64,000 bases of DNA from Desulfobacula sp. (GTDB lineage Bacteria > Desulfobacterota > Desulfobacteria > Desulfobacterales > Desulfobacteraceae), in NCBI RefSeq assembly GCF_030145145.1, contig NZ_JAQYWD010000035.1, forward strand, positions 1-64,000, written 5' to 3'. Below the pieces are notes generated by a model, which did not search any database, was not told the origin of the DNA, and worked only from the letters and a program-made list of their open reading frames with translations. This document shows, one piece after another, positions 1-64,000 of this stretch. Position 1 is the stretch's first letter, and each line of letters begins with the position of its first letter. The position numbers and the translations under genes were made by a program.

Positions 1-214
1 GGACTCCTTATGTTAGGGTTCCATTATCCCCTACCATAAGAAAATGAGGATGTCTACAAATATTAACAATTACTACAACACCTTTGATTTACACCCTTCC
101 TGATCCTTTTCCAAACAATTTATCATGGTCTTTTTTCATTTAACACCAGTTAATAAAATCGTTACCGATTACAGATATAGCTTTCGCAAACGTAGCGACA
201 AGGTGGCGTTATAC

Positions 215-1345
215 TCATCGCCATGCGCGGGATAGCCATGCCCAGTTACCTACAGCCTCTTCTCCACGTGAAAGAACTGAGCGCGCGTTAAATTTTTTCG
301 TTTTCTTCGCAACGTTATATTCTGAATACATTAAGATTTCGAGTTTGCGCTCTGTGTGTGATTCGACTTTTCTTACAAAGGTCTCTGGTTTTAGATTTTC
401 TTCATAGTATTTTATTGCATTTTCACGCATTTCTGTTATTTTCTCGTCACTCATAGCGAGCACCATGTTTATCTTTTCTATCAAGTCATCCTCGTTGTCA
501 AAAACAACACAGTTTTTTAGATGATCAAGTTTTGGTGATAACCATTCCGGGTAGTTCGTAAGAGGAATTGTACCGATGGCCATTGCCTCAATGATATTAT
601 GGCACATGGGCATGACAATACCAGGGGGACAGAGGAAGAAGTCTGCATGAGCAATGACATCCATCCACTGTTCCCAAGCAACGCGGCTCTCATCATTGTC
701 TATAATGACCAAATTTTTAGAATATACCGATTCCAGGATAGTATTTAATTCCTCGGGAGAGTTCGCTTGAAGAAGAGGGGAGTCCAAGCGTTCTTTGATA
801 GTGGAAATCACGTTCAATCGAGATAGTTTTTCTTTTGGGAAACTAATCCATCTTCGTTTGTATCCTTCCAAATCTCCAGCAAAAAGAATCCTAACGTTAC
901 GCCTTGCTATCCTTAGGCTGTTAAGACTTTCTCCAACAACTCGTTTTGCATTCATTGGGTGCACATTATAAGGCAAAAGTATTGGCTTTGAGAAGCGGTA
1001 TGGGGAAAAAATATCAAACTTAACCTGAAGCCATTTATGCCATGGATGCCCAATCAGTTTCTTATCTTTCTTATCAAAAATGTATATCCCACCTTTAAAG
1101 TCAAGGGATAATGAATCAACAACTTTTAGACCAGACAGGGATATCATTAGTCTAGCTGGAGGAGGCCAGTCTGTTATCGAGTTCCCGTGTAATTTTTCCA
1201 ATTGATGTTGAACATTTTTACTTATATAGACTTGAAATCCTTCAATAATAAATGGGTTAAGGATTGCGAAAATATGACGACCGTTTTCCCGATAGGTTTC
1301 GGGAGCATGGAAGTCGACATATACAATCTTTTTACTTTCATTCAT
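215..1345 (-). CDS. Glycosyltransferase-like protein of the polysaccharide locus
   Basis: A 376-residue protein without signal peptide or membrane segments. The C-terminal half (about residues 230-270) has the pattern of nucleotide-sugar-binding domains of GT-B or exostosin-like glycosyltransferases: a segment reading ADFFLCPPG, then an acidic residue in IIEAMAIGTIPL followed by a Tyr-Pro-Glu-Trp. I infer transfer of a sugar to the exopolysaccharide repeat unit. Acceptor and donor cannot be told from sequence. It is the most downstream gene of the locus visible here, 165 bases after the sulfotransferase fusion gene. The first 214 bases of the window hold no convincing gene. Start chosen at the only early ATG. 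Confidence 0.6.
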   Translation of the reverse strand: MNESKKIVYVDFHAPETYRENGRHIFAILNPFIIEGFQVYISKNVQHQLEKLHGNSITDWPPPARLMISLSGLKVVDSLSLDFKGGIYIFDKKDKKLIGHPWHKWLQVKFDIFSPYRFSKPILLPYNVHPMNAKRVVGESLNSLRIARRNVRILFAGDLEGYKRRWISFPKEKLSRLNVISTIKERLDSPLLQANSPEELNTILESVYSKNLVIIDNDESRVAWEQWMDVIAHADFFLCPPGIVMPMCHNIIEAMAIGTIPLTNYPEWLSPKLDHLKNCVVFDNEDDLIEKINMVLAMSDEKITEMRENAIKYYEENLKPETFVRKVESHTERKLEILMYSEYNVAKKTKKFNARSVLSRGEEAVGNWAWLSRAWR

Positions 1346-1510
1346 TGCTAATTAGTTTCCTTTGTGAATCTCATTTGGTTGAGTTCTAAGAGATATTTCC
1401 ATACGGATTCTCGTAATTTGACATCCGTTATCATTTCGAGCCTGCAATAGATTCTTGAAGTTTGGCACATCCTCGTACCCTGTGCGAAGTTATTCTTGTC
1501 TTACCACTTC

Positions 1511-3640
1511 CTAGTAAGATTCCACCGTGATGCATTCAGTCGACAGTTTTTCCTTGTTATAGATTATTCCTTCATTTGATTTACAATTGGACACCCTCTT
1601 GCCAGCCATAGTCGCAATCAAGTGTGCAGCTGCTGATTCCCACTCTTGAACAAAATCATTAACAGTATAAGAGTCTAGCCGGCCTTCTGCCACAAAACAC
1701 ATGGATAATGCACGGCTTTGTGGGATCAACACATTTTGTTCAATTTGACCTGTATGACTGTCTTTTGAATCCAAAGTTGCCGTTATGCCTAATCGTTGAG
1801 GCCGGTCATCACCTTCAATTTTAAAAACGCCTTGCCCAGCCCGCGCGTAATAGACGATATTCTTTAGTGGTACGTAAACAACACCATAAAGCGGGGCACC
1901 ATCCTGTATAAGTGCGATGTTGATGGTAAATTCTCCATCTCCATCAAGAAAAGCTTTTGCTCCATCAAGTGGGGAAACTATCCATACATGATTCCATTTG
2001 ACTCTTTCTGAGTAAGGTGCACAGTCATTTTCAGGGGAGATTATGGGTATTTGTGAATTCAAGTTTTTCAAACCTTCAACCAAAGCCTTTTGGGTTGTGT
2101 CGGATGCTCGCTGCAGCGCTAAAAGATCTCCACCACGAATCCAGTGCAAAGTCTTTGCGAGCCAGCCAGTCGCTTGTTTCTGATGGTAAACTTGTAATGA
2201 AATTTTTCCTGCCCTTTTGGCTACCGCAATAAGGTCATCGACATTCATCCAGGTAATTTGGGTAACATTTGCTTTTGGAAAGGGAATTGGTGGTGTCGGC
2301 TTGCCAAGAAAAGAACACAATTTTTCCCAGCCTTCTCCTTTAGAAATATCAATAACTAATAAATCATCCGGCCGATCTTTGAAATATTCAAGCGCGCCAT
2401 TAACAAAGCGCTTATATCCTACTTGAAATTTTTCCTCATCAAATACTGTGGTTCCATAGAGATCGGTGAAAAGCTGACTGTGCGCTTCATTTTGTTTTGA
2501 CGCGAACTTCTCATTAAACTGTTTTTTACAGGATCTAAGCCAGCCGTCCATATCTCTTATTGTTAAAACAAACTTAGAATCCGGATACTTTATATCGAGT
2601 TCTCTATAAAAGCTGGGAATTGGTGTATCTGTAAAGGCATTATTATTATTAATAATAGAAAGATCTACCGAAGAAAGATCCCCCTGAGCATAATGTGCTA
2701 CGCCAATACAGTCTATAACTTCATAATCAAGCATTTCCAACGCACGAGCCAAACTTGTCGTGCCTGTTTTTGAAAGACCTATCCCAAAAACTTTTGACTG
2801 AGTTAAATGATTTTTTTTTTTTTTATTCGCATCTGAAACTTTTGAATCAATTGGCACATAGCCTACCTGTGACAGTATAGAAGGATTTAAAAAATGATTG
2901 ATTATTTTGATATCTTCATCCGATAGCTGTTCTCGCCAACGCTGTTTTAAATAATAATCACGATAATAATTAAAATCTTTTTTCCCAACATCACTTTTCT
3001 TTGCTGATTCATTTAAAATATAAAATTCATCAGATTTTTTTTCAATATATCTTGAAACATTAGACAGAAATTTTTTAGGATCATCAATAACATCTTCATA
3101 TCTTGCACAAATTACAGAATAGCTTTTTGCTAGCTGAATATATCCATCAGTTTTTAGATTCCAAAGTTCAATAGGACTTTCAAGAATTGAAGGGCAATTA
3201 TCCCTCTCCGTAGTAAGCCATGGTTCAGAAACAAAGCTAGCTAAATCAATATTTTTCTGCAAACACAAATTATCATATGGCCTATTAAACATTGACAAAG
3301 CCCATGCATATGGGTTTTTTGTCAGCGTAACAAAAAGAATCTGTGCATTATCTGGACGTGCACCGATAACTTCTAAAGGTGGCACACAATGTTTCCATCC
3401 AAGAGTTTTCCATAGGTTACCGCAAAAATACTCATCGATTTTTATACTACTAGCCAATTTTCTTTTACAATTATCTGAAATAGTAGATTTAAGTTTTGCT
3501 TCGATTCTATCTCGATATCCAGGTTCTGCATCGGCTAAAGTGCCTGGTAATATTTCACATAAAAAATTATTTCGTATAAGCCTTGTGACAAACTGTGTAC
3601 CACTATTTCGTTCTCCATAAATCTTGACTAATTTCAACAA
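1511..3640 (-). CDS. Double sulfotransferase fused to a CysQ-like (PAP phosphatase) domain
   Basis: A 709-residue three-part protein. Residues 1-270 begin with a PAPS-binding P-loop (GERNSGTQF) and carry a 3'-phosphate loop (TKNPYAW), as in carbohydrate sulfotransferases. Residues about 283-450 form a second sulfotransferase unit starting KVFGIGLSKTGTTS. Residues about 465-709 resemble CysQ/inositol monophosphatases, which hydrolyse PAP, the by-product of sulfotransfer. In that domain the metal-binding DPLDGT motif reads SPLDGA (near residue 555), the EE pair reads PE, and the late WD reads WE, so catalysis by the phosphatase part is doubtful. An A14 homopolymer encodes the lysine linker between the two sulfotransferase units. 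It lies at the end of the EPS locus and suggests a sulfated polymer. Domain calls are from motif recognition. Confidence 0.8.
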   Translation of the reverse strand: MLKLVKIYGERNSGTQFVTRLIRNNFLCEILPGTLADAEPGYRDRIEAKLKSTISDNCKRKLASSIKIDEYFCGNLWKTLGWKHCVPPLEVIGARPDNAQILFVTLTKNPYAWALSMFNRPYDNLCLQKNIDLASFVSEPWLTTERDNCPSILESPIELWNLKTDGYIQLAKSYSVICARYEDVIDDPKKFLSNVSRYIEKKSDEFYILNESAKKSDVGKKDFNYYRDYYLKQRWREQLSDEDIKIINHFLNPSILSQVGYVPIDSKVSDANKKKKNHLTQSKVFGIGLSKTGTTSLARALEMLDYEVIDCIGVAHYAQGDLSSVDLSIINNNNAFTDTPIPSFYRELDIKYPDSKFVLTIRDMDGWLRSCKKQFNEKFASKQNEAHSQLFTDLYGTTVFDEEKFQVGYKRFVNGALEYFKDRPDDLLVIDISKGEGWEKLCSFLGKPTPPIPFPKANVTQITWMNVDDLIAVAKRAGKISLQVYHQKQATGWLAKTLHWIRGGDLLALQRASDTTQKALVEGLKNLNSQIPIISPENDCAPYSERVKWNHVWIVSPLDGAKAFLDGDGEFTINIALIQDGAPLYGVVYVPLKNIVYYARAGQGVFKIEGDDRPQRLGITATLDSKDSHTGQIEQNVLIPQSRALSMCFVAEGRLDSYTVNDFVQEWESAAAHLIATMAGKRVSNCKSNEGIIYNKEKLSTECITVESY
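2811..2824 (-). repeat. A14 homopolymer inside a coding region
   Basis: Fourteen consecutive A residues on the coding strand encode the Lys-rich linker (about residues 273-277) between the two sulfotransferase domains. Such tracts are slippage-prone during replication and transcription, and are also a common site of assembly error. Confidence 0.9.
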
Positions 3641-3814
3641 GGTGCCTCCACCACTATCTATTAAACCAGCAGTAATCGATAGTGTTCATATAGTTTTTTT
3701 GTATCAGTTCACGGGGCAATTTGGTTGGTATAAATAATAGAAATTACACGCGATCAAATCAACCCATAACTTATTTAGACTTCGTATAATTTGAAAACAA
3801 GTTGCATTTTTGAG

Positions 3815-5275
3815 CTAAAGTTTTAAAATTTTTCGAACCCGCTGCACCTCAGAATTAAGCGATTGAATTGGAACAAAAAGGAAAGCTAAAACATATGTTA
3901 ATGCTCCAATAATGGCCATTATCAAAAGATATAGAATAGGATACGCATTTTGTATATCGCCCAAAGAAAAATCAACCAAACCGAGTATTAAAAAAAGTAT
4001 TGAACCTAAAAGTATCCCTGGTAAAATAGCCTTAAGCAGGTCAGCGATTCTTGTATGTATTGTTTTATTTACGATGGAATAGAGCATAATTACGGCTAAG
4101 GCATAACTTACTACAATACCTATTGATGCGCCGCTAAGACCCCAGTTCAATCCAATCAGGCATGCAACAATGGTAATTAACAATCTCAATATGGACACTA
4201 TAATTTCCTGTGTAAGTTTATTCTGTGCATTGATAAGAACGCCAAAGGGATAAAGAAAGTTAAAGAAGAAACCAGAAAAAACTAATATGCGTATCGGTTC
4301 AACAGAGGGGCGCCAGTTTTCTCCATAAAGAGTAACAATAAACGTTTCTGCTACCCACCATAGGGAGACATATAGAGGGATCGTCATGACAAAGAGAAGC
4401 GTTATCGATCGATATAACAAATATTTTGTTTTATCAAGGTCATCTTGTATCTTTGCCATTGCCCGGAAAACAGGTTGCATCAGTGAAGGCATAATTAAAT
4501 TGTTTGGAAGCTTTGCTTGACTCTCCGCTTTATTAAATAATCCTACAAATGCAGTTCCTGCCACTTTGCTAATAATCAAAGTTTTACCTTCTCTGGATAA
4601 ATAAGCAAGAATATCTATAGCAGTTATTTTGAAACCAAACCCAACATGCTTCTTCATAATCGTTTTATTTGTGGTCAATTTGAACCGGATTGGCACAATC
4701 ATTCCAGCTAGTATGTTGTTAAATAGCGATCCGAATAAACTTGACAAGACAAGACTCCAAACCCCCATTCCATACCAAGCCATTAAAATGCTTAGAACTC
4801 CCGTCACTAAAGCAGTAATAAAATTTACTACTGAACGTTTTCCAAATTCCATTTCTCTGTTTAGCCAGGCCATACGCATATATGAGTGTGGTTTTAGTAA
4901 AAAGCTTAGGGTAGATACACGAATCAAATCAGTATAAATAGGGTTATTAAAAAAAATAGCAATAAATGGCGACAATATAAAAAAAACCACATACCAGAAA
5001 ACACAGATCAGGAGTTGCAAGGAAAACACGGCACAAAAATCTTTTTCATCTACTTCTTTAGCTCGAATAATTGACTGCCCCATCCCTCCACTCGTCACCA
5101 TACTTGCAAGACCGGTCAAAACAGAAACCGTTGCTATGATGCCAAATTCAGCGGGTAACAATAAGCGGGCTAGAATTATACCAAAGGCAAACTGTAAAAA
5201 CCGGTTACCCAGTGAGCCGAACAAAAGCCAAGCAAATCCTCTTCGAATAGATGTACCAACTGACATAGATGTCAT
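3815..5275 (-). CDS. Wzx-type polysaccharide flippase (MOP superfamily)
   Basis: A 486-residue protein made almost wholly of hydrophobic helices (about 12-14). The N-terminus has the run FAWLLFGSLGNRFLQF and then LARLLLPAEFGIIA, the signature of lipopolysaccharide/O-antigen flippases of the MATE-like MOP superfamily (WzxC-like). Its role would be to flip undecaprenyl-linked repeat units across the inner membrane for polymerisation. Its place in a cluster with a priming transferase, a chain-length protein and an export lipoprotein supports this. Normal length for the family. The stop lies about 175 bases before the sulfotransferase gene, so co-transcription is possible. No Wzy polymerase was recognised in the window. 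Confidence 0.85.
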   Translation of the reverse strand: MTSMSVGTSIRRGFAWLLFGSLGNRFLQFAFGIILARLLLPAEFGIIATVSVLTGLASMVTSGGMGQSIIRAKEVDEKDFCAVFSLQLLICVFWYVVFFILSPFIAIFFNNPIYTDLIRVSTLSFLLKPHSYMRMAWLNREMEFGKRSVVNFITALVTGVLSILMAWYGMGVWSLVLSSLFGSLFNNILAGMIVPIRFKLTTNKTIMKKHVGFGFKITAIDILAYLSREGKTLIISKVAGTAFVGLFNKAESQAKLPNNLIMPSLMQPVFRAMAKIQDDLDKTKYLLYRSITLLFVMTIPLYVSLWWVAETFIVTLYGENWRPSVEPIRILVFSGFFFNFLYPFGVLINAQNKLTQEIIVSILRLLITIVACLIGLNWGLSGASIGIVVSYALAVIMLYSIVNKTIHTRIADLLKAILPGILLGSILFLILGLVDFSLGDIQNAYPILYLLIMAIIGALTYVLAFLFVPIQSLNSEVQRVRKILKL

Positions 5276-5373
5276 CTTCCTAAAAAAAATATATTAAATT
5301 TAAAAACAAACGTTTCAAAAACAAAACTCATCCTTTTTCCATTTTTATTAGTCCTGATAAAGTGTTTGATTGA

Positions 5374-5907
5374 TTATTTATTTTGTTTTTTCTTTACTAA
5401 AGATAAACTATCATGAGCCTTTTTATTTTCTATTATTGATTGATTATAATCTCCAAGAATTAAATAGATCATGGAAAGATTCTGATGTACATTTGGCCTT
5501 AACATAAAGTATGGGCTGGTGTGACCAAGTATATATTTAAATTCCCGAATAGCAGTTCCAAGAATAAACCTTTTATTTTTTTCACTGACACCTTGCTGTT
5601 TTGCCCTACGGACAAAATTGAGACCTGATCAATAATGAAGGAGATGTATAAAATCTGGCCCAAAGCGTTTCCTCCATTTTTTAACTATTGGATGATTGCT
5701 GTGTTTAATATTCTGTCTAGCTACACAGAACTCGGGTAAATATTTTAACTCTTCTTTTGTGGTGGCGTATGACTGCTTTTGTTCAGCAGATAGTATTGGA
5801 ATATTTAATAAAAAAAATAGCGCAACATATAACAAAATAGCAATTTTATAATATCCAATACACACGTGATTAGCTGATATTTCTTTTTTAAGATTAGTTT
5901 TTACCAT
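5374..5907 (-). CDS. Small exported TPR-like protein with in-frame TGA (possible selenocysteine or nonsense mutation)
   Basis: Reading from ATG at 5907, 92 codons lead to TGA at 5629-5631. The same frame then stays open for 84 more codons to TAA at 5374-5376, giving 177 residues if TGA is read. The N-terminus is a signal peptide or membrane anchor (IAILLYVALFFLLNIPILSA). The sequence around the TGA reads FIHLLHY-(TGA)-SGLNF. Related small TPR proteins of polysaccharide loci, as I recall them, have HHYC-x-GLN, so TGA stands where Cys is expected. The second half ends in a TPR-like stretch with LGDYNQSI. A hairpin with the geometry of a bacterial SECIS follows the TGA. The neighbouring acyltransferase gene is decayed, so a plain nonsense mutation is a real alternative. 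Confidence 0.6.
5599..5617 (-). other. SECIS-like hairpin just after the in-frame TGA
   Basis: On the minus strand TTTTGTCC pairs with GGGCAAAA (eight pairs, one of them G-U) around a three-base loop GTA. The loop starts 19 bases after the TGA. Bacterial SECIS elements usually have a small apical loop 16-37 bases after UGA with G in its first two positions. This one fits. Confidence 0.45.
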
Positions 5908-5930
5908 ATTTTTTTCTTGTGTATTATGTG

Positions 5931-6292
5931 TTAACCAACAAATTTCCTTGTACTATTGTATTTTGACATCAACTGAACAGTCAAAATTGAAAATATTAGG
6001 ACAAGTGCTATATAGCCTATTTCCCATAATGGAGTTATTAATATTTTTCAAGCAATCTGAAGTTATTTACGAAGAGCATATGAACTGCGTAAATACCTAA
6101 AGTATATTTACCCATATTGGTTAATTGCTCGACTCTAAAAAGCGGGTGGTTTGACAAAGCGAGAACTGCAGCACCTAACCCCATGAAATATGTTCCTATT
6201 CCATGGCAAGTATGTGGCCAAATATGAAAATATTGAGATAGTAATGAAGCAATGGACACCAAGCAAGACATCTTTTGTCTCTTGAAAGGCAT
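5931..6292 (-). pseudogene. Remnant of an acyltransferase family 3 gene
   Basis: The frame 6038-6292 gives the C-terminal part of an acyltransferase-3 membrane protein (HGIGTYFMGLGA, then GKYTLGIYAVHMLFV). It stops after LLEKY at an A5 run. Shifting one base at that run restores a frame reading ILITPLWEIGYIALVLIF and ending in LMSKYNSTRKFVG at TAA 5931-5933, which is what family members continue with. The N-terminal two thirds are missing upstream. I therefore read it as a truncated and frameshifted relic, with no functional product expected. Confidence 0.7.
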
Positions 6293-6359
6293 TCTTTAAT
6301 AATATGATAAATTAAAAAAATTCATGTAGATAGGAAAACTCTTCTTCGTTTTTAAGCGG

Positions 6360-8216
6360 TTAAGATTCATGGCTTGACAACCATTGCTCTAACATCAAAA
6401 AAACCCAAAGGTTATCACCATAATATGAGGTCGAGTCCTTTTCAAAAGACGTTTTCATCTGGTCAATAAAATCAGGGTTTAGATATTGTAATAGCCTTGG
6501 TGTTCCTGTGAAAACAGTATCATACAAAAGTTCATTCATTTTTTTATCATTTCTAAACCAGGGCGTGACGGGCAGGCCCATGCCATGTTTTGATTTGCTG
6601 ATGATCTCATCGGGCAGAAACCCTTTCATAGCATGTTTAAAAATATACCGGTTTTTTTTCCATTTTACTTTCAGCCCAGGTGGGATGGTTGCTGAGAAGT
6701 CTACCAGGTCCCTGTCAAGCAGGGGGTATCGGACACGCAGGCCTGTTGTCTCCACCATCTGGGTGACTTTCCGGATATCATTATCGGTAATGGTGAATTT
6801 CATATCAAGATAGAGCAGCCGGTCTGTATCATCTGCCGGGGCTGCGTTCTGATAATGTTTTTCTGCAATATCCAGAAATGAATTAAAATTAATCGTATGC
6901 ATAAAATCATCCTGAAAAATAAGGTTGGGATCAACTTCAGATAAGAGATTGTAGGAATAAAATCTTTTCGGATTCGGGAAGTTGGCCCTTCTAATGTAGC
7001 GCTTGGCTTTGTAGAACACTCCTTGATCCGGTGTGAGGGACAGCAAGGGTTCGATCAGTTTTTTGCGGATCAATTCCGGTACTTCAAGGTATTTTTGAAA
7101 AACTAAATTGGCGACATATCGTTCGTTACCACCAAATATTTCATCCCCGCCGTCACCGCCGAGCATTATATCTACCCCATTTTCTTCTGCATGCCTGGCG
7201 CAATAAAAGGCTGGGATAACAGATGCATTGCCAAACGGTTCGTCATATACCCGGGGCAGAAGGTCCATCAGGTCTATTACATCTTTTGGTTTCACATAAT
7301 ACTCATGATAATCTGTTTTAAAACAATCTGCTGCAATTCGCGCATAATCCAGTTCATTGTATTTAGGCTCATCAAAGCCGATGGAAAACGTCCTGGCAGG
7401 TTTTCCTGAAAGTTTTGTATAAAGCCCGGCAATGGAACTTGAATCTGTGCCACCGGATAGAAAACAGCCGGTTTTATCAACAGGCAGTGATTGAACATAT
7501 ACCTCAACTGCTTTTTCCACCTGGTTGAATATTTCATCCCGCCAGGAGGCCTCTGTTTTGTTTGAATCTGTGGTGTACCGGATATCATAATACGTAAAAT
7601 GGGTAAGGCCTTTTTGATCTGAATCAAGTCCTGTGCCCGGTTCAAGTTTGTTGATTTGCTTGTAAATGGTCAAGGGAGTACAGATCGCCTGGAAAAACAG
7701 ATAGTGGAAAACAGCATCAGGGTTAATCCCGCCGGTTTCAACCCCTGCCCATGTAAGGTGTTTGATTCGCGATGCAGCGGCAAAGTATCTGGGGCTTTTC
7801 GTGTAGACAACCGGCCTGATCCCGTAAAAATCGGTAACCACCATTAGTTTTCTACAGGAGCTGTCCCATATGGAAAATGCAAATGCCCCCCGGAGTTTAT
7901 CCAAGAACTCCCTTCCGAATTTCCGATACAGCTTCCATAAAAGCTCACCCATATCTGCCGGGGTTTCAAGTTCATCAGAAATCAATCCTCTTAACTCTCG
8001 TTCATTTGAAAGCTCCGTATCATAGCAAACTGCACCCGCATGAGAAGACCAAATCCCCTGGCCGTCAAACTGTTCCCATGCTGCCATGATCACCCCGTCG
8101 TTCTTATAACAAAAGGTTTTAGCTCCTGATTCTTCAAGTTTGTGGACCATTTTCGGAATATTGTCCGGATCAGCAGTTGCTGAAAAAAAGCCGCCAAAAG
8201 GAATCGTAACTGTCAT
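6360..8216 (-). CDS. Asparagine synthase-like amidotransferase lacking the N-terminal Cys nucleophile
   Basis: A 618-residue protein with the two-domain layout of AsnB. An Ntn-glutaminase-like half occupies about residues 1-210. An ATP-pyrophosphatase half has SGGTDSSS near residue 250 and GGDGGDEIFGG near 352. Normal AsnB begins Met-Cys-Gly, the Cys being the glutaminase nucleophile. Here the protein starts MTVTIPFGGFFSA with no Cys, so it may use free ammonia or another amine, or modify a sugar or peptide rather than make asparagine. Such genes are regular members of exosortase-linked EPS loci. The stop of the upstream acyltransferase gene is 6 bases before its ATG, so the two are translationally linked. 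The ribosome-binding site appears to lie inside the upstream gene. Confidence 0.85.
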   Translation of the reverse strand: MTVTIPFGGFFSATADPDNIPKMVHKLEESGAKTFCYKNDGVIMAAWEQFDGQGIWSSHAGAVCYDTELSNERELRGLISDELETPADMGELLWKLYRKFGREFLDKLRGAFAFSIWDSSCRKLMVVTDFYGIRPVVYTKSPRYFAAASRIKHLTWAGVETGGINPDAVFHYLFFQAICTPLTIYKQINKLEPGTGLDSDQKGLTHFTYYDIRYTTDSNKTEASWRDEIFNQVEKAVEVYVQSLPVDKTGCFLSGGTDSSSIAGLYTKLSGKPARTFSIGFDEPKYNELDYARIAADCFKTDYHEYYVKPKDVIDLMDLLPRVYDEPFGNASVIPAFYCARHAEENGVDIMLGGDGGDEIFGGNERYVANLVFQKYLEVPELIRKKLIEPLLSLTPDQGVFYKAKRYIRRANFPNPKRFYSYNLLSEVDPNLIFQDDFMHTINFNSFLDIAEKHYQNAAPADDTDRLLYLDMKFTITDNDIRKVTQMVETTGLRVRYPLLDRDLVDFSATIPPGLKVKWKKNRYIFKHAMKGFLPDEIISKSKHGMGLPVTPWFRNDKKMNELLYDTVFTGTPRLLQYLNPDFIDQMKTSFEKDSTSYYGDNLWVFLMLEQWLSSHES

Positions 8217-8222
8217 AATTTA

Positions 8223-9158
8223 TTAATCACCTTCGATTATATTTACTATTAGTGTGGAAACGAAACTGGATACTTTTGACAAGAAAAGTACGATCAAAAC
8301 AGAAATTATAAAATCGACCGGTAGAACCGTTGTTACATGCACAAAAAAATATGTATGGAAAAGATATATTTCCAATAAACAGGTGGAGAAAAAAGCGAAG
8401 ACCGGGAATAACTTTTCAGGAACCTTCAAATCAAATGACATATGAAGAAAACTTATGGAAAAGATCAGAATGAAGAAAAAATTAAAAATTTTATTTTGAA
8501 ACAGAACATTTAACGCCAGCATGACGGCCAGACATAAGGCTGCAATTTTTCTTGATGTGCCTGGGGATATGGGAAAATCTGTTTTACCGGCACATACACC
8601 TGCTATAAATCCACAAGACGTCAGCCATAAGGCATGCCCGTATCCAAAATTTAAACTCAGATAATAAGCGATGCCGATCCACAACAGTGTAATAACAACG
8701 ATCCCTTTTCTTCCCATTTTAGCAAGTAATGGGTACACCATGTAAAATATCAATAGCAGTGTAAAAAACCACATCCCGTTGCCATAGGGACTCATATTTT
8801 GAATGAAAAACCAATTCAAAAATCCGTTAAGCCCGAAAATATTCACAAGGGTGTGCCAGGATAAAATACCCGGCCGATCCTGAACCAGAAAGAGAACCAG
8901 CAGTATGATATTAATGACAAAAAGATTTATCCCCAGTCTTTTTATCTTCCGTTTCCAGAATTCTTTTTTGCTGAACGGTCCTGAATATTTTATGGCGGTA
9001 AAAAATCCTGATGAAAAACTAAATATCAGGAGTCCAACAGTTACTGGTACCCAGGCAAGTGGAATACTTTTACTAAAAAAATGGCCGAAAAACACCATTA
9101 AGATGGAACAAAATTTTAATGTGCTAAAATTTTTACTGATATGTTCATCAATCTGCAT
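8223..9158 (-). CDS. Acyltransferase family 3 membrane protein
   Basis: A 311-residue integral membrane protein of about 10 helices. The start (FSTLKFCSILMVFFGHFF) has the early His of acyltransferase-3 (OafA/WecH-like) proteins, which move acetyl or other acyl groups from CoA to sugars on the outer side of the inner membrane. It lies between the asparagine-synthase-like gene (6 bases downstream) and a glycosyltransferase (24 bases upstream), so it is part of the same operon. It is one of two intact genes of this type in the locus. I infer O-acylation of the exopolysaccharide. Confidence 0.75.
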   Translation of the reverse strand: MQIDEHISKNFSTLKFCSILMVFFGHFFSKSIPLAWVPVTVGLLIFSFSSGFFTAIKYSGPFSKKEFWKRKIKRLGINLFVINIILLVLFLVQDRPGILSWHTLVNIFGLNGFLNWFFIQNMSPYGNGMWFFTLLLIFYMVYPLLAKMGRKGIVVITLLWIGIAYYLSLNFGYGHALWLTSCGFIAGVCAGKTDFPISPGTSRKIAALCLAVMLALNVLFQNKIFNFFFILIFSISFLHMSFDLKVPEKLFPVFAFFSTCLLEIYLFHTYFFVHVTTVLPVDFIISVLIVLFLSKVSSFVSTLIVNIIEGD

Positions 9159-9181
9159 AAATATTTTTTAGTTTTGAACTC

Positions 9182-10393
9182 TTAATTGAGACCGTTGCAT
9201 TCTTCATAAACCTTTTTATAAACAGCAGTTGTCTTCATCCAGGTATGATGGTTGATAACCCATTGAAGACCCTGATGTTCCAGTTTTTCCCGTTGATCTT
9301 TATTTTCCACAAGATTCAACAGGGCCTTTGAAAGTGCCTCATTGCTGCCTGCTTTAAATAGAAGCCCGGTCCGGCCGTTTTGGATTAATTCTTTGTGGCC
9401 GCCGACATCGCTTGCCACCAATACCTTTCCCATGGCCATGGCTTCAAGAGGTTTTAAAGGCGTCACCAACTCGGTCAGGCGCATGGAATACCTGGGATAG
9501 GCCAGGATATCGATCAGGGCATATACACCGGCAATCCGTTCATGGAGAATTCTGCCGGGCATCACCACCTTGTTCTCCAAACCGTGATCTTTAATGGCAG
9601 AAATCAGTTCCTTTTTCATTTCACCACCGCCAACCAGGAGCAGTATGGTTTCGGGTTTCTGCTCAGCCACTGTTGCAAAGGCTTTAATGAGAAGATCAAG
9701 CCCCTCATACCGGTAAAAGGACCCCACAAAACCAATCACTTTTTTGCCGTTAAGATTCCAGTCCTTCAGATATTCCTGGTCCGGAATTGTCGGCATCAGT
9801 TCATCCGGGTTTATCCCGTTATAAACAGGGGTAATTTTTTCTTCGGGGATACCCCTTCGAATCAGATCATTTTTTAAACCGTTACAGAGGATGCAAATAT
9901 GATCCACTTTTTTGCAGACCCAGGTTTCAATGGATTTAGTTAATTTGTATTTCCATGAATTTTCCTGATAGGTTCCGTGATCAACAGCAGCATCTTCCCA
10001 GAAAGCTCTTATTTCATACACAATAGGAATATTCAGTTTACGGGCGGCTCTGATTGCTGGAATCCCATTTAGAACTGGAGAATGGGCATGGATCAAATTC
10101 GGTTTTTCGACCTTTGCCACTTCCATTATTCTTTTATATAAAAGATACATGAGCTTAAGCTCAGTCAGAAAGGGAAAATTCACAGCCGATACACCACCGG
10201 TTCTGTAATAAGAAAAACCATTAATATTTTCTTTTTGGGAGGTTTCCTTTTTTAAGTTTTCCTCGTGCTTGGGAGAAGTTAAAACAATGGGTTGGAACCC
10301 CATTGTTTCCTGAGCCCTTAAAATATTCTGACTCCTGAAGGTGTATCCACTATGAAGCGGCAGGCTATGATCAAGAATGTGAAGTATTTTCAT
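9182..10393 (-). CDS. Glycosyltransferase family 4, exosortase A-associated type
   Basis: A 403-residue cytoplasmic GT-B enzyme. The opening MKILHILDHSLPLHSGYTF is characteristic of the glycosyltransferase subfamily found only in PEP-CTERM/exosortase A loci. The C-terminal domain has GFVGSFYRYEGLDLLIKAF, the GGGE loop and an EAMAMGKVLVASDVGG segment that binds the nucleotide-sugar. It would add a sugar to the lipid-linked repeat unit. The start is the ATG next to that motif. The gene lies 9 bases after the stop of the second associated transferase and is clearly co-transcribed with it. Confidence 0.9.
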   Translation of the reverse strand: MKILHILDHSLPLHSGYTFRSQNILRAQETMGFQPIVLTSPKHEENLKKETSQKENINGFSYYRTGGVSAVNFPFLTELKLMYLLYKRIMEVAKVEKPNLIHAHSPVLNGIPAIRAARKLNIPIVYEIRAFWEDAAVDHGTYQENSWKYKLTKSIETWVCKKVDHICILCNGLKNDLIRRGIPEEKITPVYNGINPDELMPTIPDQEYLKDWNLNGKKVIGFVGSFYRYEGLDLLIKAFATVAEQKPETILLLVGGGEMKKELISAIKDHGLENKVVMPGRILHERIAGVYALIDILAYPRYSMRLTELVTPLKPLEAMAMGKVLVASDVGGHKELIQNGRTGLLFKAGSNEALSKALLNLVENKDQREKLEHQGLQWVINHHTWMKTTAVYKKVYEECNGLN

Positions 10394-10402
10394 TGTATGA
10401 TC

Positions 10403-11605
10403 TTATGTCTTGTATAGTCCGGCAAGATTTTTTCCCCAGTTATGGTGCTGCACAACAAATTTTTCTGCAGCATTACCAAGCTCAGTAATTCGACTACTAT
10501 TATTTAAAAAACTGATAACTTTTTCAGCAAATTTCATCGGATCATCTTCAATTTCAAGTACCTGTTTCACATCCCGATGAATCCCCTGAACTGCCTGGGA
10601 TGTCGATATTATTGCCTTTCCCATGGCCATGCCTTCCAGAACCTTGTTTTGAACTCCCCTTGCTATGCGAAGCGGGATGATACAAAGATCGGCTGCTTTA
10701 TAATATTCTCTGATATCGTTAACAAACCCGGTTACAATGATTGACGTATCTTTTTCAAGGGCTTTCACGCTTGGGTCGGGATTACTGCCAACAATATAAA
10801 ATTTTATTTCGGGAATTTTTTTTTTTATTTCAGGCAGGATTTCTTTTGCAAACCAGATGACTCCGTCAATATTGGCATAATAATCCATTGCACCTGAAAA
10901 TACCAGCATGGGTGAAGGAAAGGACTGTGTTATTTCTGTTTTTTTCGAATTGAAATACTGATAATCAACCCCGTTGGAAATAATCTGAATATCCTTTGCC
11001 TCCGGGTAATATTTCACAAAAAGTTCGGCCTCTTTATGGGATACAAAGACCGATTTATTAAACATCTTGTTTATTTTTTTTTCAAATCGCAGCAACCGTG
11101 AGGCTTCCTTTTTATAAATCATATTTAAAGGAAAAGTTGATTTTTGAACATACTGGCTCCATTTATCAGAATCAAGGTCACAGAAATCCATGATCATCGT
11201 TTTGGCTATATCTTTGATTTTATTTTTTGACTTGAACACATATTCCGCCATGGGGGATGAAAAACAGATAAGGGCATCGTATCTTTCTGATTCTGTCCAA
11301 CTGTTGAACGTATTTTGAAATTCTCTTTTGTAAAAATATCCCTGGGATATACTTTGACCGAATAAGAGACTTAAAAGACCATTTATTTTGGCAACATTTT
11401 TATTTAATGGAAAAATTTTTATCTGTCTGCAATATTTTTTAAGGTGTTCAGCGTATTTTAAATCTTTAAGGTCATCTGCCAGGGTTATCAGGTCAATATT
11501 GTGATTTTTTGAGAGGTATTTAATCTCGTTGAAAGTTCTTATTTTGTCCCCTTTGTTGGGGGGGTATGGGATCCGGTGGCAGAGATATAGGATTTTTTTT
11601 TTCAA
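10403..11605 (-). CDS. Sugar transferase, PEP-CTERM/EpsH1 system-associated (GT4)
   Basis: A GT-B glycosyltransferase recognised by ILYLCHRIPYPPNKGDKIR at its N-terminus, the hallmark of the sugar transferase family associated with EpsH1 exosortase loci, and by GVDYQYFNS and EGMAMGKAIIST in the C-terminal domain. The frame is open to 11761, but its first 50 codons run through repeat C1 and into the toxin gene and match nothing. I place the start at TTG 11603-11605, right before the conserved region. It probably followed a normal start before the repeat and the toxin-antitoxin pair arrived. Co-transcribed with the next glycosyltransferase. Confidence 0.85.
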   Translation of the reverse strand: MKKKILYLCHRIPYPPNKGDKIRTFNEIKYLSKNHNIDLITLADDLKDLKYAEHLKKYCRQIKIFPLNKNVAKINGLLSLLFGQSISQGYFYKREFQNTFNSWTESERYDALICFSSPMAEYVFKSKNKIKDIAKTMIMDFCDLDSDKWSQYVQKSTFPLNMIYKKEASRLLRFEKKINKMFNKSVFVSHKEAELFVKYYPEAKDIQIISNGVDYQYFNSKKTEITQSFPSPMLVFSGAMDYYANIDGVIWFAKEILPEIKKKIPEIKFYIVGSNPDPSVKALEKDTSIIVTGFVNDIREYYKAADLCIIPLRIARGVQNKVLEGMAMGKAIISTSQAVQGIHRDVKQVLEIEDDPMKFAEKVISFLNNSSRITELGNAAEKFVVQHHNWGKNLAGLYKT

Positions 11606-11618
11606 GAGTATGTTTATT

Positions 11619-11645
11619 CTCGCACAAAGACACAAAGGCACAAAG
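11619..11645. repeat. Repeat family C, half copy (C1)
   Basis: A CTCGCACAAAGACACAAAG arm like those of C2 and C3, but without the opposite arm. It covers the 5' end of the glycosyltransferase frame and lies 34 bases from the toxin gene. Confidence 0.7.
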
Positions 11646-11678
11646 ATTTTATTATCAATAAGTAATGAGAAATATTTA

Positions 11679-11981
11679 TCAGATCCTGTTACTTTTTCTT
11701 TTAATCCAATATTGTGGTTTCCGATACCCATGAGCAATCGCAAGTATCCAGATTGCATCATCCTTTATGGTGTAAGCTATGTAATATGGAAACACTTTTA
11801 GATTTACTTTTCGATAACCATTGGATTGTATTTTTGGAACATTTGAGTTGTGGGAAATCCATCTCACATAGTGGTCGACTTCTTCCTTCAGTTTCAGGCC
11901 TAATCCATTCTGCTGTTCTTCATAGTATTCTATAGCATCATTCAATTCGTCAAATGCCTGCTGAAGTATTATCACTTTCAT
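11679..11981 (-). CDS. RelE/ParE-family toxin
   Basis: A 100-residue basic protein (FDELNDAIEYYEEQQNGLG near the N-terminus, then VFPYYIAYTIKDDAIWILAIAHGYRKP). It matches the ParE/RelE fold of type II toxins: two N-terminal helices and a C-terminal sheet with the usual AHxxR-P ending. ParE toxins act on gyrase and RelE toxins cut mRNA on the ribosome; which one applies here cannot be told. The ATG overlaps the TGA of the antitoxin gene (ATGA), the usual coupling of such pairs. The pair sits between two EPS genes transcribed the same way, so it looks like an insertion. Confidence 0.85.
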   Translation of the reverse strand: MKVIILQQAFDELNDAIEYYEEQQNGLGLKLKEEVDHYVRWISHNSNVPKIQSNGYRKVNLKVFPYYIAYTIKDDAIWILAIAHGYRKPQYWIKRKSNRI

Positions 11982-12217
11982 CTTTCAAATCGTTTTTCAA
12001 TTTCTTTCAACGCTTTGTTAAAGTCAATACCTACCGCTGTTCCTTTATCAACAGCAGACATTCTATTTATGATTTCATTTTCCCAAACTGATTCAATATC
12101 AGTATCTAAAGATCGATTATCTAAAAATAAAATAAATCTTGCTATTTCCAATCGTTCCTTTTTGGACAAACTGATTAAATTTTTAGTTATCTCTTCAATG
12201 TTAGATTGGACTATCAT
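11978..12217 (-). CDS. Antitoxin of the ParE/RelE pair (addiction module component family)
   Basis: A 79-residue acidic protein with an N-terminal helical part (ITKNLISLSKKERLEIARF) and an ending ALKEIEKRFER. This is the pattern of the addiction-module antitoxins that precede ParE/RelE toxins. It should neutralise the downstream toxin and repress the pair. A strong ribosome-binding site (AGGTGAT) lies just before the ATG. The promoter upstream overlaps an inverted repeat that could be its operator. Confidence 0.8.
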   Translation of the reverse strand: MIVQSNIEEITKNLISLSKKERLEIARFILFLDNRSLDTDIESVWENEIINRMSAVDKGTAVGIDFNKALKEIEKRFER

Positions 12218-12238
12218 TTACATCACCTCTCTATAAAT

Positions 12239-12282
12239 GAATACTTATTCTACATATTACCTTGAATAGTGTAAGTATTCAA
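12239..12282 (-). promoter_or_regulatory. Promoter and probable operator of the toxin-antitoxin pair
   Basis: On the minus strand TTGAAT (12277-12282) and TAATAT (12254-12259) are 17 bases apart, a good sigma-70 promoter. A 9-bp inverted repeat, GAATACTTA and TAAGTATTC at 12239-12247 and 12272-12280, brackets the -10 and overlaps the -35. That is a fitting place for repression by the antitoxin. Confidence 0.5.
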
Positions 12283-12294
12283 TTAATTTTTAGT

Positions 12295-13320
12295 TCAGAC
12301 TAAGTCTCTGGAAATGAAAGGACCTAAAAATTTTGTCAAACTATGGGGCATTTTCTGCCACATTTGAATTTTTTTCTGGTACTTCGGATTCGCAGGACTC
12401 AGGTTGGGGATATTTTCAGCCGTTGCGAGATGGTATTGATAGGCAAGGGGTTGGGGGGTGAATCCCCAGTGCTTTTTAAAACTGAAAGATCCGGTACCTT
12501 CTTTGCTTCTGCCATAGTCAAAAACCCTGCAGTCCTTTTCAACAGCCAGTTTCATGAGTTCCCAGTACATAAAATCATTGGGGCCAAGGTGTCTGAATGT
12601 AAAATCCGATCCTGCATAGTATGGGACCATCTGGACTTTATGAATAAAAAACAGGACAGCTGCTGCCGGTTCTCCTTGTTTGGTTTTTATCAGAAGGATA
12701 TCTGCTTTTTCTTTGTATTCTGATAAAAAATTTTTGAAAAACTTTTTTGGGAATATAGGCGTTCCAAGCCTGTGGTAATTTAGTGCCAGGATCTTATAAA
12801 AGTCATGTAAAAGGTGATGGCCTGTTTCAGAAACAAGCCCTTTTTTAATGGCATTTCTCACCATGGCCCTTGATTTTCTGGGGATGGCTTTGAGGTTTTC
12901 ATCATGGTCTGAAGATATTTCTTTCCTGAAATTATAGTACAGGGATTTTGTTTTAAGACCTGGTATTTCTTTTCTGTTCCTTATTTCCAGGTATTGGGCC
13001 TTGTGATTCTCTGTTAATTTAGCGGCTTTTTCGATGAGTGCCCTTTCTATTTCCCGGTTATCGGTGAGAGGACCACCGATTTCGGCAAAGGGGACGGATA
13101 TGAAAAAATGGCCGAACAGCAGGCTTTTTATTTCAAACACAGGGAAAATACCACAAATTTTCTCTTGATGTTCAGCAATAAAATATTGGCTTCTATGACC
13201 AAAGGATTTTTCTACAACATTTTTCCAGGCGGTTAAATGGAAAACCGTTCCCAGGGGGTGGGTTAAGACATAGGTATCCCAGTTTTGAAAATCTGTATTA
13301 TTTGCTGTTCTGATATTCAA
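12295..13320 (-). CDS. FemAB-like protein, PEP-CTERM system-associated (GNAT fold)
   Basis: About 341 residues. The family signature appears as WDTYVLTHPLGTVFHLTAW near the N-terminus, IPRKSRAMVRNAIKKGL in the middle and DYGRSKEGTGSFSFKKHWG near the C-terminus, as in the FemAB-related aminoacyl/acyltransferases of exosortase loci. It may transfer an amino acid or acyl group to the polymer, but the substrate is unknown. The frame stays open to a TTG at 13353 inside repeat C2. I place the start at TTG 13318-13320, just before the conserved region. It is followed after 78 bases by the toxin-antitoxin promoter. Confidence 0.8.
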   Translation of the reverse strand: MNIRTANNTDFQNWDTYVLTHPLGTVFHLTAWKNVVEKSFGHRSQYFIAEHQEKICGIFPVFEIKSLLFGHFFISVPFAEIGGPLTDNREIERALIEKAAKLTENHKAQYLEIRNRKEIPGLKTKSLYYNFRKEISSDHDENLKAIPRKSRAMVRNAIKKGLVSETGHHLLHDFYKILALNYHRLGTPIFPKKFFKNFLSEYKEKADILLIKTKQGEPAAAVLFFIHKVQMVPYYAGSDFTFRHLGPNDFMYWELMKLAVEKDCRVFDYGRSKEGTGSFSFKKHWGFTPQPLAYQYHLATAENIPNLSPANPKYQKKIQMWQKMPHSLTKFLGPFISRDLV

Positions 13321-13336
13321 TGTGATTATTTTTATT

Positions 13337-13408
13337 CTCGCACAAAGCCACAAAGGCGCAGAGGTTTTTTTCAGTCATCGTCTTTGTGGCTTTGTGTCTT
13401 TGTGCGAG
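13337..13408. repeat. Repeat family C, palindromic copy (C2)
   Basis: A 72-bp imperfect inverted repeat with outer arms CTCGCACAAAG and CTTTGTGCGAG. It fills the space between the deacetylase stop and the FemAB gene start. The flanks TTTTATT and TTTAATT are similar and may be a duplicated target, but they are low in complexity. Confidence 0.8.
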
Positions 13409-13409
13409 T

Positions 13410-14267
13410 TTAATTCCAATTTTTTCGGATATAATCCATACAGGTCATAAAATTGTGGTCGGAAAAATATTCTATAAGAGATTTAAGTTTACTTTCTGTT
13501 TTATGAAGATTTATATAATGCCTGAATTTAAATCCTCGTGAGGCCTCATCGACCCTGGGTTGGGCAGGATCGAATTCCCAGGGATGTGCGTAAAAAACAA
13601 AAGCGTTATCTTTTTTTAAGACAAATTTCATTCCGAGTTTGAAAAATGGAAAGGGGAAAAGCCTGAAATATCCGCCGCCGCCAAGGGGAAAAACTTTATG
13701 CTTCAAATTGAGATTGCTGACAGGAAGCTCGCAAAAATTATCTGATATTTTGTAAACGGCCTCTTTTTTTTCTGCTAAAGAAAGGTCTATAATCCCATAT
13801 CTTCCATGTCCTGAAAATGAATTATAGCTTGAGTCGTAAGCATATCCAGCCTGATGGATTGAATGCAGAACTGTGTCATTAATGGCAAAGCTCGGTGCCC
13901 TGAATCCAAAAATTTTATTGTCAATTGTTTGTTCAAGGATCTCCTTACTCCGTTTCAGATCATTGGTCAGGTCCTGGTTGCTTAAATCTTGACACAAATG
14001 ATGATCAGATCCATGCGAGGCGACTTCATGACCTCTTTTATAAATTTCTCGAACCAGATCAGGAAGCTTTTGTGCTATCCAACCCAAAACAAAAAAAGTG
14101 GCTTTGGGCTTGAACGGGAATGAATCGAGCAGATCCAGTATTTTTATGGTATTTTTTTCTACTCTCAGCTCAAAAGAATTCCAGGTTAAAAATTCAATAT
14201 AGTCTTTAAAATTTTCAACCTGGAACCAATCTTCTATATCAAATGTTAAAAGTATTGCCTTGTTCAC
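13410..14267 (-). CDS. Polysaccharide deacetylase, XrtA/PEP-CTERM locus type
   Basis: A 285-residue carbohydrate esterase 4 (NodB) protein. Motif 1 is TFDIEDW (residues 8-14), which supplies the catalytic Asp. Motif 2 is HEVASHGSDHH near residue 80, the metal-binding His pair. Motif 3 is FRAPSF near residue 125. The short N-terminus starting with LTFDIEDWF and the length are typical of the subfamily in exosortase A loci. It would remove N-acetyl groups from the exopolysaccharide. No signal peptide is seen, so it acts in the cytoplasm or on lipid-linked intermediates. Its ATG overlaps the stop context of the upstream acyltransferase gene by four bases. Confidence 0.9.
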   Translation of the reverse strand: MNKAILLTFDIEDWFQVENFKDYIEFLTWNSFELRVEKNTIKILDLLDSFPFKPKATFFVLGWIAQKLPDLVREIYKRGHEVASHGSDHHLCQDLSNQDLTNDLKRSKEILEQTIDNKIFGFRAPSFAINDTVLHSIHQAGYAYDSSYNSFSGHGRYGIIDLSLAEKKEAVYKISDNFCELPVSNLNLKHKVFPLGGGGYFRLFPFPFFKLGMKFVLKKDNAFVFYAHPWEFDPAQPRVDEASRGFKFRHYINLHKTESKLKSLIEYFSDHNFMTCMDYIRKNWN

Positions 14268-15055
14268 TGATACCTAAATTTTGTAATTAAATGCAAGACT
14301 ATTGCACCTCCGGCACTCAATAAAATACCAACCAAAAAAGCATTGGTAATATTAAAGTTCAATATGTTAAATAAACAGAGTAATACGCCGCCATGGATAA
14401 GGAAAAAACCATAACAATGCCCTTGGGCAACAAATAGAGCCTTACTCAAATGATTGCTTTTGGCGATGTTTTTATCAGGAGGAATAAAAATATTCGATAA
14501 GAAAAAACCAATTCCGAATGACATAAAATAATAAAATTTATTCAATATTATGCCAAAAATAAAAAGACCAACCATCCAAATCAGAACTTTCAATAATGGA
14601 TTTTCAAAAAAAGATTGCACGTAAACAAAAGCGTAAAGCAATAGAACAAATGTTATATACCAAGCAATGACATACACTTTTGTACGTAAAAACATATTGC
14701 CACCCAATAAAGTTATAAAATCCCCCAGTACGGTTGTCTCTTTATAGCTAATTATTCGATTTATTATTAGGACAGGAACAATAACAAGCCAATAGGGTAT
14801 CATTATAGATAAAAATCGACTTTTTAGCCAACCGAACGAATTTAATTTAACGCTATGTAATAAATAACCTGAGAGAAAACAAAAAATGATAATAGAAAAA
14901 AAATCGATCCCGCGATTATCAAATCCATATAATCCTAAGATATGAAAAAAAAATATGCCGGCAGTAGCTAAAATTCTTAGACAACTTAGCAATATTGATT
15001 TAAATACCTCAAAAAAAAAATTATAGTTTTTCTCTCCCGATTCCATGATATTCAA
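14264..15055 (-). CDS. Membrane acyltransferase-3-like protein
   Basis: A 263-residue polytopic protein (about 8-9 helices). FFHILGLYGFDNRGIDFF, FCFLSGYLL and IPYWLVIVP match the sequence pattern of acyltransferase family 3, with a His in the first helix and Arg-rich loops. It is shorter than usual (330-380). The C-terminus ends soon after a FFLIHGG motif, so one or two helices may be lost. It overlaps the UDP-glucose dehydrogenase gene by 35 bases at its 5' end and the deacetylase gene by 4 bases at its 3' end, so it is embedded in the operon. Likely role: acyl decoration of the polymer. Confidence 0.65.
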   Translation of the reverse strand: MNIMESGEKNYNFFFEVFKSILLSCLRILATAGIFFFHILGLYGFDNRGIDFFSIIIFCFLSGYLLHSVKLNSFGWLKSRFLSIMIPYWLVIVPVLIINRIISYKETTVLGDFITLLGGNMFLRTKVYVIAWYITFVLLLYAFVYVQSFFENPLLKVLIWMVGLFIFGIILNKFYYFMSFGIGFFLSNIFIPPDKNIAKSNHLSKALFVAQGHCYGFFLIHGGVLLCLFNILNFNITNAFLVGILLSAGGAIVLHLITKFRYQ

Positions 15056-16361
15056 ATCCTGCCTCGCTTACTTCTTCGGGATCATATTGGTTTCGTCCGT
15101 CGAATATAATCAATTCTTTCATGGTATCTGCCATCAGTTTAAAATCCGGCTGCCTGAAAGTTTTCCATTCTGTGACCAGGATCAGGGCGTCTGTATTTTC
15201 AATTGCTTTGTATTGATTTTCTTCAAATATAATCTGCTCTTTGTCAAACCAGATTTCTGGGAATTCTTTTCGAGCCTGATCCATAGCCACCGGATCAAAG
15301 GCTTTGATCGTTGCGCCTGAATCGATCAATTCTTTGAGAATTTCAATAGAAGATGCTTCTCTTATGTCATCCGTACCTGGTTTAAAAGACAGGCCCCACA
15401 TGCAAAAAATTTTATCAGAAAGATTCCGTCCAAATCGTTTCATGATTTTATCTGACAATACCTGTTTTTGAAGACTATTTCGTCGTTCTACGGCATTCAG
15501 CAATTCAGGCTCGAACCCCTGGTCCCTGCTTATTTTAATCAACGCTTTTACGTCTTTTGGAAAACAGGAACCGCCATATCCGCAACCAGGATAAATAAAT
15601 GAATACCCGATCCTTGAATCAGACCCGATGCCTCGTCTGACATTTTCAACATCCACGCCCAGCTTTTCACAGATGTTGGATATTTCATTCATAAAAGATA
15701 TCTTAGTTGCCAGCATTGAGTTTGCAGCATATTTTGTCATTTCTGCATCCCGGACATTCATCAGGAGGACCTTTTCCCTGTTCCGGGAAAACGGCGCATA
15801 AAGTCTTTTCATTATTGTTGCAGCGCGTTCAGAATCTGCGCCAATAATAATTCGGTCCGGTTTTAAAAAATCATTAATGGCAGCCCCTTCCTTTAAAAAT
15901 TCAGGGTTACTGACAACATCAAACTCAATATTGGCGCCACGCTTTTCCAATTCGGACTGTATGGTGGATTTGACTTTATCTGCTGTTCCGACCGGTACAG
16001 TTGATTTGTCAACGATGACGGAATACTCGTTTATATTTTGACCAATTTCCTTTGCCACCTGCAATACATATTGTAGGTCAGCAGACCCATCTTCACCTGG
16101 TGGGGTACCCACTGCAATAAAGAAAATATTTGAATTTTTTGACGTCTGTTCAAGGCTTGTGGAAAAATTTAACGTTCCTTCTTTATAATTTTGAACCACA
16201 AGATTTTCAAGTCCGGGTTCATAAATAGGCAGTTTGCCGTTTTTCAGGTTCTCTATTTTTTCCTGATCTATATCCACACAGGTCACTGTACTTCCCATTT
16301 CTGAGAAGCAGGCCCCTGTGACAAGTCCGACATAACCGGTTCCAATAATCGTCAGTTTCAT
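15021..16361 (-). CDS. ugd: UDP-glucose 6-dehydrogenase
   Basis: A 446-residue NAD-dependent enzyme that oxidises UDP-glucose twice to UDP-glucuronate. The Rossmann motif GTGYVGLVTG is at residues 7-16, the substrate segment at NPEFLKEGAAI, and the catalytic Cys lies in GGSCFPKDV near residue 262. The length and order are standard for the family. It provides the uronic acid donor for the acidic exopolysaccharide. It follows the exosortase gene by 6 bases, so the genes share an operon. A second nucleotide-sugar dehydrogenase of a different subfamily lies at 35035-36324. Confidence 0.93.
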   Translation of the reverse strand: MKLTIIGTGYVGLVTGACFSEMGSTVTCVDIDQEKIENLKNGKLPIYEPGLENLVVQNYKEGTLNFSTSLEQTSKNSNIFFIAVGTPPGEDGSADLQYVLQVAKEIGQNINEYSVIVDKSTVPVGTADKVKSTIQSELEKRGANIEFDVVSNPEFLKEGAAINDFLKPDRIIIGADSERAATIMKRLYAPFSRNREKVLLMNVRDAEMTKYAANSMLATKISFMNEISNICEKLGVDVENVRRGIGSDSRIGYSFIYPGCGYGGSCFPKDVKALIKISRDQGFEPELLNAVERRNSLQKQVLSDKIMKRFGRNLSDKIFCMWGLSFKPGTDDIREASSIEILKELIDSGATIKAFDPVAMDQARKEFPEIWFDKEQIIFEENQYKAIENTDALILVTEWKTFRQPDFKLMADTMKELIIFDGRNQYDPEEVSEAGFEYHGIGREKL

Positions 16362-16367
16362 TGAATA

Positions 16368-17210
16368 TTATCCATTTCTGTTTTCAATTTTCATTTCAAT
16401 CGTAAAAACAACATACACCAGTATTAATGCACCACCGAAAATGATCAGACCGGACATGTCATGGAGAAAACCATGGGCGGTTTCCGGGCTAATCCATGCT
16501 GCCATGGCGCCGGTGATCGTCAACCGGATGACATTAACCGCAACCGCTATGGGGATGGCTGAAAAAAAGAGTATCCATTTTTTAACGATGCCCAGAGGGG
16601 CAAGAAAAGAAAATGCGCCGGTGAGTGCAAGAAGAGAGGTTAAAGACCGTAGTCCGGAACAGGCATCCACAACTTCAAGGGAGGTGTTGGCAAGATGGAG
16701 GATATTGCCCTCCCTGAATACGGGTATACCCAGCAGATTAATGGTTTGTGAAGATATCTGGGCAGAGAATAACTGGAGGGGAAAAGCAAGTTTGTTCCAG
16801 ATGATGGCAGGTATGGGGATCATCATGATCAGATATGCCACAGGCACCATGACTTTCCAGAACATCTTAAACCCAAAGCAATAAATGATAATTCCTGTCA
16901 AGGTGATGATCATGGAAAATCGCATTAAAAAAAGTTCAGACCCGACATTGCCGGCAACATGGACCAGCATACCCAAGATAACGATAAAAATCCCTGTGTT
17001 TGAGGGTTCATGGGATATTTGTGCGATTTCATTCTGTTTAAACCAAACCATATAAAGGGCAACAAAGGGAATTAAAAATCCATGGGAAAAATTCGGGTCA
17101 ACAGACCAGTCTGAAATAAGCTTTGCTATGGCCTGGTGATAGAGAAAGCAGAAAATAAGGATCAGCGGCAGTAGCTGAAATAATATTTGTTTTTTAATTG
17201 TAGGTTTCAT
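16368..17210 (-). CDS. xrtA: Exosortase (XrtA/EpsH-like transpeptidase)
   Basis: A 280-residue inner-membrane protein with eight predicted helices. The catalytic triad of exosortases is visible: Cys184 in VDACSGLRSL, Arg229 in NVIRLT and His250 in GFLHD. It recognises the PEP-CTERM tail of exported proteins, cuts it and probably transfers the protein to a lipid or glycan. A matching substrate is encoded at 30093-30908. The EpsI domain, sometimes fused to the C-terminus, is a separate gene here (18715-19350), and an insertion sequence separates the two. The XrtA assignment rests on its neighbours; other exosortase subclasses share the triad. Confidence 0.9.
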   Translation of the reverse strand: MKPTIKKQILFQLLPLILIFCFLYHQAIAKLISDWSVDPNFSHGFLIPFVALYMVWFKQNEIAQISHEPSNTGIFIVILGMLVHVAGNVGSELFLMRFSMIITLTGIIIYCFGFKMFWKVMVPVAYLIMMIPIPAIIWNKLAFPLQLFSAQISSQTINLLGIPVFREGNILHLANTSLEVVDACSGLRSLTSLLALTGAFSFLAPLGIVKKWILFFSAIPIAVAVNVIRLTITGAMAAWISPETAHGFLHDMSGLIIFGGALILVYVVFTIEMKIENRNG

Positions 17211-17313
17211 TAGTTAGTAGTTTCGAATTTTGGGTTGTGAGTTGCGGGTAGTGGGTTGTGAGAGTCGCTTACTGAGTGTTTTTTTCCCCACTATTCAAAA
17301 TGCATATCGCATT

Positions 17314-18709
17314 AGGCAAGTGGAAATAATAAAATCGCCAAAATTTGCTAATAATATGTGATATCAACAGCCCATTTTTCAATGCCGGGAATTCTGTCAA
17401 AACCTTTTTCCAATTGTTCCATTGCCTTTTGTGTGAGCTTAACACCTTTCGCATATACACCTTTAACAAACTCGACTGTTGGATTTTTTCCATTCCATTT
17501 CATTGTACGAGCTAAACCAAGTACTTTTTCTATACTATCAAGGATTTCTCCTCTCCAATGATTTTCCAGTACTCCCCATACACGCTCAATAGGATTGTAT
17601 TTGCTGTGATATGGCGGATAATATGCTAAGCATATATTTATCTCATTGGCTTTTGCAAAGTCCACTAAGCGACTCATAAATTGACTCCTTCGGCTATTAT
17701 TATCCGGACCGTTGTCTGAATTAATAACGATCGTGTGCAAATCAATTCGATTTTTTATAAAAGACCAGAGTGATTCTAAGGCATCGACCATAAAATCGGA
17801 AGTCGCAAAGCTTTGGGTAAAAAAGAAATAATTCTCATCCCATTCCGGAATAGCAATACCAAATAATTTTAACTTCGATTCTGGCTCAAAGTCATGATCA
17901 GAACCGGACAAACCATATCGATTACAGCCACCTCTTGAAAAGGGGCCAATGTTAACAGTTGCCTTAGTATCTATCGAAATTCGAAGAACACCTTCTGTTT
18001 CATCTGCTATTTTGTTTGTAGAATGGACATAATTGAAGATGGCATCGGTTTCTGGGATTTTTTTTTGGGCTTACATTTGCCAACTTTTTTAAGCCGATAT
18101 CCCATTTGGTTGAGCTTACTGTTTATCGTTCGTATAGTGGGTAACTCTTGATCAGTGTATCCTTTGTCTTCTTTTAGCCTTCTGTGCACCTCTGTAGCCG
18201 TTATCGGAGAATATAATTTCGTTGTTCGAAAAGTGGGATCTGTCTGGCTTATCGGTGACACAATGTCCTCAATATCTTCAAGTAAATTGACAAGATGTTG
18301 TTCAACTGGTTTTCTGCCCCTGCCGGAATAGTTATCACAGCATGTGATTCCTGATTTTAGTTCGGCCAAACCTTTTCGGATTGTAGTACGATCCCAACCC
18401 AATTCTCGTTCTGCTCTTAGCGGACCACCATATCCCAAATTAAAAACAACACGTGCCATGAATAATCTTCGCTCGCTGCCTTTAAGCTGATTTTTCGTTT
18501 CATTTAAAAAAGTTTTAACTTGAGGTGTCAATTTTTTAAATGAAAATAAATCGTACTTATTGCTTTTATCATCTATCATGCTTTTTCCTTTTGAAAAGTT
18601 GCTTTTTGCATGATGATCATATTTTATTTTTATTTGGCTGTCTACAGAAGAATTTTTTAAACTATGTTCAACAATATATTATTGGTGATTTTATTATTTC
18701 CGCTTGCCT
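17314..18709 (-). mobile_element. ISAzo13-type insertion sequence
   Basis: A 1396-bp element bounded by inverted repeats of about 26 bp: AGGCAAGTGGAAATAATAA on the left, and on the right the same read in reverse with T changed to C. It carries one transposase reading frame split by a shift at an A9 run. It sits between epsI (stop at 18715) and the exosortase gene, in the same orientation as both. No clear target duplication is seen at the ends I place. Confidence 0.8.
17348..18579 (-). CDS. ISAzo13-family transposase, two frames joined at an A9 run
   Basis: The first frame (18007-18579, 190 codons) has the helix-turn-helix part of this family (AERELGWDRTTIRKGL, then SGRGRKPVEQHL). The second (17348-17911 from its first Met, open further upstream) has the DDE part, with INSDNGPDNNSRRSQF and YYPPYHSKYNPIERVWG. 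The break is at nine A residues (18058-18066 on the plus strand). A -1 shift there gives KKKIPETDAIF, then TKATVNIGPFSRGG, which is the expected continuation. It may be programmed frameshifting or slippage, or a disabling single-base loss. All other parts look intact. Confidence 0.75.
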
Positions 18710-18714
18710 TACTT

Positions 18715-19350
18715 TCACGAAGGAATGTGTTCATTGAGAACCGGATAAACCGCATTTGCAAAGTCCTTTAATATGTTAATCGTTGTTTCTTCATCGACCA
18801 TAACTGGAGAAATCAGACGAACAAAAGAGCCGTCTGTCCTGTGTTTTGTGATTGAATCAATAACCAGCCATATTTTCTGCATATATTCTGAAGAAATAAT
18901 TCTTCCCCTTGACTGGAACCAGTAAAGAACAACCTGTTTTTCAGCCCCTTTTTGAAGTAAGAGATTTATAACCCGGATATTCTTTTGCGCATCAGCTACC
19001 TTAACCGTTTCAATGGAAGTGTCTGTAATTTTCCAACCAGCACCGGGCATGCAGTTTTTAGGGGAATGGATTATGTCTCCCTCTTTCTGGCTTTGATAAA
19101 ACCCGACATAGAGGTTAACCGTTTCACCAGAAACTTTCCTGTAATTTGCTAGAATATAGTCTTCAACACCCAAGATATTGTATACCTCTTGGTCCAGCTC
19201 ACCTTTTTTACCTTCCCACTGGCCAATTTCAAGGGGAAATTCACTGAACGGCTTGTTGGGGGAAATCCGTTCTGACTGGCTGGCAAAGATAGTGAGGACA
19301 GCTGTTACCAGCATGATTGTGATTATTATTATTGTTCTTTTATAGGTCAT
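18715..19350 (-). CDS. epsI: EpsI-family exosortase-associated protein
   Basis: A 211-residue protein with one N-terminal membrane helix (TIIIITIMLVTAVLTIFAS) and a periplasmic domain. The family core is visible as FPLEIGQWEG, then YVGFYQSQKEGDIIHSPKN with CMPGAGW, and LYWFQSRGR. EpsI proteins accompany exosortases in EPS biosynthesis, either as a separate gene or fused to the exosortase C-terminus. Their biochemical role is not settled. The stop codon is only 5 bases from the right end of the insertion sequence, so the reading frame is untouched but the downstream exosortase gene may be affected. Confidence 0.88.
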   Translation of the reverse strand: MTYKRTIIIITIMLVTAVLTIFASQSERISPNKPFSEFPLEIGQWEGKKGELDQEVYNILGVEDYILANYRKVSGETVNLYVGFYQSQKEGDIIHSPKNCMPGAGWKITDTSIETVKVADAQKNIRVINLLLQKGAEKQVVLYWFQSRGRIISSEYMQKIWLVIDSITKHRTDGSFVRLISPVMVDEETTINILKDFANAVYPVLNEHIPS

Positions 19351-19361
19351 ATTTTAGTATT

Positions 19362-19389
19362 GGGTTATGGGTTATGGGTTATGGGTTAT
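19362..19389. repeat. Four tandem heptamers GGGTTAT
   Basis: Four perfect copies of GGGTTAT lie between epsI and the epimerase gene. Related G/T-rich tandem motifs occur in other gaps of the locus (17232-17262, 22865-22890, and the complementary form at 36488-36520). Confidence 0.85.
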
Positions 19390-19429
19390 GCGTTTTGAGT
19401 TCTTCAGGCCTGTCAGCAATCGAGTTGTT

Positions 19430-20566
19430 TCATCCAGACTCACGACTCAAAACTCGTTGAATACAATCGGCAACCCGGGATGCTGTATGTCCATCCCAAA
19501 GGGCAGGTTTTCTGCCTTTTGAAAACGTTCCTTCAAGGACATGGTCAACCCTCCGGGAAATATTCTCGTGGCTGCAAAGCAGATTCGTTCCTTGTGTAAT
19601 TGTTATGGGCCTTTCTGTATTAGATCTTAATGTGAGGCAGGGTATTCCCAGATAGGTCGTTTCCTCCTGGACACCCCCGGAATCGGTTATTAACAGGCGG
19701 CTGCCCATGACAAGATTCATAAAATCTTTATACCCCAGGGGGTCTGTCAGATGGATATCGTTTGCCATCTGCAGGATACTTTCAAGGCCTGTTTCTTTAA
19801 GCTGGGCCAATGTTCTTGGATGAACCGGGAAAATCAACGGAATTTTTAAAGAAATTGCTGACAGGGCAGTACAGAGCTTTTCCAAGATTTCAGGGGTATC
19901 CACATTCGAAGGTCTGTGCAGGGTTACAAGTCCGTAGGACCCTCTGCTAAGACCAAAACTACCGGATATATTTAGATTTTCTATTTTTGATCTGAGCATT
20001 TCAAGGGAATCAATCATGATATTTCCGACACAGGTGACCTTCTCTTTGGCTATCCCTGCTTTTATAAGATTTTCATCCCCATCCACTGATGGTGTCCAGA
20101 GAAAATCAGCAATGGAATCGGTTACAATCCGGTTGATTTCTTCGGGCATGGTCCGGTCAAAAGACCGAAGGCCAGCTTCAAGGTGGGCTGTTTTGATGCC
20201 CAGTTTAACAGCTGCCAGGGTTGCCGCAATCGTGGAATTGACATCACCGACAACGACCACAAGATCAGGTTTTTCTTCCATTAGAACTTTTTCATAGGCC
20301 ATCATCACATGGCCTGTCTGCTCAGCATGGGTCCCGCTGCCAACATTAAGATGGATGTGAGGTTCCGGCAAATCGAAATCTTTAAAAAAGACATCTGACA
20401 TGTTCAGGTCATAATGCTGACCCGTATGGACGATGACAGGATCAATGCCTTTTCTTTGCACAAGCTCATGATACAGCGGTGCAATTTTCATGAAATTGGG
20501 CCTTGCCGCGGCTATCAGGTGAATTTTTTTCATGGGATACTTAAAAGATTCCTTAATAAATTTCAT
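19430..20566 (-). CDS. wecB: UDP-N-acetylglucosamine 2-epimerase (non-hydrolysing)
   Basis: A 378-residue cytoplasmic enzyme that interconverts UDP-GlcNAc and UDP-ManNAc. Seen: RPNFMKIAPLYHEL at the N-terminus, HTGQHYDLNMSDVFF, HLEAGLRSFDRTMPEEINR and the C-terminal TDSGGVQEETTYLGIPCLT, all standard for WecB. It supplies N-acetylmannosamine or its oxidised form for the polymer; the dehydrogenase at 35035-36324 could oxidise the product. Two starts are possible: the ATG at 20566 (GGAAAG six bases upstream, overlapping the previous gene by 14 bases) and the ATG at 20533 (MKKIHLIAAARPN), which aligns better with the family. Confidence 0.92.
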   Translation of the reverse strand: MKFIKESFKYPMKKIHLIAAARPNFMKIAPLYHELVQRKGIDPVIVHTGQHYDLNMSDVFFKDFDLPEPHIHLNVGSGTHAEQTGHVMMAYEKVLMEEKPDLVVVVGDVNSTIAATLAAVKLGIKTAHLEAGLRSFDRTMPEEINRIVTDSIADFLWTPSVDGDENLIKAGIAKEKVTCVGNIMIDSLEMLRSKIENLNISGSFGLSRGSYGLVTLHRPSNVDTPEILEKLCTALSAISLKIPLIFPVHPRTLAQLKETGLESILQMANDIHLTDPLGYKDFMNLVMGSRLLITDSGGVQEETTYLGIPCLTLRSNTERPITITQGTNLLCSHENISRRVDHVLEGTFSKGRKPALWDGHTASRVADCIQRVLSRESG

Positions 20567-22118
20567 TTTTGCTTTCCAAAGCCCGTCTGGAGGGTGAATT
20601 GACTATACTGACGGGTCTCACCGGAACAAAGCTGACAGAAAAAGTGGCCTTGTTTTCCTTGTAAGCCTCTCTTTCATTTGTATCTGTATCAAAATCCGTG
20701 TGCGTATAGGTGAGATTAAACCGCAGCCATTTCAGGGGGTTCCAGGAAAGGCCGCCGCCAAACGTCGTTTCATCGTCTGTTCTATCAGCGGTCAATTCAT
20801 TGTATTGATTCTGGCTATAGGATCCAAACAGGTTTGACGACAAGCTTTTCAGGACCTGATAGTTCAATTGAAACCCTGCCTGATATGTATTGGTCTTGCT
20901 GTTATTATCATTTGACCCCTGATAATCATTCACTTTATATGATCCGGATAAATTTGAAGACATTCTTTTGAGAAGCTGATAATTCAAATCAAAGCCTGCC
21001 TGATAATAAATTGAGAACCCCTGATTTATATCCTCACCACCGGAATCTTCATATCCGCTGGCGCCTGTAAGGGTTAATGATCCTTTTTTACTGAAATTAA
21101 ACGTCTTATACATATCCAGATCAAGAAATGGATCTATTGAACTTTCTTCATTCTCCCATTCCTGGAACAAAACCCCCAGGCCGAGAGAAATCTTTGAATC
21201 CTCTGTCACCTGCCAGTCAAACCCTGCCGAAGGATGATAGATGGTATGATCTCCAGCATCTTCATCTGAATAGTAATGTCTGTATTTTAAATACCCGTCA
21301 AGATGTCGTGAATATTTTCTAAGATACCGGACGTGTCCTTCATATATTTCAATGTCATTGGTAGCATCTTCATACGATTTGTTGTCATAAGAGACATTTG
21401 AATCCAGTCCGTTCAGCGGTGTTACCCAATAAGTGATGAATGCGGAAGGTTTGTAGCGCGTGTACTCATCTTCATCAGAACTTTTATAATCGTCAAATGC
21501 ATATAAAAAATTCAAGCCCATTTCATCTTTTTTACCGAATTGATTGCTGATGCCAGCATTTGTTTGATTTACTTGATGTTCTTTATAGGTACCGGTTCTA
21601 TCCTGCTGATCATAACTGTTCGTATACAACTGAGATAAAAAAACCTCGGTATTTTTAGACAGCTGACTGGTTGCGGATAGCGATGCTGTGTTTTCCCAGG
21701 AATCCCCCTGATAGGCGGCTTCATTGTCATTTTGACTGTCACTGGTATACGCCAGATGGGCATTGATATTGGTATGTTTAGAAGGATTAAACTCACCGTC
21801 AAGGGATACATTATGTACGAATCCGTCTCTGTCATCCAGGTTTTTATAATCTTTATATTCAGGATTATAGGCCAGGTAAATCTCATTTGTTTTATCGAGG
21901 AATCCAACAGAAAACCCTAAACCATAGGCGGTAATATATTCTTCCTGTGTGTTGTTTTGTGTCTGGAAATAATTATCACTATATTCCTCTGTTATGGTCA
22001 CTGTCGGGACAAACTGGGTAATGGTTCTCGAAAATGAGGAAGAGCAGGAGATAAAAAGAATCAAAAAAACGGATATCAACACTGTTATATATTTTTGACT
22101 GTAAAAACATATTCCCAT
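20553..22118 (-). CDS. Outer-membrane beta-barrel protein of the EPS locus
   Basis: A 521-residue protein with a signal peptide (ITVLISVFLILFISCSSSFS, with a possible lipobox Cys) followed by many alternating amphipathic strands rich in Tyr, Asp and Asn, for example TITEEYSDNYFQTQNNTQEE and LTYTHTDFDTDTNE. It ends with a strand that closes in a hydrophobic residue. This is the pattern of the large outer-membrane porin-like proteins in exosortase/PEP-CTERM loci that probably let the polymer out. Repeats of the motif SSNLSGSYKVN suggest duplicated hairpins. The repeat A1 element separates it from the export protein gene upstream. Confidence 0.75.
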   Translation of the reverse strand: MGICFYSQKYITVLISVFLILFISCSSSFSRTITQFVPTVTITEEYSDNYFQTQNNTQEEYITAYGLGFSVGFLDKTNEIYLAYNPEYKDYKNLDDRDGFVHNVSLDGEFNPSKHTNINAHLAYTSDSQNDNEAAYQGDSWENTASLSATSQLSKNTEVFLSQLYTNSYDQQDRTGTYKEHQVNQTNAGISNQFGKKDEMGLNFLYAFDDYKSSDEDEYTRYKPSAFITYWVTPLNGLDSNVSYDNKSYEDATNDIEIYEGHVRYLRKYSRHLDGYLKYRHYYSDEDAGDHTIYHPSAGFDWQVTEDSKISLGLGVLFQEWENEESSIDPFLDLDMYKTFNFSKKGSLTLTGASGYEDSGGEDINQGFSIYYQAGFDLNYQLLKRMSSNLSGSYKVNDYQGSNDNNSKTNTYQAGFQLNYQVLKSLSSNLFGSYSQNQYNELTADRTDDETTFGGGLSWNPLKWLRFNLTYTHTDFDTDTNEREAYKENKATFSVSFVPVRPVSIVNSPSRRALESKNEIY

Positions 22119-22157
22119 TTCAGTCTCCTTATTTAAAAGCGGTAAATTTTGGAGAAT

Positions 22158-22250
22158 GGGGTCAGGCTTGCGTTATTGGCACTTTTGCCGGCCTCTGACC
22201 TTAAATTGTTCAGGCTTTGATCAAAAGCACAATAACACAAGCCTGACCCC
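22158..22250 (+). repeat. Repeat family A, copy A1
   Basis: A 93-bp imperfect palindrome. The left arm is GGGGTCAGGCTTGCGTTATTG and the right arm ends CAATAACACAAGCCTGACCCC, each shown here with one base beyond the shared 20. The conserved G/A mismatch (GCG against CAC) fixes its orientation as plus. It fills the gap between the export and porin genes. Confidence 0.9.
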
Positions 22251-22264
22251 ATTTAGTTGTTTAG

Positions 22265-22825
22265 TTACGGGACAATGATGATATCATCGGCCTTTAAAAC
22301 AATATCCTTGCCCAGCTTGCCTTTTACGATATCATCATAATCAATTATGATGATTTTTTCAGTGGTTCCTTCTTTCCGGTAGAGAATAATCTCATCTTTT
22401 GCAGCCCATTCCGTAAATCCATTGGCAAGCGCAAAGGCCTGAACAATGGTCAGTTTTTTAACTAACGGGTATTCGCCAACGTTCTGTATTTCACCCAAAA
22501 TATAATATTTTTGACTGACAGCCCCAACAAGGGTTACCGTAACCGTTGGCGCCTCAACAAAATCAGCCAGTTTTTTTTCGATGGTGTTTTTCAGTTCAAT
22601 CGTTGTAACCCCTTCTGCCTGGAGATCATCCAGGAGCGGAAAGGTGATCTTTCCATCACTTCTCACCTGGATTGCATCAAAAGACAGGTCTGGTTCCTTC
22701 CAGGTATTGACTTTTAAAACATCTCCAATTCCAATTTTATAATCTTCACCAAAACTTAAGGAAATTGAACACAATAAAACGATCAGTACGATGGGTACAA
22801 CTGATATTGTCTTCCTGTTAAACAT
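22265..22825 (-). CDS. Polysaccharide export protein (Wza/EpsE family, short form)
   Basis: A 186-residue exported protein with a signal peptide (VVPIVLIVLLCSISLSFG). The polysaccharide-export domain begins YKIGIGDVLKVNTWKEPDLS and continues with RSDGKITFPLLDDL. A single SLBB-like part follows (YYILGEIQNVGEYPL). It has the short length usual in XrtA loci and lacks the extra C-terminal helix of Wza. It would form or line the periplasmic to outer-membrane export channel together with the porin-like protein of the next gene and the chain-length protein at 25225-26901. Confidence 0.9.
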   Translation of the reverse strand: MFNRKTISVVPIVLIVLLCSISLSFGEDYKIGIGDVLKVNTWKEPDLSFDAIQVRSDGKITFPLLDDLQAEGVTTIELKNTIEKKLADFVEAPTVTVTLVGAVSQKYYILGEIQNVGEYPLVKKLTIVQAFALANGFTEWAAKDEIILYRKEGTTEKIIIIDYDDIVKGKLGKDIVLKADDIIIVP

Positions 22826-22935
22826 AGCTCCGCCCTTTCGATTACATCGATTGTAGTTAGTTGAGAGTATTGAGTGGTGAGTGGTGAGAAAATAGTGAAC
22901 TGGCTAATCATATCTCAAAACTCACTACTATTATA

Positions 22936-24330
22936 CTATCTTGCACCCCTGCCAAACAAAACCGTTTTTATCGTCCGCAGGATAATAATTACATCCATTA
23001 ACAGGGACATATTTTTGATATAAAAAAGTTCATAATTCAATTTTTCAATGGCATCTTCAATCGTTGCGCCATAATCGTAGGAAACCTGAGCCCAGCCTGT
23101 CACGCCCGGTTTAACATTAAACCGCTGGGCATAAAAAGGGATCTGCTTTTCTAGCTCATCCGTAAAATATTTACGCTCCGGCCGGGGGCCGACAAGACTC
23201 ATTTTTCCGATTAAAACCTCCCAAAGCTGGGGAAGTTCGTCAATCCGGTATTTTCTAATCACCTTTCCAACCCTGGTAATCCGGTGATCATTCTCCTGGG
23301 CCCAGACCGGCCCAGTCGATTTTTCAGCTCCCACGACCATGGAGCGAAACTTATGCATCATATATTCTTTTTCATTTATCCCCACCCTGTCCTGGGAAAA
23401 CAAGACCGGTCCCTTTGAATCCAGTTTGATCAGGATGGCAACAAGGGCAAACAGCGGGGACAAAAGAACGAGCAGAACCAATGAAAGGACAATATCTTCA
23501 ATCCTTTTAAAAATTGTTTTAAGTCTTGATTTTCTGAATCCATCGGAAAAGATCAACCAGGACGGGTTGATCTTGGTCACCAGGACCTTGCCGGTGAGCA
23601 TTTCATAAAAAGAGCTGCCTTCAATGACTTCAATACCGGTTGTTCTGCAGTGAATAAGTTCATCTATGGGAAAGGAGCCCCTTTTTTCTTTTAAGGCTAC
23701 CACCACTTTATTTATTCCCATGGCAATAGCAATTTGAGAAATTTTTTTTTTGTCTTTCCGGACAATAACAGTATCCGGCAGTTCAATCGGGTAGTCCTCA
23801 TTTTCCGAATCCGGAATCATGATGGCCACCGTGTATCCGCAATCAATTGTGGTATTAATCTCTTTGAATATACCAATTGCCAGGCTGCTGGAGCCTAAAA
23901 TGATGATATGCTCATTAAAAATGCCTTTGTTTAAAATCTGGATATAAAAAAGTCTCCACCCAATGATGAAAAACAAAAGAAAAAAAATACTTAATAGAAA
24001 AACTTTCTGATCGATGATTGCCAGGGGAAATACAAAATAAACAACCGCCAGGGCAATTGACGTTATGCCTAACGCCTGGAGAAGCCGAATACTGGTTTCA
24101 GTCAAACTTGAGGATATATCAAAATCATACAACTCATTATAATATAGGCAGGTCTGACAGACAATTGTAATTAACGCGATTCTTAACACAAGCAAAGCAT
24201 CAAACAAATATGAAGTTGAAAACGTCAAGAGGACAGTAGAAAGAAGAACAGATCCGAATATAATAATGCCTTCGAAAATAAAAAAAATAATATTCCGTAT
24301 GGGAAAATACTGTTTTAACAGTCTAAGCAT
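22936..24330 (-). CDS. Undecaprenyl-phosphate sugar phosphotransferase (priming glycosyltransferase, XrtA-associated)
   Basis: A 464-residue protein with an N-terminal block of four or five membrane helices, a central Rossmann-like part (about residues 140-240) and a C-terminal bacterial sugar transferase domain. That domain is shown by DRVGINEKEYMMHKFRSMV, RKYRIDELPQLWEVLIG and MSLVGPRPERKYFTDELE. It starts repeat-unit synthesis by placing a sugar-1-phosphate on undecaprenyl phosphate at the inner membrane. The layout is that of the WcaJ-like family in exosortase A loci. It lies 20 bases after the kinase gene, in the same operon. Confidence 0.9.
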   Translation of the reverse strand: MLRLLKQYFPIRNIIFFIFEGIIIFGSVLLSTVLLTFSTSYLFDALLVLRIALITIVCQTCLYYNELYDFDISSSLTETSIRLLQALGITSIALAVVYFVFPLAIIDQKVFLLSIFFLLFFIIGWRLFYIQILNKGIFNEHIIILGSSSLAIGIFKEINTTIDCGYTVAIMIPDSENEDYPIELPDTVIVRKDKKKISQIAIAMGINKVVVALKEKRGSFPIDELIHCRTTGIEVIEGSSFYEMLTGKVLVTKINPSWLIFSDGFRKSRLKTIFKRIEDIVLSLVLLVLLSPLFALVAILIKLDSKGPVLFSQDRVGINEKEYMMHKFRSMVVGAEKSTGPVWAQENDHRITRVGKVIRKYRIDELPQLWEVLIGKMSLVGPRPERKYFTDELEKQIPFYAQRFNVKPGVTGWAQVSYDYGATIEDAIEKLNYELFYIKNMSLLMDVIIILRTIKTVLFGRGAR

Positions 24331-24350
24331 TTTTCAAAGGAGACCCCAAA

Positions 24351-25208
24351 TTATTTACCATATCCATAGCTATATCCGTATCCATATTTATAATACCCAT
24401 AGCCATAACCAATTCTCTTTTCGGCAAAATTATGGACAACACCAAGAATTTTTTCTCTACCATAAATACTAATAATATCCTGAACATCTTTCTTCCGTGT
24501 TTTCCCGTGACGGATGACCAGGATGATGGCATCGACCTGCCTGGCAAGGACATTTCCTTCAGATGTAATGTAGGGCGGCGGTGTATCAATAATGATATAG
24601 CGATCACTGTATCTTAATTTTACTTCATGAATCAATCGCCTCATTTGATCGGATGAGATCAATTCCGATGGATTCTTTGGAATGGTGCCCCCTGGCAGAA
24701 TCGTCAACTTGCTCACAAACGTTTTTAAAAGCAGGGAAGACAATGGTGTTGCCGTTGACAGATAGTCACTCAATCCCTTGGAAGTGTCAAACCCGAACGA
24801 CCGATGAATGGTTGGCGACCGAAGATCGCAGTCGATTAACAGGACATGCTCATCAATGCTTTGCGCAATACTGATGGCCAGATTTGCAGCCACAAAGGAT
24901 TTACCTTCGTTGGGAGAAGCACTTGTAATCATGATGCTCCTGGGAGAAGTCCCTTTTTCAGGAAACATAATATTATTTTTCAGCAACCTGAATTGTTCCG
25001 ATTCTACCGAGGAAGGGTTAATAACCGTAACAAGCGTCGGATCTATTCCTTCCGGTATACGCGCTATAGTATCCGTCCGGGGGGTCTCCTGATGGGAGAC
25101 CTCAAAATCACTTTTTACCGTATCCGATATATGTTCATGACCCAAATCCACATTCAAGTCCACTTTTTCTAAATTATTTTTTTCCAATGCTTTATAAATT
25201 TTGCCCAA
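24351..25208 (-). CDS. Bacterial tyrosine autokinase, XrtA-associated
   Basis: A 285-residue cytoplasmic BY-kinase. Walker A is SASPNEGKSFVAANLA near residue 98, Walker A' is VLLIDCDLRSPT and Walker B is YIIIDTPPP. The C-terminus is a Tyr-rich tail with about eleven Tyr in the last 21 residues alternating with Gly, the autophosphorylation cluster of this class. It partners with the chain-length protein encoded 16 bases upstream (25225-26901); in many bacteria the two are one protein. Phosphorylation cycling controls polymer length and export. The N-terminus (MGKIYKALEK) is typical of the PEP-CTERM-linked subfamily. Confidence 0.92.
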   Translation of the reverse strand: MGKIYKALEKNNLEKVDLNVDLGHEHISDTVKSDFEVSHQETPRTDTIARIPEGIDPTLVTVINPSSVESEQFRLLKNNIMFPEKGTSPRSIMITSASPNEGKSFVAANLAISIAQSIDEHVLLIDCDLRSPTIHRSFGFDTSKGLSDYLSTATPLSSLLLKTFVSKLTILPGGTIPKNPSELISSDQMRRLIHEVKLRYSDRYIIIDTPPPYITSEGNVLARQVDAIILVIRHGKTRKKDVQDIISIYGREKILGVVHNFAEKRIGYGYGYYKYGYGYSYGYGK

Positions 25209-25224
25209 ACCAATAGCTCCCGGA

Positions 25225-26901
25225 TTAAATATTGAAAGTGAATTTTATGAAATTAAGGGTCCGATCAAGGCCTTTATGATTCAGTATTGCAAAAAAAGAC
25301 AGGAATACGCCGGCATAGATGACAAAACAGGAAAATGCAGTCAGTTCTACTCTCTTTTTAATTTTATCATATCGCGTTGGCAATGGCGGAATAACAGCAA
25401 AAATAGTTAACCCAAGATCATTTTCAATCTGTTCCTCCCGTCGGATAGAGGTATTCAAAATCTCAAGGAGAAAAATGATGCCGGCACCAACGCCAAACCC
25501 TGAAGCAACAGACATTAGAAACAACATTCTTACGTTCGGCGATGTTGGCTTTTCAGGAAGTCTGGCATGATCCAGTATCCTGAACTGCTCGCCTTTTTGC
25601 TTCTTTTCCATATTGAGGGAAAGTTCCGCTTCAAGTTGCCGGTCCAGCAGGGAATTAAAAACACCTTGAATATTGGAATAATCTCTTTGTAACGATTGGA
25701 GTTCCAGTTCCCGTTTAGGCGTATCTTCAACCTTTGCCTCGTATAGTTTCATCTGTTGTTCAATTTTAAGGATATCAGACTGAATCTTATTTATTTCAGT
25801 TCTAATCTGTTTCATTTGAAGTTCCTGCTGCATTGCAGCAAAATTCGGCATTTGTGTTTCAAGATTTGTCTCATCACCGATTGCATCGATGGAATCAATC
25901 TCTTCACCAGGCACTTCTTCCACCATTGAATTCTTTTCTTCTTCAATGGTTTTTTCGAGCTTTTCAATTATTTTCTTGAGCTTTACGACATCCGGATGCC
26001 GTTGTGTATACTTGAATAAAAGGGTGTCATACTGTTTTTTTACCATGGAAAGCTTTTGGGCATTTTCCGATTCTTCAAACCCGACTTCATCTTCAAAATC
26101 AAAAGATGAAAACTGGTCACCCGATCCCTGGGTTGCCATCTCCCTGGACTGGGCAATTTGAGTCTCAAGCAGATTTAATGAACCCTTAGCCTGCCTTAAC
26201 TGCTCTTGCTTATTGGTCATCTGCAACTGGAGCCTGTCAAGTGTCCTCAAGTTGGTTTCAAGCTCATCCGGAAGCCCCCCCAGATATTTGGCCCGGTATT
26301 CCGACAGTCTTCGCTCACGGTCTTCCAGTTTTTGCCGGGTTTTTTCAAGTTCAGAATCAAGAAACTCGCTCGTACCGACAGCCTGGGCTTCCCTGACCTT
26401 TAAGTTTTCATCCATAAAATAACTGGCCAAAGTATTGGCGATTCTCATGACCTTTTGAGGATCACTGCCTTTGAAAACAATGGAAAACGCGTCTGTCCCC
26501 CCCCGGGCTCTTTCAATCCTTACGTTAACCCGTCTTCTCATAGCAGCGATTTTATCTTCAAGGTACATATTTTCAGCACCTTCAAACAAACCGAACTGAT
26601 CAATAATTTTCTCAAGATTGCTCCGGCTCAATATCTGCTGGGAAATGGTGCTGATTCTTTCATTGATGGATGAGGTGACAACCGATCGAATATAGCTGGT
26701 CGGAACCCTTTGGGGCTGAACCAGAATCATGGTAGCCGCTTCATAGGTTTTTTTGGCGGTCAAGGTGGTGTAGAGACCAACCGTGAGCGTTATGCAAAGG
26801 GGGATAATGATAAACCATCTTCTCCTGATGATAATTTCAAGTATCTGATCCGGTTTAATCGGCAGTTGAGATTGAAAAGAATCTGGCATACTGTTTTCCA
26901 A
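25225..26901 (-). CDS. Polysaccharide chain-length determinant (Wzz family, XrtA-associated)
   Basis: A 558-residue inner-membrane protein with the Wzz layout. A first helix near residues 30-50 (RRRWFIIIPLCITLTVGLYT) is followed by a long periplasmic coiled coil (Glu/Lys/Gln-rich, residues 150-420) and a second helix near 460-485 with the Pro-rich entry LPEKPTSPNVRM. A third helix near the C-terminus (LTAFSCFVIYAGVFLSFFA) is usual for the exosortase-linked subfamily. It has no kinase motifs; the kinase is the next gene. It is the first gene of the main EPS operon, whose sigma-54-type promoter lies about 170 bases upstream. Confidence 0.9.
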   Translation of the reverse strand: MENSMPDSFQSQLPIKPDQILEIIIRRRWFIIIPLCITLTVGLYTTLTAKKTYEAATMILVQPQRVPTSYIRSVVTSSINERISTISQQILSRSNLEKIIDQFGLFEGAENMYLEDKIAAMRRRVNVRIERARGGTDAFSIVFKGSDPQKVMRIANTLASYFMDENLKVREAQAVGTSEFLDSELEKTRQKLEDRERRLSEYRAKYLGGLPDELETNLRTLDRLQLQMTNKQEQLRQAKGSLNLLETQIAQSREMATQGSGDQFSSFDFEDEVGFEESENAQKLSMVKKQYDTLLFKYTQRHPDVVKLKKIIEKLEKTIEEEKNSMVEEVPGEEIDSIDAIGDETNLETQMPNFAAMQQELQMKQIRTEINKIQSDILKIEQQMKLYEAKVEDTPKRELELQSLQRDYSNIQGVFNSLLDRQLEAELSLNMEKKQKGEQFRILDHARLPEKPTSPNVRMLFLMSVASGFGVGAGIIFLLEILNTSIRREEQIENDLGLTIFAVIPPLPTRYDKIKKRVELTAFSCFVIYAGVFLSFFAILNHKGLDRTLNFIKFTFNI

Positions 26902-27068
26902 TTTATTATTTATGCTTCAGTGAAATCTGAGCTGCCATCTTTTAACAATATAATGAATTTGTCAATACCAAACCCCAATAAATGGCTTAATTACAATGTT
27001 CTCCGAGCCCATAAGACCATAAGTGTTATCTACAATAGGTCGACCATTGCCGCGAATAGCTTTAGTAA

Positions 27069-27084
27069 AGCACATTTCATGCCA
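27069..27084 (-). promoter_or_regulatory. Sigma-54-type promoter of the main EPS operon
   Basis: The minus strand reads TGGCATGAAATGTGCT, with GG and GC separated by ten bases and a close fit to TGGCACG-N4-TTGCW. A start site about 12 bases beyond gives a leader of roughly 155 bases before the chain-length gene. Exosortase loci are often controlled by the sigma-54 activator PrsR, which agrees. No activator gene is in the window. Confidence 0.6.
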
Positions 27085-27227
27085 TACTCTCACTTGCTGA
27101 ATTTACAAAGGAAAAAAGACTGTCGTACCCTTTTGTACTCCGCGATTCCCCTTTTATCATACAATTTTTGTTAGGCTTTTGACAAAAAAAAGAACCTTAC
27201 CCGACTCAACAGTGACATTTAATTTAA

Positions 27228-27309
27228 CCCCGTCACAGCAATTCTAATTTTGGCATTTTCTTGAACGGGTCAGGCTTGATGTTTCATATTTAGAATTGCT
27301 GCCCCGTCA
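27228..27309. mobile_element. 66-bp palindromic element with 8-bp target duplication
   Basis: Inverted repeats CAGCAATTCTAA (27236-27247) and TTAGAATTGCTG (27290-27301) are perfect over 12 bp. Both ends are flanked by the direct repeat CCCCGTCA (27228-27235 and 27302-27309), as expected from a transposase-mobilised miniature element. The interior carries a piece like the left arm of repeat family A (GGGTCAGGCTTG). Confidence 0.75.
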
Positions 27310-27431
27310 GTTTAGTATTTGCTTCGAATATTTTTATATGTTAAAAAATTCACTATTTGGATAACCACTGGAAAAAATTAACGACAGGTCGTTGATATCA
27401 AATTTAACAAATAAATTATAATGGATACTAT

Positions 27432-29789
27432 ATGAAAAATAAATGCCTCACATCAAACCCTTTGTTTCTTATACCTTTTTGTTATCTTTTCTTTCTAATT
27501 TTTTCCTGTTCCACTCCCCATGATGACACCATCAGTCATTTGGAAAGCGCTAAAAAATATTTTGCAGCAAACGAATTTGAAAAGGCCAAAATAGAATTCC
27601 AAAATGCGATTCAGTTGGATCCAAAAAATGACGCAGCTCATTTTGATTTAGGAGAAACCTATGTTCATCTTCAGGATCCTGTTAAAGCTGCTACAGCTTT
27701 TTCCCAGGCAATTGCCGTGAATCCGGATAATTTAAAGGCACAACTGCGCCTGGGGCAAATTCTATTACTGGCAAAAGAAACAAAACAGGCAAGGGATGCC
27801 GTGAATAAAATTCTGCAGAAACACCCGGACAACGTTGAAGCCATGCACCTTTTGTCAAGCATCCAGATCCAGGAAAGAAATCTGCCCCTGGCCTTAAAAA
27901 CCCTGAAAAAAGCTATTGCCATGGCACCTTCAGACCCAAGGACCACCCTTTTCCTGGCCCATTTGCTTTATACCACGAACCGGCTGGATGAAGCGGAGCC
28001 TTACTACCTTAAAACCATTGAACTGGATAAAACACTTCGAGCCCCTTACATGGAACTGGCACTTCTTTACAAAAGAAAAGGTGACATAGACAAAATAGAA
28101 CCCCTGATAAACCAGTGGGTAAAGGTTCCAGGGGATCAGGTACAGAAAAGCCAGGATCTTGCCCGTTTTCAGGAAAGCCAGGGTCGGATTGAGCAGGCCG
28201 AAAGAACATATCTTGAAGCCTCGATCAATGCGCCTGAAGATCCCAATGCCCTTGTTAATCTGGCCTCTTTTTATGGCCGACAGAAAAAAAATGATCAAGC
28301 GTTGGAAATCTTTATGCGGGCCTTGGCCTTAGATAAAAAAAATCTGGATGTCCAAGCCTCTATTGCCACTCTGTTTTTTGTACAAAAAAAATACAAGGAA
28401 ACCGAGTCAGCTGTGGATGCTATTCTGGACAAAAATGACCAGCACGAACAGGCTAATTTCCTTAAAGGACGCTTGTATTTTAACAAAAAAGACTTTCCTG
28501 CTGCGTTGAAATATTTTGAAATTGTCATTGGCCAAGCTCCCAATCATGCCAGGGCCAGATATTTTAAGGCGCGTTGCCTTTTGGACAAAGGGCAGTCAGA
28601 TCTTCCCGGCCAGGATCTTTTCAGGGTGGCTGCCGGTTATATGACGGCGGAATCCTGGGAACAAAAATTGGCAAAAGATGAACTGGTACGGGCAGTGGAA
28701 ATTGATCCCGGGTTTATCAATGCCCGGCTTTTACTAATTGACAGCTATCTTCAAGATAAAGATATTAAATTAGCCCGTCATCATATTGCAACTGTCCTTC
28801 AAAAGGAGCCGCAAAAATTACAGGCATTGATCCTTGCAGGACGATTAAAACTTTTGGAAGATGACCTTGCCGGTGCTGAGAAAATCTATCTGGCCATCCT
28901 TGACCGACATCCTGATTTTGCTTCAGGTTATGTCTCCCTGGGGCTTGCCCGTCATGGCATGAAAAAAAATAAGGCGGCATTGGATGCTTTTGATAAGGCC
29001 CTTGAAATCAATCCCAATCAGATGGATGCTTTAAACTATAAGGTCAGCCTTTATATGCAGGAAAAGGATGTTGCGAATGCCCTGGACGTATGCGAGAAAC
29101 ATCGACAAAATTTCACACCAACAGCGCCATCTCTTGCCATCATTGACCTCATCCAGGGAAAAGTATTTATGACTACAGGGCAGATAGAAGCTGCAAGAGA
29201 GCTTTTTGAAAAAGCCATTGAACGGGTACCAACGCTTTCAGCCCCCTATGAAGAACTTGGCAGTATTTATGAGCATCAAAAAGATATTCCCCAGGCAATT
29301 GAAAACTATGAAAAATTATTACAATTGAATCCGGATTATCTTCCCACTTATTTGAGCCTGAGCCGTATTTACAAAAACCAGGGAGACCTGAAAAAAGCCC
29401 AAAAATATTTAAAGGATGCCCTGGCAATTAAGGATGATTTTGCTCCGGCCGCCAATAACCTGGCCTTTATGCTGGCTGAATCCAAATCCTCCCTGTATGA
29501 GGCGTTGCGGCTGGCCAAAATTGCCCGGGACAAAGATTCGAAGAATCCCGATTACCTGGATACCCTGGGGTGGATTTATTACCTTCAGGGCAACAATGAC
29601 CTGGCGTTACGGGAATTAGAGAACAGTATTGATATAAACCCGGATAATGCCCTAACCCATTACCATTTGGGGTGGGCTTATTATGATACCCAGAAATATG
29701 AAGCGGCCAGACAGCACATGGCAAAGGCCCTGGAACTTGATCCTGAATTTAAGGATGCGGATAAAGCACGGGATGTTTTAGGGGAATAG
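27432..29789 (+). CDS. prsT: PrsT-like TPR lipoprotein of the XrtA/PEP-CTERM system
   Basis: A 785-residue exported protein. The signal peptide ends with a lipobox (FLIFSCSTPHDD), so it is a lipoprotein. The rest is about 20 tetratricopeptide repeats, each near 34 residues, visible as repeated A-x-x-x-F-x-x-A-I-x-L-x-P units such as AKIEFQNAIQLDPKNDAA and ALRELENSIDINPDNALTH. Proteins of this build accompany exosortase EPS loci and are thought to organise the periplasmic assembly or export machinery. It is transcribed away from the main operon and is slightly shorter than the usual 880-920 residues. Confidence 0.8.
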   Translation: MKNKCLTSNPLFLIPFCYLFFLIFSCSTPHDDTISHLESAKKYFAANEFEKAKIEFQNAIQLDPKNDAAHFDLGETYVHLQDPVKAATAFSQAIAVNPDNLKAQLRLGQILLLAKETKQARDAVNKILQKHPDNVEAMHLLSSIQIQERNLPLALKTLKKAIAMAPSDPRTTLFLAHLLYTTNRLDEAEPYYLKTIELDKTLRAPYMELALLYKRKGDIDKIEPLINQWVKVPGDQVQKSQDLARFQESQGRIEQAERTYLEASINAPEDPNALVNLASFYGRQKKNDQALEIFMRALALDKKNLDVQASIATLFFVQKKYKETESAVDAILDKNDQHEQANFLKGRLYFNKKDFPAALKYFEIVIGQAPNHARARYFKARCLLDKGQSDLPGQDLFRVAAGYMTAESWEQKLAKDELVRAVEIDPGFINARLLLIDSYLQDKDIKLARHHIATVLQKEPQKLQALILAGRLKLLEDDLAGAEKIYLAILDRHPDFASGYVSLGLARHGMKKNKAALDAFDKALEINPNQMDALNYKVSLYMQEKDVANALDVCEKHRQNFTPTAPSLAIIDLIQGKVFMTTGQIEAARELFEKAIERVPTLSAPYEELGSIYEHQKDIPQAIENYEKLLQLNPDYLPTYLSLSRIYKNQGDLKKAQKYLKDALAIKDDFAPAANNLAFMLAESKSSLYEALRLAKIARDKDSKNPDYLDTLGWIYYLQGNNDLALRELENSIDINPDNALTHYHLGWAYYDTQKYEAARQHMAKALELDPEFKDADKARDVLGE

Positions 29790-29916
29790 ATTTGTTCTCG
29801 TTATTTTTAAAATGATAAAGGAAAGTCAAAGTTATCGTGTGAATATAATCGTTCCGGCAATTTAAAAAAGGGCTGGTTCTATCTTGGGCCACTATTGGAT
29901 AAAGAAAAATAGTGTG

Positions 29917-29982
29917 CTCGCACAAAGACCACGAAGACACAAAGCCTGTAATACTATCGATGGCGTTGTGTCTTTGTGCGAG
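29917..29982. repeat. Repeat family C, palindromic copy (C3)
   Basis: A 66-bp imperfect palindrome with arms CTCGCACAAAG and CTTTGTGCGAG, like C2. No matching flanking duplication is seen. Confidence 0.8.
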
Positions 29983-30025
29983 TTCTAAAATGGTCGAAAT
30001 TAAAAACTACAAACAAAAAAAACCG

Positions 30026-30061
30026 AGGCGGGTTAAGAAATAAATTTTTCTTAACCCGCCT
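30026..30061. terminator. Bidirectional terminator
   Basis: A 15-bp perfect stem, AGGCGGGTTAAGAAA with TTTCTTAACCCGCCT, has a six-base loop and stands between convergent genes. It can end transcripts from both sides. Confidence 0.8.
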
Positions 30062-30092
30062 TAGTTATAACGAATAGAAAGAATGAGTCATA

Positions 30093-30908
30093 TTAATTTT
30101 TATACTTGGGAGTTTTCTTTCTCATTCTGGAAGCAAAGCAAAGAAGTCCTACGCCAAACAGCATCAATGTTGCCGGTTCGGGGACGGCATTAGTACCTGT
30201 ACCACCCGGGTTGGTTGTGGTCGTCAATGTTAATTTAATACCACGATTTTCAAAATGACAGTCCGGATCAAAGCCAAGTCCAAAAATTCCACTTTGTGCA
30301 TAGTTGATCAAATGATTGAGGCCGTTGGCAGGCATTATTAATTGGGCTCCATCTGATTGATCGCTATCTTCTTCCAACCAAGGAGACCTGTCCTCTATGT
30401 CACCATTATAAGCCGTATTAATAAGACTAAGTGTAATATCTCTTGCAGTGCCACCCATCCCGGTAAATGAAAACAATTCTTCAGTGAGGGTAGAATCGTA
30501 ATTGATATTAAAATAATTGCTATAATTTGAATTATCATAAACTCTAGTAACGTTCGTATCACCAGATGGATTAGGGAGAAGGGAGGCTTCTGTGTTAGCT
30601 AAAAGGTTAACATGTAAAATATCCGTGGTATCGCCGCTGTTATCATATATAGAATCGAAGTACAAGGTAGCACTCACAATTGTTTCATTATAAATATCAA
30701 GAGCAGTCCCATCTGAACTCTCATTCGGATCAGTCAAATCAATTCTCCAAGTATAAGCAGCGTAATGATCTAAATCATTCAAATCATAGCTATTATAAGT
30801 ACCATCATAGTAGTAAGGCTTGTACTCATAAACAGCAGCAAACACAATACCATTAAAAGCCAAAAACATAATTACCGCCAGTACAAATGCAAAAATTTTT
30901 TTCATCAT
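30093..30908 (-). CDS. PEP-CTERM sorting-domain protein (exosortase substrate)
   Basis: A 271-residue exported protein. The signal peptide is KIFAFVLAVIMFLAFNGIVF with cleavage near AFA/VYE. The mature part is acidic, Tyr- and Asn-rich and without Cys except two near the end. The C-terminus from residue 242 is the PEP-CTERM signal: VPEPATLMLFGVGLLCFASR and then MRKK, that is the PEP motif, a helix and a basic tail. The exosortase at 16368-17210 should process it. GGAGGA is too close to the first ATG (30908), so translation probably starts at the second ATG (30905). The function of the surface domain is unknown. Confidence 0.9.
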   Translation of the reverse strand: MMKKIFAFVLAVIMFLAFNGIVFAAVYEYKPYYYDGTYNSYDLNDLDHYAAYTWRIDLTDPNESSDGTALDIYNETIVSATLYFDSIYDNSGDTTDILHVNLLANTEASLLPNPSGDTNVTRVYDNSNYSNYFNINYDSTLTEELFSFTGMGGTARDITLSLINTAYNGDIEDRSPWLEEDSDQSDGAQLIMPANGLNHLINYAQSGIFGLGFDPDCHFENRGIKLTLTTTTNPGGTGTNAVPEPATLMLFGVGLLCFASRMRKKTPKYKN

Positions 30909-30960
30909 TCCTCCAAATCATAAATGAACAACCATTTGAAAAGTAATTTGATTTTGAATA

Positions 30961-30977
30961 TTGCAAAAGCCATACCG
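30961..30977 (-). promoter_or_regulatory. Sigma-54-type promoter of the PEP-CTERM gene
   Basis: The minus strand reads CGGTATGGCTTTTGCAA, GG and GC spaced by ten bases, with a good TTTTGCA -12 element and a weaker -24. The start site would be near 30951, giving a leader of about 43 bases with a strong GGAGGA. Confidence 0.5.
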
Positions 30978-31336
30978 CTCTCAGTAAACGAAACATATAT
31001 ACTATACTGTCTGAAAACTTTATGCGTTAACGATGTATACTGATAAAAATAGTTGTTAAGGGCTACGGGGCAATAACAGCCTTACTTCAAAGCTATATTT
31101 TTATTTTCTGCCCGATGCCCTATATAAATTGATACGCCATCAATCGACTTTTTTTGTGTAAAAAAGAATAATAAATTGGTCTTTACAAGATTTATAGTGA
31201 TTATGCAAAACCCTAAAAACAAAAAATTGTGAAAAAAATTCATTATTTTATGAAAAAAATTACATAAAATATACGATTAAATTCCTAATCGCTTTTACTG
31301 CACATCAAATATAATCAAATCTCTATAAATCAAGAA

Positions 31337-31365
31337 TTGACAACTTTAGTTTATGGCTTTATGGT
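31337..31365 (+). promoter_or_regulatory. Sigma-70 promoter of pepN
   Basis: TTGACA at 31337-31342 and TATGGT at 31360-31365 are 17 bases apart. The expected start site coincides with the ATG of pepN at 31372. No ribosome-binding site precedes that ATG, so the transcript may be leaderless. Confidence 0.5.
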
Positions 31366-31371
31366 TCCACT

Positions 31372-33984
31372 ATGGAAAAGCCAAAGACAATCTATTTAAA
31401 CGATTATAAACCCGCCCCGTTTATAGTTGATCGCATTGAGCTAACCGTTGAGATTAAAGACGACCAGACAGCGATCACTTCTATTTTAAACATTCATAAA
31501 AATGTTGATATTGCCGATAAAACCACCCCTCTTATTTTTGATAAAGGTGATTTTGAGATTTCTTCAGTTATTGCCAATGGCATGATTTTGTTACCGGGAG
31601 AATACGAGGTAGGAGACGATTATTTCAAACTTGCCAAAACCCCGGATGTCTTTACGTTGGAACTCACTTCAATCTTAACCCCCCGGGAAAACACCAGTCT
31701 TGAAGGATTGTATCAATCCGGAAATATCTTTTGTACTCAGTGTGAACCCCAGGGGTTCAGGAAGATCACTCCCTTTCCTGACCGGCCCGATGTGATGGCA
31801 GTGTATTCCTGCACCATTATTGCGGATAAAACAATTTATCCGGTTTTGCTGTCCAACGGCAATCGGGTGGATCATGGAGATCTGGACAACAACCGGCATT
31901 ATGTCCGGTGGGAGGACCCGTTCAAAAAACCCAGTTATCTTTTTGCCCTGATTGCAGGCGACCTTGACCATATTCACGATCAATTTACCACCCGGTCCGG
32001 CAGAATCGTTGATCTTAAAATTTATTCCGAACACGAAAACATTGATAAGTGCGGCCATGCCATGGCATCCCTCAAGCAGGCCATGCGCTGGGATGAACAG
32101 CGCTTCGGCCTTGAATATGATCTGGATCTGTACCAGATTGTGGCCATCAATGATTTTAATGCCGGGGCCATGGAAAATAAGGGGTTGAATATTTTCAACT
32201 CAAAATATGTTCTGGCCAACCCCCAGACAGCAACGGATGAAGATTTTATGAACATTCAAGGGGTCATCGGCCATGAATATTTTCACAACTGGACCGGGAA
32301 CCGGGTCACCCTTAAAAACTGGTTTCAATTGAGCTTAAAAGAAGGCCTCACCGTGTTCCGGGACCAGGAATTTTCATCAGACTTAAATTCCCGGGGGGTA
32401 AAACGGATTTCATGTGTCCGGGACCTGCGAGGGTCACAGTTCCCGGAGGATGCCGGGCCCATGTCCCATCCGGTCAGGCCTGAGTCGTATATCAAAATGG
32501 ATAATTTTTATACCACCACCGTGTATCAAAAAGGGGCCGAACTGGTCCGGATGATGCATCAACTGCTGGGAGAAAAAAAATTCAGGCGTGGCATTGACCG
32601 GTACTTTGAAAAATTTGACGGGATGGCCGTCACCATAGAAGATTTTGCTGCTGTGATGGAAGAGGCTTCCGGCCTGGATCTCACACAGTTCAAACTTTGG
32701 TACCGTCAATCCGGTACCCCCACTATAACGGTGAAGCGAAGTTATGACCCGGCGCTAAAGCAATTGACCATCTGCTTTGAACAAATTACCTCACCGGACA
32801 GAAATCAGTCAAAAAAAAAGCCCCTGCATATTCCAGTTAATTTTGCCATTCTGGATAAAACAGGACAGGATATCACCCCGGAAGGCAAGCACCTGCTGGA
32901 GCTGAAATCCGATAAAGAAACATTTACATTTGATAATATCCCTGAAAACAGCCTCCCCTCTTTGTTCAGGCAGTTCTCTGCCCCGGTGAAGATTGAAACG
33001 GATTTTTCAGATGCAGAACTTGCCTTTCTCATGGCCCATGATACGGATGACTTTAACCGGTGGGATGCCGCCCAAACCTTGTTTATCAAAGAGCTCAAAC
33101 AGATCATTGCTGCCATTGGGGCTGGTAAAGAACTGTCAGTTTCTTCACACCTGATTACGGCCTTTAAAAAAGCCCTATTGGATCACCGCACAGATCCTGC
33201 CCTTCTGGCAAAGACACTGTCGCTGCCCCTGGAAACGGAAATTAAAAATCATTTTAACCCGATTGATGTTCCTGCCATCCATGCGGCCAGGGTGTTTTTA
33301 AAACAGGAAATTGCCGGACAGTTAAAGCAGCCGTTTATCGAGGTGATGGACCGTTGCGCCACATCAGATCCATTGAGCCTGTCCCATGAGGCCATGGCCA
33401 ATAGAAGCCTGAAAAATTTGTCCCTATCCTTTCTGGGCAGCTTAAAAGAGACGGATACAACAGATCTGGTGTTAAGCCATTATAAAACCGCTCAAAACAT
33501 GACCGATGAAATTGCAGCGTTTAACATTCTTTGTGAAATTGATCCGGATGTAAAACAAACCGCTGTTGAAACATTTTATGCTAAATGGCAAACAGACAAG
33601 CTTGTTCTGGACAAGTGGTTTGCGGTTCAGGCAGGATCGACGCTTTCAGATACATTGACCGTGGTAAAATCCCTGATCCGTCATCCGGATTTTTCAATGA
33701 AAAATCCCAATAAGGTGAGATCCTTGATTTATATGTTTGCCCTGCAAAACCATGTCAATTTTCATCAAATAGAAGGAGACGGGTATCGGTTCGTTGCGGA
33801 TCAGATTATTGCCCTGGATACCATCAATCACCAGGTGGCAGCCCGATTATCCTCCTGCTTTAATCACATGAAAAAATATGATGATATTCGGAAATCCTTG
33901 ATGAAAAGCGAGCTGGAACGGATACTTGCGGTTCCAACGCTTTCTAAAAATGTGTATGAAATTGTTTCCCGGGCACTTGCATAA
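31372..33984 (+). CDS. pepN: Aminopeptidase N (M1 family)
   Basis: An 870-residue cytosolic zinc aminopeptidase of the E. coli PepN type. The substrate-binding GAMEN motif is in FNAGAMENKGL (near residue 260). The zinc site is GHEYFHNW (near residue 300) with the downstream Glu in LKEGLTVF. The C-terminal part has the helical domain of PepN (DFNRWDAAQTLF and following). It removes N-terminal residues in peptide turnover. The N-terminus (IYLNDYKPAPFIVDRIEL) aligns with PepN from the chosen ATG, so the start is reliable despite the absence of a Shine-Dalgarno sequence. It stands alone on the plus strand. Confidence 0.95.
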   Translation: MEKPKTIYLNDYKPAPFIVDRIELTVEIKDDQTAITSILNIHKNVDIADKTTPLIFDKGDFEISSVIANGMILLPGEYEVGDDYFKLAKTPDVFTLELTSILTPRENTSLEGLYQSGNIFCTQCEPQGFRKITPFPDRPDVMAVYSCTIIADKTIYPVLLSNGNRVDHGDLDNNRHYVRWEDPFKKPSYLFALIAGDLDHIHDQFTTRSGRIVDLKIYSEHENIDKCGHAMASLKQAMRWDEQRFGLEYDLDLYQIVAINDFNAGAMENKGLNIFNSKYVLANPQTATDEDFMNIQGVIGHEYFHNWTGNRVTLKNWFQLSLKEGLTVFRDQEFSSDLNSRGVKRISCVRDLRGSQFPEDAGPMSHPVRPESYIKMDNFYTTTVYQKGAELVRMMHQLLGEKKFRRGIDRYFEKFDGMAVTIEDFAAVMEEASGLDLTQFKLWYRQSGTPTITVKRSYDPALKQLTICFEQITSPDRNQSKKKPLHIPVNFAILDKTGQDITPEGKHLLELKSDKETFTFDNIPENSLPSLFRQFSAPVKIETDFSDAELAFLMAHDTDDFNRWDAAQTLFIKELKQIIAAIGAGKELSVSSHLITAFKKALLDHRTDPALLAKTLSLPLETEIKNHFNPIDVPAIHAARVFLKQEIAGQLKQPFIEVMDRCATSDPLSLSHEAMANRSLKNLSLSFLGSLKETDTTDLVLSHYKTAQNMTDEIAAFNILCEIDPDVKQTAVETFYAKWQTDKLVLDKWFAVQAGSTLSDTLTVVKSLIRHPDFSMKNPNKVRSLIYMFALQNHVNFHQIEGDGYRFVADQIIALDTINHQVAARLSSCFNHMKKYDDIRKSLMKSELERILAVPTLSKNVYEIVSRALA

Positions 33985-34027
33985 GATTTATTATTGAAAT
34001 AGTGTTATAAAATGTTATAATACAATC

Positions 34028-34120
34028 ATGAAAACCATTGAATGGCATAATAGAGCCCGTAAACAAATGAAAAAAATTCCAAAACAATATCAAGACGCTG
34101 TCTTTCAAAGTGGAACCTGA
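34028..34120 (+). pseudogene. Truncated RelE/HigB-like toxin
   Basis: Thirty codons give MKTIEWHNRARKQMKKIPKQ and YQDAVFQ, the N-terminus of a HigB/RelE-like toxin, before a TGA. The central and C-terminal catalytic parts are gone. The antitoxin frame begins within the last ten bases. A deletion has fused the two genes. Confidence 0.65.
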
Positions 34121-34355
34121 TGAATCCGACATCTGGTTTCCCAATGACGTAGTAAAGGCAAATGTAAGAGGTGACAGCCTCCCCAAGGCATGGAGGGAGC
34201 ATTTTGGATTGACCCAGGATGAACTGGCAACCCGAGCAGGCATAAAACAACCCGCCCTGGCCCGCCTGGAAAAATCCACTGCCAACCCGCGAAAAGGCAC
34301 ACTTAAAAAACTGGCCGATGCCATGGGAATCACGCTTGAACAGCTCATGGAGTAA
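34110..34355 (+). CDS. XRE-family HTH antitoxin (orphan)
   Basis: An 81-residue protein with a Cro/C1-type helix-turn-helix: FGLTQDELATRAGIKQPALA, then RLEKSTANPRKGTLKKLADAMG. This is the antitoxin type that goes with HigB/RelE toxins encoded just before it. Only a toxin stub remains upstream, so it is an orphan. The start is GTG at 34110. The frame reads open through LSFKV upstream without a stop, which suggests the original start was lost in the same deletion. Confidence 0.75.
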   Translation: MEPDESDIWFPNDVVKANVRGDSLPKAWREHFGLTQDELATRAGIKQPALARLEKSTANPRKGTLKKLADAMGITLEQLME

Positions 34356-34397
34356 GGCCATATATTATTCATCCACCAATGATTTGATTTTTTTGTA

Positions 34398-34428
34398 TTC
34401 TATTGTATTCTTATAGAATACAATAGAA
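34398..34428 (+). promoter_or_regulatory. Perfect palindromic operator before the RHH gene
   Basis: TTCTATTGTATTC and GAATACAATAGAA are exact 13-bp inverted repeats around TTATA. They end directly at the ribosome-binding site (AGAGGTG) of the next gene. Ribbon-helix-helix antitoxins usually repress themselves at such sites. Confidence 0.7.
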
Positions 34429-34439
34429 AGAGGTGTTTT

Positions 34440-34679
34440 ATGAAAGCAACGACTATTCGTATTGATGATGATATGCTGGGGCGTATTGATTGTTTGGCAA
34501 ATACGTTGAGCCGCTCAAGGTCCTGGGTGATCAATCAGGCTATCGAAAGGTTTATTAGCTATGAAGAATGGTTTGTTCAAGAAGTCAAAGACGGCCTGGA
34601 AGAAATAGAACAAGGTAAGATAGCAACCGATGATGAAGTGGCTGCCAGATTCGAAAAATGGGGCGTAGAGGCGTGTTGA
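34440..34679 (+). CDS. CopG/RHH-family antitoxin-like regulator
   Basis: A 79-residue protein with an N-terminal ribbon-helix-helix (ATTIRIDDDMLGRIDCLA, then SRSRSWVINQAIERFI) and a C-terminal toxin-binding-like helix ending DDEVAARFEKWG. This is the pattern of ParD/CopG antitoxins. It binds DNA as a dimer and probably the palindrome just upstream. No toxin gene follows: the next gene is another antitoxin-like protein. It has a good ribosome-binding site, AGAGGTG. Confidence 0.8.
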   Translation: MKATTIRIDDDMLGRIDCLANTLSRSRSWVINQAIERFISYEEWFVQEVKDGLEEIEQGKIATDDEVAARFEKWGVEAC

Positions 34680-34925
34680 GTGAGGTATACAAATGGGACA
34701 GGTACCATCTATCTTGACAATGAAATAGAAAAAAAAATAAAAAGCGCTGCTAAAGCAAGCCATTTGTCGGTAAGCAAATGGCTTGCGGGTATCATTAAAG
34801 AAAAAATTTCTGCAGAGTGGACGCAAGATATTGTTAATTTATCTGGCAGTTGGGCAAATGATTTCCCAACACTTGAAGAAATTCGCTTACCACATGTGGA
34901 GGATTCTTTTAAAGAAGGGTTGTAA
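34680..34925 (+). CDS. Small VapB/RHH-like antitoxin
   Basis: An 81-residue protein starting at GTG directly after the previous stop. YLDNEIEKKIKSAAKASHLS, then VSKWLAGIIKEKI, is a ribbon-helix-helix region. The C-terminal part (SGSWANDFPTLEEIR) resembles the toxin-binding tail of antitoxins partnered with PIN-domain VapC toxins. No PIN toxin is found downstream, where repeat A2 begins after 8 bases. It is probably an orphan co-transcribed with the preceding gene. Confidence 0.65.
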   Translation: MRYTNGTGTIYLDNEIEKKIKSAAKASHLSVSKWLAGIIKEKISAEWTQDIVNLSGSWANDFPTLEEIRLPHVEDSFKEGL

Positions 34926-34933
34926 TGGAGGAC

Positions 34934-35024
34934 GGGGTCAGGCTTGCGTTATTGACACTTTTGCGGGCTTCTGAACCAGATATTCGGACTGTGATCAAAA
35001 GTACAATAACACAAGCCTGACCCC
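34934..35024 (+). repeat. Repeat family A, copy A2
   Basis: A 91-bp palindrome with the family arms (GGGGTCAGGCTTGCG left, CACAAGCCTGACCCC right). It stands between convergent genes, so it may also act as a terminator. Confidence 0.9.
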
Positions 35025-35034
35025 TCTTAAACAT

Positions 35035-36324
35035 TTATAGTCGCCAGAAATTGATACCCAGTTCTTTTACTTCTTTTGAATCAAACACGGATTTAACATC
35101 AATCAGGCAGCCATTTGGAAGCAGCATGTCTTTGATTCCTGGAAGGCTCGTTTCCAGATATGCCTTATGGGGTACAGCCAGGATAAGGGCTGAAAGATCT
35201 TTGAGATCATCCCACTGGCATAAATCTACATTATAGTAGGCCTGTGCCTCTTTGGGATCGGCAATGGCATCATGCACCAGGACATGGGTGCCATAGGAAT
35301 GAAGCTCTTCAATAATATCCACCACCCGGGTATTTCTCAGGTCCGGACAGTCCTCTTTAAACGTAAGCCCCAGAATCCCAACTTTTGAATCCTTTATATG
35401 CAATCCCTGGTTGATCATCATTTTAATGGTTTTTTCAACCACAAACCGCCCCATATTGTCATTGATTCTTCGACCGGCCAGAATGATTTGGGGATGGTAG
35501 CCTTCGGATTCTGCCTTAAAGGTCAAATAGTAGGGATCAACCCCGATACAGTGACCGCCCACAAGTCCGGGCTTAAACGGAAGAAAATTCCATTTGGATC
35601 CGGCCGCTTCCAATACATTTTTTGTATCAATACCGAAGCGATCAAAAATCAGGGCCAGTTCATTCATTAACGCGATATTCAAATCCCGCTGCGTATTTTC
35701 GATGACCTTGGCGGCTTCGGCTTCTTTGATGGTTTGGGTTCTGTGGACCCCTGCCTCAATAATCGTTTCATACAGCGCTGCCACGCGGTCACAGGTATCT
35801 TCATCATCTCCTGACACCACTTTTACAATTTTTGGCAGGGTATGTTCCTTGTCTCCCGGATTGATCCGTTCCGGCGAGTACCCCACATGAAAATCTGTTT
35901 TCCATTTGTACCCGGATTCTTTTTCCAGGATCGGGACACATACCTCTTCCGTCACACCGGGATAGACCGTGGATTCAAAAATAACGATGGCCCCTTTTTT
36001 CATGTAGCGCCCCGCTGTTGCGGAGGAACTTTCCATGTACGTCAAATCCGGCCGCCGGGCCGCATCAATGGGGGTGGGGACGGCCACGATGATATAATCG
36101 GCATCGGCAATACCGGCGGGATCAGATGTGGGGAAAAAAAAGGGGGCGTTTTCAAACTCTTGGGTTGACACTTCCCCCGTGGGATCTATAAACTTTTTGC
36201 AGTTTTCAATAATACGCGCTTTCAGGTCAAGGCCGGTGGTGTGAAATTTTGTGCCAAAATGAACCGCCAGGGGTAATCCAACATAGCCCAGTCCAATGAC
36301 TGCGATTTTTTTGTTTTGATCCAT
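35035..36324 (-). CDS. Nucleotide-sugar dehydrogenase, TviB/WbpO type (UDP-HexNAc dehydrogenase)
   Basis: A 429-residue NAD-dependent four-electron dehydrogenase: VIGLGYVGLPLAVHFG at the N-terminus, TVYPGVTEEVCVPILE in the middle, the catalytic Cys in GGHCIGVDPYYL near residue 258 and the C-terminal GLTFKEDCPDLRNTR. The VDPYY signature and the length point to the subfamily that oxidises UDP-N-acetyl-glucosamine or -galactosamine to the uronic acid (TviB/WbpO), rather than UDP-glucose. With the 4-epimerase at 36534 it makes amino-uronic acid donors. It is separated from that gene by repeat A3. Confidence 0.85.
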   Translation of the reverse strand: MDQNKKIAVIGLGYVGLPLAVHFGTKFHTTGLDLKARIIENCKKFIDPTGEVSTQEFENAPFFFPTSDPAGIADADYIIVAVPTPIDAARRPDLTYMESSSATAGRYMKKGAIVIFESTVYPGVTEEVCVPILEKESGYKWKTDFHVGYSPERINPGDKEHTLPKIVKVVSGDDEDTCDRVAALYETIIEAGVHRTQTIKEAEAAKVIENTQRDLNIALMNELALIFDRFGIDTKNVLEAAGSKWNFLPFKPGLVGGHCIGVDPYYLTFKAESEGYHPQIILAGRRINDNMGRFVVEKTIKMMINQGLHIKDSKVGILGLTFKEDCPDLRNTRVVDIIEELHSYGTHVLVHDAIADPKEAQAYYNVDLCQWDDLKDLSALILAVPHKAYLETSLPGIKDMLLPNGCLIDVKSVFDSKEVKELGINFWRL

Positions 36325-36382
36325 GGAACCTTTTCTCCGCTTTGGTTATTGACTCGATTTTCCATATGGGGTTATTTTACAT

Positions 36383-36472
36383 GGGGTCAGGCTTGCGTTA
36401 TTGACGCTTTTGTTGAATAGCTTTGTTATTTACAGTCTGTTATCAAAAGCACAATAACACAAGCCTGACCCC
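36383..36472 (+). repeat. Repeat family A, copy A3
   Basis: A 90-bp palindrome with arms of family A, orientation plus. It lies between the 4-epimerase stop and the dehydrogenase start. Confidence 0.9.
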
Positions 36473-36533
36473 TTACAATTTTACTTCCCTCAATACTCAC
36501 CACTCAATACTCAATACTTTCATCCCATGGCAG

Positions 36534-37538
36534 TTATTGATAATATTCTCTATACCATTTAATAAAATTTTGTATGCCCTCATCCACAGGGGTCGAGGGT
36601 TTAAACCCGGTATCCTTGATCAGGTCATTGACATCGGCATAGGTTGCCGGGACATCGCCTGCCTGTAATGGCAAATATTTCTTAACCGCTTTTTTCCCAA
36701 TGGCCTTTTCAATGGCTTCAACGAATGACATCAGGGCGATGGGTTGATTATTTCCGATATTGTACAATTTATAGGGGACACAACTGCTTGAAGGGTTGGG
36801 GGTGTCGGACGTCCAGTCGGGATCTGCCTTGGGAACCGTGTTCAATACCCTGACAACGCCCTCCACAATATCATCAATATAGGTGAAGTCCCGTTGCATG
36901 TCCCCATTATTAAAGACGTTAATGGGGTCATTGTTTAAAATGGCTTTGGTAAAGAGAAAAAGGGCCATATCCGGTCTTCCCCAGGGACCGTAAACCGTAA
37001 AGAATCGCAGGCCGGTTGTGGGAAGATTGTACAAATAGCTGTACGTATGGGCCATTAATTCATTGGCCTTTTTGGATGCAGCATACAGGCTGATGGGATG
37101 GTCCACGTTATGCCGGACGGAAAACGGCATATGGGTATTCAGTCCGTATACGGAACTGCTGGAAGCGTACACCAGATGTTTGACCTTGGAATGCCGGCAC
37201 CCTTCCAGGATATTGCCGAAACCGACCAGGTTGCTGTCAATATAGGATGCCGGGTTTTCAATACTGTACCGGACGCCTGCCTGGGCGGCAAGGTTGACAA
37301 CGCCGTCAAATGCCACGGTTTCAAACAGCTCTTTGATGGTGTCACGGTCCGCAATATCGCCGAGAATAAAATTAAAATCAGGTTCTCGTTCAATGATCGC
37401 CAACCTGTTTTTTTTAAGATTCACATCATAATAATCATTTAAATTATCAATACCATAAACGGTATGCCCGTCTTTGAGCAGGCGCCTACTCAGATTAAAG
37501 CCGATAAACCCTGCCGCACCGGTTACAAGAATTTTCAT
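36534..37538 (-). CDS. UDP-glucuronate 4-epimerase-like NAD-dependent epimerase
   Basis: A 334-residue short-chain dehydrogenase/epimerase: GAAGFIGFNLSRRLL (NAD-binding GxxGxxG, residues 7-13), the NLAAQAGVRYS segment, ASSSSVYG and the catalytic Tyr-Lys in YAASKKAN near residue 152. The VYGIDNLNDYYDVNLKKNRL and AAQAGVRYSIENP patterns are those of UDP-glucuronate 4-epimerases of capsule loci (LspL/Cap1J type), giving UDP-galacturonate. Its substrate could come from Ugd (15021-16361). The stop is 210 bases upstream of the dehydrogenase start, with repeat A3 between. Confidence 0.85.
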   Translation of the reverse strand: MKILVTGAAGFIGFNLSRRLLKDGHTVYGIDNLNDYYDVNLKKNRLAIIEREPDFNFILGDIADRDTIKELFETVAFDGVVNLAAQAGVRYSIENPASYIDSNLVGFGNILEGCRHSKVKHLVYASSSSVYGLNTHMPFSVRHNVDHPISLYAASKKANELMAHTYSYLYNLPTTGLRFFTVYGPWGRPDMALFLFTKAILNNDPINVFNNGDMQRDFTYIDDIVEGVVRVLNTVPKADPDWTSDTPNPSSSCVPYKLYNIGNNQPIALMSFVEAIEKAIGKKAVKKYLPLQAGDVPATYADVNDLIKDTGFKPSTPVDEGIQNFIKWYREYYQ

Positions 37539-37650
37539 AATATTTCCTTACCTGATGGATATTCTGGTTTCAAAAATGAGTGAAATATGCTGATGTGTTT
37601 AACACAGGTAATATAGAAAAAACAATGAAATTATCAAGCCACGACTATCA

Positions 37651-37860
37651 TTATGGTAAATCAGAATAAATAGGGGAACTGCTCCACTTGCTGATTCTTT
37701 CCCACCCATATCGGTCTTCCCAGCCTTTTCTGCGGCTTTTGGGTTTTTTCCTTTTTTCTTGACCGGGGTATCCGGGTCCCATATCCAGTATACGCCTGTC
37801 AACCGGTGATCTGCGATCGACCGGAGAGCGTTTTGCATGAACACTTTTTGCATGAACCAT
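37651..37860 (-). CDS. Small basic protein of unknown function
   Basis: A 69-residue frame (MVHAKSVHAKRSPVDRRSPV at the start), very rich in Arg and Lys, with the short internal repeats VHAK and SPVDRR. I do not recognise the family. Support comes from an unusually strong ribosome-binding site, AAAGGAGG, five bases before the ATG. An overlapping frame (37599-37853) has no such signal. The next element upstream is mobile repeat B1, inserted 30 bases from the ATG, so the promoter may be displaced or carried by B1. Confidence 0.45.
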   Translation of the reverse strand: MVHAKSVHAKRSPVDRRSPVDRRILDMGPGYPGQEKRKKPKSRRKGWEDRYGWERISKWSSSPIYSDLP

Positions 37861-37889
37861 TATATCCTCCTTTAAAAGTTAAGGGGTAA

Positions 37890-38033
37890 CTCAACTTTCG
37901 GAGTTGGCAATTTTTCCATGGGGTCAGGCTTTCTTTATGGCACTTTTCACCCGTCTGTTTATGAAATAATTATAAAAAGCACCATAAAAAAAGCCTGACC
38001 CCCGTCCATTAAAGCTAAAGTCCGAAAGTTGAG
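37890..38033 (+). mobile_element. Miniature mobile element family B, copy B1
   Basis: A 144-bp element bounded by perfect inverted repeats CTCAACTTTCGG and CCGAAAGTTGAG. It is flanked by GGGGTAA (37883-37889) and GAGGTAA (38034-38040), a 7-bp target duplication with one change. The core is a palindrome with ends GGGGTCAGGCTTT and AAAGCCTGACCCC, related to family A. It has no coding capacity. Confidence 0.8.
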
Positions 38034-38155
38034 GAGGTAACTTTAAAATCGCCAGGATGCAGTGGATAAGGACATCACAGGATAAAGCTTGTTTCAACCT
38101 CAGTGTGCATATATTCTATAGTATATAAAATATACAAAAATTGTCAAAATATTTT

Positions 38156-38542
38156 TTAAGGAAAAATCAACTTTTCAAGGATCAGGCCATAAAATTGTTT
38201 GATGTCTGACGAAAAAATCCACCCCAAATGGGTTGAGCAATACTGACAGGTACCAATTTGCCAGGAAAACCCCGGGAACCATGAAAATTCAGGCGAGGGT
38301 ATGGAACTGGACCGGCATCCCCTGGCATTTGAAAAACACCCAATCTCAAACACATAGCCATGAAGATTGGCAAAAATATGACGAAATGCATCATTGACGA
38401 GGATTTGTTTTGAAGGGTCGGTGATGGGATGACGGCAATCGGCACACAGGATGACCGCCTCTTCCCGCAGCACGGTCTGGGGCTGGTCCTGGTCCCGGGC
38501 ACCCCTGAGCGGCGATTGTTTACAGATCACTTCCATATCCAT
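38156..38542 (-). CDS. CULT-domain protein (bacterial cereblon-like)
   Basis: A 128-residue single-domain protein. Zinc ligands Cys33, Cys36, Cys99 and Cys102 form two CxxC knuckles. The aromatic cage of cereblon is present as Trp88 and Trp94 (FSWFPGFSW) and Trp108 (HLGWIF). The spacing of the three Trp (6 and 14) and of the Cys equals what I recall for the bacterial cereblon homologue MsCI4 of Magnetospirillum, which binds uridine and thalidomide-type ligands. There is no signal peptide. In bacteria the natural ligand and role are unknown. It is flanked by family B repeats on both sides and has no obvious partner gene. Confidence 0.8.
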   Translation of the reverse strand: MDMEVICKQSPLRGARDQDQPQTVLREEAVILCADCRHPITDPSKQILVNDAFRHIFANLHGYVFEIGCFSNARGCRSSSIPSPEFSWFPGFSWQIGTCQYCSTHLGWIFSSDIKQFYGLILEKLIFP

Positions 38543-38559
38543 GCCTTTAATTTTTACAT

Positions 38560-38642
38560 GGGGTCAGGCTTTCCTTATGGCGCTTTTTACCCGTCTGGTC
38601 AAAAAATAATGATAAAAAGCACAATAAAAAAAGCCTGACCCC
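38560..38642 (+). repeat. Family B core without its outer arms (B2)
   Basis: An 83-bp palindrome nearly identical to the inner part of B1 and B3 (GGGGTCAGGCTTTCC left, AAAAGCCTGACCCC right), including the following CGTCCATT. The CTCAACTTTCGG ends are absent, so it is a decayed copy or the free ancestor of the core. Confidence 0.8.
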
Positions 38643-38663
38643 GTCCATTGAAATTCTTTGCGG

Positions 38664-39437
38664 TCACTTTTTCCCCCATTCTTGTTTGGTCATGCCCGCC
38701 AGGGGTTCTTTATCAAGGTAATAAAGGGTTGCCCCCACCGGGGCAAACGATAAAAATACCATATTCAACCCGGGGACAAGAAACAAAAGACCAAATCCCA
38801 CATGAAACCATAGATTCTTCTTTAAAAACCCCAGCCGGGTTTTAAAGGGGACCATGCGCCTGGCCGGTATCAGGTCTGTATTGTCCCATGCCAGAAACAT
38901 GACCGCCACAATAGAGGAGATAAATATGATCACAGGACTGACCGGGGTCAACAAACCCAACAGCATGATGATGAGAGAAATCAACACCGGCAGGATTGCC
39001 CTGGGGATTTCCTGTTTGATCAAATGCACGAAAAACCCCACCCATGAACCGGGTTCAAAATGCGCTTCCGTTCCCCGGACAAGGGTTTCTGTAATCCTGG
39101 ACATATAATCCATGATAAACACACAAAACAATACTTGTGCGATCAAGTACGCCAGCACCATGGAAATGGCCGCCAGGACGATGGACAGAATCCAGGAAAC
39201 CACTTTCCATAGAACGATCAGCCAACCCTGATCCGGCATTCGCCAGATCAGGTTCAAAATGTCTGCGTGCCAGTATAACACCAGACCGGATAACAAAAGG
39301 GTCAAAAACAAGACGACAATAAACCGCAATATCCCCAGCATCAGCAGTTTCGGTGTTTTAAAGGCGAGTATTACCCCTTTGATATTATATTTTAATCCCT
39401 CATATATGCTCATTTTACGCTCTTCATCCTCTATCAA
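38664..39437 (-). CDS. EI24/CysZ-like membrane protein
   Basis: A 257-residue inner-membrane protein with about six hydrophobic segments (LGILRFIVVLFLTLLLSGLV and others). YNIKGVILAFKTPKLLML at the start, GTEAHFEPGSWVGFFVH in the middle and LLFLVPGLNMVFLSFAPVGA near the end are the pattern of the EI24 domain, shared with the sulfate permease CysZ. A transport role is possible but not shown. The first Met is uncertain: the ATG at residue 9 (MSIYEGLKYN) begins the conserved part. It is followed after 21 bases by repeat B2. Confidence 0.7.
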   Translation of the reverse strand: MIEDEERKMSIYEGLKYNIKGVILAFKTPKLLMLGILRFIVVLFLTLLLSGLVLYWHADILNLIWRMPDQGWLIVLWKVVSWILSIVLAAISMVLAYLIAQVLFCVFIMDYMSRITETLVRGTEAHFEPGSWVGFFVHLIKQEIPRAILPVLISLIIMLLGLLTPVSPVIIFISSIVAVMFLAWDNTDLIPARRMVPFKTRLGFLKKNLWFHVGFGLLFLVPGLNMVFLSFAPVGATLYYLDKEPLAGMTKQEWGKK

Positions 39438-39455
39438 TTCCTCATTATAAAAAAT

Positions 39456-39722
39456 GGGTCAGGCTTGCGTTATTGACTCAACTTTCGGGGTTGGTCATTT
39501 ATATATGGGGTCAGGCTTTCTTTATGGCGCTTTTTACCCGTCTGGTCATAAAATAATGATAAAAAGCACAATAAAAAAAGCCTGACCCCTTACATTAAAG
39601 CTAAAGTCCGAAAGTTGAGTTATTGACACTTTTGTCGGCTTCTATCCTTAATTATTCAGGCTTTGGGCAAAAGCATGGAGCCTGATAAAAGATTCAGCCT
39701 CCAATAACACAAGCCTGACCCC
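39456..39722 (+). repeat. Repeat family A, copy A4, interrupted by element B3
   Basis: The left arm (GGGTCAGGCTTGCG) runs to TTATTGA at 39470-39476, then B3 follows. TTATTGA is repeated at 39620-39626 and the rest of the family A palindrome continues to CCCC at 39722. The right half carries an extra 26-bp hairpin (39676-39701), also found in A5. Confidence 0.9.
39477..39619 (+). mobile_element. Miniature mobile element family B, copy B3
   Basis: A 143-bp element with the same ends CTCAACTTTCGG and CCGAAAGTTGAG as B1. It is inserted into repeat A4 and flanked by a perfect 7-bp duplication TTATTGA. The core matches B1 and B2. Confidence 0.9.
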
Positions 39723-39834
39723 GTTATAGCTATAATCATAATGAAAATTGCTGCTTTCCCTTGATCTTTCTTGTGAAATCTTTACAAGTGTACTATAGAA
39801 CCTTCAAATTTTCAACGTCAAGGAGTCAGTAGTC

Positions 39835-40674
39835 ATGAAAATATATTATGTGGATGGCAAATTTGTTCCCGCTGATCAGGCTGTGATACCGGTAAATGAT
39901 CTTGCCCTTTTGAGGGGATACGGCGTCTGTGATATCATGCGCACTTACAGGGGGAAACCCTTTTTTTTAAATGATCACATCAAACGGCTGGAAAACTCGG
40001 CAAGTGAAATCGGTCTGTCTTTACCCTGGCAGACCCGGGAGATCAAAAACATTGTGCTGGAAACACTCCATCGAAACACGGACGTTGATGAAGCAAATAT
40101 CAGGATTATCATCACCGGTGGACCCAGTTCCGACTTTTTTTATCCCCAGGGCAACCCCCGGCTGATTGTCCTCGTCACCGACATGACCGCACTGCCCGAT
40201 ACCTGGTATACAAAGGGCGTCAAGGTCATCACCCACCCCCTGGAAAGACCGCTGCCGGGAGCCAAGGTCATCTCCTATATACCGGCTGCCATGGCCTTAA
40301 AACAGGCAAAAGAACAAGGGGCCATCGAGGCCTTATACATCAATCGAAACAAAGAAGCTTTGGAAGGCACCACCAGCAATCTGTTTGCCTTTTTCGGGCA
40401 GACCCTGGTCACCCCCGGGGAGGGGGTTCTCAAAGGCATCACCCGGCAGGCCATCCTGTCCCTTGCCAAACCCCTGTACAAGACAGAAGAAAAAGCCATC
40501 CCATTGGAACGCTTGTTAACGGCCAGCGAAGTCTTTATCACCGGCACGAACAAAGGCATTGTACCGGTGGTTCAAATTGATGCCGCCCGCATTGGAACGG
40601 GCACACCCGGGGTCAATACGACCCGGCTCATGACGGAACTGGAACAGCATACCCTTGCATTTATCAACTCATAA
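39835..40674 (+). CDS. Class IV aminotransferase (branched-chain aminotransferase / aminodeoxychorismate lyase family)
   Basis: A 279-residue PLP enzyme. The start VDGKFVPADQAVIPVNDLA is followed by LLRGYGVCDIMRTYRG. The PLP-binding Lys lies in GAKVISYIPAAMAL near residue 145, and the cofactor phosphate loop in EGTTSNLFAFF. The C-terminal EVFITGTNKGIVPVVQID is also usual. The fold is shared by IlvE, D-amino acid aminotransferase and PabC; the substrate cannot be fixed from sequence. It has a good ribosome-binding site (AAGGAG). It is a single plus-strand gene between repeats A4 and A5. Confidence 0.85.
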   Translation: MKIYYVDGKFVPADQAVIPVNDLALLRGYGVCDIMRTYRGKPFFLNDHIKRLENSASEIGLSLPWQTREIKNIVLETLHRNTDVDEANIRIIITGGPSSDFFYPQGNPRLIVLVTDMTALPDTWYTKGVKVITHPLERPLPGAKVISYIPAAMALKQAKEQGAIEALYINRNKEALEGTTSNLFAFFGQTLVTPGEGVLKGITRQAILSLAKPLYKTEEKAIPLERLLTASEVFITGTNKGIVPVVQIDAARIGTGTPGVNTTRLMTELEQHTLAFINS

Positions 40675-40720
40675 TCAGACCAGCAATTCTCATTATAAAA
40701 CGCAGTAGTCGCCAGACAAT

Positions 40721-40834
40721 GGTTCAGGCTTGCGTTATTGACGCTTTTGCTGAATTTCTTTGCTATTATAGTCTGTTGTCAAAAGCATGGAGCCTGATAA
40801 AAGATTCAGCCTCCAATAACACAAGCCTGACCCC
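40721..40834 (+). repeat. Repeat family A, copy A5 (long form)
   Basis: The left arm is slightly eroded (TGGTTCAGGCTTGCG) and the right arm ends in AAGCCTGACCCC. It contains the same extra 26-bp hairpin as A4 (40788-40813). It lies between convergent genes. Confidence 0.85.
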
Positions 40835-40859
40835 TCCTGGGTATTGGCCGAAACGATGA

Positions 40860-42497
40860 TCAAGCCCCAGGGATGCATTTAATGACATAGGAAATATTTT
40901 TGGAAAATTCTTTATAGGACACGTTTTGTCTTTGTTCGATCAGATCTCCCCGGATGCCAAACCGTGTCCGATAGCAGTCAAAAAAACACCCTTCTCTTGA
41001 TATTGAATTATTGTTCAAATCATGGGGTGTCCCCCCCAAACATCGCCGGGCAATTTTTGTCTGGCGTGTAATCCGGGCCTCTTTTAACAGGACCATGACC
41101 GCTTCACTGATATGGATCCCATCCGGAACCCCCGTGCTTTCAAGCCGGGATGCCGTATTGACCGCTTTACCGATGGCCGTTACAATTCTTCTTTCCTGGC
41201 TTCCCAAAGGACCGATCAAGGCCGTCCCCATTTCCATACCCGCCCTGAAATGGATATCTGCCCGGGCTTCCGCCATTATTTTTCTCACTCGACCGGCCCT
41301 GTCCATGTCGTGCCGGCCGGTTTTCAGCAAGTGTATGTCATTAAAAATAGAGGCAACCGCCAAAACCACCAGCATGATCCGCTCATGGGGTCCCATGGGA
41401 AATTGAACGGTTTGGCTGTCAAAGGGGGATGCGTTCTGCAGGAACACGGAGTCACCGATAAAATTATCAATCCTGCAGGCATACCGGGTCGCATTATTGG
41501 CTGCAATCTGGTGGCAAAGGTTCAGAATGAAAAAATAGTCCAGGGGATTCTTGATTTTTTTCCGCAGAATGGCTGATCCGGCCATGTCCAAAAAGGCATA
41601 CACCCCATCGGTGATGGTGACTGCCGTCATATTGAGCTGGGTTTCATTTACCGCACCCACGGCTTTCAGGTAGGCTTTCTGGGCATTTAATTCAATTTCT
41701 TTGTTTTTCAACAACACCGCGGTTTTTCGAAGCCTTTTTTCCTTGCGCCATATGATATGGGCTGCTGACCGGCCCCGGGCAAATCCAATATGGGCAATGG
41801 ATGCCATCTCAATGGCAGAAATCAACCGGTTCAATCGTTTTTTTAACTGGTGTTCATGGATAAAGGCATGGTTGTTTTTCTGCAACAGGTCATCATTTAC
41901 CGTGTTAAATACAATGGCGCCAAAATCCGGAACATACGCAGACAGAAAATTTTTGGACTTGAATTGTTTGACAATGGCCATGTCAATTTTCAAATCCGGC
42001 AGGGGTTTAAACTGTTCTCCGTTGTACGAAAGAATCGATGTGGTTGAACAGGTTTCTTCATCCGCTGTTAAATCGTCTGGATGCGATACGTCAGGAAGGG
42101 TATCAATAATGAGAATTTTAATGCCTTTTTTATAAAAATCCTGGTGATTTCTCAGGACAAAGGAAATAATGCCATCGGTCTCTTTTTTATCCCCCAATGG
42201 GGTTTCTCTGTACAATCGAACCGGTGACAAGCCTTTGGATTTTGCCACCAGGTCACCAAAATATTTCAGGAATACCCCGTTCAGTCCCTTTCCATTAAAC
42301 TTATACAAAATGCCCCGGTCCCATTTATCCGGCGGTAAAAATTTCAAGCCGGTCCGATTGGTTCCCAGCAACAGGGCCACCTCTCTGGCCGGTATCAAGC
42401 GCAGGGAAAAGGACAACAGACGGTCCAGGGTATTTTTTCGTTTAAAGACCACCCGTTCAAATTTGTTTAAATCAGGCAATTCACGCTTCATTGGCAC
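40860..42497 (-). CDS. Class III nucleotide cyclase-domain protein
   Basis: A 545-residue protein without signal peptide or helices. The N-terminal 260 residues match no domain I recognise. Residues about 290-500 form a class III cyclase domain: metal ligands Asp in FLDMAGS and Asp in FIGDSVF, then RRIVTAIGKAVN with the transition-state Asn and Arg in NTASRLES. The base-selecting Lys is replaced by Asn (IDNFIGD) and the second selecting position is Thr, so product specificity is uncertain. It lies 24 bases after mfd on the same strand and may be co-transcribed with it. Confidence 0.75.
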   Translation of the reverse strand: MPMKRELPDLNKFERVVFKRKNTLDRLLSFSLRLIPAREVALLLGTNRTGLKFLPPDKWDRGILYKFNGKGLNGVFLKYFGDLVAKSKGLSPVRLYRETPLGDKKETDGIISFVLRNHQDFYKKGIKILIIDTLPDVSHPDDLTADEETCSTTSILSYNGEQFKPLPDLKIDMAIVKQFKSKNFLSAYVPDFGAIVFNTVNDDLLQKNNHAFIHEHQLKKRLNRLISAIEMASIAHIGFARGRSAAHIIWRKEKRLRKTAVLLKNKEIELNAQKAYLKAVGAVNETQLNMTAVTITDGVYAFLDMAGSAILRKKIKNPLDYFFILNLCHQIAANNATRYACRIDNFIGDSVFLQNASPFDSQTVQFPMGPHERIMLVVLAVASIFNDIHLLKTGRHDMDRAGRVRKIMAEARADIHFRAGMEMGTALIGPLGSQERRIVTAIGKAVNTASRLESTGVPDGIHISEAVMVLLKEARITRQTKIARRCLGGTPHDLNNNSISREGCFFDCYRTRFGIRGDLIEQRQNVSYKEFSKNISYVIKCIPGA

Positions 42498-42521
42498 CCT
42501 ATTTCTCCCTTCACTGACCCA

Positions 42522-45500
42522 TCAGGCAATGGCTTTGAGGATGTTCCGGGTTTCCAGCAGGGCCCGGGAAATATGGTTTCGTTTTTCCCCCAAATGGATT
42601 TGAATGCTGTCGTTTTTAATGACGTCAAAACGGGCCAGGCCCTTCAGGGACGTGTTTAATGATGACATGGGTTTTTTCCTGTGCGGTTCAGAAAAAACCA
42701 GGGTCAGTCGATTGGGAGTGATATCCAGCCGCTGAACCCCTGCCTGGATACAATACACCCGCAGCATAATTTTCAAGAGCATGTTTTCCGCCGGTTTGGG
42801 CAGTTTGCCATATCGGTCTGTCAGCTCTTTTTTCATGTCTGAGATATCTGAAATACGGGTAATCCTTGACAGGCGGCGGTATACGGTCAAGCGCTGCTCA
42901 ACGGATTCGATGTATGCCTCGGGAAAGCCCGAGGACATGGCAGCATTGATCTCAGGCTCCAACGGTTCAATAACGTCTTCCCCTTTCAAATCGTGAACCG
43001 CCTGGTCCAGCAATTTCAAAAACATGTCATACCCCACCGCGGCAATATGACCGGATTGAGAGGCGCCCAGGGCAGTGCCGGCCCCCCGTATCTGCAGATC
43101 TTTCATGGCAATTTGAAATCCCGACCCCAGATCCTTGTATTCCATCAAAGCAGACAATCTTTTTGTGGCATCTTTTGTCAATCGCTCTTCGTCAGAAACG
43201 AACAGATAGGCATAGGCCTGATGATCTCCCCGGCCGATTCTCCCCCTTAACTGGTAGATCTGGGCCAGCCCGAATCGCTCTGCCTTGTCAATGATCATGG
43301 TGTTGGCCGAGGGGATATCCAGACCGGATTCAATAATGGTGGTGCACACCAGGACATCAATTTCAAGATTGACAAACTTCAGCATCACCTTTTCAAGCTC
43401 GGTTTCAGACAGCCTGCCGTGGGCCACGGCAATCCTGGCTTCCGGCACCAGTTTTTGAATATTCCGGGCAATTTTGGAAATGGTCTTGATGGCATTATGC
43501 ACAAAAAACACCTGACCGTTTCGGGCCAGTTCCCGTTTAACGGCATCCCGTACAATGATGTCCTCATGTTTTGAAATATAGGAGATGATGGGCTGTCTGT
43601 CCGCCGGGGGGGTGGTGATCACACTGATGTCCCGCATGCCGGTCAATGACAGGTGAAGGGTCCGGGGAATGGGGGTGGCGGTTAAGGCCAGGACATCCAC
43701 GGAACTTCGCTTCTTTTTCAATGCCTCTTTATGCTTGACCCCGAACCGCTGTTCCTCATCAATCACCAGGAGTCCCAGGGATTGGAAATCAACGTCTTTT
43801 TGCAGCAGCCGGTGGGTACCAATGACAATATCCACCCGGCCGGTACGGATGGCCTTGAGGATATTTGTCTGCTCTTTGCGGGTTCGAAACCGTGACAGGC
43901 ATTCAATGTGGACAGGATATTGGGCAAACCGCTCCCTGAAGGTTGACAGATGCTGTTCTGCCAATATGGTGGTGGGCACCACAACCGCCACCTGCTTGCC
44001 GTCATTGACGGCTTTAAACGCTGCCCGGATGGCCACTTCTGTTTTACCATACCCGACATCTCCGCAGACCAGCCGGTCCATGGGCGTTTCAGACTCCATA
44101 TCCAACTGCACATCATCAATGGCCTTCAACTGATCCCGGGTTTCCTCATAGGGGAACGCCGCTTCAAAATCATTGTAGTAATTGTCCGGCCGGGAAAAGG
44201 GGAACCCTGTATTCACCTTTCGTTTCGCATACAGGTCCAGCAGATCGGCTGCCAGCTTCTCCACCTCTTCTTTGGCCTTGGCCTTTGATTTGATCCAGGC
44301 TTTGGAGCCGATTTTGTCAAGAACCGGTGTATAGCCATCCACACCGATATATTTACCGATCATCTCAATGCGATCCACCGGCAGATAGAGTCGGTCATTG
44401 TCCTGATACACGATCAGGATAAAATCCTGGGAAATGCCATTGACACTTAAACTGCACAATCCCTCATATTGTCCCACCCCATGTTCAACATGAACGATGA
44501 TATCCCCATTTTTCAGCTCTTCGGGTGTGATAAACTGGGTTTTTAAATCGCTTCTGGCCGCCCGTTGTCTGCGAATTCTTTTTTTGCCGAAAATTTCATT
44601 TTCCGTAACAAGGGCCAGCCCGTCTTCCGCCAGAACAAATCCCGAAGACACATCTCCGAAAACCACATAAATTCCCGGGGGCTTTGCCAGGGCAAGGGGA
44701 AAGGATTGACACAATTCAGGCGCAATCCCATAGGGCTGCAGCAGTGACACCAGTCGCTTTGCCTGGGCGGCCTGGCTGAGAATGCAGAGCACCGTCCGGT
44801 GATGGTCCATGTGATCGTTAAACCAGTCCACCAGGGGCCGTAACGGATTCTCCCTGCTCCCGCCGCGTTTCAATGACGCGGACAAGTCCGTGTTGTCCTG
44901 ATACTCAAATGAAATAGGGGGGGAAGATGTTTTATCGGAAGGGTCCATTGTCATTTCAAAGGGGGTAAAGGAGGACCGCTTCTTTAATTGAAGGATCGTT
45001 TTTATTTTATCCCATTTCAGATAAAGGGTATCCGGTGCCACACAAAGCCGGTTTTCCGATGCAGTGGTTTTGTAATTCAACAAGGCTTTATTTTCAAAGT
45101 CCAGGGCCCCGGCTTCAAGTTCATCCGGCATATCCAGCAGCATTCGGGCCGTTTCAGGGATATAGTCAAAAAACGTGTCCAAGTGCTCGTACACGATGGA
45201 CAGCATGCTTTCAATCCCGGGAAATCTGCCGAATTCCCGGGTGTCGTTGACATAGCCCCGGATCATTGATGCATCCAGGCCGGCAAGGGTTCCGGCCTGC
45301 CGGAGACGGGCCAAAAGATGGGGCATGGCCTCCGGGGTGACGACAGCCTCGGTTGCCGGGATAATAATGGTCTCGAACAGGTCTTTGCTCCCCCGCTGGG
45401 TAAAAGGAGAAAAATAGCGGATGGATTCCACCAGGTCCCCGAAGAATTCAATGCGGACAGGAAAGGGTTCCCCCGGGGAAAACACATCCAGTATCCCCCC

Positions 45501-46007
45501 CCGGACAGAATACTCCCCCGGATCTTCCACAAGAGAGGTCCGGGTGTAGCCCCCGGCTTCAAGTTTAACGGTCAACGCCTCTCTGTCAATTTCTTCATTG
45601 GCAATCACCAGTTCGGCAAATGCATCCAGCGCTTTTTTCGGAATCAACTTCTGCAGGACCGTTTCCACAATAGTGACAATAAGCACCGGCTCAGCACCTG
45701 AATTCATAATTTTGGATAACGCTGCCAGCCGGTTAGTGGAGGTTTCTTTATGATATGAAAGCGACTTAAACGGCAGGATGTTATAGCCGGGGAAAAAAAC
45801 AAGCCGGTCTGTTCGATCCGGCAGAAAAAATTTCAGTTCATCTAAAAATCCCAGTGCCTGCTTTGTATCCTTCAGGATAACAACAAGGGAAACATCAGAT
45901 GCCCGATACAATTGGGCCGTTAAATACGCTTTATGGGATCCGTCGGTGGGGGTAATGACCACTGAATTGTCCGTGGCAAGAATGTCTTTGATCAACTGAT
46001 TTGGCAT
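42522..46007 (-). CDS. mfd: Transcription-repair coupling factor
   Basis: An 1161-residue DNA translocase that removes stalled RNA polymerase and recruits UvrA. Domains in order: a UvrB-like N-terminal module (about 1-330), the RNA polymerase interaction domain (GDIIVHVEHGVGQYEGL), a RecG-like helicase with Walker A in GDVGYGKTEVAI, DEEQ box in VIDEEQRFGVKHKE, ALTATPIPRTLH and QLRGRIGRGDHQA, and a C-terminal UvrA-binding-like domain (LTDRYGKLPKPAENML). Full length for the family. The gene stands after the PrkA operon, separated by repeat D. Confidence 0.97.
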   Translation of the reverse strand: MPNQLIKDILATDNSVVITPTDGSHKAYLTAQLYRASDVSLVVILKDTKQALGFLDELKFFLPDRTDRLVFFPGYNILPFKSLSYHKETSTNRLAALSKIMNSGAEPVLIVTIVETVLQKLIPKKALDAFAELVIANEEIDREALTVKLEAGGYTRTSLVEDPGEYSVRGGILDVFSPGEPFPVRIEFFGDLVESIRYFSPFTQRGSKDLFETIIIPATEAVVTPEAMPHLLARLRQAGTLAGLDASMIRGYVNDTREFGRFPGIESMLSIVYEHLDTFFDYIPETARMLLDMPDELEAGALDFENKALLNYKTTASENRLCVAPDTLYLKWDKIKTILQLKKRSSFTPFEMTMDPSDKTSSPPISFEYQDNTDLSASLKRGGSRENPLRPLVDWFNDHMDHHRTVLCILSQAAQAKRLVSLLQPYGIAPELCQSFPLALAKPPGIYVVFGDVSSGFVLAEDGLALVTENEIFGKKRIRRQRAARSDLKTQFITPEELKNGDIIVHVEHGVGQYEGLCSLSVNGISQDFILIVYQDNDRLYLPVDRIEMIGKYIGVDGYTPVLDKIGSKAWIKSKAKAKEEVEKLAADLLDLYAKRKVNTGFPFSRPDNYYNDFEAAFPYEETRDQLKAIDDVQLDMESETPMDRLVCGDVGYGKTEVAIRAAFKAVNDGKQVAVVVPTTILAEQHLSTFRERFAQYPVHIECLSRFRTRKEQTNILKAIRTGRVDIVIGTHRLLQKDVDFQSLGLLVIDEEQRFGVKHKEALKKKRSSVDVLALTATPIPRTLHLSLTGMRDISVITTPPADRQPIISYISKHEDIIVRDAVKRELARNGQVFFVHNAIKTISKIARNIQKLVPEARIAVAHGRLSETELEKVMLKFVNLEIDVLVCTTIIESGLDIPSANTMIIDKAERFGLAQIYQLRGRIGRGDHQAYAYLFVSDEERLTKDATKRLSALMEYKDLGSGFQIAMKDLQIRGAGTALGASQSGHIAAVGYDMFLKLLDQAVHDLKGEDVIEPLEPEINAAMSSGFPEAYIESVEQRLTVYRRLSRITRISDISDMKKELTDRYGKLPKPAENMLLKIMLRVYCIQAGVQRLDITPNRLTLVFSEPHRKKPMSSLNTSLKGLARFDVIKNDSIQIHLGEKRNHISRALLETRNILKAIA

Positions 46008-46151
46008 CTATATCTGAAACGTCCCGGTCTGTTGTTCCTTGTTTTTCTTTACCTCAACTTAAAAATTATGGTCTTGATGTAAAGGAAGTTGAGAAAAGAA
46101 TCAAGGACTAAATAAAAGAATACAATAGTTAGTGCCTTACCGGAAACTCCT

Positions 46152-46275
46152 TGTTTGGGCGAAAAGTTGCCCATATGCAAGGCGCAAGAAATCTTGAAAC
46201 CGGAGTGTACTAATGTACATGAGGATTTCAAGATTTCGCAGCAACGCAGCAGATGGGTGAGTTTTCGCCCAAACA
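46152..46275. repeat. Repeat family D, long imperfect palindrome
   Basis: A 124-bp palindrome with outer arms TGTTTGGGCGAAAA and TTTTCGCCCAAACA and an inner pair AAATCTTGAAAC / ATTTCAAGATTT around TGTAC motifs. It ends directly before the stop codon of the second PrkA-like gene and may form the transcript end. Confidence 0.85.
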
Positions 46276-48576
46276 TTATTTGAACTTGTTTGCCAGATCA
46301 TTATCAATCACATAGATACAGGCCTCATTAGCGCCCTGGGTGGAATATCCGAATTTTCCGGAAAGATTGTCCAGCAGAAATTTCACATCTTTTTTAATCC
46401 GTTTGTCATGGGCTTTATACTTTTCCGTATCAAAATCTTTGATGGCATTTCTAAAATTTTCATTCTCAATAAACGGCTCCAGCACCTTTTTCTTGAGGTT
46501 GTGGACATACCGATCGTACAAGGATTCAAACAGCCGGGTTTCCGTGATGTTCTTCCCTTCTATCATGATCTCGTGGGTCAGGGCCCGGGTGGTGTATTCT
46601 TTCAGTACGTCATTTCGAATCTCCTGTCTTCGTTTCTTGTCCATATCCTCGGACAGCAGCCGGTTTTCAATACTCTCAAGAAAGGCTTCCGTGACATGGA
46701 TCTCCTCCTGGGTAAAGATACATTTGACAATCGAGTCCAGCTCATTGGTCACCGCAGAAATGTAATTCTTGATATCTTTGGCAATCTGTTCTTCATTGTA
46801 ATAATATAACGATTCCTTGACCTGTTGAAGGACACTGTAATCATACATTCTCAATAAAGACTCCAGAAATCCCTGGGGGATCATTTTTTTGGGCTGATCG
46901 TCCAGCTTGTTGAAAAACGTACACAAATCCGGCATATTGATCAACCGGTCTTCTTTGGCATATTGTGAATAGAACTGATCGAAAATTTTAATGGCATCCC
47001 GACCGGACAGCCCTTCTTTTCCATAAATTTCCGATTCCGCAATAATTTTTTTCAGCATGGTATTGTCCAGGGTTTTAATATCCTCTTCTTTCAGCCATTT
47101 GGGAATATGCCCGGAAAATAATTCCATTTTTAACAGCATGAGCTGGTCATCACAAAAATTCTTATATTTTGACGTATCTTTGATCCATTCGGCCAGGGCC
47201 ATTGATTTTTTACCGATTCTGGTACAGATAATAATCCGGGCAAAATTTTCCAGCACCATGGGCAGAAAACTGCCTTCAATGTGCCGGCCGAAAATATTAT
47301 TATAAATCTTAACTTCTGTTTTCACATCCAGGACATAGGGGATATCAATATATTGAATCCGGTCTTCAAAGGACGGAAAATCACGGATACTGCGTTTGTC
47401 CTCGGGATTCATCAACGCGAAAAACAGGGAATCCACCCGTTCTTCAATATCCTCCACCTTGTGAAGCCCTTCACTGATAATATTATGCAGTTCCACCATT
47501 CGTTCAATGTTATGGGCCTTGATATCCATGAGGGCATAAATCCCATTGTTGATTTTTGCAAACCGGGAGTACATGTAATTGATCACGTTGCTGTCTTGAA
47601 ATAAGGCGTTAATCCGTTTTTGAAGCATCTCATTGGACACAATGTTCTGTTTTAACGGCCTGTCCCCCGGATTGAACACACTGATGCCGGTTCCCAGTCG
47701 ACGGTTAAAATAATACGGTCTGGCATACAGCATTTTAAACACTTCCGAGGGGTTGCCCAACCGTTCCATCAACGAATGATAGATGGATGAACAGATCGTA
47801 CACACCTCTTCTTTAAACACCCATTCATACTCTTTTTCGGTAAACAGGCGCCATTTAAATTCATCATTTTTAATCAATTCATCCAGGACGATCCGTCGCT
47901 GGTCTTTGGGAATCGCCAGAAACGGATTGTCATGGGAAATACAGGGCACTTCAATATAATCGGCGTTGGTATCGGTAAAGATCGGTTCGTGTTTCATACC
48001 GTCACCTTCACCTTTTTCAACATAATGAATGAGTTTTTCAAAAGCAGAGATGGACAAAGATTTGTCTTTGTCCTTGAGCTTCTTGATATCCAGCCGCCAT
48101 ACGATTTCATACCGGAGACCTTCTTCCGTGTTGGCATATATTTCAAATTTTTTTAGTAAATTATTTAAAAACGTACTCTTGCCGCAGCCATGGGGCCCAT
48201 AAAAAATATAGATCCGGTTCTGCTGGGCCCCATGCCGCAGGTATTCCATCTGTTTCATGAACCGATTGGCAAACAGCATGTCCGTAAAATAAGGGTTTTC
48301 AGAATCCTCAACAAACAACCGGGAACAATCATATTTGGTAAAGGTCAGCTTGTCGATATCCCCGGCAATGGTATCTTCGGATTCATCCACATAGCATTTT
48401 ATCATATCATGGAAGGTCTGAAAGATATTTCTTAACATGTGGGACGGCTTGGCATTTAACATATTTAAAAATTCTTCAAACGGAACCGGCTTCAGCCGCT
48501 GGGAATCTGTGATATTTTTATCCAAAAGATCAAGGGTTTGATCCACTGATGTTTTGTTTAAGGCGTTGGTTTCCAT
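46276..48576 (-). CDS. Second PrkA-like AAA+ serine protein kinase
   Basis: A 766-residue protein related to PrkA but longer and diverged. A P-loop GPHGCGKSTFLNNLL lies near residue 128 in the AAA+ part. The C-terminal half is helical (LIHYV and repeated charged segments) and ends ACIYVIDNDLANKFK. The order of genes upstream is prkA, yeaH and spoVR, and this gene follows spoVR by only 6 bases, so all four form one operon. PrkA-type proteins are stress-linked kinases or AAA+ machines; the division of labour between the two paralogues is not known. Repeat D abuts the stop codon. Confidence 0.85.
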   Translation of the reverse strand: METNALNKTSVDQTLDLLDKNITDSQRLKPVPFEEFLNMLNAKPSHMLRNIFQTFHDMIKCYVDESEDTIAGDIDKLTFTKYDCSRLFVEDSENPYFTDMLFANRFMKQMEYLRHGAQQNRIYIFYGPHGCGKSTFLNNLLKKFEIYANTEEGLRYEIVWRLDIKKLKDKDKSLSISAFEKLIHYVEKGEGDGMKHEPIFTDTNADYIEVPCISHDNPFLAIPKDQRRIVLDELIKNDEFKWRLFTEKEYEWVFKEEVCTICSSIYHSLMERLGNPSEVFKMLYARPYYFNRRLGTGISVFNPGDRPLKQNIVSNEMLQKRINALFQDSNVINYMYSRFAKINNGIYALMDIKAHNIERMVELHNIISEGLHKVEDIEERVDSLFFALMNPEDKRSIRDFPSFEDRIQYIDIPYVLDVKTEVKIYNNIFGRHIEGSFLPMVLENFARIIICTRIGKKSMALAEWIKDTSKYKNFCDDQLMLLKMELFSGHIPKWLKEEDIKTLDNTMLKKIIAESEIYGKEGLSGRDAIKIFDQFYSQYAKEDRLINMPDLCTFFNKLDDQPKKMIPQGFLESLLRMYDYSVLQQVKESLYYYNEEQIAKDIKNYISAVTNELDSIVKCIFTQEEIHVTEAFLESIENRLLSEDMDKKRRQEIRNDVLKEYTTRALTHEIMIEGKNITETRLFESLYDRYVHNLKKKVLEPFIENENFRNAIKDFDTEKYKAHDKRIKKDVKFLLDNLSGKFGYSTQGANEACIYVIDNDLANKFK

Positions 48577-48582
48577 ATCAAA

Positions 48583-50253
48583 TTATAACTCCCGTTTATG
48601 AAGTTTACGGTTTTCCATCACATACAGCATTCGTTTCCATTTGATCTCTTCCGGCTGTTTTTTTTGGGGTTGCTGGGAAGCGGGATCCCAGAAACCGGCA
48701 TACTGGGTTGCCGCCTGTTTTGATACCACGGGTTCGCTGGTCTCCAGATGGACCGGCCCCCCCCATAGATATTCAATCCCCACCATGGTATTCTCAATAA
48801 AATCCGTTTTTAACGGTTTATTTTCAAATTTGTGGTTCAGATACAAGACCCCTTCTTTGCAGCCGGCAGGGTCCACAAAAACTTCCGGGGGATGGTACAG
48901 GGTGTCAATGATCATTTGCTTGTAATCGTCGGCTTTTTTGGATTTGATATAAAATTCCCAGGACATCCGGGGTTTATTAAACCGTTTCCCTGCCACAAAA
49001 AGAGTGTGTTGATCCACAAACTCCTGGTCAATATAGGTGTTGATAAAAGTAAAATCATTTAAGTTTTCACGAACCTGTAAAATAAATGCATCCCCTGAAT
49101 CTTTGTCACGGTTATATTTTTTCTTGCCGACCTCATCCTTTAAAAACAGGTAGTCAAACGAATAACATCCCCTGTCTTCCATGTCTTTAATATGTTGAAA
49201 CAGCCTCAGTCCCAGGGCGTAGGGATTTAATCCGACTTTGGGCATGGCGGTGACCGCCGCATTGACCTTGGCAAAATCAATTTCATGACCGCAGATCCGG
49301 TCATCCCGCATAAACAGGTATTCATGCCAATAGCTGGCCCACCCCTCATTCATGATTTTTGTTCGAATCTGGGGCTGAAAATACGAAGAGGTGTTTTTAA
49401 CAATTTGAATCACTGATGTGATCCATTTGTTTTCGTCCTGTCTTAAAAACGGGGAATGTTGAATGATATATTCAATGATGTCCCGTTCCGGCTTCAGGGT
49501 AATGGACGTTTCTTTTTTGTATAATTCGTCAAATTCCGGATATTGACTGACAATCTCATCAAAAAAATCTTCGCTGCCATCCCTGCCGGCATTAAATCGG
49601 GTAATCTCCTTGAGATAGTCATGTTGAGACACATGTTTGATTCTTTGCAAAAAGATATCAAAATAAAAATCTATTTTACTCAATTGATACCGGGACCCAT
49701 TCATAATGGTGTGATTGAGCTCTTTTTGATACCCCACCAGGTTATCAATGCCCCGGGAAAATTCAATGGCGTAATCCACCCATCGGCCTTTTTCAGACCT
49801 AAGATGGGCAATCAGTCGTTTATCCGCCAATGCCTGCCCGGTTAAATCAGTGTCCCATGTATTTTTATAGAACATATTGTTTTGAAAAAAATCAATGTGT
49901 CCCAACACATGATAAAAAATCATGACATTGAGCCAGTCCGGATTATTATCGTTGTAATATGAAATGGCCGGCCGGGTGTTGATCACTGTTTCATAGGGAT
50001 TGGACGGATAGGCCTCGTACATCCCCTTGCCGGACAACACCCGTACATCATGCACCCAGTAGTCATACAGCGTGGGGATCATCACCTTGGGACTGAGTTC
50101 AATCATATCCCGGTTGGTCACAATATATTCAAGGGTTTCATCATCAAACGTCAACCCGTGATCCCGGGCCCTTAGTTTACATTCTTCCATTATGCCTTTG
50201 ACATGTTGGCTGACAAGTTCCATGGATGTCTCACTTTCAGGTTCAATGCCCAC
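48583..50253 (-). CDS. spoVR: SpoVR-family protein
   Basis: A 556-residue cytoplasmic protein of the SpoVR/YcgB family. Recognised from LTFDDETLEYIVTNRDMIEL, YEAYPSNPYETVINTRP, the FYHVLGHIDFFQNN region with conserved His, and NEGWASYWHEYLFMR. The family is linked to spore cortex formation in Bacillus and to stationary-phase stress in enterobacteria; the activity is unknown. It always accompanies YeaH and PrkA, as here. The frame is open to GTG 50253, but the ATG at 50223 (MELVSQHVKG) fits the family start better. It sits between yeaH (53-base gap) and the second kinase gene. Confidence 0.93.
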   Translation of the reverse strand: MGIEPESETSMELVSQHVKGIMEECKLRARDHGLTFDDETLEYIVTNRDMIELSPKVMIPTLYDYWVHDVRVLSGKGMYEAYPSNPYETVINTRPAISYYNDNNPDWLNVMIFYHVLGHIDFFQNNMFYKNTWDTDLTGQALADKRLIAHLRSEKGRWVDYAIEFSRGIDNLVGYQKELNHTIMNGSRYQLSKIDFYFDIFLQRIKHVSQHDYLKEITRFNAGRDGSEDFFDEIVSQYPEFDELYKKETSITLKPERDIIEYIIQHSPFLRQDENKWITSVIQIVKNTSSYFQPQIRTKIMNEGWASYWHEYLFMRDDRICGHEIDFAKVNAAVTAMPKVGLNPYALGLRLFQHIKDMEDRGCYSFDYLFLKDEVGKKKYNRDKDSGDAFILQVRENLNDFTFINTYIDQEFVDQHTLFVAGKRFNKPRMSWEFYIKSKKADDYKQMIIDTLYHPPEVFVDPAGCKEGVLYLNHKFENKPLKTDFIENTMVGIEYLWGGPVHLETSEPVVSKQAATQYAGFWDPASQQPQKKQPEEIKWKRMLYVMENRKLHKREL

Positions 50254-50306
50254 CGGAAAACGTGTCCGTTTTTCGGTCAGACACGGGGTAACCCTGGCCC
50301 CTTTTG

Positions 50307-51479
50307 TTATGAAATAAGCTTTTTTATGCCTTGAATAATTCTTGAATCATCTGCATTTTCATCCATTATATCCATCTTGATCAGGCTGCTGTGACGTTCC
50401 AGGATGCCCGATCGTTTCAAATATTTTTCCACTTCCGTCTGCTTGGATCCGACATAGGAATGTTCGACAATGGAAATCCCGATCCGGGCAGCATAATTCA
50501 TCATCCGTTCAATTTCATCAAGGGTCTGTTTGCCTTCCTTGTCCCAGTCATCTCCATCCGTGCCGTGAAACACATAGATATTATAATCCCGGGCCAGGCT
50601 CTCTCTTTCCACAATATCATTCACCAGTTTAAAGGCCGTAAAGACCTTTGTGCCCCCCGCCACCTTATACGAATAATATTTATAAAAATCAGACACCTCT
50701 TTGGCGGCTGTATCGTGGAGGATAAACCGGGTTTCCACCTGCTTTTCATATTGATATAAGAGCCAGGAATACAGCATCACATGCTGGGAAACCACCGTCT
50801 GGGTGACTTTTCCCCCCATTGATCCCGAATAGTCCCTTAAAAAGAACACCAGGGCCTGGGATTCGAAATCCTTTTCCCTGGACAGGATCCTGTAAATCAT
50901 GTCCTGGGGCGAAATGATAAATTTTGTTGAATCGATATTGCCGACGTCCGGGATATTTCCCAGGGTAATATTGGTTTCCACGATGCGTTTCAAAGTGGCT
51001 TTTTTATCCAGGATCTGACCCACACCCCGGTTCTTGTCGGTGAGGTCATACACATACCTTGCCAGGGTTCGTTTTTTCCCTTTGTCCTTTAAGTTGGGCA
51101 GCTGAAAATCCTGGGACAAGACCTTGCCCAGCTCATAGGCATTGGATTCCAGCTCGTGTTCACCCCCCTCACCTTCTCCAGGCCCCTCGCCGGCTCCTTC
51201 TCCTTCCCCTTCCCCTTCTTCGGGGCGGACCGGCTGTTCTCCGATGATATCCCCTTCTTCTCCCTCACCTGTTCCGCCGGTGGGGTCTCCCTCCCCGGGT
51301 TCCTGGTTCAGGGTGATCTCATCATGAACAAATTTTTCTTCCACCGTGGTGGGGACAATGATAATTTTATCTTTTCCACCGGACCCGGGTTTGACAATTC
51401 TGCCAATACGGATTTTTCGTTTAAACCCGTCTTCTTCTCTTCTTCTGTCTCTTTCAAGAAGTTCATCAAGGGTTATCAT
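50307..51479 (-). CDS. yeaH: YeaH/DUF444-family von Willebrand A protein
   Basis: A 390-residue cytoplasmic protein. Residues 60-115 are a low-complexity Glu/Gly-rich linker with several Glu-Gly pairs in tandem. The C-terminal half is a VWA-like domain with the metal-adhesion motif in LRDYSGSMGGK near residue 216 and a conserved YVFHGTDGDDWD. The family is encoded next to PrkA and SpoVR in many bacteria (yeaG-yeaH-ycgB in E. coli), where it is thought to be a partner of the kinase in stress response. The stop is 53 bases before the SpoVR frame. Confidence 0.93.
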   Translation of the reverse strand: MITLDELLERDRRREEDGFKRKIRIGRIVKPGSGGKDKIIIVPTTVEEKFVHDEITLNQEPGEGDPTGGTGEGEEGDIIGEQPVRPEEGEGEGEGAGEGPGEGEGGEHELESNAYELGKVLSQDFQLPNLKDKGKKRTLARYVYDLTDKNRGVGQILDKKATLKRIVETNITLGNIPDVGNIDSTKFIISPQDMIYRILSREKDFESQALVFFLRDYSGSMGGKVTQTVVSQHVMLYSWLLYQYEKQVETRFILHDTAAKEVSDFYKYYSYKVAGGTKVFTAFKLVNDIVERESLARDYNIYVFHGTDGDDWDKEGKQTLDEIERMMNYAARIGISIVEHSYVGSKQTEVEKYLKRSGILERHSSLIKMDIMDENADDSRIIQGIKKLIS

Positions 51480-51498
51480 GTGCCATTCCCTCCCTTAA

Positions 51499-53562
51499 TT
51501 ATTTATCATCTTCCTGACTGCAGAAATATTCAATGGTTTTCTGGGCACAGGTTCTGCAATACCCCAGTTTTTCATTCATGGTATACAGCATCCGGTCGTA
51601 GAGTTTCTGGTTTTCCTCGTTGGTTCTGTTGGCAAGGGCACCAATCAAAGACCCGGCACCGGCAATATCTGATTTAAGCCGGACATCCGTGATGGCCTTG
51701 ACCAGTTCCAGGTTGTCCATGAAATCATAGTTGGCATCCACAGACAGTTTCTGGCCGTAAATCTTCCGGATGGAATTTCTGAAAGACGACCGCTGCTCTT
51801 CGGTTTTCAAGCCAAGCCGCTCTTCAACATTTTTTATATAGCGTTCATCGATTTTAAGGGCTTTGAGTTCACCGGTCTGGGGATCTTTATATTTCCACAT
51901 CATGTCAGGCCCTAAATGTTCCGCATCAACCCCAATGATCATATTAACATAATTCATGACATCCTTTTTTATGGCCAGGGGTTCATCCATATAGGCATTG
52001 AACATCTCGGTCATAATTCTTTCCCGGTACAATCCCCTGGCAATTTTCAGGTCTTCCTTATATTTCGCCCGGTCAGCCGGTTCCTGAACATAATCCAGGA
52101 CCGTTCTTTCCAGGGCATTGAAAATATCCAGGGCAAACATGCACTGGCCTTCATTGGTTTCAGAACTTTCCAACAACAGCTGTACGGCCCGGCCAAGATT
52201 TCGCTGTCCAAGACCTTTTTGTCCAAATCGTTTGGTGATATCCGTATCCTGGTTTAAGGTATCAATGAGCTCGGCCAGGGTTTTCAGGCTCTTTTCTCCG
52301 GCCACCTCTCCGGCTGCCAGCTTCATGATTTCCACCGGGGTTAATTTTTCCGACCGGGGCAATCGCGTCAGGACAACGCCCACAGAAGCAGCATAATTCA
52401 GATTCGGGTCCTGGTGCAGGACCTTTGAATCCAGCGACCGTTTGGTATCCGTGCCAATGGCATACTCGGTTAATGTTTTCTGAATTTTATAATCGGTATT
52501 ATGGGCCACATAACAGATTCGGCACCGGTCAACAATGGGGGCTTCTTCCCGCTCGGAAAGAAAGGTGTCGAATTCAGAATTGTTACTGGTGGCGATGATC
52601 AAGGTATCAATGGGCCATTTAAATCCATCCATTTCAATCATCCGGTTTTGAATTACCCCCAGATACACCTGGACCAGATCTTTTTTGTTTTTATAAATTT
52701 CATCACTGAAATGAATCCCCCCGCCGGCAACCCTTGCCAGGGCCCCTCTTCTTAAATCGAACCGGTAGGGATTATTGGAATCCGATATGTGCAGCAGACG
52801 CTGGATGGACTCTTCCCCCATCAGGTCTACGGCCGAAGAGGTAATCTTGTCTTTGGCCGGATATTTGCCGGTAATGGTTCCAAGACTTTCAATCAAGGGA
52901 ACCGGTATGATTTCAATAAACGACAGCATTTTCTCGATATCATTGTCTGTATATTCCCGGATCTGATTGAAAATATAGGCGGAACAGGCACCCAGCGGAC
53001 GATAGTTATCATACAGGGCTTCCACCTGCTTGGCCGTAAATTTAAACTTCTTGGAAAAAATCGCTTTAGATTCGTCTTTGGTTTCACCCAGGCTCATGGC
53101 CAGGATCATGGGATCTTCATAGGTCTGGGATTCGATAAAATTAATTTTACCATACCCGCCCAGCTGGTCCAGATGAACATACCGAAACGTATACTTTCTA
53201 TTGCGGGGAACGGTCAAAAACTCCCGGTATCGCGCACACAGATAATCCACAAAAAACGTTTTGCCATTGCCGGGTTCTCCCACCAGCACGAAGGCCATCT
53301 CCCTTGATGACCCCCCTTCCGAGGCATCTTTCACAAACGAAACAAAACTGTTGATTTCATCGTACATCCCCACCAGGTGCTTTTTACCCTGGCTGAACAG
53401 ATCAAACTGATAGGTTGTTTTCCCTTTCACCGTAATCTTTTGAATCCCTGCATCAAGGATCATTCGGGTAACACCCTGAAAGGCATCTTCAAATACGCGT
53501 TTCTTTTTTTTTACGGCGTCAATATGGTAGATTAAAGATTTTGGATTGGTTTTGTCGGCCAT
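51499..53562 (-). CDS. prkA: PrkA serine protein kinase (AAA+)
   Basis: A 687-residue protein of the PrkA/YeaG family. The AAA+ part has the P-loop GEPGNGKTFFVDYL near residue 97 and Walker B-like DTLIIATSNNSEFD. The C-terminal part has the PrkA kinase-like domain with many conserved charged residues and ends with a CxxC (CRTCAQKTIEYFC). It phosphorylates proteins in stationary-phase or stress conditions. It is the first gene of a four-gene operon with a sigma-70 promoter about 160 bases upstream. The start is the only Met at the family position. Confidence 0.95.
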   Translation of the reverse strand: MADKTNPKSLIYHIDAVKKKKRVFEDAFQGVTRMILDAGIQKITVKGKTTYQFDLFSQGKKHLVGMYDEINSFVSFVKDASEGGSSREMAFVLVGEPGNGKTFFVDYLCARYREFLTVPRNRKYTFRYVHLDQLGGYGKINFIESQTYEDPMILAMSLGETKDESKAIFSKKFKFTAKQVEALYDNYRPLGACSAYIFNQIREYTDNDIEKMLSFIEIIPVPLIESLGTITGKYPAKDKITSSAVDLMGEESIQRLLHISDSNNPYRFDLRRGALARVAGGGIHFSDEIYKNKKDLVQVYLGVIQNRMIEMDGFKWPIDTLIIATSNNSEFDTFLSEREEAPIVDRCRICYVAHNTDYKIQKTLTEYAIGTDTKRSLDSKVLHQDPNLNYAASVGVVLTRLPRSEKLTPVEIMKLAAGEVAGEKSLKTLAELIDTLNQDTDITKRFGQKGLGQRNLGRAVQLLLESSETNEGQCMFALDIFNALERTVLDYVQEPADRAKYKEDLKIARGLYRERIMTEMFNAYMDEPLAIKKDVMNYVNMIIGVDAEHLGPDMMWKYKDPQTGELKALKIDERYIKNVEERLGLKTEEQRSSFRNSIRKIYGQKLSVDANYDFMDNLELVKAITDVRLKSDIAGAGSLIGALANRTNEENQKLYDRMLYTMNEKLGYCRTCAQKTIEYFCSQEDDK

Positions 53563-53729
53563 TTTACCCTCCCCTGGGCAGCAAGGAGGCTTATGCTGCC
53601 ATTCAAAATTGATTGGAATTTCTTTTCGCTTTCTGCCAACGACAGATTCACACTACTTGGGTAGAAATTTCAATAACACTTTTCAGTATCATTAGAATGA
53701 AATATGCGCTTTAATTAAGCTTATTGTAA

Positions 53730-53758
53730 TAATATCAATATAAAAAAACAGTGTCAAA
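53730..53758 (-). promoter_or_regulatory. Sigma-70 promoter of the prkA-yeaH-spoVR operon
   Basis: On the minus strand TTGACA (53753-53758) and TATTAT (53730-53735) are 17 bases apart, close to the consensus. The leader to the prkA ATG would be about 160 bases. Confidence 0.65.
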
Positions 53759-53870
53759 CGGTTTACTTCATTTTCCCGTTGATTTTTACGACGTTTTGGG
53801 ATGAAACAAGTAAAACTCGATCCGGTGTTTCCCGGGTCATATGCTTGGGGTCAGGCTTATACTTATGCTT

Positions 53871-53961
53871 GGGGTCAGGCTTGCGTTATTGCACTTTTGC
53901 TGTATGCTGTCCCTTAAATTTCCGGTTATAATCAAAAGCACAATAACACAAGCCTGACCCC
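53871..53961 (+). repeat. Repeat family A, copy A6, with duplicated left arm
   Basis: A 91-bp family A palindrome. The start of its left arm is repeated immediately upstream: TATGCTTGGGGTCAGGCTT occurs twice in tandem, from 53840 and again from 53864. Confidence 0.9.
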
Positions 53962-54007
53962 GCTGAGACGTCTCAAATGGAACGATTTATAAGCAAAAAG
54001 GGGTTCT

Positions 54008-54718
54008 TTAGTCCCGGGTGAGAAGATATTGTCCCAGGGCAAGATCGTCTGGGGTGGTCAATTTAATGTTCAGGTCAGATCCCCGGGTGATCATCACCTT
54101 GCAGCCATAATGTTCTACTATCGACGCATCGTCGGTTCCTGAAAAAGACGTTGCCCCGGCATGTTCAAACGCACGCCATATCAGCGCCATCTTAAAGGTT
54201 TGCGGTGTCTGGGCCTTATAGAGCGTCTCCCGGTTGAGTGTTTGTTGAATGAACCCGTCCCCGGAAACGTCTTTGACCGTATCGGTTATTCGGACAGCAG
54301 GAATACAGGCACCATATTCCCCGGCCTTTTGGATACACGACTCAATCAGGCCGTGATCCACAAATGGACGAACCCCATCATGAATCATAACAATGGTGTT
54401 CCGTTCACAGTTCATTCGATCCCGAATCAAGGTCAAGCCGTTTAATACAGAATCCTGCCGGTATTTGCCGCCCGTAACCAAATGAATTTTTTTTGTCAGC
54501 CCAAACGGGTCGATCATCTGTTGTTGACAAAACCCCATTTCCTCTCTGGGGACAACAAGCACAATTTCATGGACGAGATCACACCGATCAAAAGCCATGA
54601 TGGTCCGTGTCAGGATCGGCATTTTTCCCAGGTAAAGATACTGCTTTTTCATCTTTGATCCCATCCGCAGCCCTTTACCGGCGGCAACAATGATGACAAA
54701 ATTTTCTGAGGTCGACAT
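54008..54718 (-). CDS. ispD: 2-C-methyl-D-erythritol 4-phosphate cytidylyltransferase
   Basis: A 236-residue cytoplasmic enzyme of the non-mevalonate isoprenoid route. The CTP-binding signature is IVAAGKGLRMGSKMKKQYL at the N-terminus. VTGGKYRQDSVLNGL and IHDGVRPFV with the conserved Asp and Arg, AQTPQTFK and GTDDASIVEHYG near the C-terminus complete the family pattern. Length is usual. It follows the HPr-domain gene by one base and is probably co-transcribed with it. Confidence 0.95.
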   Translation of the reverse strand: MSTSENFVIIVAAGKGLRMGSKMKKQYLYLGKMPILTRTIMAFDRCDLVHEIVLVVPREEMGFCQQQMIDPFGLTKKIHLVTGGKYRQDSVLNGLTLIRDRMNCERNTIVMIHDGVRPFVDHGLIESCIQKAGEYGACIPAVRITDTVKDVSGDGFIQQTLNRETLYKAQTPQTFKMALIWRAFEHAGATSFSGTDDASIVEHYGCKVMITRGSDLNIKLTTPDDLALGQYLLTRD

Positions 54719-54719
54719 G

Positions 54720-56048
54720 CTAACTCAAATAAGACAGTTCTTTGGGCAAAGGGATGCCTTTTCCCATATGGTCTTCTCCATAATTCACGCCGGCCAGGAT
54801 TTTCAAATCATTCAATGCCCGGATATCCCCTTTAAACTGCACGGTTTCTAATTCTTCTTTTTTTATCTTCCCCCCGGCCCATTGAATATCCAGAACACTT
54901 GCGGCATCAAACACATCATTATTGACCAGCATCTTGACTTCCCCCCCATAATGCTGAACAATTTTCGCCACCAAAAGGCTGGGCCGGCTGTGAAACCCCC
55001 GATCCATTGGAATGCCGACTTCCACAACAGTGGTTTCCATATTTTCATTCAATATTTTGGATGCCACGGCTTTTCCTGAGGATAAAAATTTCCAGGCGTA
55101 AAACAAGCAGAAATTAACGGATCGATCCAGCAGCACATCCGGATCAATAAAGTCGGCTAAAGACACACTGACCGTTTTATACATATCCTTGAACCCGATA
55201 TCATTCATATGGCGTTCATAAAAATGCAATAAGCTACCCGCGACCTGGAGCAGATGAAACACAATGGAAAAATGACTTCTCAATTCTTCCAGTGTAAGAT
55301 TTTCTGCGGATGATTTTGTGTTGACCACATATGAATCAAATGACGACTGGATATTATGAACCAGCATTTCATAGCGCCGGATGATGACCTCATTGAATTG
55401 CCGGGGTACCAGCTCTTTTATTTTCTTTAAATCATACCGCTCATAAAATGCAAACTGATCAAAATCTTTTACGACTTCTAAAAATTCACTGGCGATCCGG
55501 GTCAGATTTTCTCTTTGCTGACCTTTGGCATTAAACTCATCAATATTGTGATCCAGCTGCTGCACCGATGAAATGCCGGGAAAATAACTCAGGTTATATC
55601 CCTTGTCCGGGATCGTTATCTTCAGACGGAGGGCTTCCTCTAAAACAACGGGTGCAGCAAGCTTGATGGAATCCTGTAAAATCTTCAGGGTATCAAAGGC
55701 CTCAAGCTTAAACGTTTCATATCGGCTTTCTTTAAACGTATAGAATTGAAACCGATTGAGAATATGTCGTTGGGAATAGCAGGCCAATGCAAGATGGCGA
55801 ATGGTGGCGGACAATTCACGATAAAACACCCATTCTTTGTTTTTTTTGGCACCGTGAAAGTCTAAAAAATCTTCCAGTATATGGGAGGTTGTGATCAGCT
55901 TTGAGTATAGTTTTTTTGTAAAAATATACTCATCATCCTCAATTTCAACCACAAATAAAATACATTTCAGATATTCATAAGAAAAAATATTGGCTTTTTC
56001 CTTGAATGTAACATCACAAAAAAAATTCATACTCAATATCCACCACAT
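54720..56048 (-). CDS. Protein of unknown function with C-terminal HPr-like domain
   Basis: A 442-residue cytoplasmic protein. Residues 1-350 are alpha-helical, charged and match no family I recognise. Residues about 350-440 resemble HPr of the phosphotransferase system: VGIPMDRGFHSRPSLLVAKI keeps the His of the GLHxRP motif, and NDVFDAASVLDIQWAGGK takes the place of the Ser46 region, with Ala-Ser in it. A regulatory role through phosphorylation is possible. The start may be the ATG at 56030 (MNFFCDVTF). It is the first of two genes with ispD, and repeat A7 lies upstream. Confidence 0.7.
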   Translation of the reverse strand: MWWILSMNFFCDVTFKEKANIFSYEYLKCILFVVEIEDDEYIFTKKLYSKLITTSHILEDFLDFHGAKKNKEWVFYRELSATIRHLALACYSQRHILNRFQFYTFKESRYETFKLEAFDTLKILQDSIKLAAPVVLEEALRLKITIPDKGYNLSYFPGISSVQQLDHNIDEFNAKGQQRENLTRIASEFLEVVKDFDQFAFYERYDLKKIKELVPRQFNEVIIRRYEMLVHNIQSSFDSYVVNTKSSAENLTLEELRSHFSIVFHLLQVAGSLLHFYERHMNDIGFKDMYKTVSVSLADFIDPDVLLDRSVNFCLFYAWKFLSSGKAVASKILNENMETTVVEVGIPMDRGFHSRPSLLVAKIVQHYGGEVKMLVNNDVFDAASVLDIQWAGGKIKKEELETVQFKGDIRALNDLKILAGVNYGEDHMGKGIPLPKELSYLS

Positions 56049-56089
56049 TAAAATAAAAGGGCTTGATCATCGTTTCGGCCAATACCCAG

Positions 56090-56180
56090 GAGGGGTCAGG
56101 CTTGCGTTATTGACGCTTTTGCTGAATTCCTTTGCTATTACAGTCTGTTATCAAAAGCACAATAACACAAGCCTGACCCC
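56090..56180 (+). repeat. Repeat family A, copy A7
   Basis: A 91-bp palindrome with family A arms, orientation plus, between the HPr-domain gene start and the 3' end of the RNase P RNA gene. Confidence 0.9.
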
Positions 56181-56238
56181 GTCGAACCATCAATTACGAC
56201 AAGTGGGCGAAGTTAGAACCAAGCCCAAATAAAATAAA

Positions 56239-56628
<390 letters not shown>

Positions 56629-56631
56629 GTT

Positions 56632-57351
56632 TTATTCTTTTACATAATATAGGATTCTACTGCATTGGGGGCATGAAATCAATGAATCCCCCCGCTGCAC
56701 GTCAATAAATAATTGAGGCGGTATGTTCATGAAACACCCCAGGCAGACTTCATTGCTCACGCCCACCACCGCCAGGCCCTGATTCATTTTTGAAATCCTT
56801 AAAAACCGCTTCATCAATGCGGGATCCAGATGCTTACCAATGTCATTCTGCTGGTCAAGATATTCCTCAAGCTGTTCTCTATCATCCGTTGATTGTTGAT
56901 CCATTTCTGTTTGTTCGGCTTCTATTTGATCCTTGAGCAGGTGATATTCTTTTTCACTGGCCTGGACGATCTGTTCCATTTTTTCCCGCTCATCCATATG
57001 TTCCAGTAATTCAGTTTCCAGGGCATCTTTGCGTTGTTTGCTATCATCCACTTCTCTTAAAAACAATTGATATTCTTTATTGGTTTTTACCATCCTTAAT
57101 TTTTCATTGCTTTTAATAATCCGTTGGTCAACAACTTGAATTTCCTGTTCAATATCCCGACAAGCGGTCCGGGCCTTCAAAAGATTTTTTTCATTGTCTT
57201 CCAAGGCATTTCCAAACTGTTTTAATTTTGCACTTAATTTTATTTTTTCCTTTTCAACTTTTTCCAGGACGGCTTTAAGCCTGACAATCTGTGTCTCAGC
57301 TTCCTGAAGCTTGACAAGGGTTTCTAATTCTGGTTTGGAAATATCATTCAT
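56632..57351 (-). CDS. Coiled-coil protein with C4-type zinc ribbon
   Basis: A 239-residue protein. Residues 10-170 are a long coiled coil (heptads rich in Leu, Lys and Glu). The C-terminus is a zinc ribbon with Cys pairs in CLGCFMNIPPQLF and SCPQCSRILYYVKE. The family is widespread near the Nif3-like gene and rnpB, as here, and is thought to bind nucleic acid or ribosomes; the function is not established. It is 10 bases after the Nif3-like gene stop, so the two are co-transcribed. Confidence 0.9.
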   Translation of the reverse strand: MNDISKPELETLVKLQEAETQIVRLKAVLEKVEKEKIKLSAKLKQFGNALEDNEKNLLKARTACRDIEQEIQVVDQRIIKSNEKLRMVKTNKEYQLFLREVDDSKQRKDALETELLEHMDEREKMEQIVQASEKEYHLLKDQIEAEQTEMDQQSTDDREQLEEYLDQQNDIGKHLDPALMKRFLRISKMNQGLAVVGVSNEVCLGCFMNIPPQLFIDVQRGDSLISCPQCSRILYYVKE

Positions 57352-57361
57352 AATGGTATCC

Positions 57362-58177
57362 TTAAACTATGGTAAATGGGTCTTTTTCTTTTTTAAAGGG
57401 TATGATTTGTATGTTCAGTCCTGCGGTTTGAATCGCTTGACCCAATTTGTCAGCGAGCAGGTCTACGGCCATATGTTCAGACGCAAAATGCCCCACATCA
57501 ATCAATGCTTTTCCAGATTCTTCAACACGTCTGGCTTCATGATATTTGATGTCCCCGGTGATATACACCGCTGCAAAGGATCTGAGAAAGACATCCATAA
57601 GAGACCCCCCGCTACCGGTGCAGATGGCCACCGTGGTTACGGGCAGTGCCATATCACCGGTTACGCGCACATGGCGCAACCCCAGGGTTTCTTTTGTCTG
57701 ACGGACCAGCTGTTCAAGCGGTATGGGAGAGGCTAAATACCCGATTCGACCAATACCGGTTATTTCATCCGTGGGCAGGGGTGATGGCGGATCCATGGAC
57801 AACGCAATGGTGTTTTTGAGACCCATCCGGGATGCAAAATAATCATTCAACCCATCACTGGCCTTATCCAGGTTGGTATGGGCGGACACAATACTGATGC
57901 GGTGTCGTGCAGCCAGTTCAATGGCACTGCCAGGCATTTGATTAAAATCAATGGATTTTTCAGGACGGATCATCAACGGGTGATGGGTGAGCACCAGGTC
58001 ACAATTCCCTTGTTTTGCAGCCATCATCAAGGGCAGGGAAACATCCAGTCCAATCATCACGCGGTTAACTTCCCAGTCCCGATTTCCCACCTGGAGCCCT
58101 GAATTATCCCACTCTTCAGCAATATCAAACGGGGCAATGGTATTGATCAATGCCAGTATATCTCGTGTTTTCACCAT
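57362..58177 (-). CDS. Nif3-like dinuclear metal-centre protein (NGG1-interacting family)
   Basis: A protein of about 271 residues. Motifs: the N-terminal IAEEWDNSGLQVGN, the metal His pair in VLTHHPLMI, the VSAHTNLDKASDGLND segment and the C-terminal DVGHFASEHMAVDLL. These bind two metal ions in hexameric Nif3 proteins. The function is uncertain (GTP cyclohydrolase I type 2 activity has been proposed for relatives). The frame extends to TTG 58198, but the ATG at 58177 has GAGGATG just upstream and starts the conserved part. A strong hairpin terminator lies directly upstream. Confidence 0.9.
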   Translation of the reverse strand: MVKTRDILALINTIAPFDIAEEWDNSGLQVGNRDWEVNRVMIGLDVSLPLMMAAKQGNCDLVLTHHPLMIRPEKSIDFNQMPGSAIELAARHRISIVSAHTNLDKASDGLNDYFASRMGLKNTIALSMDPPSPLPTDEITGIGRIGYLASPIPLEQLVRQTKETLGLRHVRVTGDMALPVTTVAICTGSGGSLMDVFLRSFAAVYITGDIKYHEARRVEESGKALIDVGHFASEHMAVDLLADKLGQAIQTAGLNIQIIPFKKEKDPFTIV

Positions 58178-58196
58178 GACATCCTCATCTGTAAAC

Positions 58197-58228
58197 AAAA
58201 AAAGCGTGGTAAATTACCACGCTTTTTT
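58197..58228. terminator. Bidirectional rho-independent terminator
   Basis: AAAGCGTGGTAA pairs with TTACCACGCTTT, with A and T runs on either side. It separates the tRNA and rpoD-dnaG transcripts from the Nif3-like gene. Confidence 0.85.
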
Positions 58229-58328
58229 GTTTTATCCGGTTGATATTCTTCAAGCACATTCATATGTGAAGTGAACATCCTTTCCTGTTTTTAAATCCAA
58301 CCATAACCCTTACCCGTGAAATGTTTAT

Positions 58329-58405
58329 TGGTGGGCCCATCTGGATTCGAACCAGAGACCGACCGGTTATGAGCCGGTGGCTCTACCAGACTGAGCTATG
58401 GGCCC
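58329..58405 (-). tRNA. tRNA with CAU anticodon (probably Ile2, alternatively elongator Met)
   Basis: A 77-base cloverleaf with encoded CCA. Acceptor GGGCCCA pairs with TGGGCCC. The anticodon stem CCGG/CCGG holds the loop CTCATAA, with CAT as the anticodon. The T arm has GGTTCGAATC. Such a GGGCCCA tRNA with CTCATAA loop resembles Ile2 tRNAs, in which TilS makes lysidine from the first base, more than elongator Met tRNAs. It is 55 bases downstream of rpoD. Confidence 0.92.
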
Positions 58406-58459
58406 CCTTCATCACACAAACTTGCACTATATATATAAATACCTATTTTGTGTCAAGGT

Positions 58460-60340
58460 CTAATTCTCAATAAAGGTCTTGAGTTTCTTGCTTCTTGTCG
58501 GATGTCTCAGCTTTCTCAAGGCTTTTGCCTCAATCTGGCGGATACGCTCCCGTGTGACCGTAAAATCTTTCCCGACCTCTTCCAGGGTATGGTCTGATTT
58601 TTCACCGATGCCAAACCGCATTCGAAGGACTTTTTCCTCCCGGGGGGTCAATGTGGCAAGAATTTTCCGGGTTTGCTCTGCCAGACTGAAATCAATGGCA
58701 GCATCCGATGGAATGGAAAACTTTTTATCTTCGATAAAATCACCCAGATGACTGTCCTCTTCTTCTCCAATAGGGGTTTCAAGGGAAATCGGCTCTTTGG
58801 CAATTTTTAATACCCGTCGAACTTTTTCAATGGGAATTTCCATCTTTTCTGCAATTTCTTCCGGCGATGGTTCTTTGCCCATTTCCTGCACAAGGTATCG
58901 AGATGTCCGGATCAACTTGTTAATGGTTTCAATCATATGGACGGGAATCCTTATGGTTCTGGCCTGATCCGCAATCGCCCGGGTAATGGCCTGTCGAATC
59001 CACCAGGTGGCATAGGTTGAAAATTTATATCCCCTTCTGTATTCAAATTTATCCACCGCCTTCATCAAACCGATATTGCCCTCCTGAATCAAATCCAGGA
59101 ATTGCAATCCCCTGTTGGTGTATTTTTTTGCAATACTGACCACCAGCCTCAAATTTGCCCTCACCAGCTCTCGTTTGGCAAAATCAGCATTTCTGCGGCC
59201 GGTATCGACACAGTCTGTAATCTGTTTTAAACCAAAGGCGTTTCCTTTAACTTCATTTTTCCGCAAAGCGACCTGATGGAGAATGGAACGGATATCCTGG
59301 TATAAAATCCGGGCTCGCTCCGGGGTAATATTCGAACGGGATGTGGCCCAGTCCACAAATGTCGCTTGATCCGACGACTGGTCCAGCATTGTTTGACTTT
59401 TGACGTTAAAGGTTTTGGCACATTTTTCCAGAAGGTCATCCACCTTGTCAAACCATGTAATGGTGCTTCTGATTTTTTTTTCAATATTATCAATAACGTT
59501 GGATTCAAACCGCCATTTTTTTAATTCTTCAAATATGGTTTCCGTATTGTTATAGATCTCCGCTGAAAGGATCTCATATTTTTTTGATCGTTTTTTCTCC
59601 TTGAGCAGTCCATCTCTTCTTTCCTGATTTTCCTTGTGAAGGTCTTTGATTATTTTTAAGGAACTCAAGAATTTTTCCTGCTTGGACACCTCATCAACAA
59701 CCCCATCCCCTTCATCAACGTCCCGTAAAACATGCTTGGGGCGCATGGATTTTTTTTCCATCCTTTCACCGTACATGAAAATCGTGGACAATGCCATGGG
59801 GCAATCCAGCATGGCGCGCAGGACATCCCGCTCTCCCTGCTCAATCTTTTTTGCGATTTCAATTTCCCCTTCCCGGCTGAGCAAAGTGACCATTCCCATT
59901 TCTTTCAGATACATTTTAACCGGGTCTGTAACCGCACCAAACTCCATATCAGACCGATCTTTCTTGACAGCGAACAGGTCTTTGGGGGATTGCTTTTTCC
60001 CGGCCTTTTCGTCTGCCTTTTCCGTCTCTTTTTTAGATGGTTTTTTGATTTTATCTTTAGCAATGGATTTTGTTTCTGGTTTGGTCTTTATTTTTTCAGT
60101 GGCTTGGGTTGCAGCCTTTTTTAGGTTTTCTTTTTCCTTGTCCACGAGCGTGATTCCAAGGGCCTTAAATTCCATTATAATATCATCAATATGATCCAAT
60201 GACGTCACATCATCGGACACTGCGTCATTAATTTCGGCAAAAGAGAGAGAACCGGTTTTTTCTCCTTTTTTAATAAGCTTTTGCAGTTTTTTCTTACTCA
60301 TTATAAAATTCTCTCCAGACTCGTCTGTCTTACCTGCCAT
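58460..60340 (-). CDS. rpoD: RNA polymerase sigma factor 70
   Basis: A 626-residue primary sigma factor. The N-terminal part is Lys/Glu-rich (region 1.1, residues 1-110). Region 2 has [18 protein letters not shown] (2.3-2.4) and region 3 [18 protein letters not shown]. Region 4 has [20 protein letters not shown], the -35-binding helix-turn-helix. It directs most transcription, including the TTGACA promoters noted here. It is 24 bases after dnaG, the conserved macromolecular synthesis operon without rpsU. The tRNA gene follows. The start may also be the Met at residue 14 ([10 protein letters not shown]). Confidence 0.97.
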
Positions 60341-60364
60341 AAAATGCCTCCCAAAGGCTTAAAG

Positions 60365-62137
60365 TTATAACCGATTTTGTAATTGCTGAATTTCTGCCTG
60401 CTTTTGCTTTAACAGCTCCATTAATTCGGCATCACAGCCCTTTTCCGCACTTATAATTTTAGTGGTTAAAGTGTTTTCCTGCTTTGTTCTAACACGAATA
60501 ATTCGGTTTATTATGACCAGAGCGGTTTGGTGCATATCCTGTTCTGAAACAATATCATTCATGGCATAAGAAGCAATCAAAGCCTGATCCTCGTTCGTAT
60601 CCATTTTGGCCATAACATTTGTAATGAAGGCGGTTGTATCGGGATCCACACTGATGATTTTCTTGCCAATGCGCTTTAATTTTTCAGAATAGAAATAGGC
60701 TAAAACATCTCTGCGTTTAATTTCATCTAAAATTTCAGGATAATTCAACATCATTGAAATCAGTTGTTCTTCTCTTCTGTCAGATGCCAGTTTCGCTTGA
60801 TCTGGTTTTTCATTCATCAAGCCGGCAGTTCGGGTATCCTGTTTCAAATACTGTTCTCTGACCTTTTCCAAAACCGCTTTTTCATCAATATTTAAGGTTT
60901 CTGCCAGTTCTTTGACATACAACGACCTTAACGCACTGTCCCGGATCAGACTTAAATGCGGCTTCATCTCCTCTAAAATCCTGATTCGGCCTTCCACAGA
61001 AAGGCCATGGGTGTCAATGGCGACCTGTAAAAGAAACTGCATCACGGTTCGGGCACGGGATGCAAGATCATTAAATGCATCCTGCCCATGTTTGACCATA
61101 TAGGAATCCGGATCATTCCCTTCCGGAAGCACCAGTATCCGGGTATCAACGCCTTCTTTCATAAAAATCTCAATGCTTCTTTTTGCCGCATTGATGCCCG
61201 CTGCATCCGAGTCAAAAACAAGCACCATACGGGAAGCATATCCTTTCAACATCCTGACATGATCCGAAGTTAATGCCGTTCCCAGACTGGCCACCGTGTT
61301 TTTAATCCCGTGCTGATACAGGGATAAAAAATCAAAATAACCTTCAACAATATAAACAAACCCTTCCTGCCGGCAAAATTGTTTTGCCGCATGCAGGCCG
61401 TAAAGGATCCGGCTTTTGGTATACACCGGTGTTTCAGGGGAATTCATATATTTGGGCATGGCATCATCCATCACCCTTCCGCCGAACCCTGCCACCTGCA
61501 TATTCACATCAAAAATGGGAAACATGATCCGGTTTCTGAACCTGTCATAATACCCATTATTTGATTTTCGTTCCAAAATCAAACCCGATTGAACCGCCAC
61601 CTTTCTGGAAATTTTCTGTCGCTTTAAAACCGTGACGATGGCATCCCAGCTATCCTGGGAAAATCCCAGTTTGAACGTTTGAATAATCTCGTCTGAAATC
61701 CCTCTTCTTTGGAGATATTGCCTTGCCTTCTCCCCTTGTTTTGAATTTTTCAGTCCATCAAAATAAACCCCCATGATGGTTTTATTTAAACGCAGCAGCC
61801 CCTCTTTAAGATTGAGTTGATTTCTTTTTCCCGGTGAAATGGCTTTGGTTTCAATGGTAATCTGATACTTATGTGCCAGCATTTTGGCCGCTTCAGGAAA
61901 CGTAATCCCATGATATTTCATGGTATAAGACAATACATTCCCCCCGGCACTGCACCCGAAACAATAAAAAATCTGTTTGCTGGGATTCACAGAAAATGAA
62001 GGTGTCTTTTCAGAATGAAATGGGCATAACCCAAAAAAATTTCTGCCGGATTTTTTCAAAATAACAGATTCGGAAATAACATCAACAATATCTGCCGTAT
62101 TTAAAATATCTGAAATTTTTTCTTCAGGGATATACAT
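60365..62137 (-). CDS. dnaG: DNA primase
   Basis: A 590-residue primase. A CHC2 zinc finger lies near the N-terminus (CPFHSEKTPSFSV, then IFYCFGCSAGG), and the catalytic TOPRIM domain near 260-345 has VEGYFDFLSLYQHG and LVFDSDAAGINAAKRS. The C-terminal helicase-binding domain (about 450-590) is present and helical. It makes the RNA primers of replication. Gene order dnaG-rpoD is conserved. The next 165 bases upstream hold no gene. A candidate -35 box TTGACA (minus strand, 62205-62210) is seen there, but its -10 is weak. Confidence 0.97.
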   Translation of the reverse strand: MYIPEEKISDILNTADIVDVISESVILKKSGRNFFGLCPFHSEKTPSFSVNPSKQIFYCFGCSAGGNVLSYTMKYHGITFPEAAKMLAHKYQITIETKAISPGKRNQLNLKEGLLRLNKTIMGVYFDGLKNSKQGEKARQYLQRRGISDEIIQTFKLGFSQDSWDAIVTVLKRQKISRKVAVQSGLILERKSNNGYYDRFRNRIMFPIFDVNMQVAGFGGRVMDDAMPKYMNSPETPVYTKSRILYGLHAAKQFCRQEGFVYIVEGYFDFLSLYQHGIKNTVASLGTALTSDHVRMLKGYASRMVLVFDSDAAGINAAKRSIEIFMKEGVDTRILVLPEGNDPDSYMVKHGQDAFNDLASRARTVMQFLLQVAIDTHGLSVEGRIRILEEMKPHLSLIRDSALRSLYVKELAETLNIDEKAVLEKVREQYLKQDTRTAGLMNEKPDQAKLASDRREEQLISMMLNYPEILDEIKRRDVLAYFYSEKLKRIGKKIISVDPDTTAFITNVMAKMDTNEDQALIASYAMNDIVSEQDMHQTALVIINRIIRVRTKQENTLTTKIISAEKGCDAELMELLKQKQAEIQQLQNRL

Positions 62138-62302
62138 GTTGGTGGCGTTGACTCCAAAATTTAACGGTTCCGCACTTGAAATAAGCTAAGTATTTAAAAT
62201 CACATGTCAATAATTATCTTTATCGATAACTTTTATTTTGAAATCTTTTCGGTTTACGCTGCATATATTTTTTTTTGGCCATCAGATATGGTTGAACTGT
62301 TC

Positions 62303-62890
62303 CTATAGTGTTCCCTTGCTGGACAGGACGCCTGAAATTTTTTCATCCCTTCTGGTGGCCATGTGCAAAGATCTGCCAAATGCCTTGAAAATGGATTCAA
62401 GGACATGATGTTCATTTACGCCATAATAAGAATTAATGTGAAGATTAAACGCCCCTTGAACACAAACTGCCTGAAAGAATTCTTTGGCAAGATAGGCATC
62501 AAACTCACCTCTTGTTCGAAGCATCTCCGGGAAATTGTAGACAAGATACGGCCGGTTGGACAGGTCGATTGTAACCCTTGACAGGGCTTCGTCCATGGGA
62601 ACACTGGCATCCCCAAACCGGACAATCCGCTGTTTCTTCTCCAGGGCCCTGGAAAGTGCTTGGCCCAGAACCAGACCGATATCCTCAATCGTGTGATGGA
62701 AATCAACAGCAAGATCCCCTTTGGCACTGATTTCAAGATCGAAAAACCCATGAACCGTAAAAGCGGTCAGCATATGATCAAAAAAAGGTATCCCGGTTGA
62801 AATCTCCCCCTTGCCCGCACCATCCAAATTGAACGTGACATGAATGTCAGTTTCTTTTGTTTTTCGGGAAACGCTTGCCTTTCGACCCAT
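62303..62890 (-). CDS. hisB: Imidazoleglycerol-phosphate dehydratase
   Basis: A 195-residue enzyme of histidine synthesis, turning imidazoleglycerol phosphate into imidazoleacetol phosphate. The manganese-binding motifs are HHTIEDIGLVLGQAL (about residues 65-80) and its repeat EHHVLESIFKAFGRSLH near 155-170. IPFFDHMLTAF and the usual length of the monofunctional form are also present. No other his gene is in the window. It is a single gene. About 210 AT-rich bases separate its start from the small plus-strand gene upstream. Confidence 0.96.
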   Translation of the reverse strand: MGRKASVSRKTKETDIHVTFNLDGAGKGEISTGIPFFDHMLTAFTVHGFFDLEISAKGDLAVDFHHTIEDIGLVLGQALSRALEKKQRIVRFGDASVPMDEALSRVTIDLSNRPYLVYNFPEMLRTRGEFDAYLAKEFFQAVCVQGAFNLHINSYYGVNEHHVLESIFKAFGRSLHMATRRDEKISGVLSSKGTL

Positions 62891-63101
62891 AAAAAAAATC
62901 CTTGAATTTCAGCCAAACTGATACACACCAGCATACGCACGAATAGTATTCTATAAAAACGAATCTTTTATTCTATATAAGTCAATAATTTTTGTCAAAT
63001 ATTTTTTACTGAATAAAATCTTTATTGCCATGGCGCACTTTTATTCTTATACTTGTGCAGTCGCTAAGAAAAAAAGAATTTCATCCTCCGGGAAATAAAA
63101 A

Positions 63102-63326
63102 ATGGACATTTCACCCCCTGCATACAGCAATTATCCATCTGGTTTCAGGTATCCGGCGGTTCCAAATGCAACCGCCGCTGGTACGACCCCCCTGGCGGGA
63201 AGCACACAAACCGTTGATGCAACACCCGGCACCGTTACCATGGAACAGATCAACCCTTCTTTGGAAACCGACCCTGGAGCCCGGGAAGGTACCCAGGCTG
63301 CATCCTCTTTCCAAATTGCTGTTTAA
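63102..63326 (+). CDS. Small protein of unknown function (possible)
   Basis: A 74-residue frame starting MDISPPAYSNYPSGF, rich in Pro, Thr, Ala and Gly, without Cys or Trp and with no membrane segment. I do not recognise it. It ends 29 bases before the convergent hydrolase gene. A longer overlapping frame (63025-63363) has an unlikely composition and runs into that gene. Purine-rich GGGAAA before the ATG may be a ribosome-binding site. It may be a real small protein or chance. Confidence 0.4.
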   Translation: MDISPPAYSNYPSGFRYPAVPNATAAGTTPLAGSTQTVDATPGTVTMEQINPSLETDPGAREGTQAASSFQIAV

Positions 63327-63355
63327 TCCCTGCGAACAGACCCAAAGCCCAAACA

Positions 63356-63895
63356 CTACTTAATCAGTTTGACAATCTGCCTAAACGGATCCCCCTGTGC
63401 TGCCCGCATCAGTTCAAAAAATACCATTTCAACACAGGTCACCTGACCGCCCGATTGGACAATCCTTTGGATTCCAATGTCCTTATTCTCCCTGGTTCTG
63501 GATGACACGCAATCTGATACCACCTGAACCTCACATCCGTTTTGGATCAAGTCGTATCCGGATTGGAAAACACAGATATGGGTTTCAATTCCGGTTAACA
63601 GCACCTGAGTCCTTCCGGCTCGGTTGAACGTATCCATAAATTGCGGTTCACCGCAACAGGAAAATGAAAATTTTTCAATGGGTGTCTGACCTGTCAGACA
63701 GTTTGAAATCACTTCCGTGGTAGGGCCCAATTTACCTGGAATCTGCTCCATCCATATAATCGGTACGCCAAGGATTTTCATCCCCCGAATCAGGATTTCA
63801 AGTGATCCAAACAATTTTTCCTTTTCATACATTAATTGAGACAACTGGCCCTGAACATCAATCAACACCATAATGGTTTTATCAATGGCAAACAT
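63356..63895 (-). CDS. Isochorismatase-like cysteine hydrolase
   Basis: A 179-residue protein of the isochorismatase fold (YcaC-like). The catalytic triad is Asp in LIDVQGQ near residue 13, Lys in IEKFSFSCC near residue 96 and Cys in ETHICVFQSGYDLI near residue 127. It hydrolyses a small amide or ester, but the substrate is unknown. Full length. The ATG is 10 bases after a GAGG-type ribosome-binding site. Nothing else is seen between it and the window end. Confidence 0.9.
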   Translation of the reverse strand: MFAIDKTIMVLIDVQGQLSQLMYEKEKLFGSLEILIRGMKILGVPIIWMEQIPGKLGPTTEVISNCLTGQTPIEKFSFSCCGEPQFMDTFNRAGRTQVLLTGIETHICVFQSGYDLIQNGCEVQVVSDCVSSRTRENKDIGIQRIVQSGGQVTCVEMVFFELMRAAQGDPFRQIVKLIK

Positions 63896-64000
63896 CTGTT
63901 CCCTCCTCTATCCATCATTGAAAACTTAATTTGTAATCCCTGCCGATTTTTGTTACCGTGTTTCCGATAAACCAACAATCCACTCCACGTTTGATTAAAG

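Follow-up and report, generated by a model that had tools for sequence, protein, structure and literature searches.

The catalogue of prokaryotic selenoproteins in PMC13188914 lists, in its Table 1, 119 families and subfamilies. As described there, a UGA codon occupies a column that holds cysteine in homologues, a bSECIS-like hairpin follows it and the host carries the full selenocysteine (Sec) machinery; these features are shared by the gene reported here, which lies in a stretch of 64,000 nt of Desulfobacula sp. (GCF_030145145.1, contig NZ_JAQYWD010000035.1, positions 1-64,000), hereafter the window. The bSECIS model of the same paper has a stem of 4-16 bp, a loop of 3-9 nt with a G within the first two loop positions, a UGA-to-loop distance of 16-37 nt and a minimum free energy <= -7.5 kcal/mol (PMC13188914), a limit for which the section on the model states no segment length. 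In contrast to the family described here, none of those in Table 1 has an HHYU motif, a TPR or a relation to polysaccharides, and the terms "tetratricopeptide", "polysaccharide", "glycosyl" and "TPR" do not occur in the main text of that paper. No catalogued family is thus placed there in an exopolysaccharide setting, in line with the original prediction that a selenoprotein in such a locus would be new.

Sulfate-reducing relatives are also the source of the deep-Sep hypothetical selenoproteins DG, DW and DF, which have no known domain (PMC12013277). Compared by the motifs described for them, DG (GUxG) and DW (GxU) do not fit the HYUxG of the window protein. DF, whose description in PMC12013277 comes with no motif, is tentatively set apart solely by an NCBIfam search, in which no family matched the window protein or its Desulfospira homologue at E <= 1; the model set includes accession numbers later than those of DG, DW and DF. 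A further system for comparison is PrsT (TIGR02917), which has in common with the present family the TPR-like C-terminal helices, clearest in the Cys homologues, and the exopolysaccharide locus. The window protein is, however, much shorter than PrsT and contains a PxxC...HHYC/U part for which no Pfam or NCBIfam model scores above cut-off. Among the papers listed by literature searches we found no report of the HHYC/U family, as judged from titles and the openings of abstracts. Bacterial selenoproteins are a known kind, to which the gene probably adds a new family that stands out by its predicted fold and its setting. Such a family would be hidden from standard gene callers if, as is to be expected, they split the gene in two.

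The gene and the Sec machinery of its host

The features of the gene and of its decayed neighbour are the following:

5374-5907, (-): putative selenoprotein gene of 177 residues, ending in TAA, with Sec as the proposed reading of UGA93
5725-5727, (-): codon of Cys61 in the PxxC motif, invariant in the 14-row alignment and proposed partner of Sec93
5629-5631, (-): in-frame TGA, putative Sec codon 93 (HY-U-SGL), in a column with TGA in Desulfospira and Cys in 13 others
5599-5617, (-): bacterial SECIS-like hairpin of 8 bp with the loop GUA at 5609-5607, 19 nt after TGA
5377-5628, (-): post-TGA part, picked out by a profile built from Cys homologues only
6041-6295, (-): decayed neighbour, a fragment resembling Acyl_transf_3 (22.6 bits, Pfam cut-off 31)

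Translation of 5907-5374 contains a single in-frame TGA, at codon 93, and no second stop before TAA, which confirms the frame open on both sides of TGA and the 177-residue product that had been predicted. One of the Cys homologues (L071) has exactly this length. The TGA had been placed at the Cys of an HHYCxGLN motif, and relatives do show Cys there, within HHYC or, in one case, HHLC; the window itself reads LHY-TGA-SGLN. GC content by codon position is 0.40/0.27/0.24 before TGA and 0.40/0.28/0.22 after it, in a gene that is AT-rich as a whole (30% GC vs 42% in the surroundings).

The sel genes presupposed by the original prediction are all present in the host assembly (G000; 5.66 Mb, 89 contigs): selA (E 1.1e-159), selB (346.7 bits vs a cut-off of 242.25), tRNA-Sec (76.5 bits vs a gathering score of 47) and selD (366 bits vs a cut-off of 125). 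The selD match holds an in-frame TGA of its own, and the scan applied to the window gene finds behind it a hairpin of 8 bp with its loop 19 nt after TGA. UGA93 might instead be decoded independently of SelB, by suppression or as another amino acid, and Cys in the relatives implies that any frame-keeping insertion could be tolerated. We regard this as exceedingly improbable, since TGA is also an ordinary stop in the window, where it terminates six of 35 long ORFs (a selected set), and since no other route is needed where the sel genes are complete and a hairpin is in position.

A second TGA-bearing member and the Cys forms of the family

A search of 97 genomes around the host identified a homologue in Desulfospira joergensenii DSM 10085 (NZ_ATUG01000003.1), with 37% identity over 84 residues (49-132) and one TGA inside, at the same codon as in the window. 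The protein reads HIHHY-TGA-RGLTFLRRGK at this site and the frame is open behind TGA. This is the only further, diverged species in which the UGA is conserved; the strain has a name and is kept in a culture collection, which makes the claim directly testable. selA was found in its genome as well as in nine of the 13 genomes bearing Cys members, and was not found in the other four (G013 and three methanotrophs).

Further members were sought with trimmed profiles (A2, A3 and A7) in place of a full-length profile, because most of the matches listed for the latter, in 69 of 86 genomes, cover the TPR part alone. Counting the host genome each time, the trimmed profiles matched 8/86 genomes at the level of the family, one of them judged a chance match, the identical ten genomes at the levels of order and class (10/389 each) and 2/395 genomes at that of the phylum. 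The 15 members in hand comprise two with TGA (window and Desulfospira) and 13 with TGC or TGT (L004, L005, L006, L035, L036, L061 and L071-L077), and range from Desulfobacteraceae relatives to methanotrophs, L074-L077 being from Methylotuvimicrobium, two Methylomonas and one betaproteobacterium. The genus of the host alone contributes three members, one with TGA (window) and two with Cys (G013 and G020). Both Sec members come from one family of bacteria; in a tree of 15 rows they form one clade in 16% of 200 bootstrap replicates, which favours neither a single origin nor separate ones.

In an alignment of 14 rows, which leaves out L076 as a near copy of L075, both TGAs fall in the Cys column and the flanks are conserved on both sides; an alignment of homologues was among the checks that had been suggested. 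Invariant positions are, in window numbering, P58, C61, G83, H91 and C/Sec93. The part after TGA was identified from the Cys members alone: a profile built on 12 of them (Sec rows and L076 excluded) and covering the 80 residues that follow Cys finds, among 1380 stop-free pieces, the post-TGA piece of the window with E 5.8e-15 and that of Desulfospira with E 2.1e-7, and a longer version of this profile finds them with 1.5e-13 and 1.3e-6. One other match lies above the inclusion line, a TPR protein at 27408-29786.

Close relatives with TGC or TGT and no hairpin had been named in advance as evidence against a selenoprotein. Members with Cys and no comparable hairpin do make up 13 of the 15, but Desulfospira keeps both the TGA and a matching hairpin. 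Because this homologue has TGA, open frame and hairpin, the 13 Cys members are the expected Cys forms of a Sec/Cys family. Such a natural Sec/Cys pair marks a chemically important residue in a family that is otherwise uncharacterised.

The same evidence bears on the possibility that a Cys codon mutated to TGA and left a young pseudogene, encoding a fragment of 92 residues, in step with the decay of the neighbouring acyltransferase. A change from TGC or TGT to TGA needs one base, the gene is AT-rich, most members have Cys, and the Acyl_transf_3-like remnant that had suggested this origin is real and adjoins the gene. A nonsense mutation is nevertheless very unlikely: the gene contains no further stop, a young mutation would not bring along a hairpin that is missing from the Cys members, and the diverged Desulfospira gene combines TGA at this very codon with an open frame behind it and a hairpin of matching design. 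Given this homologue, and given that the post-TGA part matches a profile made from Cys members only, the window gene is very probably a real selenoprotein and no product of a nonsense mutation.

Several other matches were set aside. L007, L008 and L009, from a search matching eight genomes (own included), have no HHYC/U-like motif in any frame. L068 (G002, E 1.6e-4) lies between two genes and has two TGA and two TAG inside; we treated this stretch (L068:1501-1716) as a chance match, and a far-decayed copy is conceivable. A first scan of genome contigs returned 107 stretches and a scan of viral contigs 73, none of them confirmed; plasmids gave no match, and the best match to PHROGs had E 0.049. 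The betaproteobacterial member (L077:7911-8675) has a Pro/Ala-rich tail ending in YCRFCPD, a C-terminal CxxC that is absent from the other members in hand.

The hairpin downstream of TGA

The window hairpin, UUUUGUCC-GUA-GGGCAAAA, has eight pairs, one of them G-U. It had been described as an eight-pair hairpin with a GTA loop 19 bases after TGA; this distance holds for the loop and not for the stem, which starts 11 nt after TGA. Loop, stem and distance in the window (8 bp) and in Desulfospira (7 bp), both with GUA at exactly 19 nt, fall within the ranges of the bSECIS model (PMC13188914), so the geometry is indeed that described for bacterial SECIS elements. Folding energy is less clear-cut. 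The core stems, with -6.2 (window) and -5.2 kcal/mol (Desulfospira), are both weaker than the -7.5 limit. Longer window segments yield -6.8 (41 nt, again short of the limit), -8.6 (51 nt) and -12.9 kcal/mol (70 nt), the last two passing it, as do both Desulfospira folds (-8.6 and -9.9 kcal/mol). The z-scores of folding are -0.70, -0.38 and -2.11 for the window segments of 41, 51 and 70 nt, and 0.30 and 0.05 for Desulfospira.

We also asked how often hairpins of this kind occur. With the window hairpin as yardstick, an equally stable bSECIS-type hairpin follows 3.2% of the 2793 TGA triplets of the window; with that of Desulfospira, 4.9%. In the window, 32 TGAs are preceded by 60 or more open codons and followed by 40 or more; two of these, the present one included, have a hairpin at -5.0 kcal/mol or better, and the second is antisense to an ORF of 1161 aa. 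Synonymous recoding reached equal energy in 227 of 20,000 draws for the window and 927 of 20,000 for Desulfospira; when distance and a GU loop had to agree as well, the counts were 31 and 59 of 20,000. An Rfam search of window positions 5300-6000 returned three matches (E 3.5-9.6), with no bacterial SECIS among them. The window hairpin on its own is modest evidence, and the plain fold energy of the short segment is unremarkable.

Comparison between the two genes adds the following: (i) seven of the eight stem pairs of the window are kept in Desulfospira, where the outermost pair is lost, and the sole difference within the kept pairs is a compensating G-C to C-G double change that alters two residues (Val/Leu and Ala/Gly); (ii) codons 97-103, which hold the hairpin, are identical at 17 of 21 nt vs 150 of 354 in the rest of the gene, and codons 98-103 at 16 of 18 nt vs 151 of 357 elsewhere (Fisher p = 1e-4); (iii) the two genes use identical codons for the two Arg residues of the hairpin, while outside it six of the seven shared Leu/Arg/Ser codons differ and 17 of 33 codons for all shared residues are identical; and (iv) the window-type hairpin is absent from all 13 Cys members, three of which have a weaker hairpin elsewhere (the best with -3.4 kcal/mol at 32 nt) and ten none. 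The case for Sec is strong because one TGA and one hairpin design are repeated in two diverged genes. We hold with high confidence that UGA93 is translated as selenocysteine, a reading that draws on comparative sequence data; SelB with Sec-tRNA would decode the codon under the direction of the hairpin, which presents its GUA loop 19 nt after UGA.

Protein architecture

The window protein begins with a hydrophobic stretch, likely an export signal as judged by eye, followed by the PxxC...HHYC/U part and then by TPR-like helices. TPR_8 scores 13.3 bits in the window protein, below its cut-off of 25.7, and three Cys homologues (L005, L006 and L035) attain a TPR cut-off. An AlphaFold2 model made with six sequences contains helices only (mean pLDDT 83.8, pTM 0.71); in it, helix 73-103 includes residue 93 and helix 59-65 includes Cys61, the two residues being 32 positions apart in sequence. 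The search of the PDB by sequence gave no matches, and that by fold gave 701 at E <= 10 and none at <= 0.001, so that the top fold matches (the NASP TPR domain, 14-3-3 proteins and the TPR protein MamA) are not significant. The predicted fold is helical and TPR-like, not thioredoxin-like. The thioredoxin fold is a common one among selenoproteins.

The exopolysaccharide setting and a possible function

The neighbourhood of the gene includes:

1511-3640, (-): Sulfotransfer_4 (5.4e-32) and an inositol-monophosphatase-family domain (PF00459, 3.6e-24) in one ORF, two genes downstream
3815-5275, (-): neighbouring Wzx-type polysaccharide flippase (Polysacc_synt_3), which recurs beside the homologues L074 and L085
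27432-29789: PrsT-type TPR protein (TIGR02917), within the window

The window is an exosortase-type exopolysaccharide locus. An exosortase, an XrtA-type glycosylphosphotransferase and PrsT score above cut-offs (NCBIfam models TIGR02602, TIGR03013 and TIGR02917), and the matches for a tyrosine kinase and a chain-length protein fall just short of their own (TIGR03018 and TIGR03007). Together with the flippase, these genes give the surroundings the make-up of an XrtA/PEP-CTERM exopolysaccharide locus. By Pfam, nine of ten homologous loci have a polysaccharide-type direct neighbour, and in the tenth (L082) a radical-SAM neighbour alone was tested. These direct neighbours are Wzx (L074 and L085), ABC-2 transporters (L075 and L086), an O-antigen ligase (Wzy_C, L079), sulfotransferases (L074, L083 and L085), glycosyltransferases (L075, L080, L081 and L084) and a polysaccharide deacetylase (L083); in L084 the direct upstream glycosyltransferase-like ORF was recognised by eye, and a deacetylase-like ORF one gene further was not counted. 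The order sulfotransferase, HHYC gene, Wzx is shared by the locus of a methanotroph (L074) and that of G516 (L085). Around the Desulfospira gene we read, by eye only, glycosyltransferases and sulfotransferases.

Taken as a whole, the explanation that fits best is that the gene encodes the Sec form of a so far unnamed family of probably exported, TPR-like proteins, whose genes lie in exopolysaccharide clusters and often next to that for the exporter, and we consider it likely. The product would be exported and could serve as a helical periplasmic scaffold or assembly factor near the polysaccharide exporter; the gene neighbourhoods make it fairly likely that it takes part in the export or assembly of polysaccharide. 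Cys61 and Sec93 may form a pair engaged in redox or thiol chemistry, in which Sec would raise the reactivity of the site; that the two residues are a redox pair has, in our estimation, slightly less than an even chance. As to function, the chief alternative is that Sec93 (or Cys in its place), His91 and Cys61 bind a metal or haem; the protein would then carry metal or electrons in the cell envelope and would not be a thiol redox switch. His91 and Cys61 are invariant alongside Cys/Sec93 in the 14 rows, and Sec is a metal ligand in some known selenoproteins (PMC13188914); yet no metal-binding family matches, and the gene context is one of polysaccharide synthesis, which makes a metal or haem site rather unlikely. 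The fuller form of the redox reading, that of a founding Sec form of a helical non-thioredoxin family, exported and with Cys61/Sec93 redox chemistry on the exopolysaccharide machine, is tentative, and we would sooner doubt it than assume it. If true, it would link selenium supply and cell-surface polysaccharide in sulfate reducers.

Three minor observations concern the loci. In the ORF at 1511-3640 (-), the PF00459 part is perhaps a PAP phosphatase that would clear the by-product of the sulfotransferase within one chain. A radical-SAM gene of about 600 aa lies directly downstream of the HHYC gene in G055 (L081:5115-6908) and G114 (L082:5552-7354), where it may be a functional link to the Cys/Sec site. 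Lastly, the exopolysaccharide locus of the window contains a ParE-like ORF (PF05016, 32.4 bits, cut-off 23) together with a small overlapping upstream ORF (11679-11981 and 11978-12217, (-)), the latter a candidate antitoxin by position only.
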